Shown here: one piece after another, positions 1-64,000 of the stretch
Layout of the letters: every line of letters begins with the position of its first letter
How positions within the stretch are numbered: position 1 is the first letter of the stretch
Source: Promethearchaeota archaeon
GTDB taxonomy: Archaea; Asgardarchaeota; Lokiarchaeia; Sigyniarchaeales; SOKP01
DNA: 64,000 bases
Assembly: GCA_030606485.1 (NCBI GenBank)
Contig: JAUWGH010000005.1
Coordinates: 74,129 to 138,128, forward strand
Reading direction: 5' to 3'
Made by a program: the position numbers and the translations under genes
The notes under the pieces: model-generated
The model's input: the letters and a program-made list of their open reading frames with translations, nothing else
Database searches by the model: none
Told to the model about the DNA's origin: nothing

Positions 1-1038
1 GATGGTGTTGGTCCTGAAGTTGTGAATGAAGGATTAAAAATTCTCAAGATTATTAATGAGTATTCAGATTTAAAAATGGAATTTTGTGAAGCTCCAGCTG
101 GTGGGTCCGTCTATAAAACTTATGGGGAAAGCCTCCCTGAAAAATCATTAAACATTATAGAAAAGTCGGATGCAATTCTTTTTGGTGCGATAGGATTACC
201 TGATTTACCAACAGGTGTTGCTGAGCTTGCAATCTTAAAAATAAGGCAAGAATTTGATTTATACGTGAATCTCCGACCCATTAAATTATATGAAACTGCA
301 ATTGATTGCTGTCCGTTGAAAGATGAATATATAGGAGATGGAATTGATATGACTATCGTTCGAGAGAATACTGAGGGCTTATATGCAAAAATTGGGGGTA
401 TCTTAAGGGATGAAATTGCTTCAAATATTATGCTTTATACCCGTAAAGGATGCGAGAGAGTTATCAAATATGCTTTTGAATATGCAAAAAAAAGGAATCA
501 TAAAAAAATCACTTCAGTTGATAAAGCTAATGTCTTGGCATGCAGTCAGTTGTGGAGAAAGATATTTGAAGAAATTGGTATGAAATATCCCAATATTGAT
601 AAAGAGAACTTCTTAATTGATGCATTTTGTCAATGGATAATTCGCAAACCATATACATGTCAAACTGTAGTTACTGGTAATTTATTTGGAGATATTATTA
701 GTGACGAGGCTGCTTATCTTTTAGGAAGTCTTGGTATGGCACCAAGCGGTAATATTAATCCTGGAAAACTATCAATGTATGAACCAATTCATGGTGCTGC
801 GCCTGATATTGCGGGTCAAGGAATTGCAAACCCTGTGGGAACAATATTAAGTGTAAAGTTAATGGTTGAAGAATCTTTTCAACGGAAAGATTTAGGTAAA
901 GATATTGAGAATTGTGTAGAACAGGCCTTAGGTGAAGGTAGAACCATGGACATTAAATCAGATAAATTAAAAATTCTATCAACAATTGACATGGGTAATT
1001 TAATTGCTGGAAAATTAAAAGAACAGTTGAAAAAATAA
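1..1038 (+). CDS. Isocitrate/isopropylmalate dehydrogenase family protein, 5'-truncated by the window edge
   Basis: A member of the NAD(P)-dependent beta-decarboxylating dehydrogenase family (3-isopropylmalate, homoisocitrate, isocitrate or tartrate dehydrogenase type). The reading frame is open from base 1, and the first residues DGVGPEV are the family's N-terminal motif, so only a few residues are missing. A GTG at 22 is inside the gene, not its start. Visible family motifs are RPIKLY, VRENTEGLYA, VDKANVL (catalytic Lys region), the metal-binding stretch FGDIISDEAA with GSLGMAPSGNI, and YEPIHGAAPDIAGQGIANP. The substrate cannot be fixed from sequence alone; leucine biosynthesis is the most common role. 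The next gene is convergent. Confidence 0.9.
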   Translation, partial: DGVGPEVVNEGLKILKIINEYSDLKMEFCEAPAGGSVYKTYGESLPEKSLNIIEKSDAILFGAIGLPDLPTGVAELAILKIRQEFDLYVNLRPIKLYETAIDCCPLKDEYIGDGIDMTIVRENTEGLYAKIGGILRDEIASNIMLYTRKGCERVIKYAFEYAKKRNHKKITSVDKANVLACSQLWRKIFEEIGMKYPNIDKENFLIDAFCQWIIRKPYTCQTVVTGNLFGDIISDEAAYLLGSLGMAPSGNINPGKLSMYEPIHGAAPDIAGQGIANPVGTILSVKLMVEESFQRKDLGKDIENCVEQALGEGRTMDIKSDKLKILSTIDMGNLIAGKLKEQLKK

Positions 1039-1061
1039 GTATTTAATAGAAATTGCTATAT

Positions 1062-2636
1062 TTATAAAAAAGAGCTTATTGTACTAATCCAAGTATTGAA
1101 TTGATCCAAAAGTTCCAATCGGTATTCAGTAGTTATTTTAAAGAACAACAAAGGAATCATCTTTTTCTCGAGATATTCATTCAAGTTAAATTCTTCGATG
1201 AGTCGAGACCAGACTGCCGTTTGAGTATGGTCTTCGGAAGTTCTTAAGCCTATTAACACACTTGTATTTTCATTTATCTTATCTAAACCATTAATTACTA
1301 AATTTCGCCATTCTAAATCAATAGATCTTTTATTTCTTGCATCAAATATAAATAAAACTCCATCTGAGTCTACAATTTCTCCAATATGATTGATATAATT
1401 TTTAATAATAACTTTATCATTAAATAAATAGATTTTTTCTAATTCTTCATTTTTAACTATACTAATTTCGCCCAAATCTCGAAATTCAGTAAACAATTGT
1501 AAAGCAGGATTCCAGTATTTATTTAAACCAATAAATGATAAAATTAATTTTCCTTTTACATTAATTATTTTATTAATTTCTGAAATTAGATTTGCTTTTA
1601 CAATATTCTCCTCGTCGAGTTGTGATTTTACTATATAGTGATAGGAGATTAAAGAGAACGCATCTTCGACATTTTCCCCTGTTTTTGCACTAGTTTCTAT
1701 ATAAGAAGCTTTTAACTTATTTGCTAGTGAAACACCTTCTTGATAAGATATTTTTCTTTCCTTACTTAAATCGGTTTTATTCCCCACAACAACAACCGGA
1801 ATATCTTTACTAATAAAACCTTTTAATTCATCGTACCAATTTTCAAGATTCTCAAAAGAAGATACATTTGTTAAATCGAATACTAAAAATGCTGAATGAG
1901 CTCCTTGATAATAAGTCTTTCTAACTCTTCGAAAGAATTTTTGGGCTCCAATATCCCAGATCATTAAATTTATTGCTGTATTTAGAAATTTATAGTTATG
2001 TGTCAAAATATTTAAACCAATTGTCGCACGGTAATCGGTTGAAAATCTGTTTTCAACAAATCTCATTACGATTGATGTCTTACCAACCGCGTGGTCACCA
2101 ACAATAATAAATTTAAATTTATATTCTCCCCTGGCGAGTCTCATTTGATAAATTTGATTTTTCAACCTATCAAACTCTTGTCTTTCATCATATTCAAAAT
2201 TAGGAATATATGTTTGAATTCGATTAATATCATCTTCTGTTAATATTTGGGCACATTTTTCAGCTAAGAAATAGGCATATGGAGCAGTTTTATCAATTGA
2301 AGCGAGTGTATTTAATATAATGCTTACAGTAGCATTATCTTTCACAGATACAAATAGAATTCTGGAATCCTCTGTTTCAAAGCTCGCAGTTCCCCATTTT
2401 TTAAAGGAAAATTCATACCTAATTCTTTCTAGAATGGGGTTTACAAGAGAAGAAAGTACCGATATTGAATCTGTTTTTACTTCAAGAGAATCATCTAATG
2501 TTTTCTCTTTAAGAATGTTATCTAATTTCGCAGCAATTATCAACCCTTCATCGTCAGAAACAATTACCGCTTCAACATCAGGTACAACATCCATAAAATT
2601 TTTTAGCAAACTATTAAATAATTCTGATTTTGACAT
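1062..2636 (-). CDS. Roadblock/LC7 domain fused to Rab-like small GTPase and a degenerate second GTPase-like domain
   Basis: A 524-residue protein in three parts. Residues 1-115 look like a roadblock/LC7 (MglB-type) dimerisation domain. Residues 172-335 are a Ras/Rab-type GTPase with P-loop GDHAVGKTS (180-188), a switch I Thr (TIG), G3 WDIGAQ (227-232), G4 NKTD (286-289) and G5 ETSAK (314-318). Residues 360-524 have a GTPase-like strand/helix pattern (GVLFIFDARNKRS, then TSVLIGL) but no P-loop and no NKxD. There is no C-terminal Cys for prenylation. I chose the start at 2636 because GAGGA lies just upstream; an in-frame ATG at 2660 would add 8 residues. Roadblock domains bind Ras-like GTPases in Ragulator/Rag and MglA/MglB systems, so intramolecular control of the GTPase is plausible (inference). 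Confidence 0.85.
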   Translation of the reverse strand: MSKSELFNSLLKNFMDVVPDVEAVIVSDDEGLIIAAKLDNILKEKTLDDSLEVKTDSISVLSSLVNPILERIRYEFSFKKWGTASFETEDSRILFVSVKDNATVSIILNTLASIDKTAPYAYFLAEKCAQILTEDDINRIQTYIPNFEYDERQEFDRLKNQIYQMRLARGEYKFKFIIVGDHAVGKTSIVMRFVENRFSTDYRATIGLNILTHNYKFLNTAINLMIWDIGAQKFFRRVRKTYYQGAHSAFLVFDLTNVSSFENLENWYDELKGFISKDIPVVVVGNKTDLSKERKISYQEGVSLANKLKASYIETSAKTGENVEDAFSLISYHYIVKSQLDEENIVKANLISEINKIINVKGKLILSFIGLNKYWNPALQLFTEFRDLGEISIVKNEELEKIYLFNDKVIIKNYINHIGEIVDSDGVLFIFDARNKRSIDLEWRNLVINGLDKINENTSVLIGLRTSEDHTQTAVWSRLIEEFNLNEYLEKKMIPLLFFKITTEYRLELLDQFNTWISTISSFL

Positions 2637-2773
2637 AAGATCCTCAAAATGAAAATACAAAAAAATATTAATATATCTTTTGTATATTTTAATGAAAATA
2701 ATTAAGAAAAAAATAAATTTTTTAATATCTAATCACTCTTATAGCGTAGAAACTTTATTGAATTTGATACAAA

Positions 2774-3367
2774 ATGCCTACTTGTATAATTTGTCATGAA
2801 AATATTGAAATAGAAGAGAGTTCTAGCATAAAAAGCTATACTTGTCCAAACGGACATCAAGTTCATAGAAAATGTTTAGAAGATTGGTTAGTTCATTCCC
2901 AAGTATGCCCATTATGTGCTGAAAAATATGACTCAAATACAATTTCAGAATTTACAGAATATTTTGATAAAATAAAGGAACAAAAAGAGCAAGAAAAACA
3001 GATAAAAGCTGATATGGAACTTGAAAAAGTTATTAGTAATATTGCAGATGATATTATTCTTTTAGAAAAATTGGAACTTCCACGAAAATTAATCAAACAA
3101 AAGGAGTTTAAAAAGGCATTAGAAAAGTTATTTGCTTTGATAGATGATAACAGTCAAAATATGGATGTTTTATTTCTAATAGGAAAAACGTTTTATTTAG
3201 ATAAACAATATGCATTGGCTGTTAATCATTTAATGAAACTAATAAAAAAAGATTTTAAATATCCTCAAGGTTTTTATTATTTAGGAAAAACATATCAAGC
3301 CTTGGGTCTTAATGACAAAGCAAAATGGGCATTTGATCGAGTTCCATCTGAAGATTCAAAGTCCTAA
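2774..3367 (+). CDS. RING-H2 zinc finger protein with C-terminal TPR-like helices
   Basis: A 197-residue protein. Its N-terminus has a complete C3H2C3 RING-H2 ligand set: C4-x2-C7-x16-C24-x3-H28-x2-H31-x2-C34-x10-C45-x2-C48, with CPLC as the last pair. A charged, probably coiled-coil helix follows (about 60-90), then TPR-like repeats (about 105-190; FLIGKTFYLDKQYALAVNHL, FYYLGKTYQALGLNDKAKWA). RING-H2 domains usually recruit E2 enzymes in ubiquitin ligation, and Asgard archaea carry ubiquitin-like systems, so an E3-like role is the leading inference. No ubiquitin, E1 or E2 gene is in the window. It lies divergent from the roadblock-GTPase and 24 bases before thiDN. Confidence 0.85.
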   Translation: MPTCIICHENIEIEESSSIKSYTCPNGHQVHRKCLEDWLVHSQVCPLCAEKYDSNTISEFTEYFDKIKEQKEQEKQIKADMELEKVISNIADDIILLEKLELPRKLIKQKEFKKALEKLFALIDDNSQNMDVLFLIGKTFYLDKQYALAVNHLMKLIKKDFKYPQGFYYLGKTYQALGLNDKAKWAFDRVPSEDSKS

Positions 3368-3391
3368 TTTTAAAGCAAAAGTAGTATTTTC

Positions 3392-4804
3392 ATGGAAAAA
3401 ATATTTTGTTTAACAATTGCAGGAACCGACCCAAGCTGTGGTGCCGGAATTCAGGCTGATATTAGAACTTTTGAAAAATTTGAAGTCTATCCTTTTTCCG
3501 TTATTACTGCTGTTACATATCAAACGGCAGATTCATTTTCAGGGTATTTTCCGATTCCAATTGAGTCTTTAGAGGAACAATTAAAAATATTATTTGAAAA
3601 ATATCCCATAAAATATGCAAAAACTGGTATGATTCCAACAAAAGAATCTGTAAAAATTATCGCAGAATATTTAGATAAATATCAAGTACATTACGTTGTT
3701 GATCCAGTAACTGTTTCTAGCGTTGGAGTGAGACTAGCAGAAGAAGGTACTGAATCAGAGCTTAAAAAAACTCTCTTCCCAAATGCACAAATTATTACTC
3801 CTAATCTTAAAGAAGCAGAGTATTTCTCAGGTATTAATATTAAAACACAAGAATTTGATGATATTGAATTAATGAGAAAAGCAGCCTTAGAAATTTTATC
3901 TCTTATGACTAATGAGAAAATTGAGCATAAATCAAAGGCAGTTATTATTAAAGGGGGTCATCCTGAAAAAAACAAAATAGCTGACATAGCATTAATATCT
4001 GATTTTGAAAACAAGAAAAAAAAACAATATTTCTTAAAATTCTTAAAAGATCTAAAACCAATTGTACAAAATGTTCATGGCACTGGATGTGTTTTTTCAG
4101 CTGCTTTAACAGCTGCATTAGCCATTAAAAAGGATTTATATTTTGCAATCCAAAATGCAGAAGAATTTTTTGATGAGAATTTTGAAAATATCACGAAAAT
4201 TAACGATAGAACATATATTCTTACATTGAATTATTCACCAGAAAAAAAAGCAGTTTTAAATCAAGTAAAAGAAATTTATAATTTTATTTCAAGTTCAAAA
4301 AAATTCTCAAGATTAATTCCAGAAGTTAGAACAAATATCTCTGTATCTTTACCTAATGCACAATCGAAAATTGACGTTGCTGCGATTGAAGGGCGAATTA
4401 GTATCATTAATGGGTATCCTAAAGCCATAGGAAAAATAAAATTTGGTGTATCTGATCATACAGCAAGATTGATATTAACCGCTAAAAAATTTGACAATTC
4501 ACTAAACATTGTAATTAATATGAAATATGTTCCGGATTTAATACAAAAATTAGAAAACGACTCATTCTTTAAGATTGCGGAAATAGACAGAAGTAAACAA
4601 CCTAAAAATATAAGCTTAAAAGAGGAATCAACAATGCAGTGGATAATAAAAAAAGTTTTTGAACAACATGGAACAATTCCAGATATTATATGGGATAAAG
4701 GTGCAACTGGTAAAGAGCCAATCATGAGAGTTTTTGCAAAAGACCCAGATGAAATGATTATGAAAATTGAAAAAATGTTAAATTATTTAGAAAAATCTAA
4801 TTGA
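3392..4804 (+). CDS. thiDN: Bifunctional hydroxymethylpyrimidine (phosphate) kinase / thiamine-phosphate synthase ThiDN
   Basis: A 470-residue fusion. Residues 1-265 are ThiD, the ribokinase-fold kinase that phosphorylates HMP and HMP-P: the N-terminal motif is TIAGTDPSCGAGIQADI, the substrate region AVTYQT, and the ATP/anion-hole motif HGTGCVFSAALTAALA. Residues 300-470 are ThiN, the archaeal thiamine-phosphate synthase domain (VRTNISVSLPNA, AIEGRISIINGYPKAIG, PDIIWDKGATGKEPIMRVF). Together with ThiC at 9949-11262 it provides the pyrimidine branch and the coupling step of thiamine synthesis. It follows the RING gene by 24 bases on the same strand and may be co-transcribed. Length and domain order are typical for archaeal ThiDN. 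Confidence 0.95.
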   Translation: MEKIFCLTIAGTDPSCGAGIQADIRTFEKFEVYPFSVITAVTYQTADSFSGYFPIPIESLEEQLKILFEKYPIKYAKTGMIPTKESVKIIAEYLDKYQVHYVVDPVTVSSVGVRLAEEGTESELKKTLFPNAQIITPNLKEAEYFSGINIKTQEFDDIELMRKAALEILSLMTNEKIEHKSKAVIIKGGHPEKNKIADIALISDFENKKKKQYFLKFLKDLKPIVQNVHGTGCVFSAALTAALAIKKDLYFAIQNAEEFFDENFENITKINDRTYILTLNYSPEKKAVLNQVKEIYNFISSSKKFSRLIPEVRTNISVSLPNAQSKIDVAAIEGRISIINGYPKAIGKIKFGVSDHTARLILTAKKFDNSLNIVINMKYVPDLIQKLENDSFFKIAEIDRSKQPKNISLKEESTMQWIIKKVFEQHGTIPDIIWDKGATGKEPIMRVFAKDPDEMIMKIEKMLNYLEKSN

Positions 4805-4941
4805 ACATGTTCGTTAATCGTTTTAAATTGTATTTTCTTATAAAAAATAATCAAAATTTTGAAATTTGCGGTTCAATCTTAATAATATGAACAATATAGA
4901 TTTATTTTAAGAATTAAATTAATAATTGCTAGGGATAATCT

Positions 4942-5814
4942 TTGGTATATAAACTGGGAATATTCTATGGAACCGATTCAGACACAGAGATGTTAACTCA
5001 AAAATTTGTAGGTAATTTGATTAACGATGACAAATTTTGTGAATCTTGCGAGGAAATGGAAGTAAAAATAAAATGTGATCACTGTCGAGAACATTTGAAA
5101 AGCTATGCTGATTCAATTTACTTTTATGAACAAATCGGCGAAAATCTTCCTGAATTTGTTGAAGAACCACTGGATTTTTTTCCTAAAAATCTTCCTGAAG
5201 TGGATTTCCTTTTAGTTGTGGGAATTCATCCAGACCTATTAACTGGACTTCCGGAATATTTAAAAGATCAAAATATAAAGGCAGTTATTATTCCAATCGA
5301 AGATCCAAAATGGGTGTCTCCAGGACTTCAAAAACAAGTTTTAGAAGAATTTGAAAAATTCGGAATTCAAGCAGCATTTCCAAAACCATTTTGTTCCTTG
5401 AGTAAAGAAGTAAATGAACTAAATAGACCCGGTTTTAATGTAACCCAAGAAAGTTCTAATATTGATGAATTTATTGATTATTTTAAGATTGGAGAGCCGA
5501 TTGTATTTTTTTTAATAAGTAAAGATGGAAAAACAATTGAAGATGCACACGTAATACAATCCGCTCCATGCGGTTCTACTTATTATATTGTCCAACAATT
5601 AAAATCAAAAGAAATTAATGATAAAGAGCTTTCCCTAAATGAACGTATTAGTAAAGCCCATCACTCATATCCTTGTAATGCCTCTATGGATCAAGATAAT
5701 ATATTAAAGGATACAATCCTTCATATAGGTGGTATATTAGTTAGAAATGCCGTTAGAAGAGTATTAAATCTTAAGGAAGATGAGGGATTTAAACTTTCTT
5801 ACGTTATCGTTTAA
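4942..5814 (+). CDS. DUF166 family protein
   Basis: A 290-residue protein recognised as DUF166, an archaeal family sometimes annotated as thymidylate-synthase-like; its function is not established. Cysteines cluster near the N-terminus (CESCEE, then CDHC) and at residues 213 and 251 (SAPCGST, SYPCNAS), which suggests a metal or cluster site. The central part contains VDFLLVVGIHPDLL and AVIIPIEDPKWVSPG. The start is TTG at 4942, favoured by an AGGG site at 4931-4934; the first ATG is internal. It is flanked by about 130-base AT-rich gaps, so it is probably a single-gene unit. Confidence 0.8.
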   Translation: MVYKLGIFYGTDSDTEMLTQKFVGNLINDDKFCESCEEMEVKIKCDHCREHLKSYADSIYFYEQIGENLPEFVEEPLDFFPKNLPEVDFLLVVGIHPDLLTGLPEYLKDQNIKAVIIPIEDPKWVSPGLQKQVLEEFEKFGIQAAFPKPFCSLSKEVNELNRPGFNVTQESSNIDEFIDYFKIGEPIVFFLISKDGKTIEDAHVIQSAPCGSTYYIVQQLKSKEINDKELSLNERISKAHHSYPCNASMDQDNILKDTILHIGGILVRNAVRRVLNLKEDEGFKLSYVIV

Positions 5815-5943
5815 ATGATCTTTTATTTTAGTTTATGCTACCAATAATTAACTTCTAATACTTAGTCAAATTTTTCTATTCAATCATAATCGTTTTTTTT
5901 ATTTTAAATTTAAATTGATAACTTATAAAATATAGAATTAATT

Positions 5944-7467
5944 ATGAGTCGAACTGCTAAAGTAAATCAAGTAATTTTAATTGTTATTGATGATGTTAGG
6001 GCTTCGCATCTTTATGGATGGATTAACCAAGGAAAACTTCCAAACATGGCTCAACTTGCTAAAAATGGAATCTCGTGTCAGAATTCTATTACAACTTTTC
6101 CGAGCATTACTTATCCTTGCTATTCTAATATCATGACTGGTGCCTATTCTGGTTATTACCCTAAAGAAGGAAGTGGTATTCCGACTTATAATTGGATCAG
6201 TCGGACAGACCCTCCTTCAGAAGGGAAAAAGTTGCCTTTTATTCGCAATTACGGAGATAGACGTCAAACATGGAAAATTAGTAAAGACTTGGGACCTAAT
6301 GTTCAAACAATTTTTGAACAAGCTGGTGAAGGAAACTTTCTAAGCGTAATAAACACAGTATATCGTGGATCGCACTTCCAAATTCCTCAAAAATATGAAA
6401 CAGAAATAACATTAAAAACTATTGAGGAGGTTTTCCAAAAACCAGAAAAATTCTTTTCTGTTAAGGAAGTTCCAAAAATTACTGTAGGATATATACCAAA
6501 AACAGATGATCTTATGCACCATGCAGGTTTTGACCATCCAGATTATATTAATGAAGTCTTAAGTTGCGACGAGTATATTGGGTCTTTACTTAGCACACTT
6601 AAAAATATTGGATATTACGAGGATACAGCAATCTGTATTGTCTCAGATCATGGCAATTATAAAGCGCAAAATATGTATGACCTCGAACCTTTTTTCCAAA
6701 AAAAAGGATTAATACCTTATGTTCCTAAAAAAGAAGTTGGTGATTTTGACGCAGCATTCGGTTCTATCGGATTTTTCAATTTCCGAGGAGATACTTGGCA
6801 TCATCATCCTACTATTAAACAAATGCGAAATTTTGAACCAAGTGGAATAGGGAGTAAAAAATTGGATTTATTCGAAACCTTATGGGAAATTCCAGGTGTA
6901 AAATTAATGTATTATCGTGACGATAATAATACGCCAGATCGAGGAATAATTCATCTTGAGCGACGGGATAAAAAGACTGGAAAAATTATGAAAGGTAGAA
7001 TTGAATACGATGGACATGGAAAAAATCAAAAGACAAAATACACTTTTGATAACGAAGATTTATTTGGATACGAGAATCACAAGGATATGAAAGAACTTTT
7101 AGATAATAAAGCACATACAATTGACGAATGGTTAGCAGCAACCAACCAAATAGATTATCCAATCTTCATTGACCAACTTCCACGGTATTTTAAAAATCCA
7201 CGGGCATGTGATATTATGATCTCTACAATTGGTGAATACGGTTTTGGATATGAGCATGGTAAGACAGTTGCCACTTATCCATATTCTCACGACATTGCTA
7301 TTAAAAAATCAATGACTGTCCCGTTGATTATAGGAGGCTCTCTTGAAATTCCATCCTTCGAGGTCCCTTATTGCAAAACAACGGATGTTGTTCCAACTTT
7401 ATTAGATTTGTTGGGAATTAAACCACATTGGAGTGTTGTAGGAAAATCCCTGTTGAATTATAAGTGA
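5944..7467 (+). CDS. Alkaline phosphatase superfamily hydrolase (nucleotide pyrophosphatase/phosphodiesterase type)
   Basis: A 507-residue type I phosphodiesterase/NPP-like enzyme. Metal and nucleophile positions are visible: Asp16 in VIDD, the nucleophile Thr56 in FPSITYP, KTDDLMHHAGFDHPDY, and SDHGNY. The nucleophile region carries Thr, not the C/S-x-P-x-R of sulfatases, so phosphomonoester or phosphodiester hydrolysis is expected. There is no signal peptide, so it is probably cytosolic. A clear paralogue lies at 47183-48784 on the other strand; both share LMYYKDDNNT/LMYYRDDNNT and the C-terminal PTLLDLLG/PTLLQMLG region. The substrate is unknown. Confidence 0.88.
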   Translation: MSRTAKVNQVILIVIDDVRASHLYGWINQGKLPNMAQLAKNGISCQNSITTFPSITYPCYSNIMTGAYSGYYPKEGSGIPTYNWISRTDPPSEGKKLPFIRNYGDRRQTWKISKDLGPNVQTIFEQAGEGNFLSVINTVYRGSHFQIPQKYETEITLKTIEEVFQKPEKFFSVKEVPKITVGYIPKTDDLMHHAGFDHPDYINEVLSCDEYIGSLLSTLKNIGYYEDTAICIVSDHGNYKAQNMYDLEPFFQKKGLIPYVPKKEVGDFDAAFGSIGFFNFRGDTWHHHPTIKQMRNFEPSGIGSKKLDLFETLWEIPGVKLMYYRDDNNTPDRGIIHLERRDKKTGKIMKGRIEYDGHGKNQKTKYTFDNEDLFGYENHKDMKELLDNKAHTIDEWLAATNQIDYPIFIDQLPRYFKNPRACDIMISTIGEYGFGYEHGKTVATYPYSHDIAIKKSMTVPLIIGGSLEIPSFEVPYCKTTDVVPTLLDLLGIKPHWSVVGKSLLNYK

Positions 7468-7483
7468 GAATTTGCTTTTTAAG

Positions 7484-7530
7484 ATTTTTTTCTAATCTAA
7501 AAGCCTTTTTTCTCCCTTTAAATTTTGTAT
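7484..7530 (-). repeat. Copy 1 of a 47-bp duplicated gene 3' end
   Basis: These 47 bases match 24475-24521 at 44 of 47 positions, and the first 29 are identical. Here they encode the last 13 codons of the PAS protein, the stop and a run of T after it. In the second copy the same peptide end is present but has no PAS gene attached. Confidence 0.85.
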
Positions 7531-7878
7531 TTCGGTAATTTCTTGAGATACTTCTAAAGTTCCTAAATAATTTCCCTCTTTATCACGCACCGCAAAATAT
7601 CGAATATATACAAATAGATCTCCCAAATGGATCCAAAATTCTGCAACATCTCTTTTATTCTGTTTAAAATCGTTTAATATAGCAACTACTTTATCAACAC
7701 TTTTAGGTGGATGACATTTTTGAACTTTTCTTCCAATTACAGCAGGACTTCGTTTGAAGATTCTTTTATCCCCCTTACTATAATACCTAACCGTATCTTC
7801 AGCATCAATAAAAGATATTTCAACGGGTAAGGTATCTATAATTTTCTCTATCAAATCTATAGGTAAATTTTCTAACAT
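7492..7878 (-). CDS. PAS domain protein related to the C-terminal domain of DUF438 proteins
   Basis: A 128-residue stand-alone PAS domain. Motifs include LPVEISFIDAEDTVRYYSKGD at the N-terminal side, IGRKVQKCHPPKS, FKQNKRDVAEFWI and GTLEVSQEITEIQ. These are typical of the PAS module at the end of DUF438 proteins, where an N-terminal hemerythrin-like part is usual; that part is absent here. A heme, flavin or redox ligand sensor role is possible but unproven. The last codons and the following T-rich stretch are duplicated at 24475-24521 (see repeats). It is convergent with the phosphodiesterase gene. Confidence 0.82.
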   Translation of the reverse strand: MLENLPIDLIEKIIDTLPVEISFIDAEDTVRYYSKGDKRIFKRSPAVIGRKVQKCHPPKSVDKVVAILNDFKQNKRDVAEFWIHLGDLFVYIRYFAVRDKEGNYLGTLEVSQEITEIQNLKGEKRLLD

Positions 7879-8003
7879 TATTATAACACTATTTCTGATA
7901 ATTCTAAAATGTTTTAGATATAAATTTTTATTTTAGAGTTCTATATTATCTAAATGTTTTTTACAATATAATTGGTTAACAATTAGAAAAAAAATACAAA
8001 AAA

Positions 8004-8342
8004 TTATAGAATTTTTGTTTCACTTTTAGCTGTGGGTGTTTTTATTACTAAAAAACGAAAATTATTTTTAGATTCGTTTAATAAACGATGTGGAATTTTA
8101 GCAGGGCTAAAAATTAATTCATCTTTCTTTACTTTTTTAGTTTCATTACCAATTTCGACAACCCCTTCACCATCAAGAATATAAAAACAAACATCCACTG
8201 GAGTTATATGCTTTTTAAGAGCTTCTCCTGGCTTTAATTCAATATTTACAATAGTAGCGTGATCGAATGAAAATAATTTTTTAACTGCTACCTTATGGGG
8301 TGTATCAGATATTGGTACATTATTAGTATTTATTATTTTTAT
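8004..8342 (-). CDS. Cupin domain protein, probable AUA start
   Basis: A small cupin (112 residues if begun at 8342). The sequence from about residue 30 reads IVNIELKPGEALKKHITPVD and then FYILDGEGVVEIGNET, followed by FSPAKIPHRLLNES. These are cupin motifs 1 and 2, with His and Glu candidates for metal binding. The only conventional start, GTG at 8198, would delete cupin motif 1, but the frame stays open and cupin-like up to 8342. There ATA-AAA-ATA-ATA follows a GAGGTG Shine-Dalgarno site (8350-8355) at 7-base spacing. I therefore place the start at ATA 8342 (inference). A mutated ATG is the alternative. No partner gene is obvious. Confidence 0.65.
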   Translation of the reverse strand: MKIINTNNVPISDTPHKVAVKKLFSFDHATIVNIELKPGEALKKHITPVDVCFYILDGEGVVEIGNETKKVKKDELIFSPAKIPHRLLNESKNNFRFLVIKTPTAKSETKIL

Positions 8343-8349
8343 CGGTTTT

Positions 8350-8355
8350 CACCTC
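8350..8355 (-). promoter_or_regulatory. Shine-Dalgarno site (GAGGTG) before a non-canonical AUA start
   Basis: GAGGTG on the minus strand, 7 bases before ATA at 8342. No ATG, GTG or TTG exists in the cupin frame between this site and GTG 8198, which lies inside the conserved fold, so this site decides the start. Confidence 0.6.
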
Positions 8356-8366
8356 TTATCTTAATT

Positions 8367-9383
8367 TTATTTTTGTTTATCTAATATGATCTCTCTATAA
8401 TTAGAATTGTTTAAATTTTTCTTGATAATAATGTAAACACAGATGCCCAAAAAGAATATATCGAATGTAAATCCAATAAAAACCATTAAAGGACTTGTTA
8501 AAAATGCTACTATTAACACATCCGCCCAAAAAATTAGCATAATAATTGAGGGTAGAATTTTCCAGATTACATTTGAAGGTTTTTGTTTTGGAAATTTATT
8601 TGGAGCTTTTGATGAAATCATTATTAAGCCTATTAAAATAATTGTTAATAGGAGAGTTATAAGTAATCCAATTGTTCTTTCTGGTGTAATCTGCATATCA
8701 AGATAAACAGTTCCTCCATTTCTTATCATTGGACTGCTTAAAATTTCGCTAAAAATCCCAAGGATGAAACCAGTTAATTGTGTAGAAGCAAGTGTAGCCA
8801 ACACCCAAAACCCGGAAATAATTATTTTTTTCGAATCTTTAAAATGAGTAATTACAAGATCATAAAAAAAAAGAAACCAGAAGACAAGAAAAAACCATCC
8901 AAAATAATTTATAAGAGGCACTCCTAAGATATAAAAACTATATGTTTCCCATATCCACCATCCATTTTCAACCGCTACTGGATCCATAAAAAAGTCAAAA
9001 TTTACTGCAATATATGCAGCAAAAGCACTTCTAAAAAATGTTATTTTGAAAAATTTTTTATCTATTCCTCTCTCTAAATTACTCCCTATTCCCCATGCCG
9101 GAAAAGAACCTTGTCCATTACCAATAAGAATATGTGAAAAATATCCACAACAATACGTAATAATAAACCAACCCAAACAAACATCGAAGGGACATTTATA
9201 ATAAAATAATATGAGTTCTGTAGCTGGATAATAATAACCTCCAAAAATTGATGCAAAATTTTCTACAAAACCACTTACAACTATGGCTCCAAATAAAAAA
9301 ATTAAAGTTTTATAAACACCTCGAAATTTATAAGAATGGATTAACACCAAAATGGTTAAAGCATAGATGATAATTGTATTCAA
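8367..9383 (-). CDS. Polytopic membrane protein resembling the carotenoid biosynthesis (CruF/DUF422) family
   Basis: A 338-residue protein with about eight hydrophobic segments. The central motif FDFFMDPVAVENGWWIWE followed by YILGVPLINYFGWF resembles the DPVA...W.W...GVP..N..GW signature of CruF-type bisanhydrobacterioruberin hydratases (carotenoid biosynthesis protein family). No other carotenoid gene is in the window, so the substrate is open; a lipid or isoprenoid role is only an inference. It starts with TTG at 9383 with no clear Shine-Dalgarno site. It is separated from the cupin downstream by a short gap and is divergent from the cupin at 9599. Confidence 0.7.
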   Translation of the reverse strand: MNTIIIYALTILVLIHSYKFRGVYKTLIFLFGAIVVSGFVENFASIFGGYYYPATELILFYYKCPFDVCLGWFIITYCCGYFSHILIGNGQGSFPAWGIGSNLERGIDKKFFKITFFRSAFAAYIAVNFDFFMDPVAVENGWWIWETYSFYILGVPLINYFGWFFLVFWFLFFYDLVITHFKDSKKIIISGFWVLATLASTQLTGFILGIFSEILSSPMIRNGGTVYLDMQITPERTIGLLITLLLTIILIGLIMISSKAPNKFPKQKPSNVIWKILPSIIMLIFWADVLIVAFLTSPLMVFIGFTFDIFFLGICVYIIIKKNLNNSNYREIILDKQK

Positions 9384-9598
9384 AATAACTGTGCTTGAAA
9401 TAGAATTCCCACCTTTTTTCTAATTAATTAAATTTCTATAATTTATTTTTTCTCATTTACTATTTATAAGTTTATAAAATATAGATGTGCCTTTTTTATA
9501 TTTGCAATAAAGTTCATTTATAGCTAAAAAAAATCATTAGGATTTCAATTTAAATCAAATTAAAATTATTTAATGTGAAAGAATTATTTTAAATTATT

Positions 9599-9952
9599 AT
9601 GTTAAAAAAAAATTACAAAGACGTAGATAATATTCCCGTAGCTTTAGAGAATACTAAAGATGCTTATGTAAGGTGGCTGATTGATGAAAGTGATGGAGCT
9701 AAATATTATGCTATGAGGCGATTTGAAGTAAAACTAAAAGGTAGTATTCCGCTTCATGAACACCCCGAAGATCATGAAATTTATATTTTAAAAGGTAATG
9801 CAAGCTTTTATAATGACGCTGGACAAGAGGAATTAGTAAATGAAGGAGATGTGTTGTACATACCTCCCAATGAAAAACATGGAATAAAAAACTTAGGACA
9901 AGATGATTTAATTTTTATTTGTATTGTACCAATTTTTAAAAATAAAGACTAA
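9599..9952 (+). CDS. Cupin domain protein
   Basis: A 117-residue single-domain cupin. Motif 1 is seen as HEHPEDHEIYILKGNA (His, His, Glu ligand set) and motif 2 as EGDVLYIPPNEKHGIKN (His ligand), so a metal-bound beta-barrel is expected. The substrate is unknown; such small cupins act as dioxygenases, isomerases or sensors. The stop overlaps the end of the convergent thiC gene by 4 bases. An upstream gap of about 215 AT-rich bases should contain its promoter. Confidence 0.85.
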   Translation: MLKKNYKDVDNIPVALENTKDAYVRWLIDESDGAKYYAMRRFEVKLKGSIPLHEHPEDHEIYILKGNASFYNDAGQEELVNEGDVLYIPPNEKHGIKNLGQDDLIFICIVPIFKNKD

Positions 9953-11262
9953 TCCTTTTTCTTTTTAGATTTGCTTAAAGCTTCCTCTAATATTTTTATA
10001 GAACAAAATTCTCCACACATTGAACAAGGTTCATTATCAATTTCAGTTCCTGCTCTATAATGAATTTTTTTAGCAGTTTCTGGATCAATTGCTAATTTTA
10101 TCATTTCTTTCCAATTTAAATCTTTCCGGGCTTTATCCATTTTTTCATCCCACCAGCTAGCTCGTTTTCCATATCTCGCAATATTTACGGCATGTGCTGC
10201 AATTTTTGATGAAATAACACCTCGTTTAACCTCATCAATATTTGGAAGGCCCAAATGTTCTGATGGAGTAACATAACATAAATAATCAGCTCCAGCTAAT
10301 CCAGCAATGGTTCCACCAATTGCACTTACAATATCATCATATCCCGGAGCAATATCGGTAACTAAAGGTCCCAAAACATAAAAGGGGGCTTCATTACATA
10401 TCGATTTTTGGAGTTTTACATTCCGTTCAATCTCATGAGCCGGAATATGACCAGGACCTTCAACCATAACTTGCACATTATTATCCCAGCATCTTTTAAC
10501 CAATTTTGAAATAATTAATAATTCTTGTATTTGGGAATAGTCAGTCGAATCAAAAATACTTCCAGGTCTGCAACCATCTCCTAAAGATAATGAAAAATCA
10601 AATTCTTTTGCCATCTCAAGCAAATAATCGAAATTTTTATAATATGGGTTTTCTAAATTATGATGAATTATCCAAGCAGCTAAAAAGGTGCCTCCTCTTG
10701 AAACAATGCCCATCATTCTCGGATGATCTTTTAGATACTCCACAATTTCTTTAGTTACGCCAGCATGAATTGTAAAGAAATCTACACCTTCTTTTGCTTG
10801 TTCTTCCACTACATTAAACATATCATCTTCTGTCATATCTATAATTGCTCCATCTCTTTCCAAACTTCTTAACGCTACTTGGTATATTGGGACTGTTCCG
10901 ATGGGGACTTTTATTATCCTTAAAATGTTTCTTCTAATGGTTTTTAAATCTTGCTCAGTAACACCTGTACTCAAATCCATCACAGTATCTGCCCCATATT
11001 TTACAGCTATTTTCGCTTTATCTAATTCATTATCGATATTACAAATAGTTTTACTTGAACCAATATTTGCATTAATTTTAACTAATAAACCCTTTCCAAT
11101 CCCAATTGGCTCAATCTCTCGCACATTAGACTTTGGTATGATAATCCGACCGGTTTCTAATCCTTTTCTGACAAATTCAACATCTACTCCTTCTTTCTGA
11201 GCGACTATTTTCATTTCTTCGGAAATCTTTCCTTGCTTTGCTATATCTACTTGTGTTGTCAT
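9949..11262 (-). CDS. thiC: Phosphomethylpyrimidine synthase ThiC
   Basis: A 437-residue radical SAM enzyme that converts aminoimidazole ribotide to HMP-P in thiamine synthesis. Visible family motifs: GLLVKINANIGSS, GADTVMDLSTG, VPIGTVPIYQV, SLGDGCRPGSIFDSTD, MVEGPGHIPAHEIE, PFYVLGPLVTDIAPGYD and GADYLCYVTPSEHLGLP. The C-terminal cluster motif CSMCGEFC provides the [4Fe-4S] ligands. Length is normal for archaeal ThiC. No TPP-riboswitch core was seen upstream. It works with ThiDN at 3392-4804. Confidence 0.97.
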   Translation of the reverse strand: MTTQVDIAKQGKISEEMKIVAQKEGVDVEFVRKGLETGRIIIPKSNVREIEPIGIGKGLLVKINANIGSSKTICNIDNELDKAKIAVKYGADTVMDLSTGVTEQDLKTIRRNILRIIKVPIGTVPIYQVALRSLERDGAIIDMTEDDMFNVVEEQAKEGVDFFTIHAGVTKEIVEYLKDHPRMMGIVSRGGTFLAAWIIHHNLENPYYKNFDYLLEMAKEFDFSLSLGDGCRPGSIFDSTDYSQIQELLIISKLVKRCWDNNVQVMVEGPGHIPAHEIERNVKLQKSICNEAPFYVLGPLVTDIAPGYDDIVSAIGGTIAGLAGADYLCYVTPSEHLGLPNIDEVKRGVISSKIAAHAVNIARYGKRASWWDEKMDKARKDLNWKEMIKLAIDPETAKKIHYRAGTEIDNEPCSMCGEFCSIKILEEALSKSKKKKD

Positions 11263-11613
11263 AAAAAATCTTTAAAGAGTGCTATTATAATGTAATAAAT
11301 TAAACAATTCTTAAGAATATAAATATAAATAAGGATATTTGATTATTATTCTTATTTTTTATTAAAATGCAATTCCTTTTTTAATTTTCATAAAAAAAAA
11401 TAATCTCTATTTGAGAATATTTAAAATTTTTAATAATTGGAATTTTATTTTCAAAATAATACAATAAGTTGCAGTTAAAGCAGAAATTCAACTCATCCAT
11501 CTATAAAGTTCTTAATCTTCTTTTGAAGAATTGCATAAGAATAGTTGCAAAAAAAATCAAATTAAACCAGACAAAAAAAAAAAAGAATTTGAAAGATTTT
11601 TGTTGTTTTTTAA
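11263..11613. other. Intergenic region with no recognised gene
   Basis: About 350 bases of AT-rich DNA with poly-A/T runs between thiC and the next minus-strand gene. I see no convincing gene, tRNA, riboswitch or strong hairpin; a plus-strand frame from 11469 is an out-of-frame shadow running into the next gene. Confidence 0.5.
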
Positions 11614-11934
11614 CTACTCGGGTATTTCTAATCCTGCTATTCCTACGGCTTCTTCGAATGTACTCCAAACTTCAAATGAAAATTCAAATCCCTCTATGTC
11701 CATGTACTGAAGGTTATCCTTTTGTCGATTTTTTAAAACTTCTTCAAGTTTCCCCTCTTTTACAATTATAATGTTTAAAACTCTTATTCCATCTGTAGTT
11801 ACTTTTACAGGCGATGCAACGTTTTCTCCGAGAGATTCATCCACGGGATATTTTTTTCTTACTTGAAGAAATCTTTTCGTAATTTCATTTTGTTTGTGAC
11901 TCGGATATGCAAAAGTTGTAATAACAATTGGCAT
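11614..11934 (-). CDS. Small protein of unknown function (ferredoxin-like fold possible)
   Basis: A 106-residue protein starting MPIVITTFAYPSHKQNEIT. I do not recognise a family. The alternation of strand- and helix-like segments (VITTFAYPS, VKVTTDGIRVLNIIIV, FEFSFEVWSTFEEAVGI) is compatible with a dimeric alpha-beta barrel, as in GYD/antibiotic-monooxygenase-like proteins, and its N-terminus resembles the GYD-like protein at 16225-16518. ATG 11934 is preferred over the upstream frame start at 11949 because GAGG (11944-11947) precedes it. It stands alone between two AT-rich gaps. Confidence 0.7.
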   Translation of the reverse strand: MPIVITTFAYPSHKQNEITKRFLQVRKKYPVDESLGENVASPVKVTTDGIRVLNIIIVKEGKLEEVLKNRQKDNLQYMDIEGFEFSFEVWSTFEEAVGIAGLEIPE

Positions 11935-12134
11935 TTTATTTAACCTCATTTAATAATTTTTTTTAATAATTTAGATTCTACCAGATCGATAATTCGATAT
12001 TTTCGTATTTAAATTTTTACATATTTATAAAAAAAATTATAGCTTTCAAATAAAAATCAGAAGAAATTTTCCAAAAAAGAAGTATTCTCTATTTCAAAAA
12101 TAGTATACTTAATCTTTTTTTTCCACATACTTAC

Positions 12135-12617
12135 TTAGTCGAACCCAATTTTTAACTGTTTTAAAAGTTCGATTAAAGAATCAGTCAATTGATATTTATT
12201 CAATTCCTCAAATGGAACAAATTTAGCTTCTAAAGCGTCAGAAGATGCTTTTGGAGGTTGAGAAAAATCTCCCTCAACTTGTTCGACAAAATAATTGATT
12301 AGTACATAATGATATTCTATTCTGTTATTCTCATCATACATTATTTTATCTATTATACCTGCTAATTTTGCTACTTTTACTTTATAACCTGTTTCTTCGA
12401 AGCCTTCTCTTTCAGCCGCTTGTCGAGTTCTTTCTCCTAACTCTAAATGACCTCCGGGAATGCTCCAATATCCTGCATCAGGATCAAACTTTCTATTAAC
12501 TAATAATAAATTATCATCCCTAACTAAGAGAATTCCTACGCCAATATGAGGCCTAACCGGATATTTCCGTGTATCATATGCTGTTAATTTTTTTCTCTTT
12601 CTCACAGTATTTTTCAC
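12135..12617 (-). CDS. Nudix hydrolase
   Basis: A 160-residue Nudix protein. The full Nudix box is present as G-x5-E-x7-REGFEETGY (GHLELGE...), which binds Mg2+ and hydrolyses nucleoside diphosphate-linked substrates. Before it come VGILLVRDDNLLLVNRK and GYWSIPGGH, typical of ADP-ribose or (d)NTP pyrophosphatases. The specific substrate cannot be read. It uses a GTG start at 12617, and the first 20 residues are Lys/Arg-rich. It is divergent from the unknown gene at 12738. Confidence 0.9.
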   Translation of the reverse strand: MKNTVRKRKKLTAYDTRKYPVRPHIGVGILLVRDDNLLLVNRKFDPDAGYWSIPGGHLELGERTRQAAEREGFEETGYKVKVAKLAGIIDKIMYDENNRIEYHYVLINYFVEQVEGDFSQPPKASSDALEAKFVPFEELNKYQLTDSLIELLKQLKIGFD

Positions 12618-12737
12618 TTTTGTGATTCTTTTATATTTGAAGAATTTATAAATGGGAATTGAGTAGTGAAAATTTTAATTTTAAAAACAAATTACTATTG
12701 TAACTAAACCAATCGTAAATTAATTTTTTTGTTTAAT

Positions 12738-13889
12738 ATGGAAAAATCCGATTATATTTATATGATAAAAGATAATGTATTGGTTCTAGGTATTCAATTA
12801 CCAGATCACCTACAAGGGGAGAATCTTGAAAAATATTTAACCACACTTCCCCTTGATACATTAGAACATATTGCAGGTTTTGATAAAAAATTTTTGGAAT
12901 TCTTTTTTCATAAATTAAAAGGGATATCTAACCAAGATTTTACTAATTTTTTAAATAAATTAAACAAAATTTCTTATCTTGTAGGTCCATTAGGTGAATT
13001 ATCATATTTAACCGAAGAACAAATCAAATACATTCTTGAAAAAATTGAAGATTTAAATATGGAAGATATTGTTTCCGAAAAAATAAATCAAATTGCAGAT
13101 GAATTCTTGGAGAAAGAATTTGGAGGTTCTCTTAATCAGCAACAGATTTCTTTTGATAATACATTACAAAATATTAGATTTTATCTTAGAGAAATGGGAT
13201 ACACACATGAAGAAATAGAACAAAGAATTAAAGAAGCAGGAGAAGATACAAAAAAATTGGATACATTATTTTCATTACCAGAAAAAACCATTTATACTCA
13301 TCCTCAACAACCTCAAAGAACACCTCAAGGTGAAACAATAGGACAAGGTTTATCTGAAACTGTAGAGAATGGAGACGCATCAGAATTTTCCCCTCAAGAT
13401 CTACGAAGGCAAGTTCCCGAAATTTCTGCAGAGCGAGCAAGAAAAGTAGAGGAAATAATGAAATTAATTAAAGAAAAGACTAAAGATTCACTTACCGAAG
13501 ATCAAGAAGCTATATTTCTCGAAATACACCCCGATAGATTAAATCGTATTAATAATATTTTAAAAAATTTTAATCGAAAGAGTAAAAAATTCAATTTATT
13601 ATTAGAATGGTTTAAATTATCCCATTATTTAGAGAGCATTGAATGTAAAGTTGAGCATTGGCAAGTCTCAAGTAGGGCTACCAGATCCCAAGTTGGTGTA
13701 TATACTGCAGGAATTCCATTTGCTCGTTATGATCGTATTGTAGTAGATTTTTCAGAAAGAAAGCTAGAAAAGGTTATTAATATTGCAAAAAGAATTCTCG
13801 CTAATCCAACTAAGGAGAGAATTCAAAAACTTGGTCAAGACCTTACGTCTGAAACAGGATTCGATGAACACTTATATTTTACAGATTAA
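12738..13889 (+). CDS. Unknown acidic helical protein with Pro/Gln-rich linker
   Basis: A 383-residue protein I do not recognise. An N-terminal half (1-150) is rich in predicted helices. A low-complexity linker follows (about 180-220: HPQQPQRTPQGET, then acidic residues). A C-terminal region contains LEIHPDRLNRINNILKNF and IECKVEHWQVSSRATRSQ. Cys is almost absent; there is no signal peptide or membrane segment. It is probably an Asgard-restricted cytosolic protein. ATG 12738 is chosen; a TTG at 12729 would add three residues. It stands alone before the helicase gene. Confidence 0.75.
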   Translation: MEKSDYIYMIKDNVLVLGIQLPDHLQGENLEKYLTTLPLDTLEHIAGFDKKFLEFFFHKLKGISNQDFTNFLNKLNKISYLVGPLGELSYLTEEQIKYILEKIEDLNMEDIVSEKINQIADEFLEKEFGGSLNQQQISFDNTLQNIRFYLREMGYTHEEIEQRIKEAGEDTKKLDTLFSLPEKTIYTHPQQPQRTPQGETIGQGLSETVENGDASEFSPQDLRRQVPEISAERARKVEEIMKLIKEKTKDSLTEDQEAIFLEIHPDRLNRINNILKNFNRKSKKFNLLLEWFKLSHYLESIECKVEHWQVSSRATRSQVGVYTAGIPFARYDRIVVDFSERKLEKVINIAKRILANPTKERIQKLGQDLTSETGFDEHLYFTD

Positions 13890-14118
13890 TTGATTAAATT
13901 TTTCAATAAAAACCTTTTTTTTTATCTTTGTTAATTAAATTTTATTTTATTAGTAGCGAGGAAAAAAATATAATTTTTAAAAAATCAAAAAATTCAATTA
14001 GCAGAGCAAAAATTTCCTTAAACTTTCCCTAAAATTGAATTTGCAAGAGTTTAATAATTATGAAATATTTGTTTCTTTAACAAATGATGAAAAAAGCAAA
14101 CTTAGTAAGTGAATTTCA

Positions 14119-15267
14119 GTGAATTTCGAAGAATTAGACATTAGCGTAGGACGCATTAATGCTTTAAAAAACAATATGAATATTACATCACCAACACCAG
14201 TTCAAGAAAAAGCTATTCCTTTAATTCTAAAGAATCATAATATCATGGCTCAAGCCAAGACTGGAACGGGAAAGACCTTAGCATATATTATTCCAATTGT
14301 GGAAAAATTAAAGTTTCACAATATTGAATGTCTTGTTTTAGTTCCTACACGCGAACTTGCAAAACAAGTTTATGAAGTAATAAATGATTTGAGAGATAAT
14401 AGAATAAAATCTTTACCAATATATGGTGGAGTTTCAATAAATAATCAGATTAGAAAGTTGGAGCAGGGTATTCATATAATCATTGCAACACCCGGAAGAC
14501 TCATTGATCTCTACAAAAGAGGTAAACTTAATTTTAACTATATTAGATTTGTGGTTTTAGATGAAGGAGACAGGCTTTGGGATATGGGGTTTGCCCCAGA
14601 CATAAAATACATCTTAAGCTTAATTAAAACTAAATATCAATTTATGTTATTCTCAGCCACATTAGATTATGATATAAGAGAATTAGTTAAAAAATATACA
14701 AGAAATAAATTTACATTTCTTAATTTAAGTAGAGATGACCTAACTGTAAGAAGTACCAGACAATATTTTTATTTGATTGATTTATTTGAACAAAAATTTG
14801 GCACTTTTCTTCAAATTTTAAAAAAAGAAAACCCCCAAAATGTTCTTTTATTTGTCAATACAAAAAAAACAGCATCTTGGCTGTTTAATAAATTAACTAG
14901 AAAGAAAACATGGTATAGAATTGGATTATTATCCGGTGATTTATCCCAATTTCAGCGAGAAAAAATCTTAAAAGAATTTAAAACTCATAAGATTAATATG
15001 CTCATCGCTACTGATGTGGCTGCAAGGGGTTTAGATATTGAAAATATTTCTCATGTTATTAATTATGATCTTCCCAAATTCTCAGAAAATTATGTACATC
15101 GAATAGGTAGAACATCTCGAATGAGTAAAAAAGGAACAGCAATTACCCTCTGTTTAAAGGACGAATATGAGTATTTATGTAGAATAGAAGGACTTATTAA
15201 TAAAGAAATTAAACGAAGATATCTAAAAGAGCAGGCACAAGCAAGAAATCGATTTCCTTTTTATTAA
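14119..15267 (+). CDS. DEAD-box family RNA helicase (DEGD variant)
   Basis: A 382-residue superfamily 2 helicase core with both RecA domains and almost no extension. Motifs: Q-motif (SPTPVQEKAIP), motif I AKTGTGKT (46-53), Ia PTRELAK, Ib TPGRL, motif II DEGD (148-151) where DEAD is usual, motif III SAT (179-181), motif V IATDVAARGLDI, motif VI HRIGRTSR. The A-to-G change in motif II keeps the two metal/ATP-binding acids, so activity is likely. It starts with GTG at 14119. RNA remodelling, cold adaptation or ribosome assembly are the usual roles. Confidence 0.93.
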   Translation: MNFEELDISVGRINALKNNMNITSPTPVQEKAIPLILKNHNIMAQAKTGTGKTLAYIIPIVEKLKFHNIECLVLVPTRELAKQVYEVINDLRDNRIKSLPIYGGVSINNQIRKLEQGIHIIIATPGRLIDLYKRGKLNFNYIRFVVLDEGDRLWDMGFAPDIKYILSLIKTKYQFMLFSATLDYDIRELVKKYTRNKFTFLNLSRDDLTVRSTRQYFYLIDLFEQKFGTFLQILKKENPQNVLLFVNTKKTASWLFNKLTRKKTWYRIGLLSGDLSQFQREKILKEFKTHKINMLIATDVAARGLDIENISHVINYDLPKFSENYVHRIGRTSRMSKKGTAITLCLKDEYEYLCRIEGLINKEIKRRYLKEQAQARNRFPFY

Positions 15268-15311
15268 ATTCAATCCAATATGTTTTTAAATTAAATTACT
15301 ACTTTCTCCCC

Positions 15312-16076
15312 TTATAATAGTGATAAACTCAATGCCATTATAAACATTCCTATAATAAGCCCTAGAATTGAAAGATGTTCTTTACCAAACGAACGAGATA
15401 CGGGTAATAATTCATCCAATGAAATAAACACCATAAATCCTCCCACAATAGATAACATTATTCCCAATACAAAATCATTCAAAAAAGGCAAGAGTATTAA
15501 TCCCGCAATTAGAGCACCTATAGGTTCACTAACTCCTGATAAAAAGGACCATAAAAAAGCTTTTTTACTGCTTTTTGTTGATTGATAAACAGGAACCGCC
15601 ACTGCTATCCCCTCTGGTATATTATGAAGCGCAATAGCTACCATCAATAAAAACCCTAATTCGACATCTTTTAATGTACCTGCAAATGTAGCCATACCTT
15701 CCGGAAAATTATGAATAAATACCCCTAATGCAATTAATAATGAAGTTTTTTCTAATTTAGGTTCTTTTTTTTCATTTTGCTCTTTTTTACGAGAATCTTC
15801 AAATTCGTATTTATGTGAAATCCCCAAATCAACTGCAAACATAATTATCATTCCAATAAAAAACCATAGATGTCCATTAAAAAATCCTAAGGATTCTATA
15901 CCTTGCTGTAATAATTCAACAAAAGATATAAGAATCATAACTCCAGCAGAAAAGCCCATGGAGATTGAAATATATTTTGGACCGGGTTCCTTAAAAAATA
16001 ATGCGATTACACTACCAATTGTGGTTGATAAGCCAGCAACAGTTGTTAATATTAGAGCAAATATGAAATTTTCCAC
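15312..16076 (-). CDS. ZIP family divalent metal transporter
   Basis: A 254-residue membrane protein with about eight hydrophobic segments. The two signature metal-site helices are HNFPEGMATF and HNIPEGIAVAVP, and the N-terminal SAGVMILISFVELL matches the ZupT/ZIP subgroup. A charged cytosolic loop (about 85-110, rich in Lys/Glu) separates TM3 and TM4; it is not His-rich as in some ZIP proteins. It is expected to import Zn2+ or Fe2+. It starts with GTG at 16076 and is convergent with the helicase gene. Confidence 0.92.
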   Translation of the reverse strand: MENFIFALILTTVAGLSTTIGSVIALFFKEPGPKYISISMGFSAGVMILISFVELLQQGIESLGFFNGHLWFFIGMIIMFAVDLGISHKYEFEDSRKKEQNEKKEPKLEKTSLLIALGVFIHNFPEGMATFAGTLKDVELGFLLMVAIALHNIPEGIAVAVPVYQSTKSSKKAFLWSFLSGVSEPIGALIAGLILLPFLNDFVLGIMLSIVGGFMVFISLDELLPVSRSFGKEHLSILGLIIGMFIMALSLSLL

Positions 16077-16224
16077 TTTACAAAAAAACTCGCTTTGATT
16101 ATTTCAAATTAAAACCAATTAATTTTTAAAAATGAAAATATGAATTAAAACTAATTTAAATTAGTTAAATTTTTTTGAGATGTAGATTTATTCCTAAACA
16201 CATTCGTGCTATTATGTGCTGTTT

Positions 16225-16518
16225 TTATTTTAGGTCCTCAGCTAAATCAAGAAATTCTGTGTATGGAATGGCTGTCCAGCTTTCTGCGAAGGTAGCTCCC
16301 GCAGAACGGGAAAGTAACGAAACTTTTGCAGCTTCTTTTTCATTTTTCACTTCAAAAATATCAAGAAAGTCATAAGGACCTAATATGGCATAGTGTGCAA
16401 TCCATTTAATATCTGGAACTTTTTCTCTAACTAGCTTTAACCACTTTTCACCCTGTTCTTTCCTTTTCTTAACTAGGTCAGGATGTTGAAGTTTGGTTGC
16501 AAGTATGTATATAGGCAT
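16225..16518 (-). CDS. GYD domain protein
   Basis: A 97-residue protein of the GYD family: MPIYILATKL at the start, KLVREKVPDIKWIAHYAILGP (GYD region, here GPYDFLDIFE), and EAAKVSLLSRSAGATFAES at the end. GYD proteins are small dimeric alpha-beta barrels of unknown function, often near thioredoxin or redox genes. Length is normal. The thioredoxin gene lies 264 bases away, divergently oriented. Confidence 0.88.
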   Translation of the reverse strand: MPIYILATKLQHPDLVKKRKEQGEKWLKLVREKVPDIKWIAHYAILGPYDFLDIFEVKNEKEAAKVSLLSRSAGATFAESWTAIPYTEFLDLAEDLK

Positions 16519-16782
16519 AATATATTTATGGGCAAGATTACACTTTAAATCTTATGATTACATTTTAAACCTTACAAATAATTATCGTTATTCCTTTGAT
16601 AAAGGTATTAAAATTATTGAATATGAGTTAAAAAATTAGGAAAATAGTTATCTAAAATATATCGCCTTAAATATATTAAAAAAATTCACTTAAAAGAATT
16701 AATTTTTATTAAAATTAATTTTAAATAAAATTGATAATTAAAGTAAATAATTGCAAGAAAAATAAACTTCAGAGAATAAGAA

Positions 16783-17181
16783 ATGGATAAAGAATTAGAT
16801 GATATTCGTAAAAAGAAGGAAGAACTATTAAAAAAAATGCTTGAAATGCCAAATGACGTTTTACATCTTAAAAATTATCAAGAATTATCCAATGTGATAA
16901 ACCAATATCCTAACAAAATTGTTATTATTGATTGTTCTGCTGTCTGGTGTGGTCCATGCAAATGGTTTTCCCCAATATTTGAACAACTTCAAAAAGAACT
17001 TAAAATGGATTTCATTTTTACGAAAGTTGATGTCGATGAGGCTCGAGATATTGCGATAAATTTTGGAATTCGAGCAGTTCCCACGACATTATTCATAAAG
17101 GCCGGAAATATAATTAAAAAAATTGAAGGTGCAATGAAGTACGAACAAATGAAACCTATTCTTTTACAATTAAAAGCATAA
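16783..17181 (+). CDS. Thioredoxin
   Basis: A 132-residue thioredoxin with the classic active site WCGPC (W55-C59) and the cis-Pro loop VPTTLF. The N-terminal 35 residues form a charged helix not found in minimal thioredoxins (usual length about 105). There is no signal peptide, so it is a cytosolic dithiol reductant. No thioredoxin reductase is in the window. The following gene is 71 bases downstream on the same strand but functionally unrelated. Confidence 0.95.
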   Translation: MDKELDDIRKKKEELLKKMLEMPNDVLHLKNYQELSNVINQYPNKIVIIDCSAVWCGPCKWFSPIFEQLQKELKMDFIFTKVDVDEARDIAINFGIRAVPTTLFIKAGNIIKKIEGAMKYEQMKPILLQLKA

Positions 17182-17252
17182 ATCATTTTATATTGCTTTT
17201 CTTTTTCTTTCATTCTCAAATTTTTTAAAATTGATTTCTCTATTATTATCTA

Positions 17253-19742
17253 ATGAAAAATATCAATTCAAAGATGGATTTTGAAGATATTTTAGCCCTT
17301 GATAAAGTTATTGATTTAATTAAAGATTTTTCCGATAAAAATCCAATTAAGAAGTATAAAATTAATTTTAAGAAGATTAAAGAAAAGGTAAATGAATTAA
17401 AAAGTATAAAAGATAAAGATATTAAATCGAAATACAATTTATTTAAGACTATTTTAAGAAAATTAAAGTTAATTATCAAGCGAGAATTCCATCCGGAGAT
17501 ATTTTTCATTATTGGAGGGCATGGGGGTGTAATAATCAATGATATTGGTTTTTGTGAATTTGACTCTCCTAAATTTGCAATAAATCGCTTATTAGAAAAA
17601 ATGGAACTTGCAATTAAAACCAATATGCCTTATCATATTGAAATTGCAATAAGTTGTTTGGAATGGTTGTATAAAAAATATCCTGAAAAAATCTCGGAAT
17701 TTTTAAGATTATTTAAACTTGGTAGGTTTGAAATAATTAATCCTACTTTTTCACAACCATACAGTTTAATCATTGGTGCTGAATCGAATATTAAGCAATT
17801 CGAATACGGACTAAATTATTTAAAACAATTGGGATTAGATTGCACAATTTATTATTGTTCAGAAAGTTCGATACATCCTCAAATCCCTCAAATTTTAAAA
17901 GGATTTGAAATTGAATTTGGTTCCTTAAGGACTCGGCTTATTGGATTAAATCCCACTACCCCCTCTGGAAATATCGATTGGATAGGTTTAGATGATACAA
18001 AAATAAGTACAATCACAGAGCAATCTGGAGTCTTTAATGGAGAATATTGGCATGGAACATTCTTCAGAGAAATTCCAAACCTCCTATTTCAATCTGTCTC
18101 GCGTCCTTTTATGAAATACATTGTGTATTCTTCTATTGAAGATTTTATAATGCCCCAACCTTATCAAGAAGAAATTTGGAGGCTTTCAAAATTTTTAGAA
18201 ATCTTTGGAAAATTCATTACATGTTTTGAATTTTTTCAAAAATTTGAAAAGGATGGAGAGTTCAAATTCAGCCGGGATAATTTCGCATTAGCAGATAGTA
18301 TCTTTGTTTCAAATAAACTATTCCTTAAAAATAAAAAATGTGAGATTAGTTTATTAACTGCTGAGATTTTAAATTGCATTTTAGGGTTATTCAATGAGAC
18401 ATCAAATGATTCCTTTTTTGATGATTTGTGGAAGAAACTATTACTTACTCAAGCTCATGATAATTATGCAGTTCCATTCATACGATCAGGAGACTACTCT
18501 GCTCAACAATTGGGTCGTGAAGAATTACATAAATTAGAGATAAAAAATGATAAAATCTCAATTTCTGAATTAAGCTTCAAATTACAAAAAGAGATCCAAA
18601 ATCAATGTAGAGATTATTCTAGTGAGGCTCTTTCTAAATTGGCAGAAAAATTGGGATCAAAAACTGAAGTTATTAAAAACAATGATATCAATTTTCTAAT
18701 ATTCAACCCGACGGCAATTACGAGACGAGATGCCTTTTCAATTCAATTATCGTTAGAAGATCCTTCCAAAATGACACTTATTGAAGATAATGAAGAAATT
18801 CCCTTTCAATATCACAATTCTACCTTGAAATTTATGGCTGAAGTCCCAGGAATAGGTTTCAAAATATATTCACTAACCCAACAAAATGCTAAAATCTCTC
18901 AACCAAATACAGATTATTTTTATAAATTGAAAATTCTGGAAGATCTTAAGACAATTGAAATAAAATATAAGGATAAAAATGTATGTGAATTAAAATTTCA
19001 ATCAAAATTTGATTACAACCTATCAATAAAAAAGCATTATAAAGATAACATTGAAGAAAAATTCATATTGAATGGAGAAATAAACGAAAAAACTTTCAAA
19101 ATTGAAATTATTCAATATAACGGTGTAAATAGACTTGAATTCAATTTGGATTCTAATTCTTTAAGAGAAATAATACTTATTCCCAAAATTGAGATTTCAA
19201 AATCTTTTATTAATTATCCATTTGGCATCGAAGAGACAAAAAGAACAAATATACAAACATTGGACTTTTTATGGTTAAAAGGTAAAAATGAAGGAATAAT
19301 TTTCATGCAAAAAAATAGTCAGAAATTCCATATTGACCGTTATAATTTCAAAATACGAAATTTCATAACTTCCAAAGGAAGATTTGAATTTGCTTTATCA
19401 ATTACTAATGAAGATGAATTACATTCTACCTTAAACTATGCCAATTCCTTTCAATTTAAGTTATTCGGGATACGACTTAATCATAATCATAAATTTGAAA
19501 AGAAATCTATGTCATTTCTTACAATAAACCAACCAGTTACACTCATTAACTTATGGAGACGAAAAAATAATTCCTATTTACGAGTATTTAATCCAAGTGA
19601 TAAACAAAATAATATCCAATTTGAAGGAGCATTAATTAGAAATCAACTAAGAGAAATTAATTTTAATTACAATGAAATAGGATCTAAAAAAAATCGAATA
19701 GATAAAGTTAATCCTTGGAAAATTCGAACTTTTAAAATTTAA
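17253..19742 (+). CDS. Divergent GH38 alpha-mannosidase-like protein, catalytic site altered
   Basis: An 829-residue relative of the GH38 enzyme at 44444-47161. A helical N-terminal extension (1-75) precedes a GH38-like barrel. The zinc-site HxHxD motif of the sibling is replaced by GGHGGVIINDIG. The nucleophile segment DSFGQTPQLPQI of the sibling is ESSIHPQIPQI here, so the catalytic Asp is not conserved, and the HDGITG loop appears as AHDNYAV. The C-terminal half is beta-rich, as in GH38. It may be a pseudoenzyme or a glycoside enzyme with changed chemistry. There is no signal peptide. Assignment rests on shared motifs with the sibling. Confidence 0.7.
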   Translation: MKNINSKMDFEDILALDKVIDLIKDFSDKNPIKKYKINFKKIKEKVNELKSIKDKDIKSKYNLFKTILRKLKLIIKREFHPEIFFIIGGHGGVIINDIGFCEFDSPKFAINRLLEKMELAIKTNMPYHIEIAISCLEWLYKKYPEKISEFLRLFKLGRFEIINPTFSQPYSLIIGAESNIKQFEYGLNYLKQLGLDCTIYYCSESSIHPQIPQILKGFEIEFGSLRTRLIGLNPTTPSGNIDWIGLDDTKISTITEQSGVFNGEYWHGTFFREIPNLLFQSVSRPFMKYIVYSSIEDFIMPQPYQEEIWRLSKFLEIFGKFITCFEFFQKFEKDGEFKFSRDNFALADSIFVSNKLFLKNKKCEISLLTAEILNCILGLFNETSNDSFFDDLWKKLLLTQAHDNYAVPFIRSGDYSAQQLGREELHKLEIKNDKISISELSFKLQKEIQNQCRDYSSEALSKLAEKLGSKTEVIKNNDINFLIFNPTAITRRDAFSIQLSLEDPSKMTLIEDNEEIPFQYHNSTLKFMAEVPGIGFKIYSLTQQNAKISQPNTDYFYKLKILEDLKTIEIKYKDKNVCELKFQSKFDYNLSIKKHYKDNIEEKFILNGEINEKTFKIEIIQYNGVNRLEFNLDSNSLREIILIPKIEISKSFINYPFGIEETKRTNIQTLDFLWLKGKNEGIIFMQKNSQKFHIDRYNFKIRNFITSKGRFEFALSITNEDELHSTLNYANSFQFKLFGIRLNHNHKFEKKSMSFLTINQPVTLINLWRRKNNSYLRVFNPSDKQNNIQFEGALIRNQLREINFNYNEIGSKKNRIDKVNPWKIRTFKI

Positions 19743-19824
19743 ACCTTATTCATTATTACAATATTTATTTAAGATATTAACTAATATAATTTAATTAAAT
19801 TCCAAAAGAATGCATTGAAAAGAA

Positions 19825-20595
19825 ATGAAAGAAAAAATTCAAAAATTTGCTGAATTAATACTTGAATCTGAAAATATAGTAGCGCTTACTGGAGCGGGGA
19901 TGTCCACAGAAAGCGGTATTCCAGATTTTCGCAGTCCCGGCACAGGATTATGGGAGCGAATGGATCCTTCATTTGCAGATATATCAACTTTTACGCGAAA
20001 TCCCACAGAATTCTACCAAAAAATGTTAGAAATGGGTCTTAATATGATTAAAGCCAAACCAAATGCAGGCCATAAAAGCCTGACAAAATTTCAAAAAATG
20101 GGAAAATTAAATGGAATAATGACCCAGAATATAGATGGCCTACACAAAAGAGCTCATACTAAAAATGTAATCGAATTACACGGTAATATAAATGAAGCAA
20201 AATGCATGGGGAAATGTGGAAAAATACATCCTATAACAACTCTTGTTAATCAATTACTGCATTCTGATGCAAAATCAACAAAATGTCCTGATTGTGGTGG
20301 TGTTTTAAAGCCAAATGCAGTCTTTTTTGGAGAACAATTACCTGCGGAAGCGCTTGAAAGAGCCGATAAACTTATCGCAAACTGTGACTTAATGATGATT
20401 TTGGGCACAAGTCTTTTAGTATCACCAGCAAATTTTTTGCCATATAAAGCTTTAAACGTTGATGCCAAATTAGGTATAATAAATAGAGAAAAAACAAATA
20501 TTGACCATCAATGTCTCGTAGTCATACATGGAAGCATCGCAGAAATTCTTCCAAAAATAGTTGAAATTGTCGAAATTGAATATAATAAAAAATAA
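19825..20595 (+). CDS. Sir2 family NAD-dependent protein deacylase
   Basis: A 256-residue sirtuin. Motifs: NAD-binding LTGAGMSTESGIPDFRSP (about 21-38), TQNIDGLHKRA, the catalytic His in IELHGN, the zinc ribbon CMGKC...CPDC, NAVFFGEQLP and GTSLLVSPA. The class appears to be the prokaryotic CobB/Sir2Tm type. Substrates are acylated lysines, such as DNA-binding proteins or acetyl-CoA synthetase. It lies 44 bases before the radical SAM gene on the same strand, possibly co-transcribed. Confidence 0.95.
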   Translation: MKEKIQKFAELILESENIVALTGAGMSTESGIPDFRSPGTGLWERMDPSFADISTFTRNPTEFYQKMLEMGLNMIKAKPNAGHKSLTKFQKMGKLNGIMTQNIDGLHKRAHTKNVIELHGNINEAKCMGKCGKIHPITTLVNQLLHSDAKSTKCPDCGGVLKPNAVFFGEQLPAEALERADKLIANCDLMMILGTSLLVSPANFLPYKALNVDAKLGIINREKTNIDHQCLVVIHGSIAEILPKIVEIVEIEYNKK

Positions 20596-20639
20596 ACTAC
20601 AAAATAAATCAATATTTGAATTTAAAACCTAAATCAATA

Positions 20640-21746
20640 ATGGAACCTTTCCAACTTTTAATTAAACCAGTTTCTTTTGATTGTAATCTAAGATGTAAGT
20701 ACTGCTTTTATTTGAGAGTGGCTGATTTATATTCAAATAATGCACGCCCTCGTATGGATTATAAAGTTCTCGAAAGAATAATATCAAAATTCTTGCAATA
20801 TCGTTTTAATGAATCTGTTTTCAATTGGCAAGGTGGGGAACCTACTTTAATTGGGCTCAATTTCTATAAAAAAGTTGTAGAATTCCAACAACAGTATGGT
20901 ATGTCTGGACAAGCAATTGGAAATGCTCTTCAAACTAATGGAATTCTTATTAACGATGATTGGGGAAAATTTTTTAATGAATATCACTTTTTGATTGGTT
21001 TAAGTCTTGATGGACCCAAGCAAATCCATGATCGTTATAGAAAAAGTATTGGCGGTAAGTCAATTTGGGAAAAAGTAATGAAAGCCACTGAATGCTTAAA
21101 GAAAAATAATGTAGAATTCAATATATTATGCGTAATAAGTAAAGCAAATATTAATCGAGTTAAAGAGATTTACAATTTCTTTATAAATAACGGTTTTTTT
21201 TATTTACAATTTATTCCCGCTCTTGAAGCAGATGAAACTGGTAAGAAAGCATCTTATTGCATTAATGCATCCCAGTATGGCAAATTTTTATGTGACCTCT
21301 ATGATGAGTGGATAAATTCTAATCGACAAGCATCAATAAGAACTTTCGATGCAACCTTAGCTGGTCATTTAGGATATCCAATAGGATACTGCGCTCTCGA
21401 AGAAAAATGTGCAAATTATATAGTTGTAGAATGGAACGGAGATATTTATCCATGTGATTTCTTCGTCTATGAAAAATACAAATTAGGGAATATTTTACAT
21501 AATAATTTTACGGAATTAATTGAAAAACGAAATACTATATTTGCTTTTCAAAAAGAACAGCTTCCTCAAGATTGCTCGGAATGTGAATGGAAAAAATTGT
21601 GTTTCGGTGGATGTCTCAAAGATAGATTTTTCCCGGATAATCCACATCCAGAGAAAACATACTTTTGTGAAGGATATACAAAATTTTTTTCTTACACTAA
21701 TAAATATTTCGAAGCACAAGCAAATAATTTAAAAAAAAGAATTTAA
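20640..21746 (+). CDS. Radical SAM/SPASM enzyme, anaerobic sulfatase-maturase-like
   Basis: A 368-residue radical SAM protein of the anSME/SPASM group. The SAM-cluster motif is C15-x3-C19-x2-C22 (CNLRCKYCF). QGGEPTLIGLNFYKKV is the GGE region. The SPASM end carries further Cys (CALEEKC, YPCDFF, CSECEWKKLCFGGC) for two auxiliary [4Fe-4S] clusters. anSMEs convert Cys/Ser of sulfatases to formylglycine; related enzymes modify peptides. The phosphatase-superfamily proteins in this window lack the sulfatase C/S-x-P-x-R motif, so no substrate is evident. ATG 20640 is preferred because family members begin close to this point; TTG 20616 is possible. Confidence 0.88.
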   Translation: MEPFQLLIKPVSFDCNLRCKYCFYLRVADLYSNNARPRMDYKVLERIISKFLQYRFNESVFNWQGGEPTLIGLNFYKKVVEFQQQYGMSGQAIGNALQTNGILINDDWGKFFNEYHFLIGLSLDGPKQIHDRYRKSIGGKSIWEKVMKATECLKKNNVEFNILCVISKANINRVKEIYNFFINNGFFYLQFIPALEADETGKKASYCINASQYGKFLCDLYDEWINSNRQASIRTFDATLAGHLGYPIGYCALEEKCANYIVVEWNGDIYPCDFFVYEKYKLGNILHNNFTELIEKRNTIFAFQKEQLPQDCSECEWKKLCFGGCLKDRFFPDNPHPEKTYFCEGYTKFFSYTNKYFEAQANNLKKRI

Positions 21747-21835
21747 TTCTATTATTATTTAATTATGAAATAACACTTTCATCACGAACTTTTATACGAG
21801 GCTATCAATTATTACTTCTAATCCGAGTTCCTATA

Positions 21836-22407
21836 ATGAAAAAAAATCAAAAATATCAATTAAACAAAGAATAAAAACAGCATTCAATTCAGCAAAACCA
21901 CTTTTATTAAGACACCATCCATTATGTGAAAAATTTGAAGGACATACGTTTAGAATTAAAGGAATTGATTTCTGCATTGGATGCTTTATTGGATACCCAA
22001 CTGCAATAATTACGATTATTTCCTTACCATTTACAGGATTATTCAATATTTTCACACACACCGATTTGTTAATAATTTCAATTATTTTATTATCCAGTTT
22101 TTTGCTCAGTCTATTTGGCTTAACAAAAAGAAAATCCATTAAAATTATATCTAAGATTTCAATCGGACTTGGAGCAGGTTTTCTTTTTTGGAGTATATTT
22201 AACTCACCAAATCCATATAGCGTCAATTTTATAATATTTGGAATTACTTTTATCATAATACTATCCATATTAAATGCGTACCATGGATACGGAACATACA
22301 GAATATGTAAAAAATGTGAATATAAAGCTGATTGGAATAATTGCCCTGGTATGAGTTTCTTTAATAAACAAGGTAATTTTAAAAAGAAAAATATTGAGGA
22401 AAAATGA
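21836..22407 (+). pseudogene. Cys-rich small membrane protein, frameshifted in an A8 tract near its start
   Basis: The ATG at 21836 is followed by eight A and soon meets a stop. The neighbouring frame is open from there to 22407 without any ATG, GTG or TTG before TTG 22066. One extra A would join them into a protein of about 190 residues with a basic N-terminus, the segment HHPLCEKFEGHTF, then CIGCFIGYP, three or four membrane segments, and a C-terminal CKKCEYKADWNNCPG. The Cys pattern suggests a metal site on the cytosolic side. The family is not recognised. Real decay, slippage or a homopolymer error in the assembly are all possible. Confidence 0.6.
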
Positions 22408-22418
22408 AAAAAAAGAAT

Positions 22419-22772
22419 TTATATTTTAGTTCCACAGTTAGGACAATAAATTACTTCAGATGATAATTCAGCTCCGCATAGAGGACAAAATTTATACTCC
22501 CATTTAGAAGGAATATCAGCCGTATTTGAGGGGGGTGTTATAATGATTGTTTGTGTTACTGGTTGAGTAGTTGGAGCAATTACTTCTGGTTGAGCTGGTG
22601 AAAAAGAAGAACTCCCACAAAATGGACAGACAGAAGATTGTAAGACATAATAAATTAAATAAAGAATCCATAAACACCCAGTACAACATAATAGAAGGAG
22701 AAAGGTCCCAACATTGAAATCTGGGGACTTAGGTACCACATTTCTTTTACACATATTACAGTATCTTGCCAA
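22419..22772 (-). CDS. Double zinc-ribbon membrane-anchored protein
   Basis: A 117-residue protein. A split zinc ribbon is formed by CNMC (residues 5-8) and CPFC (49-52) on either side of a hydrophobic segment (23-45), an arrangement reminiscent of LITAF-like domains. A Pro/Thr/Gln-rich linker follows, then a second ribbon CPLC...CPNC at the C-terminus. A membrane-associated adaptor is likely. It starts with TTG at 22772. It is convergent with the frameshifted membrane gene, 11 bases apart. Confidence 0.75.
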   Translation of the reverse strand: MARYCNMCKRNVVPKSPDFNVGTFLLLLCCTGCLWILYLIYYVLQSSVCPFCGSSSFSPAQPEVIAPTTQPVTQTIIITPPSNTADIPSKWEYKFCPLCGAELSSEVIYCPNCGTKI

Positions 22773-22946
22773 TTTTCACGCCCTTAAAATCATTTATTTG
22801 ACAATTAATATAGTAAAAAATAAGTTTTTATACTTATATATTGGTTCGAAATAAACAAATTTTGAAAATTAAAAAATTATACTAATGCCTATCATGCTCT
22901 CTATTTAGACAGAAAGTATTTTAATTTCAAAAAATTATGAATATTT

Positions 22947-23630
22947 ATGCTAATTGGAGACATTGAGATAAACCCTACAAAAATAATATGCTTGGGTTTA
23001 AATTATAAAGATCACATCGAAGAAACGAGACCTGGACAAGCCCTACCAACTGAACCCGTATTATTCACAAAATCTCTAAATTGCCTAATCCAAAATAAGG
23101 AACCAATTGTATATCCTAAAATGTTATATGAAAATCGAAAATATAATCGTGTGGATTATGAAGTAGAACTAGCTTTTATAATAAAAGATAAATGTAAAAA
23201 TGTTTCTATTGAAGATGCATATGACTATATCTTAGGATACACAATATTTAATGATGTAACCGCCCGTAAAATGCAAATAAAGGACATTACTTCTAAACAA
23301 CCATGGTTTCGCTCAAAAAGTATTGATACATTTGGACCAATAGGCCCTAGAATTGTTGATACAAATACAATTTCAGATCCCCAAAACTTGAAAATTGAAT
23401 TAAAACTAAATGGAGAAATAAAACAATCATCAAACACTAAAAACCTTCTATTCAATGTTCCAGAAATCTTACATTATATAAGTAGGTTTTTTACAATGGA
23501 ACCAGGCGATATAATTGCAACCGGTACTCCAAGCGGAATAAGTCCCATTAAACCCGGAGACCTAATTGAAGCAACAATCGAAAAAATTGGCACGTTATCA
23601 AACCCTGTAATATTAGAAGGTGAAAAATAA
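22947..23630 (+). CDS. Fumarylacetoacetate hydrolase family protein
   Basis: A 227-residue FAH-superfamily enzyme. Motifs: CLGLNYKDHIEE at the N-terminus, the metal-binding VDYEVELAFII (Glu-x-Glu), GYTIFNDVTAR, KSIDTFGPIGP and PGDIIATGTPSGISPIKPGD. These match the acylpyruvase / 2-hydroxyhepta-2,4-diene-1,7-dioate isomerase / oxaloacetate decarboxylase group, which cleaves or decarboxylates 2-oxo acids using Mg2+. The exact substrate is unknown. It is a stand-alone gene with an upstream gap of about 175 bases. Confidence 0.92.
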   Translation: MLIGDIEINPTKIICLGLNYKDHIEETRPGQALPTEPVLFTKSLNCLIQNKEPIVYPKMLYENRKYNRVDYEVELAFIIKDKCKNVSIEDAYDYILGYTIFNDVTARKMQIKDITSKQPWFRSKSIDTFGPIGPRIVDTNTISDPQNLKIELKLNGEIKQSSNTKNLLFNVPEILHYISRFFTMEPGDIIATGTPSGISPIKPGDLIEATIEKIGTLSNPVILEGEK

Positions 23631-23679
23631 GAATTAATTACTATAAAAAAATAGAATTTAAAAAATTTTAAAATTTATC

Positions 23680-24453
23680 TTACTGATTTTTCTTTTCTTC
23701 TTTTTCTTTTTCTCTTTCTTCTCTCTCGGATTCTTCCTTGCCTTCAAGTCGAAGAACATCGATGATCTTTATGATTTCTGCTGCTTGTTTATATCTCTCT
23801 TCTCTAAATTTATCCTTATTCAATCTCTTATCGAAATTAATTGGAGTACCAATCTTTATTTTCAGCCGAGTACTAGGAATAATGTTAAATAGGGTCTTTT
23901 GTTCGGTGTATATTGCAATTGGAATAATTGGTGCGTCAGCAGCAACTGCAAACTTTATAATAGCTGCCATTGACTTGAGTTGCACTTCGTCAGTTAATTT
24001 TGCCTCAGGCGTCATCGCTACAAGATCACCCTTTTTGTTTAAATAATCAAAAACCTTTTCTACTGGCTCTATATCTTCTTTGCTCTCTGTACTTCGAAAC
24101 ATTCCTAACATCTTTAAAACTGGCCCAGCAACAGGATTTTTTATGAGTTTTGGGTGTAACATAAAATGTATCTTTCTCCCAGACACTTGACTTATAATTA
24201 GCATATCAAGCATTACATTTTTACTAATTGTTGTAAGAATTGCTTTCCCGAACAACGGAATATTCTCATTCCCGTCAATGGCTAAATCGTTAAATAACAT
24301 TAACGCAGAACCACCAATATATTTTAAGGCCCCATAAAGTAAATCACCCGCCACCGCCTTCATATTCACTTTCTCTGGCTCCTTTTCTTCTTCAAGAGAA
24401 ACCGATTTATTAGCTATGGTAATTTCCGATTTTTTATCAATATTTGATTCCAT
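23680..24453 (-). CDS. PlsC-like acyltransferase homologue with degenerate motifs
   Basis: A 257-residue protein with the overall layout of 1-acyl-glycerol-3-phosphate acyltransferases. However, the catalytic HX4D box reads K78-x4-D83 (ISKNVMLD) and the FPEGTR box reads MTPEAK. PIIPIAIYT and a Lys/Glu-rich C-terminal tail (about 225-257) are also seen. Loss of the catalytic His implies a non-catalytic acyltransferase-fold protein or altered chemistry. A GAGGTA site precedes ATG 24453. It is last in a minus-strand cluster that also holds a tandem PlsC protein (28340-30019). Confidence 0.75.
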   Translation of the reverse strand: MESNIDKKSEITIANKSVSLEEEKEPEKVNMKAVAGDLLYGALKYIGGSALMLFNDLAIDGNENIPLFGKAILTTISKNVMLDMLIISQVSGRKIHFMLHPKLIKNPVAGPVLKMLGMFRSTESKEDIEPVEKVFDYLNKKGDLVAMTPEAKLTDEVQLKSMAAIIKFAVAADAPIIPIAIYTEQKTLFNIIPSTRLKIKIGTPINFDKRLNKDKFREERYKQAAEIIKIIDVLRLEGKEESEREEREKEKEEKKNQ

Positions 24454-24474
24454 ATTTCTTTACCTCTTTTTATA

Positions 24475-24521
24475 ATTTTTTTCTAATCTAAAAGCCTTTT
24501 TTCATCCTTTAAAGTTTGTAT
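24475..24521 (-). repeat. Copy 2 of a 47-bp duplicated gene 3' end
   Basis: Matches 7484-7530 at 44 of 47 positions. It would encode a peptide ending LKDEKRLLD and stop, nearly the same as the end of the PAS protein, but an in-frame TGA lies five codons upstream of the peptide, so no PAS domain remains. It overlaps the last codons of the 64-residue gene in another frame. Confidence 0.85.
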
Positions 24522-24703
24522 ATAAGTTCATTTAATTCGTTCATACGTTTCTCGTAGAAGGCTTTTATATCTTTCTCGGATACAAAATTTGGTATCATTG
24601 TTTCCGTAAAATAATCAAATAAAGTCGATAATTTTGTCTTATGCTTTAAGGTATCTAAATATTCCTTTCCCATATTAAATAATTGTTCAATAAATTTAGA
24701 CAT
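24509..24703 (-). CDS. Small helical protein in the activase cluster, unknown function
   Basis: A 64-residue protein (MSKFIEQLFNMGKEYLDTL at the start), probably all helical. There is no known motif. The start at ATG 24703 is strongly supported by GGAGGTG (24712-24718) at 8-base spacing; that site lies inside the last codons of the activase gene, so translation is probably coupled. An upstream frame start at 24742 is less likely. Its tight linkage suggests it works with the activase or the acyltransferase-like protein. Confidence 0.7.
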   Translation of the reverse strand: MSKFIEQLFNMGKEYLDTLKHKTKLSTLFDYFTETMIPNFVSEKDIKAFYEKRMNELNELIYKL

Positions 24704-24705
24704 CT

Positions 24706-25734
24706 CTAAAACACCTCCCATTTTCCGCACCTTGACCCCCATCTGGCAATAACTTCATTATTCTCAACGATGGAGCATTCTACTATGGAGCAATTATTAG
24801 GGCAATCCCCACAATTGAACGTTCTCGTCCTAAAATCAATATCAGTCATTCTAAGCCCTCTAAATACTGTATCAATTTCATTATTTATATAATATTCTCG
24901 TGAAAGAATTGCCATTCCAAGCGCGCCCATGAGTACATTAAGACCATTTTTAGGAACAGTTATTTTACAGCCTAAGTGTCTTTCAAAAGCTTGAATAATC
25001 CCCTTATTAAATGAAACTCCTCCTTGAAATACAATAGGCTCTTCTAAATCTTTTCCTTTTGATAAATTATTTAAATAATTCCTTACTAAAGAGTCGCATA
25101 ACCCAGCAATAATATCCTCCTTTGAATATCCAGAATTTTGCTTGTGAATCATGTCTGATTCTGCAAACACGGTACATCGACCAGCAATTGAAGCAGGATT
25201 TTTTGATTTCACGGCATAATCACCAAAATCCTCAATTGGAATATTAAGGCGAGTTGCTTGGTGATCGAGAAAACTACCAGTGCCAGCTGCACATACACTA
25301 TTCATAGCGAAGTCTACAATGATTCCATCCCTGAGAATAATTATCTTTGAGTCCTGGCCCCCAATTTCTAAAATGGTTCTTACATCTGGATACAACGACT
25401 GAGTTGCCACAGCATGTGCGATTATTTCTGTTTTAGCAAGATCTCCTCCAACCACCGCCTTAGTTAAATATCTTGCAGATCCAGTGGTTCCACATGCTCT
25501 TATTGCATATTCCTGCAGCTCTGGATTTTTCTCAATTTGACTTCTCATTTCTGCCATCCCAAATTTGACGGAATCTATTGGACTGCCTTGATTTCGCAAA
25601 AAAACTTGAGATAAAACCCTTTGATCATTATCCATTAATACAAATTTGAGGGTAACTGACCCGACATCTATACCTAGATAGCTATCGTGTTTTCCATCTT
25701 TTGGCACGTGTGTTTTATCGTTAACCTGAACCAT
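24706..25734 (-). CDS. Acyl-CoA dehydratase activase (BadF/BadG/BcrA/BcrD ATPase family)
   Basis: A 342-residue ASKHA-fold ATPase of the 2-hydroxyglutaryl-CoA dehydratase activator / benzoyl-CoA reductase group. Motifs: YLGIDVGSVTLKFVLMD (phosphate 1), GGQDSK (phosphate 2), and the cluster-binding Cys residues in NSVCAAGTGSF and AGRCTVFAESD, which hold the [4Fe-4S] at the dimer interface. QGGVSFNKGI follows. A C-terminal extension adds CGDCPNNC and two further Cys, as in longer activases. It drives ATP-dependent low-potential electron transfer to a partner, probably the adjacent 396-residue protein (14-base gap). Confidence 0.93.
   Translation of the reverse strand: MVQVNDKTHVPKDGKHDSYLGIDVGSVTLKFVLMDNDQRVLSQVFLRNQGSPIDSVKFGMAEMRSQIEKNPELQEYAIRACGTTGSARYLTKAVVGGDLAKTEIIAHAVATQSLYPDVRTILEIGGQDSKIIILRDGIIVDFAMNSVCAAGTGSFLDHQATRLNIPIEDFGDYAVKSKNPASIAGRCTVFAESDMIHKQNSGYSKEDIIAGLCDSLVRNYLNNLSKGKDLEEPIVFQGGVSFNKGIIQAFERHLGCKITVPKNGLNVLMGALGMAILSREYYINNEIDTVFRGLRMTDIDFRTRTFNCGDCPNNCSIVECSIVENNEVIARWGSRCGKWEVF
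24712..24718 (-). promoter_or_regulatory. Shine-Dalgarno site for the 64-residue gene, inside the activase coding end
   Basis: GGAGGTG on the minus strand overlaps the codons for the penultimate residues of the activase (Trp-Glu-Val) and lies 8 bases before ATG 24703. It decides the start of the small gene. Confidence 0.7.
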
Positions 25735-25747
25735 ATTTTATAAACAC

Positions 25748-26938
25748 CTATCCAGCTTGAATAAATTGAAATATAGAATTATATAGGCTACCCCCATGAA
25801 CCTCATATGAGGGCTCCTTTGATTTCTTTTCTAATTTAATCTCCTTCTTTTGTCTCTTTTGTTTACGCCTTCCTTGGATTAAATCTACAAATGCTTCTAA
25901 ACGTGTTCTGAAGCCACTTTCAGCAGCATGTTCATCAAATGAGAAGAAAATTATTGGTAAATTATATTTTTTATAAAGAGTATTTGTCAATATTGTTCTA
26001 GCTGAGATTTCAGGCATACAAGTGAAAGGATATGCATGGATGAAGCCATCGAAGCCAGACCTTGCTCTATCGATATACTCACCTATGACCCATACAGCTT
26101 CTCCTCCGATATCCATTGGCATATAAGGGCGAGCTAGATATTCTAACCACTTCCTATGAAAATTTAAATGAAATTTATGAATAACCCAATCGTAAACACT
26201 TAGATTCTGATATAGTTGAACCCCCATTTCGCCGAGTTTACGCCGAATATCGAGATTATCATGGGATTCTAATGTGATATGGATCTCTCCTGATAATGCC
26301 ACTTTTAAGGGGTCACGACTTCGGTCTATATCAATTTTTTTAAAATCATTTGTGATAACGGATTTAAATTTACGTAATTCATTTATTTTATTAGTTTTAT
26401 CAAGTTTTATTAGGAGTTCCTTTACAACTCGAGTTGTATCCCCCTTATTTCGCTCATAGCATCTAATTAATCCCTCTGCAGTTGAAATATCTTCGATATA
26501 TTTTGTTTTTTTTATAAAATATTGAACCGCTTTGACAGCTTTTGTATATAGAAATAGATTTTTTGTTGGAGTTACATCAAATAGGGTTTTTACCCATTTA
26601 AATTCTAATAAGTCTGCTTGGTCAAGAGGTATCACACGAATATTTTTATAACCCATATCATGTAAGATCCGTTCCTGAACAGCATGGTAAAATCCAAATC
26701 TACAGGGCCCACAATCTATAGCCATAACCAAAGTATCCGCTCCCTTCTTAATCGCACTTACAAAATCTCCAAGAGTTACTTTAAAGGGAAAGCAGACAAA
26801 CTCAGGAGAGTATTTGACTCCGATTTTCACAGCTTCACGATTCGTGGGATCTGGTAATACCACTTTCACACCCATACACTCAATGAGAGTCTTGAAAGCA
26901 GGCCAACTATACCCCATGTTAGGAAATGATACTATCAT
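25748..26938 (-). CDS. Acyl-CoA dehydratase activase-related protein (COG3580-like)
   Basis: A 396-residue protein of the CoA-dehydratase D-component / DUF2229-related group. It begins with IVSFPNMGYSWPAFK and contains FVCFPFKVTLGDF, AIDCGPCRFGFYH and YPFTCMPEISART, four conserved Cys suitable for an iron-sulfur cluster such as the double-cubane type. Family members pair with BadF-type activases. The target molecule is unknown. A Lys-rich loop precedes the C-terminus. It lies immediately upstream of the activase gene and is clearly co-transcribed with it. Confidence 0.88.
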   Translation of the reverse strand: MIVSFPNMGYSWPAFKTLIECMGVKVVLPDPTNREAVKIGVKYSPEFVCFPFKVTLGDFVSAIKKGADTLVMAIDCGPCRFGFYHAVQERILHDMGYKNIRVIPLDQADLLEFKWVKTLFDVTPTKNLFLYTKAVKAVQYFIKKTKYIEDISTAEGLIRCYERNKGDTTRVVKELLIKLDKTNKINELRKFKSVITNDFKKIDIDRSRDPLKVALSGEIHITLESHDNLDIRRKLGEMGVQLYQNLSVYDWVIHKFHLNFHRKWLEYLARPYMPMDIGGEAVWVIGEYIDRARSGFDGFIHAYPFTCMPEISARTILTNTLYKKYNLPIIFFSFDEHAAESGFRTRLEAFVDLIQGRRKQKRQKKEIKLEKKSKEPSYEVHGGSLYNSIFQFIQAG

Positions 26939-27197
26939 TAAACTCTTATTGCTCCTCTTCTATTTTTATATTCTGGTTCAATAGCTCTAAGATTTATATC
27001 TATTAGACTTAATTTTCTCGAGTTTTTAAATATTTAAATGCAAACGTATTTTCTCAAATAACTTTCTATACAAATAGGTAAGATCATATAAAAAAATTAT
27101 GAATTATTTCATATTTTTAGAATTCTTAGAAAATGGCGCTTTAAATTTAAAATGCCATAAATTTTTTGCTTATAAATTTATTTCCCTTCGTTTTTTT

Positions 27198-28316
27198 CTA
27201 TGCTTCTTCAAAGATTTTTAAATCTTGCTTTTCTTTCATTTCATCTAGTTTTCTTTTTTTCCGTTTAATCATTTCCACGAAACTTTCAATTCTTGTAAGC
27301 AGTCCAGCTTCACCTGTATGTTCATCCATTATTATCTGCAAGAAAGGAAGCCTAATTACCTTCATATCCCTCATAATTAACTCAGCTATCAAGCTGTCGG
27401 GGCCACACGCAAAGCTGATTAGAAATATAACTCCGTCAATCTCTTTACGTCCTTGGACTAGATAATATCTAATTGCGGCTAAAATCTCGTCTTCATGAAG
27501 CCAATATGGTCTAAATTGCTTATTAATAATTACTGGCTCCTTGAATAGTATTTCTGGTAAATTTTCAATAGTTAGCACATCTACTCCGTGTCTAGTTAGT
27601 TTTTTCTGAAAGTCTAAATTCACGTATGTATCAAAAATATTATATCCATGCCCAAGTAGGAGGAATTTAATATTTTTGGGGGTTTTCTTTTTAAGCATTT
27701 TAAATGGTTTGTCTTTTTCTACTAGTTTTAATGCATATCCAACGGGAGTCCCTTTTCTTAAGAAGTCTTGATATTGTTTATGGTATTTTTTAGCTTTTTC
27801 ATATGCCTGTAAAGCTTCGCGTTGTCCTTTTCCAAGTGTTTTAGCAAGCGAAATGATTGAATTTGAGATTGGATTTTCTTTTACATTAATAGTAAAGGTT
27901 AAAATTTTGGGGATATTTGGCAAGGTTCTTATAACATCAGGGAGTGATAAAAACTTAGGACAGAAATATCCCTCTACTCGCTCGGATACGTATCGTGGGA
28001 CAAAAATATAATCCAATTCGGGATATTCTCTCATTAAATATAATATATGTCCATAATATACTTTTACAGGCAAGCAAAGTTCCCCAAATCCTTGAAATGC
28101 TCCTTCTTCCACTATTTGCTTATAAGTGGGAGGACTAAGTATAAGTTCGCAACCTAACTCTTCCAATAATTTTTTCCAAAAAGGAAAAAACCTATAAAAA
28201 TGAAGAGCTCGGGGAATGCCCACTTTAATTTTCGATTTCTTGTCATATCGATAAGATTTCAACGCACTTTTTAGATGTTTTAGTTCTCGTTGGTTTGTCG
28301 TTTTCTTCGACTGCAT
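27198..28316 (-). CDS. Acyl-CoA dehydratase activase-related protein (COG3581/DUF2229-like)
   Basis: A 372-residue homologue of the previous family. The signature KVGIPRALHFYRFFPFWKK is the typical N-terminus of DUF2229. Conserved Cys appear in FGELCLPVK, GYFCPKF and ISFACGPD. It probably forms a heteromeric [Fe-S] protein with the 396-residue relative and receives electrons from the activase. It lies 23 bases downstream of the tandem acyltransferase gene and 259 bases upstream of its partner. Lys-rich tail at the C-terminus. Confidence 0.87.
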   Translation of the reverse strand: MQSKKTTNQRELKHLKSALKSYRYDKKSKIKVGIPRALHFYRFFPFWKKLLEELGCELILSPPTYKQIVEEGAFQGFGELCLPVKVYYGHILYLMREYPELDYIFVPRYVSERVEGYFCPKFLSLPDVIRTLPNIPKILTFTINVKENPISNSIISLAKTLGKGQREALQAYEKAKKYHKQYQDFLRKGTPVGYALKLVEKDKPFKMLKKKTPKNIKFLLLGHGYNIFDTYVNLDFQKKLTRHGVDVLTIENLPEILFKEPVIINKQFRPYWLHEDEILAAIRYYLVQGRKEIDGVIFLISFACGPDSLIAELIMRDMKVIRLPFLQIIMDEHTGEAGLLTRIESFVEMIKRKKRKLDEMKEKQDLKIFEEA

Positions 28317-28339
28317 TCTGGCTGAAAACCTCGAAACAC

Positions 28340-30019
28340 TTACAGATCTGGTGAGTTGTAAACTTGTAAATCCTTAATTCGAGCCATCATTTTATTTGTT
28401 AAATCCTTTAACACTTCAAATGATGGCATTTCTTGTGCATCCCAATATTTTGCGTGTTCCATAAATGGTTCTCCCGCTTTCAATACACATGCTTTTCCGA
28501 AATTGAGCATTTTAGCGTGTTTAGGGTATATGTCCTCAGTCCCGGTTATTCCAACTGGAATAATTGGAACTTTTGCGTCTATTGCTAATCGAACACATCC
28601 TGTATGACCTTCTAATAAATTACCGTGACCACTATTTGTGGTTCCCTCCGGATATGTGCATACAAGATGTTCCGCCTCTAGCTGTTCTTTAGCATAAAGA
28701 TAACTTTCTACATCATGCTCACCTCGTTTGAGAGGGAAAGCATGATGACTCCTAACCCATGCATTTACAATCGGAACTCTAAAGAGTGATTGTTTAGACA
28801 TTTGATATAATATTCGTTTTGGTTTTTGCGTAATAGCTGTAGCAATCATAATTACATCCCATTCAGAATTATGGCTTGGAGCGATCAAGGCGCCTCCTTC
28901 TTTTGGAATATACTTATCGAAGTCAATGGTTTTATATGGAATTAATGTATTGCACAATTGATGCACGAGATTTCCAGAAAACATTTGTATTGCTTCTTGA
29001 AAGTGTGTTCGCAAATCAAACACTTCTAAAGCTCTCAAAAATCCATACCATGTATCATCGATTAATTTTAGAATTTTTTTACCAGTAGATTTGGGTTTTA
29101 ACAAACTTTTTAATGCATCATGTTTTTGTAATCTATCCATATCTGATGGAGAATCTATAGAAAGCGAGAGCTCAGGATCTTTCTCTGATCCCTTGCTATA
29201 CCCCATTTCAATTAAATCTTTAATTTTTTCTCTAAGTTCATCCGATAATTTCCTGGCATCTGGATAGCTGAGTTCTTTTCCATAGTAATCAGTGTAATAA
29301 ATTGGTTTTCCAATACGAACAAGCACTCGTGTAGGCTTCATTAATAATTTACCCTTAGCTAAAGCACCAGAAGTCCCTAATACACAAGATGGAACAATTG
29401 GACAACCTGTTTCTACCGCTAATCGAACAGTACCTGTATGAAATTCTTCTTTGAGAATACCATCATATGAACGAGTTCCTTCTGGAAACATACCTAAATA
29501 TTCCCCATCTAGCATAATTTTTTTTGCTGTGTTATAAGCTTTTGTATCTTTTTCCCCACGATGTAATGGGAAAGCTCCAAGATTTGTAAAGAGTGTCGTC
29601 ACTAATGGTGTTTCGAAATTCTCAATTTTACTCATCCAACGAATTCGTCTTTGGATGGATGAACTAACAAAGAAAGGATCCAAATGTGAAACATGGTTTG
29701 ACGCAACTATTCCGCCTCCATAATCTGGAAACATTTCTCCTTCAACTCGCAGATCCCAATATATTCGAGCAATATTCCGGATAATTGGAAATGCACCCCA
29801 ATAAAATAGTCTATCGGTTTTTTCTAGTAGATCAAATGTACCAAAAAATTTCCTAACCAATCTGTTTAGCGGATCAATCGGATTATATTTCAAGATAAAA
29901 TTAAGTATTTCTTGAAACTGTTTTGAAGCGCCAGAGACATGCTTCTTCTCCTCTTTAATTTCTTCTCCTTTAGTTGTTTGTATAGACAAACTTTCGAGAT
30001 CGATTTCTTCCATTTCCAT
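28340..30019 (-). CDS. Tandem PlsC-type acyltransferase (two acyltransferase domains)
   Basis: A 559-residue fusion of two 1-acyl-sn-glycerol-3-phosphate acyltransferase domains. Domain 1 has NHVSHLD (108-114) and FPEGTR (178-183). Domain 2 has SHNSEWD (about 380) and YPEGTTN (about 460). Both HX4D and PEGT boxes are intact, so both halves may be active. They would esterify acyl chains onto glycerol phosphate or a related acceptor at the membrane. Standard archaeal ether lipids do not need PlsC, so bacterial-type lipid chemistry or acyl scavenging is suggested. GAGGT precedes ATG 30019. The HAD phosphatase gene ends 11 bases before. Confidence 0.9.
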   Translation of the reverse strand: MEMEEIDLESLSIQTTKGEEIKEEKKHVSGASKQFQEILNFILKYNPIDPLNRLVRKFFGTFDLLEKTDRLFYWGAFPIIRNIARIYWDLRVEGEMFPDYGGGIVASNHVSHLDPFFVSSSIQRRIRWMSKIENFETPLVTTLFTNLGAFPLHRGEKDTKAYNTAKKIMLDGEYLGMFPEGTRSYDGILKEEFHTGTVRLAVETGCPIVPSCVLGTSGALAKGKLLMKPTRVLVRIGKPIYYTDYYGKELSYPDARKLSDELREKIKDLIEMGYSKGSEKDPELSLSIDSPSDMDRLQKHDALKSLLKPKSTGKKILKLIDDTWYGFLRALEVFDLRTHFQEAIQMFSGNLVHQLCNTLIPYKTIDFDKYIPKEGGALIAPSHNSEWDVIMIATAITQKPKRILYQMSKQSLFRVPIVNAWVRSHHAFPLKRGEHDVESYLYAKEQLEAEHLVCTYPEGTTNSGHGNLLEGHTGCVRLAIDAKVPIIPVGITGTEDIYPKHAKMLNFGKACVLKAGEPFMEHAKYWDAQEMPSFEVLKDLTNKMMARIKDLQVYNSPDL

Positions 30020-30030
30020 TTTTTATTACC

Positions 30031-30822
30031 TCATAATGATTCTGTTTTTAATTTTTTTTGAGCTTGAGATTTAATAATGCGACCAGTTTCGACTCCAAGT
30101 AAAGGAAGGATATCAACTATGGATTCTAATAGTAAATCTGGCTCGTATTCAGCTAAAAGTTCCCTTGTACAAAGACCACTCGATACTCCTATTGTCCAGA
30201 AACCTGCTTTTTTACCTGCTTCAATATCTGTAGGCATATCTCCAATAACTATAAAATCCTCTCTATTGTAGGATTTATAATGATTCAAGGGAGGTTCAAC
30301 ACTTGCAGGGTCTGGTTTTAATGCTGGGAGTTTATCTTGGCCATAAATATCTAAAAAGTAACTCTCAAGTTCTTCCCGCCTTAAATGGCGTAAGATACTT
30401 TCTGTAATATTATGTGAAATAATAAAAAGATCACAATGTTTTGAGAGAGTTTCTAAAAGTAATTTTGAGCCTATATGAAATTTAGCTTCTTTTGAAAATT
30501 CTTGATATTTTGCAAATATTTCTATTGCAATTCGTAATTTTTTTAATAACCGGTGATTTTCAAGCACAGTAACATATTTAAAAATGCTATAAGATTGGAG
30601 TATTATTTGGGACATTGGATATCCTTGAACTGATTCTAAAATTGCGCCGATTTCTTGTAATGAAACATCCATGTTTGCATTGATAGAGCGCTTATCGAAA
30701 ACCTCAGTCACTGCTTCATGCAGAGGTTCTCTAACGTCAAGGAGCACTCCATCAAAATCAAATATCACTCCCTTAATATTATGCCTTTGAAGCCGTTCAA
30801 TGAGTTCTTGGTCGCGTTTCAT
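30031..30822 (-). CDS. HAD family hydrolase (phosphoglycolate phosphatase-like)
   Basis: A 263-residue haloacid dehalogenase-superfamily phosphatase. Motif I is FDFDGVLLD (Asp22 nucleophile, Asp24), motif II IISHN, motif III the Lys in LKPDP, and motif IV GDMPTDIEAG. The helical cap between residues 30 and 115 marks subtype I. The substrate is unknown; the operon position ahead of two acyltransferase domains suggests a lipid phosphate. It appears to be the first gene of the minus-strand cluster that runs to 23680. Confidence 0.88.
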   Translation of the reverse strand: MKRDQELIERLQRHNIKGVIFDFDGVLLDVREPLHEAVTEVFDKRSINANMDVSLQEIGAILESVQGYPMSQIILQSYSIFKYVTVLENHRLLKKLRIAIEIFAKYQEFSKEAKFHIGSKLLLETLSKHCDLFIISHNITESILRHLRREELESYFLDIYGQDKLPALKPDPASVEPPLNHYKSYNREDFIVIGDMPTDIEAGKKAGFWTIGVSSGLCTRELLAEYEPDLLLESIVDILPLLGVETGRIIKSQAQKKLKTESL

Positions 30823-31175
30823 TATTTGTTTTTCTCAATTTTGAGAAATTTATTAAAAAATTTGCAAATTTTTATTAAAATCTAGCCTTGGAACTGGCTA
30901 TATTAATTCAAATAATAACTTATTTGTATAAGGTATTATTTTTATAATACTTTTAATACTTTTCATCTAAAACAGAATTTTAATAGTATTATAATTAAAA
31001 ATCTCTGAATTGATTACCCCTAATAATTCCCAATCCAAAACTAAAAATTAAAGATACAAACCTTTCCCGTATGAAAAATAAATAGATTGATGGGAATAAA
31101 TTGAACTATTTCAGATTTTTATATAAATTTGATATAAAATTTAATGGGAAAAGGTTAAAATTAAGAAATTAAAAT
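30823..31175. other. Intergenic region with no recognised gene
   Basis: About 350 AT-rich bases upstream of the HAD gene and downstream of the broken membrane gene. It should hold the promoter of the 30.8-23.7 kb cluster, but I cannot point to a specific TATA/BRE element with confidence. Confidence 0.45.
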
Positions 31176-32136
31176 CTAAAATCCCATAAAAAATAACACA
31201 TATCCAACTATATCAAAACAGACATAGCTTATACAATAAATAACAATAATCCTATTTTGATAATTTTTGTTTTGAATAAATTGTTTTATATAATTAATAA
31301 ATGCAGGAAAAATATAGATTTGATGTCGTGGTCCGCTTATACTCGAACGCCATATTAAATTAAGAAAGTCATCGTTATAATATGTTGTAGTTCCAACCAA
31401 TGTCCCACTACTATTGCTTTCAATAAATTCTAAAAATAATCCCTCTTGAAATAAAAATTGGATATTTAGAATTAAGAGAAAAAGTCCAAAAAAGAAGAAG
31501 AGAATAATTTTTCTAGATGATTTGAGAATTAAAAGTGGAAAAAATATTATTAATGCAGGTTTAAACATTCCTAAAGCAAGAATTAAACTGGCAATAATAT
31601 TGCCAAGTATTACGTATTTTTCATCTCGAGATCTTCCTGTTTTTTCTAAAATAAATAAAGAAAATATGCCGCATGCCATTAGGATAAAATCTGAATTACC
31701 AGAAAAAACCTCGTTAATTATAGCGTAGTTTAAAATTAAAATAAAGAAGGTAATTTTTTCTACATTTGAATATTTGTTGTTTTTCAGAATATGATACCAA
31801 CAAGCAATCAATAAAGAAATGCTTAAAATCCACCAAATGATTAATCCAGATTCAAATGTGAAGAAATTTATATAGAAAAAAATAATAAAAAAAGAAGGAG
31901 TATAGATAAACCATTTGTATTCGTAAATATTATTCGGAAAATAGGAAAAAGCTTTTTTGAATATCCAATAATCAACAAAAGGATGATTATCAGAAAATGG
32001 AATAAATGTTAATTTATACCAGATTAAAATGAGATATTATCAATGGATAAAATAAAGCTATTACGATTGCTATTTTTTTTATTTTAAAATAGCTTACTTC
32101 TAAATAATTCTTTTTTTCTCCAATAACTTTATTCAT
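31176..32136 (-). pseudogene. Broken glycosyltransferase-87-like membrane protein with two frameshifts
   Basis: ATG 32136 begins MNKVIGEKKNYLEVSYFKIKK and a first membrane segment, then a stop. A second frame continues with WYKLTFIPFSDNHPFVDYW and PNNIYEYKWFIYTPSFF. A third frame runs from FFTFESGLIIWW through about seven more membrane segments to 31176 (NEVFSGNSDFILMACGIF, LALGMFKPALIIFFPLL). Joined, it gives about 320 residues resembling DUF2029/GT87 polyprenol-phosphate mannosyltransferase-type proteins. One shift fits a T4 run near 32022 and one an A8 (plus strand) run near 31876-31883. Decay or homopolymer errors in the assembly are both possible. Confidence 0.65.
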
Positions 32137-32476
32137 TGTAATTAATTAGAATATTTTTATCTTTTTTATTTATAGTTATTTCTTTTGCCTTGGATTTCTA
32201 TGTAGATATTTCCCTTCTTTTTAAGTTTATTAATAAGATTTATTTATTGAAATTTTCTATTGGTATTTTATCAGTATTTATCTTAAATCTTATGATATAT
32301 TCTATTTTTTATTTTTAATGACCCCTCTCTCTCTATAGATAATTGTTCACTTTAAATGTAATAATCACCCAGATTTGTAAATAAATAAAAATGCTTTATT
32401 TTGAAGAAGACTGAGGAAAAATTAAAAATTTGTCGAGGGGTTAAATAATAAATTTCAGTGAAAATTCTTTAATTAG
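32137..32476. other. Divergent intergenic region before the PolB2 operon
   Basis: About 340 AT-rich bases between the broken gene and the RadA-like gene. It contains a short CT-repeat stretch around 32325-32337 and should carry the promoter of the PolB2 operon. I see no unambiguous TATA box or operator. Confidence 0.4.
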
Positions 32477-33226
32477 ATGGAGTTGCTTTCAGGCTACGCA
32501 TATCACAAAGAAAACAGCAAATATCCTTTAATTCCGAGTGGGGATTCTAAACTAGATGAATTATTACAAGGGGGATTTCACAAAGAATTAATATATTTAC
32601 TATATGGCTCCAAAAAAATCACAAACGATATTTTGCATTCGACGGCGGTAAGTTTTCAAAAAAGATTTCTTGATGACGGTCTCGGCGGGAGAATCGCCTA
32701 CATCGATGCAACAAATAAATTTAGCCCCTATAAAATAAGCACTCTGGCCTTATCAATGCGATTAAGTCCTTCACTAGTGTTGGGCAATATTCTGATCTCT
32801 CGGGCATTCACATGGCCTCAAATGGTCGAAATATTAGAGAACAAGTTATTAAAGATTGATGATATAAGAATGGTTCTGGTTTCTGGAATAACCAAGCTAT
32901 TTGGGAATTATGAACAAAGTACATTTGAAGACTTATCAAGGGCTATAAATGGCATAAAGAAAGTCGCACAAAAAACGAAATCATTAGTTATTATAACCGC
33001 ACCACTTCACGAAAATTCTTATGTTCGAGTAAAGGGGGGTAATATACTCTCTCACTTCGCAAATGTATTAGTTTTAATTAACGATGAGGATCGCTTCACT
33101 GAGTATCGACTAATCCAACATCCATACTTGCCTAATAAAAAGGTTGTCAGATGGAAAGCCCGCAAGCAAAAAGTAGATAGATCTAAAACCTTAAAAAATA
33201 CGACATTAGATTTTTGGTTTTCCTAA
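32477..33226 (+). CDS. RadA/RadB-like RecA-fold protein with lost Walker motifs
   Basis: A 249-residue relative of archaeal RadA/RadB. SGDSKLDELLQGGFHKELIY is the start of the RecA core as in RadB. However, the Walker A position (GPPGSGKT in active homologues) reads YGSKKITND, and the Walker B region reads MVLVSGITKLF without the acidic residue. It is therefore probably unable to bind or hydrolyse ATP and may act as a structural or loading factor. It is the first gene of an operon with the short helical protein (33-base gap) and the altered polymerase. The same association is known for PolB2 (Dpo2) genes of other archaea, as I recall. Confidence 0.82.
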   Translation: MELLSGYAYHKENSKYPLIPSGDSKLDELLQGGFHKELIYLLYGSKKITNDILHSTAVSFQKRFLDDGLGGRIAYIDATNKFSPYKISTLALSMRLSPSLVLGNILISRAFTWPQMVEILENKLLKIDDIRMVLVSGITKLFGNYEQSTFEDLSRAINGIKKVAQKTKSLVIITAPLHENSYVRVKGGNILSHFANVLVLINDEDRFTEYRLIQHPYLPNKKVVRWKARKQKVDRSKTLKNTTLDFWFS

Positions 33227-33247
33227 AACCAAGCTAAAATAAAAATT

Positions 33248-33254
33248 GAGGTGA
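33248..33254 (+). promoter_or_regulatory. Shine-Dalgarno site for the 85-residue gene (TTG start)
   Basis: GAGGTGA lies 5 bases before TTG 33260. It fixes a TTG start for the short helical protein of the PolB2 operon. Confidence 0.7.
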
Positions 33255-33259
33255 AATAA

Positions 33260-33517
33260 TTGGGTAGAACAGTTCCGTCTTTCCGTCCAGCGCTTGAAAT
33301 GGAAATCAAGAGCTGGAAAGATTTCAAAAGAGCTCTAAGACCTGAAGAGAGGAAATTTTTCGATCAAGTAATGGATCACGCTCGAATTCACGCTGATGCT
33401 GGAAGCATGGCAGCTAGACTTGTGTTATCCGAATTCCTCTTTTTCTCAGTAGCACTTGAACAAGAGAAAAGAATTGAGGAACTAGAAAAGAGAATAAGCG
33501 AATTGGAAAAAAAGTAA
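33260..33517 (+). CDS. Conserved short helical protein of the PolB2 operon
   Basis: An 85-residue protein: MGRTVPSFRPALEMEI, then FKRALRPEERKFFDQVMDHA and a C-terminal heptad-like coiled coil (about 65-85, EKRIEELEKRISELEKK). It is probably all helical. Similar short proteins with the MGRT/MGKT start and RALR...FD motifs are encoded beside PolB2 or free-standing in other archaea (recalled, not searched). The polymerase ATG follows its stop codon directly, so the two are translationally coupled; an accessory subunit of the polymerase is the obvious inference. Confidence 0.8.
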   Translation: MGRTVPSFRPALEMEIKSWKDFKRALRPEERKFFDQVMDHARIHADAGSMAARLVLSEFLFFSVALEQEKRIEELEKRISELEKK

Positions 33518-35911
33518 ATGACTAAGATAAAGAACTTCTACGGATGGATATTGGACGTCACCACATATGCAAGTGGGATTATTTTATGGGTCAAAATAAA
33601 AAAAGAAAACCAAACAGTTCAGATTAAATCTGAATTTCAGCCAGAATTTTTCGCAGTTCCAAAAAAAGGGCGATTTGGAAGCGATTTTCCAAGGCTGAAG
33701 CAGATCCTCAAATCCCACCCAAATATTGTCAGAGCAAGACTTTGTAGTAAGTATGTCTCGATTGACGATTGCGAAAAAAGGATGATTTTTGGGGTGTCAG
33801 TAAAAAAGCCTTCTGTATTCAAATCTACAATAAAAGATATCGAAAAACTTGATTATTTCACGTTATATAATACTGACATTCCAATTGCTCAAATGTATTT
33901 CTACGTGAATAGTCTCTTTCCAATGGCTTTCTGTTGCTTTTCAGTGAGTTTGGGTGAAAATAATGAAATGCATTTGCTCTCTTATGAGTTAAAGGATAAC
34001 AACGAAGACTTGTTTTATGAGACGCCTCCCTTGAGGGCGATTTGGTTGGAGATCAAAGTCCAGCAGAAGGGTTTGAGACCACAATTTAATGAGCCGATGG
34101 CATATGCGGAGATAGGAATTGTCGAGAATGAAAGAAAGGCAGACATGCCCAGAGCCGATTCTCCGATAAAGAGAACCATACTTATTGATAATGGTGATGA
34201 GGAAGAAAATTTGTTGGAGATAGTTCGAACTATTGAAAGGATTGATCCGGATATTATTCTTACAAAAAGGGGTGATGAATTTGCAATGCCTTATTTAGTT
34301 GCTCGAGCTTCTGCAAATCGAATTACAAGAAGATTTTATCTATCTCGCACCAAGACCCCCCTCAAGAGCGGAATCTTCAAGTTAAGTGGTGAAGACCATT
34401 TTTTTTCCTACGGGATCATATATCGTCGTTCGCAAACCCAGTGTTATTTAACTGGCCGATTTCATTTGGACTCTTCAGCCTACGGAAGCCTTCATTTCAT
34501 CGATGGTAATATTCCAGGGGTCATTGAAGTTGCGCGAGTGTCTCGAGTTCCAATACAACGACTTACCCGAGTTACAATTGGTGGCGCCCTACAATCCATA
34601 CAATTCTATAATGCGTATCAGTCTGATATTCTTATTCCACCTTTAAAAAGTAATGCAGAAGACTTCAAAACAGCTCTCGATCTAATTTTAGCAGATAGGG
34701 GCGGACATATTTTTGAGCCGAAGATCGGAGTGTTTAATAATGTTGCTGAACTAGATTTCGCTTCAATGTACCCCTCATTAATGAGTACATATAATATCTC
34801 ACCCGAAACCCTCAATTGTAAATGTTGCAAAGATGATCCTTCAGCAATTCAAGTTCCGGGATTGAACTATCATATCTGTAAGAAACGACGCGGTATTGTT
34901 TCAAAATCAATTGAAATACCTTTGAGAAAAAGATTAGTATACAAACAAATTGCGAAAGAGACTGGAAATATTAAGTATAAATATATGCAGAAAGCCCTAA
35001 AATGGATACTCGTCGTTTCATTTGGATATTTAGGGTTCAAGAATTCACGATTTGGCCGAATAGAGGCGCATCAAACTGTTTGTGCGTATTCTCGTGAGTT
35101 TTTATTACAATCGGCAGAAATTGCTCGTGAATATGGATATAAAATAATTCACGGTATTGTAGACTCCTTATATATAGAAAACAAAAAAAACACTTCAAAT
35201 GAGCAATTTAGGAAAGATTGCGAGGAAATTTGCAAAAGAATAGAAGAAGCAACGAAAATTCCAATTAATATTGAAGGAATATATAATTTCATTGTATTCA
35301 TGCCCTCTCGTGCGAATCCAAAAATACCTACACTCAATCATTATTGGGGAGTAAGAGTCGATGGGACAACAAAGCTGAGAGGAATTGATATTAGACGCAG
35401 AGATACACCAAAGATCGTGAAAGAGGCACAGAAGGCAATGATTAATGTCTTTATGAATGTGAAAACTAAACAACAATTTTTGTCTAAGATCCCTGAAGCA
35501 AAAAGTGTTTTATATTATTATTTAGATAAAATTGATAGTGGGAATGTAACGGCTGAAGAGCTAAGCGTCACAATAAGAGTTTCTCGAAAACCTTCCCAAT
35601 ATAAAGTAAATTCATATCAAGCGGTTGCTGCCAACCAAAAGGAGAAAGCAGGGGTGCCAGTGTCTGCGGGTCAAAAAGTAAAATTTATCATTACAAACGC
35701 TGAAGCTGATCCAAGTTCAGCATATAAGAAAGTAATCCTTTCGGAACTGTACAACCCAAAAAAACATCAATATGACAAGAAAAAATATAGAGAACTCCTA
35801 ACTCGTGCATTTAAAAATATCATCCCCTTTGAATTGCCAGATTTGGAAAATTCAATAAAATCGAGAAATGAAGAAAGAAAACTTCAAGAAACTCTTCTGA
35901 ATTTTGTCTAA
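33518..35911 (+). CDS. Family-B DNA polymerase of the PolB2 (Dpo2) type with altered active sites
   Basis: A 797-residue family-B polymerase. Motif A LDFASMYPS (about 409-417) is intact. Motif B is KALKWILVVSFGYLGF where NGSYG is usual. Motif C is HGIVDSLYI (about 544-552): the first Asp of DTD is lost and the second, metal-binding Asp is kept. The exonuclease region is damaged: AIWLEIKV replaces the DIE motif and LTKRGDEFAMPYL replaces NxxxFD. Two Cys pairs follow motif A (CKCC, then CKKRRG). This fits archaeal PolB2, implicated in damage tolerance in Sulfolobales. It is likely proofreading-deficient, with residual polymerase activity possible. Confidence 0.9.
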   Translation: MTKIKNFYGWILDVTTYASGIILWVKIKKENQTVQIKSEFQPEFFAVPKKGRFGSDFPRLKQILKSHPNIVRARLCSKYVSIDDCEKRMIFGVSVKKPSVFKSTIKDIEKLDYFTLYNTDIPIAQMYFYVNSLFPMAFCCFSVSLGENNEMHLLSYELKDNNEDLFYETPPLRAIWLEIKVQQKGLRPQFNEPMAYAEIGIVENERKADMPRADSPIKRTILIDNGDEEENLLEIVRTIERIDPDIILTKRGDEFAMPYLVARASANRITRRFYLSRTKTPLKSGIFKLSGEDHFFSYGIIYRRSQTQCYLTGRFHLDSSAYGSLHFIDGNIPGVIEVARVSRVPIQRLTRVTIGGALQSIQFYNAYQSDILIPPLKSNAEDFKTALDLILADRGGHIFEPKIGVFNNVAELDFASMYPSLMSTYNISPETLNCKCCKDDPSAIQVPGLNYHICKKRRGIVSKSIEIPLRKRLVYKQIAKETGNIKYKYMQKALKWILVVSFGYLGFKNSRFGRIEAHQTVCAYSREFLLQSAEIAREYGYKIIHGIVDSLYIENKKNTSNEQFRKDCEEICKRIEEATKIPINIEGIYNFIVFMPSRANPKIPTLNHYWGVRVDGTTKLRGIDIRRRDTPKIVKEAQKAMINVFMNVKTKQQFLSKIPEAKSVLYYYLDKIDSGNVTAEELSVTIRVSRKPSQYKVNSYQAVAANQKEKAGVPVSAGQKVKFIITNAEADPSSAYKKVILSELYNPKKHQYDKKKYRELLTRAFKNIIPFELPDLENSIKSRNEERKLQETLLNFV

Positions 35912-35915
35912 TTTT

Positions 35916-36617
35916 TTATTCTAATTCTAATTTTCTCTCTGAAGGAATTAATTTTTGCATTATGTAAAATATTGAGCCATAATCTTTTTGATTCTTCTTG
36001 ACCATATCTATTTCATTTTGATATTTTTTAAATATCTTAAGAGCTTCCGGATTATTACCATATTTTTTACGTAGTTCTTTGATTCGTATTTCTAGAGGAT
36101 TATAATATTCTATCCACCAAGCGTCCTCGGGTAACGAAAAATAATTAATAAGTTTATAGCCACAGCTATGTATCTTCTTAATCTTATTTGATACATTTTT
36201 TTTCTCATCATGGACAACTAAGAAACCGTTGGTTTTAAGTAACCGACTCCATTCCTTAAGACCTTTTTCAAAACCAATTATGAATATTGAACCTTCTGAC
36301 CAGATGATATCGAAATATTCATCTGGGAAATCCATCTCAAATAAAGAGCATTTTAAAGCTTTCATTCGATTTGAAAAGCCGTTTTCTTCAATCTTTCTAT
36401 TCAGTTTATCTAAGAGAGATTGGTTGATATCTATTCCAATTATTTCACTATTACTCAACTTTGCCAATTCAATAGTTGCAACACCCGAACCACACCCTAT
36501 ATCAAGAATACGTGGTTTTTCCAATTCAGGAAGCAGTTGAAATGCTTTTCTTGTATATTTATTAAAGTTTTCTCTAAAATGGTCTAGATACATCTCGAAT
36601 AATAGGTCTTTAGACAT
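35916..36617 (-). CDS. Class I SAM-dependent methyltransferase
   Basis: A 233-residue methyltransferase with Rossmann motifs ILDIGCGSGVATIEL (motif I, about 37-51), IIGIDINQSLLD (motif II) and FDIIWSEGSIFIIGFEKGL (motif IV), then RLLKTNGFLVVHDE. The acceptor is unknown; the SIFIIGFEKGL/EDAWWIEYYNPL features resemble small-molecule or quinone/sterol-type MTases. It is convergent with the PolB2 operon, with only four bases between stops. The C-terminal helix is Lys-rich. Confidence 0.9.
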   Translation of the reverse strand: MSKDLLFEMYLDHFRENFNKYTRKAFQLLPELEKPRILDIGCGSGVATIELAKLSNSEIIGIDINQSLLDKLNRKIEENGFSNRMKALKCSLFEMDFPDEYFDIIWSEGSIFIIGFEKGLKEWSRLLKTNGFLVVHDEKKNVSNKIKKIHSCGYKLINYFSLPEDAWWIEYYNPLEIRIKELRKKYGNNPEALKIFKKYQNEIDMVKKNQKDYGSIFYIMQKLIPSERKLELE

Positions 36618-36673
36618 AAATTTACATCCAATTTTATATTAAGAAATCTTTTATCAGGAATTTTTTTTAAACT

Positions 36674-37858
36674 TTAATTAATAATTTGTGAAATTCTTTC
36701 TAATGCTTCTTTGATTCTCTCTATTGGTTGAGTTAAAGCAAATCTAACAAAATCTTCTCCATATTGGCCAAATCCAATTCCTGGAGTAATAACAACACCA
36801 ACTTCTATCAGATTTTTCACAAAATCCATGCAGCTCTTTTTACCTTGGGGGATTTGTGTCCAAACATAAAAAGTTGCTTGTGGTTTTTCAGTTTTCCATC
36901 CAATTTCATTTAATCCATTTATTAAGACATCTCGCCTTTTTTCATATATTTTCATATTTTTTTCCACAAATTCTGGTTTTTTTTCCGATTTATATTCATT
37001 TAAACCTTTGATAACAGCCTTCTGGATAAAAATAGGACACCCGGAGTCAATTTGAGATTTGATCTTCCTTAATCCACTAATTAAATAATCATCTCCAGCT
37101 ACCCAACCACATCTAAATCCAGTCATACAAAACATTTTTGAAGCAGTGTTAATTTCTATATGATTCTGGTTAATTTGTAAAAGGGTTGGAGCGATATAAT
37201 CGTTAAATGTGAATTCAGAATAGGGATTATCATAGACTATAAAAAAATTATAATCTTCCGCATAATCAACAACTTTTTTAAGGAAATTTATCGGTGCAAT
37301 CGCGCCAGTTGGGTTATTTGGATAATTTAAATACATCATTTTAGCTTTTTTGAGAATATTTGTCTCTATTATCTCTAAATCCGGAAGAAAATTATTTTGT
37401 TCCAATAAAGGCATTAAATACGGTTTTCCGTCACATAAAGTGGTAGCACCATATTCATAAACCGGATACCCAGGATTTGGACATAAAACGATATCGCCCG
37501 GGTTAATAAAAGCTCTAGCTATATTTGCAACTCCTTCTTTTCCACCTATTAAATTTGAAATCTCATTTTCGGGGTTAAAATCCAATCCAAACCGTACTTT
37601 ATACCAATTAGCTACGGCAGTTCTAAAATCTTCCTCTCCCATACTTGCTGGATAATTCTGATTTTTTGGAAATTTAACTTGTTCAATCATTTCATTAAGT
37701 ATAAATTCGGGAGTTGTTAAATCGGGATCTCCTATTCCGAGTGAAATTAAATCCATTCCCTCTCTTTCTTTTTTCACCTTGAGTTCTTCTATAGCCGCAA
37801 AAATGTATTCAGGTAATTGTTTGACACGATCTGCTAATTCAATTTTTATACTAAACAC
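36674..37858 (-). CDS. Class I/II aminotransferase, LL-diaminopimelate aminotransferase-like
   Basis: A 394-residue PLP enzyme. LGIGDPDLTTPEFI, NYPASMGEEDFR, NPGYPVYEYGA, NYPNNPTGAI, the Asp/Tyr motif VYDNPYSEF and the Schiff-base Lys in TASKMFCMTGFRCGW are all visible. The GIGDPD start and overall pattern fit the DapL/alanine-aspartate subgroup. No other lysine gene is here, so substrate is uncertain. The annotated GTG (37858) overlaps an AAGGTG Shine-Dalgarno-like site that would place initiation at ATA 37849 (6-base spacing); either is possible. Confidence 0.88.
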   Translation of the reverse strand: MFSIKIELADRVKQLPEYIFAAIEELKVKKEREGMDLISLGIGDPDLTTPEFILNEMIEQVKFPKNQNYPASMGEEDFRTAVANWYKVRFGLDFNPENEISNLIGGKEGVANIARAFINPGDIVLCPNPGYPVYEYGATTLCDGKPYLMPLLEQNNFLPDLEIIETNILKKAKMMYLNYPNNPTGAIAPINFLKKVVDYAEDYNFFIVYDNPYSEFTFNDYIAPTLLQINQNHIEINTASKMFCMTGFRCGWVAGDDYLISGLRKIKSQIDSGCPIFIQKAVIKGLNEYKSEKKPEFVEKNMKIYEKRRDVLINGLNEIGWKTEKPQATFYVWTQIPQGKKSCMDFVKNLIEVGVVITPGIGFGQYGEDFVRFALTQPIERIKEALERISQIIN

Positions 37859-38134
37859 CTTAAAAGTTAAAAATTTGAAGATGAAATATGTGAGAACTAT
37901 TAAATATTTTTCTTCAATGACTTATTAATTAAAAATTAATTTTGTCTTCCCTAGAGATGCTGAATTAATAAAAAATCTAACTATAAATAATTAAAATAAT
38001 AAGTTTGATAAGACATTTTTATTTTATAAGCTAAAAATTTTTAGTTTGTAACTTATATAGATTTAAAAAGATAGTAGATATTAAATTAAAATAAAAAAAG
38101 CCTATAGTAATACTATATTTCTAAATGATGTAAT

Positions 38135-38578
38135 ATGGGGAGACCTCATAGAATTCGCTATGTTGAAAGATTTCCAGATTTTACGTATTTTAAACCCCAA
38201 AGTGATTCTTTTAAAAAAGGTTTTGAGGTAATTTTAACCGTTGCAGAATTTGAAGCATTAAGATTAAAACATCACGAAAGAAAAACACAAATAGAGTGTG
38301 CTGAACTGATGAATGTCTCACAACCCACTTTCTCTCGAATATTAGATTTAGCTCATAAAAAAATTACAGAAGCATTATTACACGGTAAAGCAATTCGAAT
38401 TGCAGGGGGTCCAATCGGAATAAAAAAACTCTTTATTGGTTATGGATGTTTAAATTGTTTTAATGAATGGCAAGATGGAAAAGCATCAGAAATTAATAAA
38501 GAATCTGTAGTATGTCCTGAATGCAATTCAAAAAATTTGTATTTCTTAAAAAAAGATATGCTGCAACAAATGACCTAA
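38135..38578 (+). CDS. DUF134 family DNA-binding protein with C-terminal zinc ribbon
   Basis: A 147-residue protein. The DUF134 core (MGRPHRIRYVERFP, LTVAEFEALRLKHHERKTQIE) contains a helix-turn-helix of the sigma-70 region 4 type (ECAELMNVSQPTFSRILDLAHKK). A Cys ribbon, CLNCFNEW...CPEC, follows. DUF134 genes commonly sit beside NifX/NifB-like and Mrp ATPase genes, as here: the convergent neighbour is the IscU-like gene (one base between stops). A regulator of that cluster is a reasonable inference. Confidence 0.9.
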   Translation: MGRPHRIRYVERFPDFTYFKPQSDSFKKGFEVILTVAEFEALRLKHHERKTQIECAELMNVSQPTFSRILDLAHKKITEALLHGKAIRIAGGPIGIKKLFIGYGCLNCFNEWQDGKASEINKESVVCPECNSKNLYFLKKDMLQQMT

Positions 38579-38579
38579 G

Positions 38580-39026
38580 CTATTTTTTGCTTTCAAAATA
38601 TTTTTTTAATACTTTATTTAGGGTGTTTACAGCCAATAAAGGACAATGAGTATGACTTGAAGGCAGTTTTTTTAATTCCTTTATAATATCATCAGGTGTA
38701 ATTCTTAAGGCTTCTTCAATACTTTTATTTTGTGCCATAATCGTGAGTTGGCAACCCGAAGCAACCGATGGCCCACAACCATCAGTTATGAAAGTTATTT
38801 TCTCTATAACATTATCTTTTTCGTTGATTTTTAAAAAAAACTGCATTGTATCTCCGCAAGGTCCTAAGAATTTATCTTCAACTGTTGGATTTTCCATTTT
38901 TCCCCAATTTTTGGGATTATGAGATAACTCAATCACTCGCTTAGAAAATGTCTTGGACTCTTCGTCATCGATCTCCTTTTGGAGGTTTTTTACGAATTCT
39001 TCGAATTGATCATTGAGATTATTCAT
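38580..39026 (-). CDS. IscU/NifU-like iron-sulfur scaffold protein
   Basis: A 148-residue protein related to the N-terminal domain of NifU/IscU. The three ligand Cys positions are GPCGD (C57), DGCGPS (C84) and HCPLL (C128); a further Cys at 92 is in SGCQL. The helical N-terminus (1-45) is longer than in IscU. It probably assembles an Fe-S or mixed-metal cluster and passes it to the Mrp/MinD ATPases encoded upstream. It is last in a minus-strand series from 42426. Confidence 0.85.
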   Translation of the reverse strand: MNNLNDQFEEFVKNLQKEIDDEESKTFSKRVIELSHNPKNWGKMENPTVEDKFLGPCGDTMQFFLKINEKDNVIEKITFITDGCGPSVASGCQLTIMAQNKSIEEALRITPDDIIKELKKLPSSHTHCPLLAVNTLNKVLKKYFESKK

Positions 39027-39086
39027 AATAAAAAGAAATTAAAAAAAAATAAAAATTTTATCTTCAAATATTTTATTTATTATATT

Positions 39087-39467
39087 TTATTCATGAGAAT
39101 GTCCATCTTCTTTTGCAATTCCGTAGCCCTTTCCTCCACCCGGAGAACACAAACTTTCTCCTCCTTCTAATGTTCCATCTTTTATTTTTTGAATGACATC
39201 ATCTATTCTACCGGTAGCTCCAAGAATTACATCTATTCCATATTGCTTAAAAAATTCTTGAGCACGCCACCCCATACCACCAGCGATCATAACATTTACT
39301 CCATTTTGGCTCATAAATTGTGGAATAGTTCCGGTTGCATGACCAGGATTGTTAATTTCTGTTCGATTTACTATTACTCCATTTTCAATATCCAACAAAG
39401 TATAAGAGGGGCATCTTCCAAAATGTGCAGAAACTGTTCCAGAATCTGTACTAATAGCAACTTTCAT
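39087..39467 (-). CDS. NifX/NifB-type dinitrogenase iron-molybdenum cofactor-binding family protein
   Basis: A 126-residue protein: MKVAISTDSGTVSAHFGRCP at the start, then NPGHATGTIPQFMSQNGVNVMIAGGMGWRA split by loops. These are the hallmarks of the NifX/NafY-like fold that binds metal-sulfur clusters. The C-terminus is Gly/His-rich (PGGGKGYGIAKEDGHSHE). No nitrogenase is present, and this family is widespread without it. It is linked to Mrp ATPases and DUF134 here; a general cluster carrier is likely. Confidence 0.9.
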   Translation of the reverse strand: MKVAISTDSGTVSAHFGRCPSYTLLDIENGVIVNRTEINNPGHATGTIPQFMSQNGVNVMIAGGMGWRAQEFFKQYGIDVILGATGRIDDVIQKIKDGTLEGGESLCSPGGGKGYGIAKEDGHSHE

Positions 39468-39538
39468 AATATTTATACCTACTATTTTTGATTTATAAAT
39501 TTACAATATTATTTATATTCAATTTTTATAAAAAATAA

Positions 39539-40468
39539 TTATATTTTTTGTATTATATTTTTAATATTTTTATATATCTCTTTTATAGCAATGCTTGCTT
39601 TTGAGTTTGGAGCATATTCAACCACTGGTTGAGCATTCGAAATTGCCCGTGCCACGGAAAAATCAAAAGGAATTCTCCCAATAACATTATAGTTTTTTTC
39701 AATTATATATTGCTTAAATTTTTCTTGAAATTCACTTTCTAAATCTGCTTTATTAACAATAATACTAAATGGAATTTTAAATTGATTAGTTACTTCAATC
39801 ACTCGTATCATATCGTGTAAGGCAGAGGGTGTAGGTTCTACCATAGCAATAACATAGTTAAGTCCGGAAATTGTTGCAATTACCGGGCATCCAATTCCAG
39901 GTGGTCCGTCTATTACTTCTAACTGCGCAGAAATTGATTTATTTACTTCTTCAGCAAAATTCTTACATTCAGTAACCGTTTTACCTGAAGTTGTAGAGCC
40001 TAATATAGTTTCGCCATATATTAAAGGTATATCATTTATTGTTGTATAAGATTTAATTACTCCACTCTTTACTGCTTCAATTAAAAATGCTTTTTCAGGA
40101 CATAAATATGCGCACGCTCCACAGCCTTCACATGAAAGATAATCTATAATTGGAATTTGTTGTTCATCATTCCAATATAGTGCATTAAATTCACAATAAT
40201 GTTCGTCAATACATTTTTTACAATGCACACATTTTTCTTCCAGAAAATTAGCTTTTAGTGTAGTATATAAATCTTTGTTCACAATATCACTCTTCGATTT
40301 GAATAGTAAAGCTAAATTTGGTGCATCTACATCACAATCTAATAAAATTACACCTTTAATCTCTGGATCTTTCCTTGCCAGATATCCCAAAGCTGCAGCA
40401 ATAGAAGTTTTTCCGACTCCCCCCTTTCCGCTTAAAATACCTATTTTAAATGGTTCACTCTGACTCAG
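39539..40468 (-). CDS. Mrp/MinD-family ATPase with ferredoxin insert, probable CUG start
   Basis: A 309-residue P-loop ATPase if begun at CTG 40468. The deviant Walker A GKGGVGKT (residues 14-21) lies upstream of the first conventional start (TTG 40390), so the gene must begin earlier. A stop closes the frame a few codons above, and GAGGTG (40477-40482) is 8 bases before CTG-AGT-CAG. DCDVDAPN is the switch region. The ferredoxin-like insert has CVHCKKCIDEHYC and CEGCGACAYLCP. IDGPPGIGCPV and VEPTPSALHD follow. It probably inserts or carries Fe-S clusters as a heterodimer with its upstream neighbour. Confidence 0.8.
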   Translation of the reverse strand: MSQSEPFKIGILSGKGGVGKTSIAAALGYLARKDPEIKGVILLDCDVDAPNLALLFKSKSDIVNKDLYTTLKANFLEEKCVHCKKCIDEHYCEFNALYWNDEQQIPIIDYLSCEGCGACAYLCPEKAFLIEAVKSGVIKSYTTINDIPLIYGETILGSTTSGKTVTECKNFAEEVNKSISAQLEVIDGPPGIGCPVIATISGLNYVIAMVEPTPSALHDMIRVIEVTNQFKIPFSIIVNKADLESEFQEKFKQYIIEKNYNVIGRIPFDFSVARAISNAQPVVEYAPNSKASIAIKEIYKNIKNIIQKI

Positions 40469-40473
40469 CTTTA

Positions 40474-41415
40474 TTACACCTCTACTTTAATATTTGTCCA
40501 TTCAAGTAAATTATTAAAAACCCTTTCGAAACCTATATATCCTTTTCCATTAGTATCAAATTTAGTATTTTCATCCATTATAGGCACGCCAATTGCATAA
40601 GAATTGACAATTTCCTTATCTAATGGAATATCTCCTAATGCGTTTATTCCATCACTACTTAATTCTCTTAAAAAAACTTCTTTATTTCCAAGTAATGATG
40701 AACGATTTAGTATAACTTTAGTAGATTTACCTAATAATTTTATGAGTTTTATTATTCTTCTTAAGTCAAGAGCACCAAAAGGAGTTGGTTCTGTTACACT
40801 GATTACATAATCTGCGGTTGAGATTCCTTTCTCAACATCACAATGAGCTCCTGGCGCTGTGTCTAAAATAACAATATCATATTTGTCAGGATTTGTTTCT
40901 ATTTCCTTTTCCATGTTGTCAATTAATTTTTCTATAACTGCAGCTGAACGTGCTTCTCCAACTTTTAATTCCCCAACCCATAAATCTATATCCCTAATTT
41001 TTGTTTCATATGTCCATCCGATTACTTTTGAACTAGATATAATCGCCTTAACTGGACATAATTTATAACACAATTTGCATCCTGAACATAATGTTAATAT
41101 TGGAATAGGATATTGATCTTTTACTTGAAGTATTGCATGAGCCATGCAATTTTCTGCACATAACCCACATTTCGTGCATATATCGTTATTAAATTCAGGA
41201 AGAAAAAAAGACACTTCTTTTTGATTTTCTAATTTTCCACTTAATAATAAATAAGTATTGGGGTTATCAACATCACAATCGATTAATAATACCTTCTTAC
41301 CAAGATTTTTAAACATTATAGCAAAATTAACGGCAATTAATGTCTTTCCGGTTCCTCCTTTCCCACCGGTTACAGTAATTATTTTTGGTTTCATAACGTT
41401 TATTCTTTTTTGCAT
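40474..41415 (-). CDS. Mrp/MinD-family ATPase with ferredoxin insert
   Basis: A 313-residue partner of the preceding ATPase. Walker A is GGKGGTGKT, DCDVDNPN the switch motif, ILDTAPGAHCDV the Walker B region. The insert carries CTKCGLCAENC and CSGCKLCYKLCP, enough for two [4Fe-4S] clusters. Pairs of such ferredoxin-MinD ATPases next to NifX-like genes are common in archaea and anaerobic bacteria. The stop is 5 bases before the CUG start of its partner, suggesting coupled translation. ATG 41415 is used; ATG 41394 is an alternative. Confidence 0.92.
   Translation of the reverse strand: MQKRINVMKPKIITVTGGKGGTGKTLIAVNFAIMFKNLGKKVLLIDCDVDNPNTYLLLSGKLENQKEVSFFLPEFNNDICTKCGLCAENCMAHAILQVKDQYPIPILTLCSGCKLCYKLCPVKAIISSSKVIGWTYETKIRDIDLWVGELKVGEARSAAVIEKLIDNMEKEIETNPDKYDIVILDTAPGAHCDVEKGISTADYVISVTEPTPFGALDLRRIIKLIKLLGKSTKVILNRSSLLGNKEVFLRELSSDGINALGDIPLDKEIVNSYAIGVPIMDENTKFDTNGKGYIGFERVFNNLLEWTNIKVEV
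40477..40482 (-). promoter_or_regulatory. Shine-Dalgarno site (GAGGTG) before a CUG start
   Basis: GAGGTG on the minus strand overlaps the last two codons of the upstream ATPase gene and is 8 bases before CTG 40468. No ATG, GTG or TTG lies in the frame before the P-loop, so this site defines the start. Confidence 0.65.
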
Positions 41416-41432
41416 CTAAAATGAAAAAATAG

Positions 41433-41915
41433 TTAAGATTGGCGTCGTCCCATACCGCCACCGCCCCCCATTCCACCGCCACCGCCCATTCCACGACCGC
41501 CACCGCCCATTCCACGACCACCACCGCCCATCCCAAAATGTGCTCCAACACTTGAATTACTTAAAGGAGTAAGCTTTCCTTCAATAAGTAATTTAATTGC
41601 TTCATTAACTGTTAAATTCTGTTGTAGCATTTGGTAAATTTTTATATTTAATGAATTAAGCGCATAAAATGCATTTGGACCTAACTGTCCAACAATAGCT
41701 TCTGTTGCACCATTATTTCCCAAAATCTGTCCTGATTGAATTCCAGCACCACCCATTGCTCCTGCAGCTGTATTACTAACAACATTCACAGAAGCAATTT
41801 CATTATTGACGAGCTTAACAAATGTAAATGATTCACACCTACCAAATCGTGGATTAATAGAGGACTGAAGACCTCCTTCTCCGAAAGTAGGCACTGCAAT
41901 AATCCTATCTACCAT
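41433..41915 (-). CDS. NifX-type cofactor-binding protein with Gly-rich C-terminal tail
   Basis: A 160-residue NifX-like protein: IIAVPTFGEGGLQSSINPRF and GRCESFTFVK at the start, NGATEAIVGQLGPNAFYALN in the core. The last 35 residues are a GMGGGGRGMGGGG repeat ending in RRQS, encoded by a GC-rich tandem repeat that stands out in this AT-rich genome. The tail may be flexible and bind metal or nucleic acid weakly. GAGGAA precedes ATG 41915. It lies 17 bases upstream of the Mrp-like gene. Confidence 0.9.
   Translation of the reverse strand: MVDRIIAVPTFGEGGLQSSINPRFGRCESFTFVKLVNNEIASVNVVSNTAAGAMGGAGIQSGQILGNNGATEAIVGQLGPNAFYALNSLNIKIYQMLQQNLTVNEAIKLLIEGKLTPLSNSSVGAHFGMGGGGRGMGGGGRGMGGGGGMGGGGGMGRRQS
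41457..41532. repeat. GC-rich tandem repeat encoding a Gly/Met/Arg tail
   Basis: About 3.5 imperfect copies of a 21-base unit (CCACCGCCCATTCCACGACC plus one base) in the plus orientation. It encodes the GMGGGGR repeats of the NifX-like protein and differs strongly in base composition from its surroundings. Confidence 0.8.
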
Positions 41916-42000
41916 AATTAATTATTCCTCTTTATTTTTAATATTTGTATATGAGTATAATTTAAAAATTTTCTTATAAAAAATTATAAAAAAAAAATAA

Positions 42001-42426
42001 TTATTCTGATTTTTCTGATGTTTGGTTTTTCTGTAATTCTGAAAGTCTTTTATCAATATCTTCTAAAGCACCTTTCATTGAATTTAATTCTGACTCAAGA
42101 AACTTTCTTTCTTGTTCTAACATGGCTGATTCTGATTGGGTAGTCATTCCTGGAGCCACAGGATAACCTGGTACGATAGGAGGATATACTGGAGCTGTTA
42201 CCTGATATCCTGGATAAATCCCAAGACCTCTTCCATAACCCCAATAACCTCTACCCCATCCCATGCCTCTACCATAACCTCTACCTCTTCCCCAACCTCT
42301 ACCCCAGCCAAGACCCAAACCACCGCCTCTTGTATATCCTGAAGTAGAATAACCTGCACAATACCCTAAAGCTCTTCCTGTCATTGGTCCCAAACCACCA
42401 GGACCAGTTCTATCTCCACCTGGCAT
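42001..42426 (-). CDS. Gly/Tyr/Arg-rich DUF5320-like protein with C-terminal coiled coil
   Basis: A 141-residue protein beginning MPGGDRTGPGGLGPMTGRA, the usual start of DUF5320 proteins. Residues 25-75 are low complexity, rich in Gly, Arg, Trp and Tyr (GRGWGRGRGYGRGMGWGRG). A Pro/Val segment follows, then a coiled coil (about 100-137, EQERKFLESELNSMKG). DUF5320 proteins are encoded beside NifX/Mrp clusters in archaea and bacteria; function unknown. It is probably first in the minus-strand cluster to 38580. Confidence 0.88.
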   Translation of the reverse strand: MPGGDRTGPGGLGPMTGRALGYCAGYSTSGYTRGGGLGLGWGRGWGRGRGYGRGMGWGRGYWGYGRGLGIYPGYQVTAPVYPPIVPGYPVAPGMTTQSESAMLEQERKFLESELNSMKGALEDIDKRLSELQKNQTSEKSE

Positions 42427-42576
42427 TTTTTATATACACACTTCCTTTTTTTATTAATTATTTTTTTATGAATCATTATTCATATATATAAAATTCTTTA
42501 TATACTTTTGCATAATTATTCAAAACCCAAAAATAAATCATTTCTCTAGAAATTTAAAAAAAGAGATGTCATTATT

Positions 42577-42825
42577 CTAAAAAAATTTTCTCACTAAAGC
42601 TGGAAGATCATTTAAAATATCATCAGAAATCTTGTTTGCCTTCAATTTTATGATTAGGCTTTTATTTTCAATTCCTTTAGACTTTAACTTGATATTAATC
42701 ATATGCATCTCTGAAGCATTTCCACCATTGCCCGACCAATGCTCTTCCATTCGATTAGCAATTACAACACTTCTTTTTTTATCAGACTTTTCACTATTAA
42801 AATTCATTTTCTTATTATCTGACAA
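42577..42825 (-). CDS. Small basic protein, unknown
   Basis: An 82-residue frame with TTG at 42825 (or ATG at 42807). Lys/Asn-rich N-terminus, then SVVIANRMEEHWSGNGGNAS and IKLKSKGIENKSLIIKLKA. I recognise no family. It has the orientation of the NifX/Mrp cluster and lies 150 bases upstream of the DUF5320-like gene. The overlapping opposite-strand frame (42632-42829) looks like a shadow. Coding status is moderately likely. Confidence 0.5.
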   Translation of the reverse strand: MSDNKKMNFNSEKSDKKRSVVIANRMEEHWSGNGGNASEMHMINIKLKSKGIENKSLIIKLKANKISDDILNDLPALVRKFF

Positions 42826-42983
42826 TTAAATCAAATCATAGTTCTTTTTTGTTTCATCAATATCTATATTTTTAAATAAAACTAAAATTTCTACACAGAA
42901 TTGACATTATTTTTTGAAATAAATTTATTATAAATTAGTTTGAACAAGAAATATTGGTCAATATTTGAATTTCATATTAAAAT

Positions 42984-43433
42984 TCATATGATATCGTTAA
43001 AAAAATCGGTAATTTTAATCAATTTATTTGTATTCATATCCATAATTAATCTCACGATTGAACCTTTAACTAAAAGTGTATCTTTTGATTTTGTATTTTT
43101 ATAACAGTCCATAGCAAGTGTTACCGAAGTATTCCCTACTTTCAAAATTCGAGTGTGAATTAAAATTTTATCTCCAAAAGTAGCTGATTTTAAATATTCA
43201 ATTTCAACCTTTCTCACTGGGAATACGATACCCTCTTTATGTAAGGTGCCACAATCTTTCCCTAATTTTTGAGTAAAACTAATAAAACCATCGTCAAAAT
43301 AATTGAGATATTTATTTGAATGAACAACTTGCATTAAGTCGGTATCATCCACTCGTACTTCAATTTCTTTAAAGTCTTCAATTCCAAGTAGTTTTTCAAT
43401 TATTTTTTTCTCTCTTTCTTCATTTGGGGACAT
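42984..43433 (-). CDS. Hotdog-fold acyl-CoA thioesterase (4-hydroxybenzoyl-CoA thioesterase type), copy 2
   Basis: A 149-residue thioesterase. The catalytic segment is VRVDDTDLMQVVHSNKYLNYFDDGF, shown here in part as DDTDLMQVVHSNKYLNYF, with the general-base Asp and the adjacent helix. FPVRKVEIEYLKSATFGDKI and VGNTSVTLAM follow. It hydrolyses acyl-CoA thioesters. It is a tandem duplicate of the gene at 43526-43969 (MS-x-NEEREK start, identical C-terminal MDMNTNKLIKIT). ATG 43433 is preferred over TTG 43442. Confidence 0.9.
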   Translation of the reverse strand: MSPNEEREKKIIEKLLGIEDFKEIEVRVDDTDLMQVVHSNKYLNYFDDGFISFTQKLGKDCGTLHKEGIVFPVRKVEIEYLKSATFGDKILIHTRILKVGNTSVTLAMDCYKNTKSKDTLLVKGSIVRLIMDMNTNKLIKITDFFNDII

Positions 43434-43525
43434 AAATTTCAAACCATACTATCTTTATTTATTTTCTAATTAGAATTTTTCGTTAAATACTATTGATTTT
43501 AACAGATTTAAGTTAATAAATGAAA

Positions 43526-43969
43526 TTAGATCAAATGTTTAAAAAATTCAGTTATTTTAATCAATTTATTGGTATTCATATCCATAATTAATCTCACCAT
43601 TACACCTTTGGTTAATAATACATTATCTGATTTTCTATAGCATTTGTGAGCAAATGTCATAGAAGTATTACCAACTTTTAAAAGACGACTATGAACTTTT
43701 ATAATATCCCCAAAAATGGCAGAATTTGCATATTCAATTTCAACTTTTTTCACAGGAAATACAATACCATTTTTAACAGATTCGAATACATTAAAATTTA
43801 ATTTAGAGGTAATACTCACAAATCCAAAATCAAAATAATTTAAATATTCATTAAAATGCACGATGGACATAAAATCTACATCCTCAGCTCTAACGGGAAC
43901 TTCTGTATAATCTTCTATTTCCAGTAGTTTTTCCTTGATTCGTTTCTCTCTTTCTTCATTGGCAGACAT
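43526..43969 (-). CDS. Hotdog-fold acyl-CoA thioesterase (4-hydroxybenzoyl-CoA thioesterase type), copy 1
   Basis: A 147-residue paralogue of the downstream gene: RAEDVDFMSIVHFNEYLNYF carries the catalytic Asp region, FPVKKVEIEYANSAIFGDII the central strand, and the C-terminus is almost the same. The pair arose by recent tandem duplication and both copies keep the catalytic residue; they may form homo- or heterotetramers. ATG 43969 is preferred over TTG 43978. Acyl substrates are unknown; the thiolase at 54074 and acyltransferases at 28340 show that acyl-CoA chemistry exists in the cell. Confidence 0.9.
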   Translation of the reverse strand: MSANEEREKRIKEKLLEIEDYTEVPVRAEDVDFMSIVHFNEYLNYFDFGFVSITSKLNFNVFESVKNGIVFPVKKVEIEYANSAIFGDIIKVHSRLLKVGNTSMTFAHKCYRKSDNVLLTKGVMVRLIMDMNTNKLIKITEFFKHLI

Positions 43970-44078
43970 TTGAATCAAAAATTATTATTTCTAATTATTC
44001 TTTTTAATTTCACATTAATTTTAATTTTATTGAATGAAAATTAAACAAATTAATATATTTTTAAACTGATCTTAATAT

Positions 44079-44414
44079 GTGAGCGAACCTAGGAAATATA
44101 ACTTAACTTTAAGCGGAATTTATTTCATTAATTGTTTATTAATGTTAATTAAGTTTTTTCCATATTCCGAATTTATAGATATTATTGGCCTAGTTTGGCC
44201 AATTTTTGGCTTCTGGGCGATTTTAGAGTTTTTAAGGAAGGATCGCTGGGGTTGGGGCGGAATAATTTCCCAACCTTTTTTATTTTATTGTGCAATTTAT
44301 TTTCCAATAATTGTAATCATTAATTTGATTAGTTTATCTTTTACAGCAGATTTTTTTATAGATTTGACTCTCGCTATTTTAGGTGTAATTCAAATGATTA
44401 TATACTATGATTAA
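44079..44414 (+). CDS. Small polytopic membrane protein, unknown
   Basis: A 111-residue protein with four predicted membrane segments (about 10-30, 33-50, 60-80 and 88-110), separated by the charged, Trp-rich loop LRKDRWGWGGI. No family is recognised. It starts with GTG at 44079 and ends 29 bases before the GH38 gene on the same strand. It may be co-transcribed with the mannosidase. Confidence 0.65.
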   Translation: MSEPRKYNLTLSGIYFINCLLMLIKFFPYSEFIDIIGLVWPIFGFWAILEFLRKDRWGWGGIISQPFLFYCAIYFPIIVIINLISLSFTADFFIDLTLAILGVIQMIIYYD

Positions 44415-44443
44415 AAAAGTATATAGAAGTAAGGCTTTAAAAA

Positions 44444-47161
44444 ATGGGAAAAAAAATATTTTTAACTCCACATTCTCACTATGATTATTTATGGTGTGAT
44501 ACACCAGACGGAATGGGCAGTAAAAATGCAAAATTAATAAAAGAAGCCTTACTGATTATGCGAAAGCACGAAAATTATCGTTATATTATTGATTCAGTGA
44601 TGGCATGTGAATATTTTCGTATAAATCATCCTGAAATGTGGGAAGAACTCCAACAGAGGGTGAAAGAAAGAAAAATTGAGTTAATTGGTGGAGATATTGT
44701 AGCTCCGGATACTCTCTTACCCAACGGGGAAAGCCTTGTAAGACAATTTTTATATGGTTGTAGGTATTTTAAAAAACATTTTGGAATCGATTCAAAGATT
44801 GCATATCTTATTGATTCATTTGGTCAAACACCCCAACTTCCGCAGATATTAAAAAAAGCTGGTTTTGAATTTTTTATTTTTGTTAGAGGAGCAAGAAATA
44901 GAAGGCTCCCACAAGAATTTTGGTGGAAAAGTTTCGATGGGTCTAAAATTCTTACTCATTGGATGTATTCAACTTATACATATATTCCTCCTCCTTTTGC
45001 AATGACGATTTTACCTCCTATTTTTCCATTCTTTCTGATTCCTGGAACTTTACAAATAATTCCACAAAATTTCAGAGTGTATGAATTTCTAATAAAAATT
45101 TTTCCTCCATTTAAATACATTTTTCGTAGATTATCAAATACCGGGTTAGGAATTTCTATATTCGGATTGGATATGGGGGGTCTAAAGTTTTCAATTAAAA
45201 ATAGAATTGTTAGGTCAACTACTGATAACATTCTAATTTTAAATGGAACAGATAATCTTCCTCCAAGTACTAATATCCTTGATGCAGTCGATTACTATAA
45301 CAAAAAAAATAAGGAAAATAAAGTAATTATCGCAATTCCCTCAGAATTTCACTCTGCTCTAAAAAAATCAAGGAAGAAATTTGGTATTGTAGAAAACTAT
45401 GAATTTTTAGGACCTCCAGATCTATTCCCAGGAACGTTTAGTAATCGACCTAAATTAAAGCAACAAATACGATTCTTAGAGAATCAATTTTATTTAACAG
45501 AACTATTTTCGACATTATCCAATCTATTAAATAACACTCCTTATCCTAAAGAGGAAATTAGTAAGGCAATAAAGCGAATTCTTTGTTGTGATTTCCATGA
45601 TGGAATAACCGGAGTTCATATAGATGCAGCATATGATAATATAATGAAGCAATTAAAACTTACAGAATTACAATTAAAAAGACTATTTAAAAGTGCATTA
45701 AGTTATTTCATTAAAAATATTGATACATCTAATATTTTAAAAGAAGATATACCGCTCTTAATTTTCAATCCACTGTCTTGGGAACGCACAAGCATTGAAA
45801 GAATAAACCTATCCAGTAAAATAAAAGAATTTATTATATTAAATCAAAATGGTAAACAAATCCCTTATCAAAAAGAAAAAATAAACGAGGAAAAAAAATC
45901 TTACATTTTCTTGGCTAAAGATATTCCTCCAATCGGTTATGCCTTATATTCCATTAGGAAAAACCAATCTTCAAATCAGGAACAATTTAATTTGGAACAA
46001 AAAAAATTCAACATTCTAACTATTGAAAATAATCTTCTAAAATTGAATTTTAAAGATGGAAAATTAATTAGTATTTATAATAAAAAAGATAAATATGAGC
46101 TGAATTCAAATGGCAAATATTCAATTGGAGGGTTAAGAATCCATAATGATCGAGGAGATGGTTATTATATTGGAAGAATTGGAAAAGTCCATCATATGTA
46201 TGATTTTCAACTAGAAGTTGTCGAAAAAGGACCAGTTAGAACCGTCGTTAAATTAAATGGGAAATTAAAATGCAAAAGTAAGATTTTATTTAAATCAATT
46301 AACGAAATCACTCAATATATCATAATTCCTAATTTTGGTGATGTAAGAATTGATTTTATTACTATCTTTTACAATAACATAAGAAACATTCGTATTCAAG
46401 CCTGTTTTCCAATTCCTATATCAAACCCTACTATAAGATCAGAAATTCCATATGGATTTATTGAGCGAAATATTGAACCAAAAGTGGGAAAATCATGGAA
46501 GGAAATAAATAAACATTTTGAACATTATGATAGAATAAAACCTGTTATTAATTGGATGGACTTTTCGAATATTAAGGAGAAAAAAGGAGTTTCAATTATG
46601 AATTATGGAATACCAGAATATGAAATTGGTAAAAATAAAGACTCTTGCTATCTGACTCTCATGCGAAGTACTGGATTACTTTCAAATATAATATACGGAA
46701 CCGTTCCTGCCATAGCTGGCCCTTTTTATCGGATTCCTAAAGCTTATGCAATTGGAGATCATACATTTAGATACTCTTTATATTTATATAATGGTGATTT
46801 TCCTAATAACCTTATAGCTAAAAAAGCTCAAAATTTTAACATACCCTTGATTGTTCGGAAGATCAAGCATAATAAGGGCAAATTAGGAAGTGAATTTAGT
46901 CTTTTTTTAATTGAACCTAAAAATTTTATAGTATCATCAATAAAAAAACCTGAAGATGGAAATAATAGCCTCTTAATTAGATTATTAGAAACATCTGGAA
47001 AAAAATCAACAGGGGTAGTAAAATTCAATCAAAAAATTAAGAATGTTATAAAAGTGAATTTATTAGAACTCCCAATTGAGGAGATAAAGATTGAGAATGA
47101 TAATTCCTTTACTTTTGGATCAAATCCACAAGAGATATTGAGTTTCATTATAAAAATATGA
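44444..47161 (+). CDS. Glycoside hydrolase family 38 alpha-mannosidase
   Basis: A 905-residue enzyme with a full GH38 motif set: zinc motif HSHYDYLW (about 9-16), GGDIVAPDTLLPNGESLVRQ, the nucleophile Asp in AYLIDSFGQTPQLPQI, and the CCDFHDGITGVH zinc/His loop. The N-terminal alpha/beta barrel is followed by a three-helix part and long beta domains. There is no signal peptide; many archaeal GH38 enzymes act inside the cell on mannose-containing glycans or glycolipids. It is convergent with the phosphatase-superfamily gene at 47183 (21 bases apart). Confidence 0.93.
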   Translation: MGKKIFLTPHSHYDYLWCDTPDGMGSKNAKLIKEALLIMRKHENYRYIIDSVMACEYFRINHPEMWEELQQRVKERKIELIGGDIVAPDTLLPNGESLVRQFLYGCRYFKKHFGIDSKIAYLIDSFGQTPQLPQILKKAGFEFFIFVRGARNRRLPQEFWWKSFDGSKILTHWMYSTYTYIPPPFAMTILPPIFPFFLIPGTLQIIPQNFRVYEFLIKIFPPFKYIFRRLSNTGLGISIFGLDMGGLKFSIKNRIVRSTTDNILILNGTDNLPPSTNILDAVDYYNKKNKENKVIIAIPSEFHSALKKSRKKFGIVENYEFLGPPDLFPGTFSNRPKLKQQIRFLENQFYLTELFSTLSNLLNNTPYPKEEISKAIKRILCCDFHDGITGVHIDAAYDNIMKQLKLTELQLKRLFKSALSYFIKNIDTSNILKEDIPLLIFNPLSWERTSIERINLSSKIKEFIILNQNGKQIPYQKEKINEEKKSYIFLAKDIPPIGYALYSIRKNQSSNQEQFNLEQKKFNILTIENNLLKLNFKDGKLISIYNKKDKYELNSNGKYSIGGLRIHNDRGDGYYIGRIGKVHHMYDFQLEVVEKGPVRTVVKLNGKLKCKSKILFKSINEITQYIIIPNFGDVRIDFITIFYNNIRNIRIQACFPIPISNPTIRSEIPYGFIERNIEPKVGKSWKEINKHFEHYDRIKPVINWMDFSNIKEKKGVSIMNYGIPEYEIGKNKDSCYLTLMRSTGLLSNIIYGTVPAIAGPFYRIPKAYAIGDHTFRYSLYLYNGDFPNNLIAKKAQNFNIPLIVRKIKHNKGKLGSEFSLFLIEPKNFIVSSIKKPEDGNNSLLIRLLETSGKKSTGVVKFNQKIKNVIKVNLLELPIEEIKIENDNSFTFGSNPQEILSFIIKI

Positions 47162-47182
47162 AATATTAATGCAACTAAAAAA

Positions 47183-48784
47183 TTAAATCAAAGAGCTTCC
47201 AACCATACTTGGATGTGCTTTTCTACCTAGCATTTGTAATAATGTTGGAACAATATCTGTTGTCGCACAATAAGGAATTTCTTTATGAGGAATTTCTGAA
47301 GAACCTCCAATTAATAAAGGCACAATTGCACAGTCTCTAAGACCCAAATCATGGAAATGAATATTGTCACTTTTTTGCTTACCATGGGCAATATTAAAAA
47401 TAACACTCCCATCGGTGCTCAGGATAATATCACCACTTCGAGGGTTTTTAAAATGACGTGGAATTAAATCAGGATACATTGGAAAATCAAGATGATATGT
47501 GGCGTCCATCCATTCGTGATTTGAATGAAATTTACCATCTAGTAATTTACTGGCAGTTTCATCCTTTAAATAACCAAATATATCATTATCATCATCTTCA
47601 GAAATGTATTTAGTCTTATAATCTATGTTTGTCCCTTTATATTCTATTTTACCAGTGTATATCTTTCCAGTTTTCTTATCTTTTCGTTTTAAATATACAA
47701 TCCCTTTACGATGAGTATTGTTATCATCTTTATAATACATCAATTGACTGTGTTCAATATTAAATAATTTATCTAATAGATTAACCCGTTTTGGTCCAAA
47801 ATTTTCAAGCTCCTTCAAAATAGGCAGTCTCCATTGATATTTATTCTCTTGAAGTAAATTATTGCGTCCTCTGAAATAAAAAAAGCCAACGCCACCAAAT
47901 TCAGCCAAATTGAAATTTCCTTTATAATTTGCACGTGGTTCATATGGCTTCAAACCATTTTTTAAATAAATAGAACTTAAATCCCCAACTTTATTCGCTC
48001 GATAATTTCCATGATCAGATGTAATTGATAGGGCAGTTTCGTCTAAATAACCCAATTCTTCTAATCCATCTAATAGAACCCCCAAGACTTTATCAATATG
48101 CATCAAGTTTAACTTATACAAGTGGCTATCGTATCCAAAAACATGCATTAAAAGATCAGAAGATAAGAAATAGATTAAACTCCCAATTGGAGGTTCTTTG
48201 TTTCGAAAATACTTTTTTGGGTTTTTAAAATTATCTAACAGTAAATGTATCACTTTTGAATTGAATCTAGCAATTGCTTTTTTCAAATTTGGGTAATATT
48301 TTAATAATAAATAATAAAATCCTATTCTTATTTTGGATTTGGGGAAAAAATAAGATGTTCCCCGATTGCAAAACTGAGTGATACTTGTTTTATTTCCATC
48401 TCCAACCATTTCAAGAAGAGTTTTACAATTTTTGCCTAAATCTTCATTCATTTTAAAAGCATGAATGACATTAGAACCATAACTTCTGAGGATTGGAGGT
48501 GCTACATCGCGACCCATCCAATTAAAAGTAGGGATCCCATGACAATATTCTTTCCGATAATCTCCAGTATATGTGCCCGTTATTATCGTTGGTTGAGTAG
48601 GCAACGTTACTGATGGAAAATCAGTAATACAATTTTTAGAAAAAATCCCTTCATCCTTTAATTTTTTTAAATTCGGAAGTAAGCCGCTATTGATAAATTT
48701 AAATAAATGTTCTGCTCGAAGACAATCAATTATGCATAAAATTACGCGATTTATTTTATTCAAATTTTTTCTTTTGCCGCCCAT
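47183..48784 (-). CDS. Alkaline phosphatase superfamily hydrolase (NPP type), paralogue of 5944-7467
   Basis: A 533-residue enzyme. Asp20 in IIDC and Thr60 in FPSVTLP are the first metal ligand and nucleophile, then SSDLLMHVFGYDSHLYKL and TSDHGNYRANK. The C-terminal half shares RKDKKTGKIYTGKIEYKG and PRHFKNPRSGDI-type segments with the other copy. An extra 25-residue stretch around 145-170 distinguishes it. No signal peptide. Pairing with the mannosidase suggests glycan or glycosyl-phosphate turnover, but only as inference. Confidence 0.87.
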   Translation of the reverse strand: MGGKRKNLNKINRVILCIIDCLRAEHLFKFINSGLLPNLKKLKDEGIFSKNCITDFPSVTLPTQPTIITGTYTGDYRKEYCHGIPTFNWMGRDVAPPILRSYGSNVIHAFKMNEDLGKNCKTLLEMVGDGNKTSITQFCNRGTSYFFPKSKIRIGFYYLLLKYYPNLKKAIARFNSKVIHLLLDNFKNPKKYFRNKEPPIGSLIYFLSSDLLMHVFGYDSHLYKLNLMHIDKVLGVLLDGLEELGYLDETALSITSDHGNYRANKVGDLSSIYLKNGLKPYEPRANYKGNFNLAEFGGVGFFYFRGRNNLLQENKYQWRLPILKELENFGPKRVNLLDKLFNIEHSQLMYYKDDNNTHRKGIVYLKRKDKKTGKIYTGKIEYKGTNIDYKTKYISEDDDNDIFGYLKDETASKLLDGKFHSNHEWMDATYHLDFPMYPDLIPRHFKNPRSGDIILSTDGSVIFNIAHGKQKSDNIHFHDLGLRDCAIVPLLIGGSSEIPHKEIPYCATTDIVPTLLQMLGRKAHPSMVGSSLI

Positions 48785-48807
48785 TAATTTAAAAAATTAA
48801 TAAAAGA

Positions 48808-48880
48808 AGCCTCCGAAGGGATTTGAACCCCTGACCGTCAGATTACAAGTCTGACGCTCTACCAGCTAAGCTACGGAGGC
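48808..48880 (-). tRNA. tRNA-Thr (anticodon UGU)
   Basis: A complete cloverleaf on the minus strand: acceptor GCCTCCG/CGGAGGC, D-arm, anticodon stem TCAGA/TCTGA with loop CTTGTAA (anticodon TGT, reads ACA), a T-arm with TTCAAAT, and a discriminator U, which is usual for archaeal tRNA-Thr. CCA is not encoded and there is no intron. Confidence 0.97.
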
Positions 48881-49153
48881 ATATTTTTAAAATTTAAACA
48901 CTTTTTAATTCATGTATTTTTACTGAACAAATCTAAATTCTATAATTATTTAGAGATTTAATATCTATTAATTTTTCTTTTCCTATTGTTTTGTTTCACG
49001 ATTTATGTATTTATAGAATTTAAAAAAATCATTTTCTAAATTAAAAAAATTCTTAAAGAAAATTTAAAATCAAAAATACTAAAATTTAAGGTGAATCCAT
49101 TATTATAACATGTAATTTTCTAAATAAAAATTTATATCTCTAAAGTGGTCGAA

Positions 49154-49549
49154 ATGATTGAAGTATTTAATAAAAAATATAAAAGAACAGGATATATTGA
49201 TGGAAAAAAATATTTGAATAAAAAGAAAAAATTATTAGGTTTTTTAGAAAAAAATGTTGTAAAAAAAATGGATGGCTTTGCGTTACTTATGCTTGATAAC
49301 CATAATACGATTAGAGCTAACGATGGTTTCCAATATGGATTTATATTAGAATCAAAAATTTGTGATAATAATGGACCGATCTTTATGTTTTCAAAGGAAA
49401 AAGGAGAAATTCTCAATTCTGATGGAGAAGTTATATTATATTTAGAAGGAGACATTGAAAATATTGAAGATTTAGATTTTTTTGGAATTGCAGCAATTTA
49501 TCTAAAGTCCGTATGGAGTGAGAGGATATTTGGTGTCAAGTTTATTTAA
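49154..49549 (+). CDS. Unknown small protein
   Basis: A 131-residue protein with a Lys-rich N-terminus (MIEVFNKKYKRTGYIDGKKY) and an acidic, strand-rich C-terminal half (GPIFMFSKEKGEILNSDGEV, VILYLEGDIENIEDL). No Cys-based motif other than a single C; no membrane segment. I recognise no family. ATG 49154 is used; GTG 49145 is possible. It follows a 270-base gap after the divergent tRNA gene. Confidence 0.65.
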   Translation: MIEVFNKKYKRTGYIDGKKYLNKKKKLLGFLEKNVVKKMDGFALLMLDNHNTIRANDGFQYGFILESKICDNNGPIFMFSKEKGEILNSDGEVILYLEGDIENIEDLDFFGIAAIYLKSVWSERIFGVKFI

Positions 49550-49881
49550 TACATATATAAAAAATAAATTTTACACCATATATGCATTTTAGATGGATTT
49601 CAACTAACCTAAACATGATTATTTAAATACATTATCTAACTTTCATAAATACTAATCTCATGTCTCGTTCATAATATCCTTGAGCATTATTTGCGTTATA
49701 TCCAAATTTTTCTTTGCTAATCGTAAAAGAAATAAAAATTAACAGAGAGGTGGGGTTAAAAAATTTTTATTAAAAATTAAGGAAACCCTTGATTAAAATA
49801 CGAATTTGTTATAACAACAAGAACTTTTCTTAAAAACGTAACAAATATATATTAAATTTACTTCAATTTATAGGAAAAATT
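49550..49881. other. Intergenic region with no recognised gene
   Basis: About 330 AT-rich bases between two small plus-strand genes. A GAGAGGTGGGG stretch at 49744-49754 is followed by no usable reading frame. Nothing else is recognised. Confidence 0.45.
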
Positions 49882-50214
49882 GTGCCGATTAAGAAAGAAG
49901 ACATACAGATATTGGCTTACCGACAATACAAATATAATGAATCTTACGAACATATTTGCTGGCGTTTAGCTGAACTAACGGAGACTATAAAGATAAATAT
50001 CACTAATGGACATGACGTTGAGGCTTTAGAGTCTGAAAATTTAGTTTTCTTTTTAAAAAATGATACGTTAATAGAGCCAAGCCGTGATGATATTGCAGAA
50101 ACTGCAGAAAAAATCTATCACAACTCTCCAGAGAAATCAAAATTACACTGGTTTATCGCTGAAAAAACTTTATTGTTAGAAGAGATTAAAAAAGCTTTAG
50201 TCAGAAATGGCTAA
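49882..50214 (+). CDS. Small protein with two DUF2934-like helical repeats
   Basis: A 110-residue protein with two related segments: IQILAYRQYKYNESYEHICW-RLAE (9-32) and IAETAEKIYHNSPEKSKLHW-FIAE (73-96). Both fit an I-x(3-4)-A-x(2)-Y...H-W-x(2)-AE pattern that resembles DUF2934. The function of that family is unknown. GTG start at 49882 with GGA upstream. It is convergent with the PolB gene 41 bases downstream. Confidence 0.65.
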   Translation: MPIKKEDIQILAYRQYKYNESYEHICWRLAELTETIKINITNGHDVEALESENLVFFLKNDTLIEPSRDDIAETAEKIYHNSPEKSKLHWFIAEKTLLLEEIKKALVRNG

Positions 50215-50255
50215 AATAAATTAATTTTTTTACATGAAATTAATTAATTTATTTT

Positions 50256-53195
50256 TTAAAAAAATGAATCCATTTTTTTTATTCCTCTAATTTCTTCATA
50301 AGATATGCCCAAAGCATCAAGGAGTTGTTCAACTGCATTTTTTAATAAATTTCTATACGCTTTTCCATCAATATCTTCGAGTTTGGCTAATTCTACTGGT
50401 TTAACACCTATACTATCTCTTGTTTTAACAAATGAAACTATATCTCCCTTTTGTAGTTCCTTCTTTGTAACATTTTGCATGATTCGTGCAGCTTTTACGT
50501 GTTGAGGTGTAGTTTTAATATATTTATCTAAAGGTCTTTGTAATTCTAAAGAGATTACATAATCATCTTTTGTAAATCCGTCCTTTTTTCCAATCGCATT
50601 TTGATCTTTTCTGATAATATCAATAATTTTTTGACGTGATTTATCAAATTCTTCGTTATTAGTAATATCTCTTAATATTTCAGTTAATTGACCAAAAGTT
50701 TTCTTGATAAAATTAGGAGTATTACTCTTTTTAGCCGTCATACCTTTAATATCAATAGTTTTTGTACCTGCATAAACTCCTATATAATTCTTTTTTCGTT
50801 TTGATAGTGCTAAAAATTGATAAGTTTTTTCTTCTTCTAAATCTAAATCCAATTCATCTTTACTCCAATTGGAAATTTCATTTAATTGGCTATTTGTTGG
50901 GCTTTTTAAGAAAATTGAGTCAGTATCGCCGTAAAGAACCTGAATTCCGAGGCTTTCCGCTTTCTTTACCGCAGATTGAATCGAATATCGACCAATACCT
51001 GTTGTGCTTTCAGCAACTGGTAAACAAAATAAGGGGAAATTGGGGCTTCCAAATACACCGTATGAACCATTAATAAACACTTTTAGTGCTTGTTGTAAAA
51101 CCTGGAATATATTTCTCTGTTTTTGGGGTATTAATTTATCTGATGATTTTGGTTTAAAATATTTAACCCTAACATCTCTGAAAAATCCAGTTACATAAGA
51201 AAATATGCCGGTTCTTTTATTGCAAACGTGATAAGAAATTCCTTTTATAAAATTTTCTTTACAAGTTTCATGGGGACATTGAACTGTTTCGTAAGATAAG
51301 TTATATTCTTTTATTATCGAAGGATAAAGGCTAGCAAAATCCAATACCACCACATTATAATGGACACCTGGGACGGGATCTATAACTATAGCACCTTGAA
51401 ATCCTTTCCCTTCGATTATTGACTGCGATCTCCCTCCCTTTTTTAAATCACTTATTTCAGATCTTTTTGGGATTAGATAATTTTTTTCCCTATGTTCAAA
51501 ATAAAAGATATTTTTTATCCACGCAGAAATTTGGTGTCGAATTAAATCATGAAGGGGCATTTTTGTCATTCTTAAAAGTATCGTAATAAGGTTCATCACT
51601 ACTGCATCATTGAACCTTGTTAGTTCCAATGTAATTTCAGAATCTTTATAATTATAATAAATAAGTCGATTATATGTCATCTCATGGATTTCTTCATCAT
51701 GTTTAAATTTTCCTTCACCTAATAAAGCCGTTGTTATCATATCTAATGAATTCCTTTCATATGCCCCTCCAAAAGCATAACCTTTAATACTCCTATTTGA
51801 AAAAAAGCTATATAGATCAATATGTAATCCTTTCTTTAAATTGCATTCTGCTTTCCGCATAGGTCCAAAACCGGCTCTAACAAGAATAGGATTTAATTGT
51901 TCAGAAATTTTAAGCCTTTTTGCTCTATGGAATAAGTAATTAAGATCAAAATTATCACCATTAAATGTTATAACTATGGGGTATTTCCACATGATTCGAA
52001 AAGTTTCAATCAATAAATCCTTTTCATCCTCAAAAAATACAATTTCTAAATCATCTGGCATTTCCTCTATTTTTTCTCCCATTGAGAAACCTTCTCTTTC
52101 TAATACATAGACCTTTTTTAATCCATCTATCCCAACAAAAGATATACTAATTATTTTGTTTTTAGATTTACTTGGATCTGGTATTCTCTTCTCATCAGGA
52201 TTCATATTTATTTCGATATCAATCGCAACCCTTTTTAAATCAATAATAGGCGTATTAAAAATCTCAAGATACCTATTAGCAAAATCTTTTAGTGCTTTAC
52301 TCTCATCTTTAAAGATATCTGAAAGTTCTTTCGCTCTTTCAATTGTCTCCTTTGTACTACCGCTAAAATCTTTTTTAATTAATTTATTATTTTTTATTTG
52401 ATAAATCAATCCTGGTATTAATCCTTCATCATAAATATAATTTTGATGATATCTAATATCAGCTTCCCAAGCATTTTCTTTTTTTAGAATATCCCTTATA
52501 GCTTTTCCTCGAGCACCGATACTTGTGGGTGTTTTTCCGTAGACTTTTGCCATTTCAATTTCCTTATCAAATAATAAATCATATCGCTTAATTGTCTCAT
52601 TTCTGACAAATCCGTCGAAATTCGTTAGATCAATATCATTATCAAGATCAGTTATGCTTCTTTTACTTAAACAATAAGGTGTATGACCAGTTGTATCAAT
52701 CCAAATTTTGATCTCTTTTGATTCTAAATCATAAAATTTACAGTATGCCTTATTTTGCCCTCCATCGTAATCAACATCTAGTAAAACCCCATTTTCCAAA
52801 TTCGTGGTGATCTTCCCATTTTCAATAAAAAACCTAACATAAGCAGCTTCTCCAGATTCTCTTTCCTTCTTTTTGAATTGAGTGTTTTTTTCAAGTAATC
52901 CAAAATTAGTGGATTTAGGTTTATAATATAAATTTTTAGGAATCTCTCCTAATGTTTCTTTTTTTGACACTTTTTCCCCAGATTCTATAACATTAATCTC
53001 TTTTTTTGCAATAGTTTTTAGCGGTTCCTTTATCCCTAGAATTTCCCTTTCGATTTGCTCTTTTGTAACCATTTGCGGCTGTTCTTCTTCAATAATTTCT
53101 TTTTTAGGTTTTTTTTTTTCAATAAATGAAGAAAGAGATACTTGTTCACTCACTTTCTTCGTTTCCTTTTTACTTTTCTTTTTGGGTTGAGCCAA
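50256..53195 (-). CDS. polB: Family-B DNA polymerase (replicative PolB type) with intact exonuclease
   Basis: A 979-residue polymerase. Exo I DIEI (about 324), Exo II TFNGDNFDLNYL (about 410) and Exo III YNYKDSEIT are intact. Motif A DFASLYPSI (about 617), motif B QQALKVFINGSYGVFG and motif C YGDTDSIFL (about 755) are canonical. The N-terminus is a Lys/Glu-rich tail of about 100 residues containing QVSLSSFI (18-25), and the C-terminus ends KKMDSFF; both resemble PCNA-interacting peptides. This is the active polymerase of the window, in contrast to 33518-35911. It starts with TTG at 53195. Confidence 0.94.
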   Translation of the reverse strand: MAQPKKKSKKETKKVSEQVSLSSFIEKKKPKKEIIEEEQPQMVTKEQIEREILGIKEPLKTIAKKEINVIESGEKVSKKETLGEIPKNLYYKPKSTNFGLLEKNTQFKKKERESGEAAYVRFFIENGKITTNLENGVLLDVDYDGGQNKAYCKFYDLESKEIKIWIDTTGHTPYCLSKRSITDLDNDIDLTNFDGFVRNETIKRYDLLFDKEIEMAKVYGKTPTSIGARGKAIRDILKKENAWEADIRYHQNYIYDEGLIPGLIYQIKNNKLIKKDFSGSTKETIERAKELSDIFKDESKALKDFANRYLEIFNTPIIDLKRVAIDIEINMNPDEKRIPDPSKSKNKIISISFVGIDGLKKVYVLEREGFSMGEKIEEMPDDLEIVFFEDEKDLLIETFRIMWKYPIVITFNGDNFDLNYLFHRAKRLKISEQLNPILVRAGFGPMRKAECNLKKGLHIDLYSFFSNRSIKGYAFGGAYERNSLDMITTALLGEGKFKHDEEIHEMTYNRLIYYNYKDSEITLELTRFNDAVVMNLITILLRMTKMPLHDLIRHQISAWIKNIFYFEHREKNYLIPKRSEISDLKKGGRSQSIIEGKGFQGAIVIDPVPGVHYNVVVLDFASLYPSIIKEYNLSYETVQCPHETCKENFIKGISYHVCNKRTGIFSYVTGFFRDVRVKYFKPKSSDKLIPQKQRNIFQVLQQALKVFINGSYGVFGSPNFPLFCLPVAESTTGIGRYSIQSAVKKAESLGIQVLYGDTDSIFLKSPTNSQLNEISNWSKDELDLDLEEEKTYQFLALSKRKKNYIGVYAGTKTIDIKGMTAKKSNTPNFIKKTFGQLTEILRDITNNEEFDKSRQKIIDIIRKDQNAIGKKDGFTKDDYVISLELQRPLDKYIKTTPQHVKAARIMQNVTKKELQKGDIVSFVKTRDSIGVKPVELAKLEDIDGKAYRNLLKNAVEQLLDALGISYEEIRGIKKMDSFF

Positions 53196-53393
53196 CTTTA
53201 AGACCTTATTTTAATTTTCTTTATATTTCCAAATATAGTATAATCAAGGTTTAATAAAATATACTCTTATTACAATTTTAATATAAAAAACAATTTGAAA
53301 ATTTTTTAAGAAAATTAAATTGAAAAATTATAAAATTGAAAAAGAATTTAAATCCAAAATTAAAGAATTTTAATATAAATTGGTGAATAGAAG

Positions 53394-53879
53394 TTGAAAG
53401 AAAAACATGGACCTCCCGTAGGTAAAGAGTTCCCTCGCGCGCATCTTATACATACTATCCTTCCAATTATTTTTACAATAATATGGATGTTAGATACTTT
53501 TATTTTTCAATTCTCAACAATACTTAATTTATTTATCCCTGATGTGATTCGAATAATTATATTCATAATAGTACTGATTATCTCTTTTACATTAATGAGA
53601 TTAGTGAGTAAAGCTTTATTTCAAGGAAAACAAGAGACTCCAACATTAATAACAAATGGTATTTTTGCTCATGTTCGTCATCCTATGTACCTTGGTGTTC
53701 TTTTAATTTATATAGCATTTATCTTTTTATCAATATCGATTATCTGCATTATTCTATGGATATTTATCCTCATCCCCTATAATATTATGGCAACTTATGA
53801 AGAGAAGGATCTTGAAAAGATATTCGGGGAGGAATATCTAAAATATAAAAACAAAGTTCCAAAATGGATTCCAAGATAA
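53394..53879 (+). CDS. Isoprenylcysteine carboxyl methyltransferase (ICMT)-like membrane protein
   Basis: A 161-residue membrane methyltransferase with four hydrophobic segments. The family motif GIFAHVRHPMYLGVLL (substrate/SAM-binding) and the C-terminal YEEKDLEKIFGEEYLKYKNKVPKWIPR-type region, here shown as EKIFGEEYLKYKNKVPKW, are present. Relatives methylate isoprenylcysteine, phospholipid or other hydrophobic groups. TTG 53394 is supported by GGTGA seven bases upstream. It is divergent from the polB gene. Confidence 0.85.
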   Translation: MKEKHGPPVGKEFPRAHLIHTILPIIFTIIWMLDTFIFQFSTILNLFIPDVIRIIIFIIVLIISFTLMRLVSKALFQGKQETPTLITNGIFAHVRHPMYLGVLLIYIAFIFLSISIICIILWIFILIPYNIMATYEEKDLEKIFGEEYLKYKNKVPKWIPR

Positions 53880-54073
53880 TTTATACTAAGGGTGCAAAAT
53901 TTTAAAGTAGGATTCAATAAAAAAAAACAACTCACTTGAAATCTCTTTAAAAACCACTCATTCTTTTTACTTCAAATAATAAAAATAATAATATAATCTT
54001 TAATTCTATCACATAATTCAATTTAAAAGTTAAGTAAAATCTTAAAGATAATAAATCTAAGTTGATGATATTA

Positions 54074-55270
54074 ATGGAAAGAAAAGATGTTTATATATGC
54101 TATGCTAATAGAACTGCTATTGGTGCTTTTGGCGGAGGTCTTTTGCCATATAATGCGGGAAGATTACTAAGCTTTGTGATAAAGGATTGTGTAGAGTCCA
54201 CTGGAATTGATCCATCCATCATTTCCGATATAAAATCAGGATGTTGTATGGAATATCAAGAAGAAATGAATACTGCTAGAGTAGGTGCGCTTATGGCAGG
54301 AATTCCACAAGAAGTACCGGCTATGACAATTAATAGAGTCTGTACATCTGCTATGGAAGCCGTAAGAGCCGGAATGGTTGATATCCAAATGGGTTATTCC
54401 GATGTTGTTTTAGCGGGTGGGGTCGAATCAATGAGCAATGTTCCGTATTATCTCCCCTCCTTGCGATTTGGAGCAAGATTAAGAAATACGGAAGCAAAAT
54501 GCGGATTAATGGAAGGGCTGCATGCCGGGAGTAAAGTTTTTGCTCCCCCTGGGTATATTATGGGTCTCACTGCAGAAAGTTGTGCTGAAAAATATGGAAT
54601 CACGCGTGAAATGCAAGATGAAGCGGCTTTAAGATCACATAATAATGCAGAAAAGGCAACAGTATCTGGTAGGTTTAAAGATGAAATTATCCCAATTGAA
54701 GTAAAAACAAGGAAAAAAACCTATATATTTGATAAAGATGAACATTTTAGACCTGGTTTAACTATGGAAGCTTTGCAAGCATTAAGACCTGTATTTAGTA
54801 AAGATGGAACGGTAACTGCCGGTAATTCTTCGGGAATTAATGACGGTGCATGTATGACACTATTAACAACTAAAGATCGAGCAGAAGAACTGGGACTGAC
54901 TCCCTTAGCAAAAATAATCACGATCTCATTAACAGGTAATGATCCGGCATACATGGGAATGGGACCAATGTATTCAGCTCCAAAAGCTCTTAAACAAGCA
55001 AATATGGAATATAAGGATATTGATTTGGTTGAATGCAATGAAGCGTTCGCTGCACAATATATGGCCGTTGCAAAACAATTAAATTGGGATATTGAAAAAA
55101 CCAACGTAAATGGCTCAGGAATGGGTTTAGGGCATCCAGTGGGTTGTACGGGTGCAAGAATAATAGTAACTTTGATTCATGAGATGAAAAAAAGAAGTGT
55201 TTCTTATGGGCTAGCCACATTGTGTGGTGGAGGCGGCGTCTCAGAAGCAACAATCATAGAAAATATATAA
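54074..55270 (+). CDS. Thiolase (acetyl-CoA acetyltransferase type)
   Basis: A 398-residue thiolase. The acyl-accepting Cys is in NRVCTSAMEAV, then GGVESMSNVPYYLP, the catalytic NEAFAAQYM and GHPVGCTGARI, and CGGGGVSEATI at the end. It catalyses reversible condensation of two acyl-CoA or beta-ketothiolysis. ATG 54074 is chosen because thiolases begin near ERKDVYI; an upstream TTG (54062) and ATG (54065) are alternatives. Stand-alone gene. Confidence 0.95.
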   Translation: MERKDVYICYANRTAIGAFGGGLLPYNAGRLLSFVIKDCVESTGIDPSIISDIKSGCCMEYQEEMNTARVGALMAGIPQEVPAMTINRVCTSAMEAVRAGMVDIQMGYSDVVLAGGVESMSNVPYYLPSLRFGARLRNTEAKCGLMEGLHAGSKVFAPPGYIMGLTAESCAEKYGITREMQDEAALRSHNNAEKATVSGRFKDEIIPIEVKTRKKTYIFDKDEHFRPGLTMEALQALRPVFSKDGTVTAGNSSGINDGACMTLLTTKDRAEELGLTPLAKIITISLTGNDPAYMGMGPMYSAPKALKQANMEYKDIDLVECNEAFAAQYMAVAKQLNWDIEKTNVNGSGMGLGHPVGCTGARIIVTLIHEMKKRSVSYGLATLCGGGGVSEATIIENI

Positions 55271-55312
55271 AAATAGCAGAAATTAAAATTATCTTTTTCT
55301 ATTAATTTTTTT

Positions 55313-56662
55313 TTATTTATTTCTTTGTAATCTATTTCTAATTGAACGTTTCATAAAAAGTAAAATCTTAGGTATATAGAAAATTAGTAGTCCTATTAAA
55401 ATTACAATGCCTTGGATTAGGATTGTTAACAAATCAAAAGTAAATAACAGCCCAATACAAACAATTGCACCAATTAATGCCACAACTGGTACCCAGCCAA
55501 TATTTGGTCGAAGTTTAAATGGTCTTTTATCATCGGGATTCTTCTTTCTTAGCACAATAACGCATATATTCACGATGAGAAAATTGATTAATACTCCAAA
55601 TACAGTTGCATTTGCTACGATCGAAATATCAGTAAAAAGTGTAAAGACCATTGTTAGAATCATTGTTAAAAACACAGAGATAATGGGTGTGCGATGTTTT
55701 TCCGATACCTTACATAGAGATTTTGGTAAGGCTTTATCTCTAGCCATTCCGTACATCATACGAGAGGTAACTATTAACATTATTAGTACCGTATTAGCGG
55801 TTGCAAAAAGTGCAATCAATGACATTATTAAACCCCCAACGGGACCTAAGGCAGCTGTTGTAACAGCACTTAAAGGATCAGGTGATGCAGCAATTTCTGA
55901 ATAAGGCAAGATACTTACAACGGCTATTGCAGTTAAAAGATATAAAATTGTTGTAATAATTAAAGAATAGATTATTGCCTTAGGTAAGTTTTTCTCCGGT
56001 TTCTTAACTTCTTCAGCAATATTAGCTATATCCTCAAAGCCAATATAGGCGAAAAAAATTAGTGCAATTGAAGAGAAAACTGCTGTAAAAGTTGCCCCAA
56101 CTGGAAGCTCAATATAATTAACTGAACCAAAATAAGGTATTCCTATTATAATAATAAATATAAGACCGGCAGCTTCTATTAAAGTAAATAAAATATTTGT
56201 CCATGTTGAGCTTTTTATACCCGCAAAGTTTATCATACCAAGAATTCCAACTAAAATTATTGCAAATAGAACGATTAGAAATGTAGAATCTATGCTGATC
56301 AGCGCAGCTAAATATTTCGCAAAGCCTAGTGCAACCGTCGCACTAGAGAAAAGGCCTGAAAAAATTATAATCCATCCTAAAATGAATGATAATCCGCGTT
56401 TGTTGAAGGCTTTCTCCGCATATACAAATTCAGCAGCACTTTTTGGATACATGGCTGAAAGTTCTGCATAAGATAAGCCAGTTAAAGCTCCAGTAATTGA
56501 AGCTAAAACGAATGAGAGCCAAGATAAATTTCCAGTGATACCTACTACTTCACCTATTAGGGCATAAATACCAGCTCCTAAAATATTACCAACTCCATAC
56601 ATAGTAACAGCGAATAAAGAGACCCTTCGCTTTAATTGGGGTGTTTCGCTTTCTTTTTCCAT
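55313..56662 (-). CDS. APC family amino acid permease
   Basis: A 449-residue transporter with about twelve membrane segments. The TM1 signature GVGNILGAGIYALIG (unwound substrate-binding helix) and SYAELSAMYPKSAAEFVYAE are typical of the APC superfamily, as is FIGFEDIANIAEEVKKPEK. It probably imports amino acids by proton symport. GGGAG precedes ATG 56662. Convergent with the thiolase gene; divergent from the glycyl-radical pair. Confidence 0.93.
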   Translation of the reverse strand: MEKESETPQLKRRVSLFAVTMYGVGNILGAGIYALIGEVVGITGNLSWLSFVLASITGALTGLSYAELSAMYPKSAAEFVYAEKAFNKRGLSFILGWIIIFSGLFSSATVALGFAKYLAALISIDSTFLIVLFAIILVGILGMINFAGIKSSTWTNILFTLIEAAGLIFIIIIGIPYFGSVNYIELPVGATFTAVFSSIALIFFAYIGFEDIANIAEEVKKPEKNLPKAIIYSLIITTILYLLTAIAVVSILPYSEIAASPDPLSAVTTAALGPVGGLIMSLIALFATANTVLIMLIVTSRMMYGMARDKALPKSLCKVSEKHRTPIISVFLTMILTMVFTLFTDISIVANATVFGVLINFLIVNICVIVLRKKNPDDKRPFKLRPNIGWVPVVALIGAIVCIGLLFTFDLLTILIQGIVILIGLLIFYIPKILLFMKRSIRNRLQRNK

Positions 56663-56882
56663 TATTATAATCGCTCCCTATGGGATATTGTTTTATATTT
56701 AAGAGTATAAAAATTATTAGAATGAAAAAGTTTTAAGTATAATCATTTAAAATTGCGAATTTTTTTAATTGTTTTCAAAATTGTTTATAAAATTTTAATA
56801 TAGGAAATAAATTTAAATTGAATTGATTAATATTTTCTTAGATTTACTGAGAAAAAAAAGCTGAAAATTAAGATAATATATT

Positions 56883-57692
56883 ATGAAAGAGACCGGAATA
56901 ATATTTAACATCAAAAAATTCGCAATTCATGATGGTCCCGGTATTCGAACTACAATTTTTCTAAAAGGGTGTCCATTACGTTGCTGGTGGTGTCATAACC
57001 CTGAAGGTCTTAGATTGGAACCTCAAAAAATAACTATTGAAAACAAGAATGAAAAAGAAAAACTTGCATCCTGGGAAACTCAAGAGATAATCGGACGGGA
57101 AATGTCTGTAAATGAGATAATGGAAGAAATTAAAAAAGATATTATTTTTTATGAGGAATCAAATGGAGGAGTCACATTTTCTGGGGGAGAACCTTTAATG
57201 CAACTTGAATTTTTGTATTCATTATTACATGAATGCAAAAAGCAGCACATCCATACCGCCTTGGATACTTCTGGATATTCATCTTTAGAAGATCTAAAGA
57301 AAATTAATAATTTTGTTGACTTATATCTATATGATTTGAAAATCATGGAAGATCAAAACCATATTAAATATACAGGAGTGTCCAACAAACAGATTATTAA
57401 AAATTTAAAGTATTTATCACAAAATGGTAAGCAAACATTGATTAGGATTCCTATAATTCCAGAAATTACTGATACAGCAATAAATATTACACAACTTGGA
57501 GAATTTATCTCCTCCTTAAATAACGTTAAAAGAGTAATTTTTTTACCTTATCATCGAATCGGGAAAAATAAGTACGATAAATTGAAGATGGAATACAAAA
57601 TGAAAGACATACAATCTCCAACGAATGAGAAAATGGAGGAAATAAAAAATGATTTTGAAAATTTTGGTTTTCAAGTGAAAATAGGTGGATAA
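56883..57692 (+). CDS. Glycyl radical enzyme activating enzyme (radical SAM)
   Basis: A 269-residue PflA-like activase. IHDGPGIRTTIFLKGCPLRC begins the motif, and C-x3-C-x2-C (GCPLRCWWC) binds the SAM [4Fe-4S]. SNGGVTFSGGEPLMQ is the GGE region. The usual ferredoxin-like insert of dehydratase-type activases is missing: the stretch after CHNPEG has no Cys. It generates the glycyl radical on the enzyme encoded 3 bases downstream and is clearly in the same operon. Confidence 0.93.
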   Translation: MKETGIIFNIKKFAIHDGPGIRTTIFLKGCPLRCWWCHNPEGLRLEPQKITIENKNEKEKLASWETQEIIGREMSVNEIMEEIKKDIIFYEESNGGVTFSGGEPLMQLEFLYSLLHECKKQHIHTALDTSGYSSLEDLKKINNFVDLYLYDLKIMEDQNHIKYTGVSNKQIIKNLKYLSQNGKQTLIRIPIIPEITDTAINITQLGEFISSLNNVKRVIFLPYHRIGKNKYDKLKMEYKMKDIQSPTNEKMEEIKNDFENFGFQVKIGG

Positions 57693-57695
57693 ATT

Positions 57696-60059
57696 ATGAA
57701 TGAAAGAATAATAAAACTACGTGAGCAGAGTCGTAAGGCAATACCAAGTTTTTCCCCCGAGAGAGCGTTATTAATTACAGATTTTTATAAAAGTGGTGCA
57801 GCACATAAACTTTCTGCTCCAGTTGCAAGAGCTTTTGCTTTCAAATATATTTTGAAACATAAAAAAATCTGTATTAACGATGGTGAGCTTATTGTAGGAG
57901 AAAGAGGTCCCGAACCAAAAGCTACACCAACATATCCGGAAGTATGTTGTCATAGTCTTAAAGACCTTGATATTCTCAACTCTCGAGAAAAGATTTCTTT
58001 TATAGTAAGTGATGAGACAAAACAATTAACTAAGGATATTATTATCCCGTTTTGGAAAGGGCGTTCAATTAGAGATAAAATTTTTGAAAATGTAGATTCA
58101 GAATGGATAGAAGCATATGAAGCAGGAGTTTTTACTGAATTTATGGAACAAAGAGCACCTGGTCACACAGTGGGCGATAAAAAAATCTTTACGAAAGGAT
58201 TTCTGGATTTAAAAAAGGAAATTAAAGAAAGTATTGAAAATTTAGATTTTTATAATGATCCCGATGCTTTCAATAAAAGAGAAGAATTAAAAGCAATGGA
58301 TATTTGTGCAGATGCGTTAATAATCTTTGCTAAACTTCATTCTGAAAAAGCAAAAGATTTAGCAAGAGATGAAGAAAATGTCAAGAGAAAGCATGAATTA
58401 GATAAAATAGCAGAGATTTGCGAGTATGTTCCGGCACATGCACCTAGAACTATATGGGAGGCACTGCAACATTATTGGTTTATTCATCTTGGGGTGATCA
58501 CAGAATATAACACATGGGATTCCTTTAATCCAGGCCATCTTGATCAACATTTATATCCCTTCTATAAGAAGGATCGGGAGAATGGAACAATCACATATGA
58601 AGATGCAAAAGAATTATTAGAAGCTTTCTGGGTCAAATTTAATAACCAACCTGCTCCTCCAAAAGTGGGGGTTACAGCTGAGGAAAGTAATACTTATACG
58701 GATTTTTGCAATATAAACTTGGGTGGCTTAAAAGAAGATGGAACAAATGCTGTTAATGAACTCTCATATATGATTCTTGATGTTATAGAGGAGATGAGAA
58801 TTGTTCAACCAAGTTCCAATGTGCAAATCAGCAAAAAAACACCGAATGAATTTTTAAAGCGGGCTCTTCAAATCGTCAAAACAGGATTCGGACAACCATC
58901 TATATTTAATATTGATGCTATTATTCAAGAATTAACTAGACAAGGGAAATCAATTATTGATGCTCGAACTGGTGGTGCCAGTGGTTGTGTTGAAGCAGGT
59001 GCTTTTGGAAAGGAGGCTTATATTCTTACGGGTTATTTCAATCTCGTAAAAATATTAGAGATTACATTGAATAATGGTATTGATCCAATAACTGGTATAG
59101 AGATCGGGTTGAAAACTGGTGATCCAACAAAATTTCAAATTTTTAAGGAAGTCTTTGAAGCATTTTCAAAACAAGTAAATTATTTTATTGATATTAAAAT
59201 TAAAGGAAATAATATTATCGAGCAGCTATGGGCTCAAACACTGCCAGCACCTTTTATGTCCTTATTAATAAATGATTGTATCTTAAAAGGAAAAGATTAT
59301 AATAATGGTGGAGCCAGATATAATACATCCTATATTCAAGGCGTTGGTTTGGGTAGTATAACTGATTCTTTAGTTTCAATTAAATATAATGTATTTGATA
59401 AGAAACGGATAAATATGCAGCAAATGTTAGGGATTTTAAAAGATAATTTCAAGAATTCGGAAACCTTACGACAACTATTTATAACTGATACACCGAAATA
59501 TGGAAACGATGATGATTATGCAGATGAGATTACGCAACAAATTTTTGAATTATATTATAAAGCTATTGATGGACGACCTAACACTAAAGGTGGTCATCAT
59601 CGCGTGAATCTTCTTCCAACAACGGTACATATTTACTTTGGTAGCGTAATCGGGGCAACTCCTGATGGTCGAAAGGCATATACTCCATTATCCGAAGGAA
59701 TCTCACCTGTTCAAGGGGCAGATACCCATGGTCCTACAGCCGTTATAAAATCCGCAGCAAAGATTGATCATCTTCGAACTGGGGGCACATTACTAAATCA
59801 AAAATTTACACCTAAATTATTAGCTGACGATATCGGTATTGAAAAACTGGCGCATTTAATCAGGGCTTATTTTAAAATGGATGGGCATCACGTTCAATTT
59901 AATGTAGTCTCAGCAGAGACTTTACGCGAAGCTCAAAAAAATCCAGAAAAATATAGAAATTTGATAGTGCGAGTTGCCGGTTATAGTGATTATTATGTTA
60001 ATCTTGGTGTTGATTTACAAAATGAAATCATTGAAAGAACAGAACATTGCGCTTATTAA
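57696..60059 (+). CDS. hypD: Glycyl radical enzyme, trans-4-hydroxy-L-proline dehydratase (HypD)-like
   Basis: A 787-residue glycyl radical enzyme. The active-site Cys431 and Glu433 are in GASGCVEAG, the glycyl radical Gly762 in RVAGYSDYY. Asp275 (TWDSF), His157 (PGHTVGD) and Tyr447 (LTGY) sit at HypD-like positions: as I recall from the Clostridioides difficile enzyme (C434, E436, D278, H160, Y450, G765) all have the same offset of three. HypD removes water from 4-hydroxyproline to give pyrroline-5-carboxylate. Other GCVE-type dehydratases are the alternative. Translation follows GGTGGA in the activase end. Confidence 0.85.
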   Translation: MNERIIKLREQSRKAIPSFSPERALLITDFYKSGAAHKLSAPVARAFAFKYILKHKKICINDGELIVGERGPEPKATPTYPEVCCHSLKDLDILNSREKISFIVSDETKQLTKDIIIPFWKGRSIRDKIFENVDSEWIEAYEAGVFTEFMEQRAPGHTVGDKKIFTKGFLDLKKEIKESIENLDFYNDPDAFNKREELKAMDICADALIIFAKLHSEKAKDLARDEENVKRKHELDKIAEICEYVPAHAPRTIWEALQHYWFIHLGVITEYNTWDSFNPGHLDQHLYPFYKKDRENGTITYEDAKELLEAFWVKFNNQPAPPKVGVTAEESNTYTDFCNINLGGLKEDGTNAVNELSYMILDVIEEMRIVQPSSNVQISKKTPNEFLKRALQIVKTGFGQPSIFNIDAIIQELTRQGKSIIDARTGGASGCVEAGAFGKEAYILTGYFNLVKILEITLNNGIDPITGIEIGLKTGDPTKFQIFKEVFEAFSKQVNYFIDIKIKGNNIIEQLWAQTLPAPFMSLLINDCILKGKDYNNGGARYNTSYIQGVGLGSITDSLVSIKYNVFDKKRINMQQMLGILKDNFKNSETLRQLFITDTPKYGNDDDYADEITQQIFELYYKAIDGRPNTKGGHHRVNLLPTTVHIYFGSVIGATPDGRKAYTPLSEGISPVQGADTHGPTAVIKSAAKIDHLRTGGTLLNQKFTPKLLADDIGIEKLAHLIRAYFKMDGHHVQFNVVSAETLREAQKNPEKYRNLIVRVAGYSDYYVNLGVDLQNEIIERTEHCAY

Positions 60060-60061
60060 AA

Positions 60062-60523
60062 GTGCAAAACGAGTTATTAAAAGAGGAATTTGAGAGAATA
60101 GCTTTTAATAATTTAATGAAAGGAAAGAACATCACCTACGAAGATTTTGTGATTGAAATTCCAGGTTTAACTATTTGGGGGATACATACTAAAATGTATA
60201 GTTACTTCGGGGGGTTAAAGGAATTGATGAAAAAAATAAGAAGACCAATAGCAATCGCTTTAGTTTTAGAGAACCTAAATGGTCAAAAAATATGTCAAAT
60301 ACTTGGTTATAGCAAAAAAAACACACCAACTCCAAAATTATTTTGTAAACTTTTTTGGGACTTATCATTAGGTGAATTCAGAAATTTAGGTAAAGGAATT
60401 ATGATTGAATGTAAGCATTGTAAGAATAAACAAACTTATACTATAAGAGATGTCAAAAATCCACCAAAAATACCTCAAGCAAGATGTGCAAAATGTGGTA
60501 AATCTATTTATCCAAAACTTTAG
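60062..60523 (+). CDS. Unknown protein with C-terminal zinc ribbon
   Basis: A 153-residue protein: a helical N-terminal part (1-60), then ALVLENLNGQKICQILGYSK, and a C-terminal zinc ribbon (CKHCKNKQTY ... CAKCGKS). It is probably a nucleic-acid or metal-binding protein, but I recognise no family. GTG 60062 is preferred because it lies just after the stop of the glycyl radical gene (60059); TTG 60047 overlaps that gene. It is co-directional with the glycyl radical genes and UppP. Confidence 0.65.
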   Translation: MQNELLKEEFERIAFNNLMKGKNITYEDFVIEIPGLTIWGIHTKMYSYFGGLKELMKKIRRPIAIALVLENLNGQKICQILGYSKKNTPTPKLFCKLFWDLSLGEFRNLGKGIMIECKHCKNKQTYTIRDVKNPPKIPQARCAKCGKSIYPKL

Positions 60524-60576
60524 TTATTCACTCATCATATGGTAAAATATTAAATAATAAATGGTTTTTATTACTA

Positions 60577-61425
60577 ATGTTTGATCTCCTCAAATTCATC
60601 ATACTTTCTATATTGCAAGGTCTGACAGAGTGGTTACCTATATCTAGCTCTGGACAGGTTATGATCTTTTCAATCAATGTTTTTGGAATACCTCCAGATC
60701 AAGCATTCAGTTTGGCCATATGGCTTCATTTAGGAACAACAATTGCAGTTCTTTTGAAATTTAGGACTGATTATATAAAAATAATTCAATCTTTTTTGCC
60801 CAATGTATTTAAAGTAGAGGAAATTGATATCAAAAAAAGAAATTGGGTGATCTTTGCAACCATTGGAACAGCTATAACGGCTTTACCGCTCTATTTCTTA
60901 ATTAAGGATAGTTTTTCTGCATTTCAAGGAGATTTAATAACTTTGATCATTTCAGGATTTCTAATTATTACCGGTATTATTTTACTAAAAATGAGAAAAG
61001 ATTATGCAAAGAATGCAATAAATGACATTGAAGATCAAAAAATCTTCAAGCATAGTTTCTTAGCCGGGTTAATTCAAGGATGTTCTATTTTACCGGGTAT
61101 TTCTCGTTCTGGTGTCACTGTTTCGACAATACTTGGAGAAAAATATGAGCATTCTTCTGCATTGAAATTAAGTTTTTTAATGTCAATTCCTGTAGCTATT
61201 GCTTCCATTGGAGTAGATATTATATTCGGAGAGGGATCTATCTTGGGAACTTTAGATCCGATAGTTATAGTTTTATCAACATTGATTAGTTTTGGAGTCG
61301 GATACTTATCTATTGAGTTTTTAATAAGAGTTGCTCAAAAGATACAATTTGGGTATTTTTGCATATTATATGGGATAATTTCTATTATAATAATAATCCC
61401 GATATTATTGATATCTTCATTTTAA
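60577..61425 (+). CDS. uppP: Undecaprenyl-diphosphatase UppP (BacA) family
   Basis: A 282-residue membrane phosphatase with about eight membrane segments. Both re-entrant signature loops are present: QGLTEWLPISSSGQVMI (N-terminal) and GLIQGCSILPGISRSGVTVS (C-terminal), which hold the catalytic Glu, Ser and Arg. It dephosphorylates polyprenyl diphosphate so that the lipid carrier can be reused; in archaea this would be dolichyl-type diphosphate for N-glycosylation. Co-directional with the zinc-ribbon gene. Confidence 0.94.
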   Translation: MFDLLKFIILSILQGLTEWLPISSSGQVMIFSINVFGIPPDQAFSLAIWLHLGTTIAVLLKFRTDYIKIIQSFLPNVFKVEEIDIKKRNWVIFATIGTAITALPLYFLIKDSFSAFQGDLITLIISGFLIITGIILLKMRKDYAKNAINDIEDQKIFKHSFLAGLIQGCSILPGISRSGVTVSTILGEKYEHSSALKLSFLMSIPVAIASIGVDIIFGEGSILGTLDPIVIVLSTLISFGVGYLSIEFLIRVAQKIQFGYFCILYGIISIIIIIPILLISSF

Positions 61426-61432
61426 TCTTAAA

Positions 61433-62803
61433 TTATTTATTCTTTAATTTTTGAGTTAATTCTTTGATTCCATTTGATAATTCTATTCTAAAAAGATTTA
61501 ATTGTTCTAATTTTTTGTATTCTTCCGGCAATTTTTCCATGGTTTTAAAATAAAACTGTTGAATCTCATCTAATGATAGTAAATCAGAGATTAATTCCCC
61601 TTTTTTCATTATTGGGATCATAAATGGCTCAGATTTATTAGGTGGAGTTTCATTTTCTAGCATTAGTATATCTTTGGTAAATTTTCCATTTTCATCATAT
61701 ACTCTATAGACTTGTTTTTTTCCGGGATATGTGATTTTCCCTTCGCTAATTTTAATCTTAGGAATTCCATTATGTTGTATCAATTTGTAAACGCTATTCA
61801 CAACAGGATCATCCCGACTTGTAACCATTTCAGTACCTACACCAAAAGCATCAGCGGGCGCCCCTTTTTCAATTAAATCTTTTATTTTATACTCATTTAA
61901 ATCGCTACTTAATGTAATAATTGCATTCTTGAGACCATTTTCATCCAATATTTTTCTTACAATTTTCGAATTTTCCACAAGATCACCCGAATCAATCCTC
62001 ACACCTCTTATATCCTTAGCTGTCTTACATGCATTTAGTGTACCTTTTTTAACATCATATGTATCTATGAGTAGAATTGAGTTCTTTCCGTAAATTTTAT
62101 AAAAGGCTTTAAAACTCTCTAGCTCTGTAGGGAATCTTTGAACCCATGAATGAGCCATTGTTCCAGATGCTTTAATACCCAACTCCAAATCCGCCACACA
62201 GTTGCTTGTACCATTAAAACCTGCAATATAACTTGCTCGAGCAGCGTAAACCCCTGCTAATGGGCTATGAGAACGTCTCGTCCCAAAATCTACTATTATT
62301 CGATTTCCAGCTATATTTCGTATTCTAGATGCTTTAGATGCTACTACAGTTTGATAAGTAATCACATTCAGTATGTATGTTTCAGCTAACTGTGCTTGAA
62401 ATGTAGGCCCTTCAATTCTCATGATTGGCTCATTTGGGAAAAAAAATTGTCCTTCTGGGATTGACCACACATCGAGATCAAATTTAAAATTAGGTAAATA
62501 CTCGTCGAAAAATTTAGGATTTATATTTTTAAAATCTTCTCTACTTCGGAAGTATTCAATCGTTCTTTCATTAAATCGTGCATTTTGTAAATAATGTATG
62601 ATTTGTTCAAGCCCAGCAAAAATTAGATAATTTCTGTTTCGAGGAAGTTTTCTTACAAATACTTCAAAAGTTGATATGTCATTTTGATCATCTATAGAAT
62701 TCTCTAAATTATATTGGAAATATCCGGCACTCATTGTCAATTCGTAAAAATCAGTCGCTAAAATAATATTACTATCAGTTAAAAAACCACTTTTAGGGAT
62801 AAT
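61433..62803 (-). CDS. pncB: Nicotinate phosphoribosyltransferase, no canonical start codon
   Basis: About 456 residues. It converts nicotinate and PRPP to NaMN in NAD salvage. Family motifs: TDFYELTMSAGYF, LPRNRNYLIFAGLEQ, VDFGTRRSHSPLAG, ASYIAGFNGTSNC, GTMAHSWVQ, GVRIDSGDL, FGVGTEM and the C-terminal YRVYDENGKF. The first conventional start, TTG 62740, lies inside the conserved YELTM, so translation must begin upstream. The frame stays open to a TGA at 62810-62812 and reads like protein from IIPKSGFLTDSN, but has no ATG, GTG or TTG. I place the start at ATT 62803 tentatively. Confidence 0.85.
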   Translation of the reverse strand: MIPKSGFLTDSNIILATDFYELTMSAGYFQYNLENSIDDQNDISTFEVFVRKLPRNRNYLIFAGLEQIIHYLQNARFNERTIEYFRSREDFKNINPKFFDEYLPNFKFDLDVWSIPEGQFFFPNEPIMRIEGPTFQAQLAETYILNVITYQTVVASKASRIRNIAGNRIIVDFGTRRSHSPLAGVYAARASYIAGFNGTSNCVADLELGIKASGTMAHSWVQRFPTELESFKAFYKIYGKNSILLIDTYDVKKGTLNACKTAKDIRGVRIDSGDLVENSKIVRKILDENGLKNAIITLSSDLNEYKIKDLIEKGAPADAFGVGTEMVTSRDDPVVNSVYKLIQHNGIPKIKISEGKITYPGKKQVYRVYDENGKFTKDILMLENETPPNKSEPFMIPIMKKGELISDLLSLDEIQQFYFKTMEKLPEEYKKLEQLNLFRIELSNGIKELTQKLKNK

Positions 62804-62868
62804 ACCTAATCAAATCCTTTTTTCAATTTTCTTAAAATATCTAGAAGCTTTTAAATAAAAAAAGTTAT

Positions 62869-63903
62869 TTATTTATAGATCTTGCCGGCTCCAGCATATG
62901 TGAGTTTTTCCCCTAATGCTAATCTCACTAAGTTGCTAATGATGTATGGTTCCAATCCTTGGGCTTTTGCTCGACTTCTAAGGGGAAGAACGCATAATGG
63001 GCATAAGAAAACCATTGCTTCAGCTCCAGCTTCCTTCGCATCCATAATATTGCTCATCCGCCATTTATTTGATTCTTCTTTACCTAAATTTAACATTACT
63101 GCTATAACTCCTCCACAGCACTGGGCATCAATTCGATCGTATTTTCTATCTACTCTTTCAACCCCTATAAGTTCAAATAGTTCATCAAGTATTTTGTCAT
63201 TTTCTTCAAAGGCATACCTTGAAGCGCAGGGTTGCTGGTAGGCAACTTTCATGTTTAATTTTTTTATCTGGTCATTATGCTCCTTAACATAATCTCGTAG
63301 ATATTCTAATATATGAATCGGTTTAAATGGCAAATCTATCCCGAATTCTTTGACCTTATTGGTTAACATCGCATAGCAGTCATCATGATAACATATTATT
63401 TCCTCAGCACCAATCTTGGCGAGATTATCTACAAAGATTTGGGCATTTTCACTAACCATACTTGGTTTTCCTGCATGCACCCAACCAAAATAACAAAAAT
63501 AATCACCTCCTTTAAGAAGTGTCATTCCATCGAAGAGTTGCCCTTCAATAACTCCGGGAAGTATATCACCTACTGAACAGAGATTCATAATTGGTTTTTC
63601 AGGATCACCTTTAATAATTTTGGATGGCAATTTTGAAGCCATTTTCATCATACCTATCCATTCATTAGTAACTTTAAATGTTCCAGTTTCTTCTTGCCTA
63701 TCATTAATTAAATCAAAAGGATTGGCACCTTCAGGACAAAACATATTACAGGCAGCACATGTAATACACTCCGCAGTTATTGGAGTGGGCTCACCATCTA
63801 TCAATTTTTTAAACTCTTCCTTAGCTTTCTCCTCGGAATATGCCAAATAGGGGCATTCCATCAAACATACTCCACAAACGGTACATCTATCTTTTAAAAA
63901 CAT
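62869..63903 (-). CDS. HdrB/HdrD-like iron-sulfur protein (ferredoxin plus CCG domains)
   Basis: A 344-residue protein. Two [4Fe-4S] motifs at the N-terminus: CTVCGVCLMECP (8-19) and CITCAACNMFCPEG. Two CCG-type cysteine domains follow: CYHDDCYAM and PCASRYAF, then AQCCGGVIAV and FLCPLCVLP. It belongs to the heterodisulfide reductase subunit D/B-like redox family (also GlpC, LldE). A perfect AAGGAGG site (63911-63917) precedes ATG 63903. It probably passes electrons between a membrane or soluble donor and an unknown disulfide or acceptor. Its partner genes may lie beyond the window. Confidence 0.9.
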   Translation of the reverse strand: MFLKDRCTVCGVCLMECPYLAYSEEKAKEEFKKLIDGEPTPITAECITCAACNMFCPEGANPFDLINDRQEETGTFKVTNEWIGMMKMASKLPSKIIKGDPEKPIMNLCSVGDILPGVIEGQLFDGMTLLKGGDYFCYFGWVHAGKPSMVSENAQIFVDNLAKIGAEEIICYHDDCYAMLTNKVKEFGIDLPFKPIHILEYLRDYVKEHNDQIKKLNMKVAYQQPCASRYAFEENDKILDELFELIGVERVDRKYDRIDAQCCGGVIAVMLNLGKEESNKWRMSNIMDAKEAGAEAMVFLCPLCVLPLRSRAKAQGLEPYIISNLVRLALGEKLTYAGAGKIYK

Positions 63904-63910
63904 TATTATT

Positions 63911-63917
63911 CCTCCTT
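63911..63917 (-). promoter_or_regulatory. Strong Shine-Dalgarno site of the HdrB/D-like gene
   Basis: AAGGAGG on the minus strand, 7 bases before ATG 63903: a near-perfect match to the archaeal anti-Shine-Dalgarno. Confidence 0.8.
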
Positions 63918-64000
63918 AATAATTCATTAATTGATGTTAGATTATTTAAAATTATTAATTAGATTAGGAGAGAATGCTTTATAATTTTTAATTTACTTTT

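What the first reader, a model, noticed from the sequence alone, without database searches (positions are those of the whole stretch)
32477..35911. PolB2 (Dpo2)-type operon: inactive RadA-like protein, short helical protein, altered polymerase
Three coupled genes. The RadA-like protein lacks Walker A and B. The 85-residue protein has a coiled coil and is joined to the polymerase by stop/start adjacency. The polymerase keeps both metal-binding Asp but has changed motif B, lost the first Asp of DTD and lost exonuclease residues. In Sulfolobales Dpo2 is linked to damage response. The conserved trio suggests a dedicated translesion or repair machine in Asgard archaea, separate from the replicative PolB at 50256-53195.
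Basis: partly seen in the sequence, partly recalled or inferred. Interest (0 to 1): 0.8.

Follow-up and report, generated by a model that had tools for sequence, protein, structure and literature searches.

The report
PolB2 mutasome operon in a lokiarchaeon
These three genes are a lokiarchaeal copy of a known archaeal machine thought to help DNA copying continue past damage; the new details are that both large subunits end in sliding-clamp docking tags and that, in relatives where the genes have moved apart, both parts keep the same promoter element.

Summary
At 32477-35911 there are three same-strand genes: a RadA-like protein without Walker A/B (iRadA), an 85-aa helical protein starting MGRT (PPB2) and an altered B-family polymerase (PolB2/Dpo2 type: exonuclease residues and the first Asp of motif C lost, both catalytic Asp kept). 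This is the iRadA-PPB2-PolB2 'mutasome' operon described in 2014 and modelled as a heteropentamer in 2025 (PMC4104785, PMC11791011); its Sulfolobus polymerase is a damage-induced translesion extender (PMC8764526, PMC7390963). Asgard PolB2 was already known. So: new member of a known kind.

New from this survey: (1) The three genes are conserved, but the contiguous trio is not. Most Lokiarchaeia have iRadA 0.1-7 kb from PPB2-PolB2; thorarchaeia keep it unlinked. (2) Where the units are split, a shared promoter element (TYAGAAAATT) precedes both. An exact 14-mer occurs 40 times in 61 genomes, 37 of them just upstream of iRadA. The window has a diverged form, 40 nt before iRadA. (3) In Lokiarchaeia nearly all iRadA and PolB2 both end in PCNA-binding-type motifs, against the published 'rarely both'. 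Activity, complex formation and damage induction were not tested.

The parts
32422..32436 (+). diverged form (TTAAAAATTTGTCGA) of the promoter element found upstream of iRadA in Lokiarchaeia; TATA-like TTAAATAA at 32441-32448
   Evidence: exact match of YWRAAAATTTGTCGR, one of only two in the 3.75-Mb genome; 39 of 40 Loki-type iRadA upstream regions carry AAATTGTCGG or AAATTTGTCG
32477..33226 (+). iRadA: RadA/Rad51 core without Walker A/B and without the N-terminal helical domain
   Evidence: Pfam Rad51 3e-15; alignment with RadA structures; AlphaFold2 model pLDDT 87, Foldseek to RAD51 at 7.6e-18; no GxxxxGKT
33197..33220 (+). iRadA C-terminal PCNA-binding-type motif NTTLDFWF (residues 241-248)
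   Evidence: conserved as NxTLDxWF across Lokiarchaeia
33260..33517 (+). PPB2 (arCOG07300-type small helical protein), TTG start, N-terminal MGRT arm, C-terminal coiled coil
   Evidence: iterated profile search finds it next to PolB2 in most loci, with GRT invariant or nearly so; MGRT motif defined in PMC11791011
33518..35911 (+). PolB2 / Dpo2-type B-family polymerase
   Evidence: Pfam DNA_pol_B 9.5e-33, exo domain 2.9e-11; AlphaFold2 pLDDT 89.6, Foldseek to archaeal PolB at 1.1e-43
34748..34777 (+). PolB2 motif A ELDFASMYPS, catalytic D413 kept
35000..35029 (+). PolB2 motif B KWILVVSFGY (canonical Kx3NSxYG altered)
35150..35173 (+). PolB2 motif C HGIVDSLY: first Asp replaced by Ile, D549 kept
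   Evidence: same HxxxD pattern as Sulfolobus Dpo2
35885..35908 (+). PolB2 C-terminal PCNA-binding-type motif QETLLNFV (residues 790-797)
   Evidence: Q..[LIM]..[FYW] in 45 of 46 lokiarchaeal PolB2 with both proteins complete, 0 of 409 background ORFs

Best explanation
The operon encodes a PolB2 mutasome. PolB2 is a B-family polymerase without proofreading that extends mismatched or lesion-terminated primers after another polymerase has inserted opposite the damage. iRadA is a recombinase core that no longer binds ATP and serves as a structural subunit, holding PolB2 in the way one RadA subunit holds the next. A PPB2 trimer braces the pair with its MGRT arm near the DNA. In this lineage both iRadA and PolB2 carry C-terminal clamp motifs, so the complex probably docks on the (single-type, homotrimeric) PCNA through two contacts. 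Shown here: the genes, their motifs, family membership and the C-terminal motifs. Inferred from relatives: complex formation and the extender role. Not shown: activity or damage induction in this organism.
For: Family and motif matches. Published operon and complex with identical hallmarks: PolB2 HxxxD, MGRT of PPB2, iRadA without ATPase site. Confident monomer models with RAD51 and archaeal PolB folds. Dual C-terminal clamp motifs in 42 of 46 lokiarchaeal loci by strict regex; the four misses are three loci (L120, L123, L124) whose iRadA motif lies slightly further inside and L122, whose PolB2 ends in KSGLDKYFI without the Gln. A single PCNA gene and one Y-family polymerase (possible inserter) in the genome. 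Both units share a promoter element when separated, as expected for subunits of one machine.
Against: No complex prediction or biochemical test was possible. The PolB2 active site lacks the first Asp of motif C and the Asn of motif B, so activity rests on Sulfolobus results. The clamp motif of iRadA has Asn rather than Gln at position 1. In thorarchaeia iRadA is not next to PPB2-PolB2, which weakens the argument from adjacency.
Confidence: 0.85

Rival explanations
1. PolB2 is catalytically dead and the complex acts as a regulator or scaffold at stalled forks or at origins (the 2008-2014 view).
For: Loss of motif-C first Asp, motif-B Asn and exonuclease residues; linkage with orc1/cdc6 homologues in euryarchaea as reported in PMC4104785.
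Against: Sulfolobus Dpo2 with the same HxxxD motif C is a robust polymerase and an extender. Motif A Asp and motif C second Asp are invariant in the 28 aligned sequences. A homing intein sits exactly in motif B of one relative, a kind of site inteins normally occupy in functional polymerases (the last point is general knowledge).
Confidence: 0.08
2. A polymerase complex for another purpose, such as a mobile element's replication or defence, rather than damage tolerance.
For: The trio also occurs in a Leptospira phage, and PolB relatives lie on haloarchaeal plasmids.
Against: Near-universal chromosomal presence in the lokiarchaeal family and no obvious mobile-element genes beside it in the window (neighbours judged by inspection, not by family search).
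Confidence: 0.05
3. The genes are drifting remnants without a current function.
For: Exonuclease and ATPase sites are lost; sibling genomes carry a duplicated 3' fragment of polB2.
Against: Long open frames, 96-99% identity between congeners for PolB2 and iRadA, conserved motifs from Lokiarchaeia to Bathyarchaeota, and a maintained promoter element.
Confidence: 0.02

Closest known systems
PolB2 mutasome iRadA-PPB2-PolB2 (arCOG07300 operon), archaea and bacteria (PMC4104785, PMC11791011)
   Same: Gene set, order iRadA-PPB2-PolB2, MGRT arm, inactive ATPase site, motif C change
   Different: Both iRadA and PolB2 carry clamp motifs in Lokiarchaeia (reported as rare elsewhere); iRadA is often a separate unit with a shared promoter element
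Sulfolobus islandicus / Saccharolobus solfataricus Dpo2
   Same: PolB2 with HxxxD motif C and no exonuclease; reported damage-inducible, mismatch extender
   Different: Sulfolobus enzymes are reported as the smallest known PolB2; the window protein is longer (797 aa) and keeps more of the remnant exonuclease domain. Direct alignment to Dpo2 was not made here
Eukaryotic Pol zeta
   Same: B-family extender without proofreading, works with Y-family inserters
   Different: Different subunits and an intact catalytic triad (general knowledge); resemblance in role only
Bacterial Pol V (UmuD'2C-RecA)
   Same: Polymerase plus RecA-family subunit plus small homo-oligomer
   Different: Y-family polymerase and active RecA; analogy, not homology

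Membership tests
PolB2 polymerase | B-family fold with replaced first Asp of motif C (HxxxD) and degraded exonuclease motifs | tested here: met
   HGIVDS, ExoI IWLEI, ExoII ILTKRGDEFA; fold
PolB2 mutasome | adjacent PPB2 with conserved N-terminal MGRT | tested here: met
   33260-33517 MGRTVPSFRPALE
PolB2 mutasome | iRadA: RadA core without N-terminal domain and without Walker A/B | tested here: met
PolB2 mutasome | C-terminal sliding-clamp motif in iRadA or PolB2 (found in part of the family) | tested here: met
   motif present in both proteins of the window; 42 of 46 lokiarchaeal loci have both by strict regex. Binding not tested
PolB2 mutasome | PPB2 trimer and 1:1:3 heteropentamer | not testable with these tools
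   no complex prediction available
PolB2 mutasome | DNA-damage-induced expression | not testable with these tools
   only a conserved promoter element was found
PolB2 / extender polymerase | mismatch and lesion-terminus extension activity | not testable with these tools
   biochemistry known only for Sulfolobus
Replicative PolB1/PolB3 | DTD in motif C and intact exonuclease motifs | tested here: not met
RadA/RadB recombinase | Walker A GxxxxGK[ST] | tested here: not met
   absent in iRadA, present in the four other paralogues of the genome
Pol V mutasome | Y-family UmuC polymerase | tested here: not met
   Pfam DNA_pol_B

The most novel reading that the evidence does not exclude
Lokiarchaeia have a dedicated, probably damage-responsive promoter box (TYAGAAAATT(GTCGG), a fixed distance before a TATA-like box) that controls only the two separated transcription units of the PolB2 mutasome; its core AGAAAAT carries, on the opposite strand, the ANTTTC hexamer bound by the Sulfolobales damage regulator Orc1-2. 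This could be the first recognised damage-response element in Asgard archaea, together with a two-point PCNA docking of the mutasome.
Probability: 0.4. Interest if true: 0.62.

Novelty: new member of a known kind. Interest (0 to 1): 0.42.

Why it matters
PolB2 mutasomes are the archaeal counterpart of mutagenic translesion complexes, and how Asgard archaea, the closest archaeal relatives of eukaryotes, handle damage is little studied. The dual clamp motifs and the shared promoter element give two cheap, specific tests: peptide binding to lokiarchaeal PCNA, and a search for the factor that binds TYAGAAAATT.

Tried and rejected
An alignment of 17 diverse PolB2 was too divergent for the genome-contig scan, so a closer set was used. 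A third strong hit of the promoter model in two genomes of one genus (G027, G048) lies inside a 170-aa ORF on the opposite strand and was set aside as probable chance. Among hits with E below 1e-3 no further target gene recurred across genera; one more single hit (G080:C460, E 4.6e-5, L250) had no clear gene assignment. The model R1 does not rank the window's own promoter among the listed hits, so the window's form is described as diverged. The Asp-Lys/Arg interface motif of Sulfolobus PolB2 could not be mapped safely without its sequence. A palindrome TTTCAGTGAAA at 32453-32463 was looked at first and dropped: the congener L071 reads TCTTAGTGAAA there and no other relative shows it.

Full report
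Observation. The three genes are present as described. Pfam, NCBIfam and PDB searches put the first with Rad51/RadA and the third with B-family polymerases; Pfam and NCBIfam find nothing convincing for the second. Alignment with RadA structures shows that Walker A, Walker B and the catalytic Glu are gone, while the four other RadA-family proteins of the genome keep Walker A. The polymerase keeps the motif-A Asp and the second Asp of motif C, but has HGIVDS for YxDTDS, KWILVVSFGY for Kx3NSxYG, and no exonuclease carboxylates. The other PolB in the window is an intact PolB1-type enzyme.

What it is. The set, order and hallmarks are those of the PolB2 mutasome. Makarova et al. 2014 described the operon of PolB2, inactivated RadA and arCOG07300. 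Timinskas et al. 2025 renamed the small protein PPB2, described its MGRT arm and modelled a PolB2-iRadA-PPB2(3) pentamer. Sulfolobus Dpo2 with the same HxxxD motif C is a real polymerase specialised in mismatch and lesion-terminus extension, and an Asgard PolB2 was included in that paper's alignment. AlphaFold2 models of iRadA (pLDDT 87) and PolB2 (89.6) match RAD51 and archaeal PolB structures.

Host and distribution. The nearest named relative is a Lokiarchaeia genome (96% identity, L071). PolB2 is found in nearly all genomes of the family and in many other families of the phylum, though part of the phylum-wide tally is cross-hits to replicative PolB. PPB2 adjoins PolB2 in almost all loci, with GRT conserved even in very divergent copies. 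iRadA behaves differently. It is adjacent in the window's genus, Sigynarchaeota, the Prometheoarchaeum-like group and several Bathyarchaeota. In most Lokiarchaeia it lies 0.1 to 7 kb away, the intervening genes mostly on the other strand. In seven thorarchaeial-family genomes examined an iRadA without Walker A lies at a site unlinked to polB2. So the three genes are all retained although the operon breaks up.

Clamp motifs. In Lokiarchaeia PolB2 ends in QxxLxxF (typically QKDLSCFI) and iRadA ends in NxTLDxWF. Of 46 loci with both proteins complete, 42 have both by a strict regex. Three of the other four (L120, L123, L124) have the iRadA motif a little further inside; in L122 PolB2 ends in KSGLDKYFI, without the Gln. 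Among 409 other ORFs in the same loci none has Q..[LIM]..[FYW] in its last 16 residues. The 2025 study reports that both proteins rarely carry the motif together; its main text names no Asgard lineage. The genome has one PCNA gene, so a homotrimer could offer several pockets. Binding itself is inferred.

Promoter element. Motif discovery on regions upstream of iRadA and, separately, of PPB2 in Lokiarchaeia found the same core, TYAGAAAATT, with 17.3 and 9.9 log-units per sequence against about 2 in shuffled controls. In both sets the commonest distance from the core to a TATA-like sequence is 15 nt. In 891 kb of these loci the 9-mer YAGAAAATT lies upstream of iRadA 36 times, of PPB2 35 times and of any other gene 13 times. 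Across 61 family genomes the exact 14-mer YAGAAAATTGTCGG occurs 40 times (control, reversed pattern: 2); 37 of these are directly upstream of iRadA. Thirty of 53 non-compact PPB2 upstream regions contain YAGAAAATT against 0.3 expected from shuffling. The loci share ancestry, so these counts are not independent events. A sequence model searched over 26 genomes again returns mainly these two promoters. The window, whose operon is compact, has one diverged copy 40 nt before iRadA (32422-32436), where the spacing to the TATA-like box is shorter. This is a conserved element; that it responds to damage is a hypothesis. The core contains ANTTTC on the opposite strand, the hexamer bound by Orc1-2 in Sulfolobales, but such a short match is common in AT-rich DNA and is only a lead.

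Mechanism. Most likely the complex is recruited to a stalled primer by PCNA contacts of PolB2 and iRadA; a Y-family polymerase (one in this genome) may insert opposite the lesion, and PolB2 extends, with iRadA and PPB2 stabilising it on DNA. The complex and the extender role are carried over from published models and Sulfolobus experiments.

Verdict. A well-identified member of a known system, with one docking and one regulatory feature not found in the papers searched, which cover open-licence papers only.

Noticed in passing
L278 (KF114879.1 55114-62309), about 1701-4957: Leptospira phage LE1 carries the whole mutasome trio: a PPB2 homologue (profile E 1e-16), a weak iRadA match and PolB2 (1e-194), annotated as hypothetical proteins and DNA polymerase B. 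PHROGs 30126 and 26583 match the window's PPB2.
   Followed up: partly
L071:10401-16185; L072:2482-2661: Congeners of the window have a copy (201 bp, 87.6% identity in L071) of the 3' end of polB2 about 0.7 kb downstream of the gene; in L071 it lies in a 5.8-kb segment with ABC transporter genes that the window lacks, and in L072 the copy has a stop. It resembles an integration or duplication scar.
   Followed up: partly
L053-L055, L067, L068: PolB2 with an intact DTD motif C together with PPB2 and iRadA in two other families of the same phylum (motif read in L054 and L067); the 2025 paper reported intact DxD only in TACK archaea.
   Followed up: partly
L056:2917-6708 (-): A PolB2 with a LAGLIDADG-type intein of about 530 aa inserted in motif B, just before CFGYLGF.
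   Followed up: yes
L032 / L132: polB2 of one lokiarchaeal genome is broken into two overlapping ORFs (463 and 362 aa), by frameshift or assembly error.
   Followed up: no
L031, L033: Similar trios in genomes placed in different families (G067 and G005) may reflect contamination or transfer; G067 is listed with 12% contamination.
   Followed up: no
L243, L244 near position 1501: Strong matches of the promoter model (E about 2e-7) inside a 170-aa ORF, upstream of a dihydrouridine-synthase-like gene, in two genomes of one genus.
   Followed up: partly
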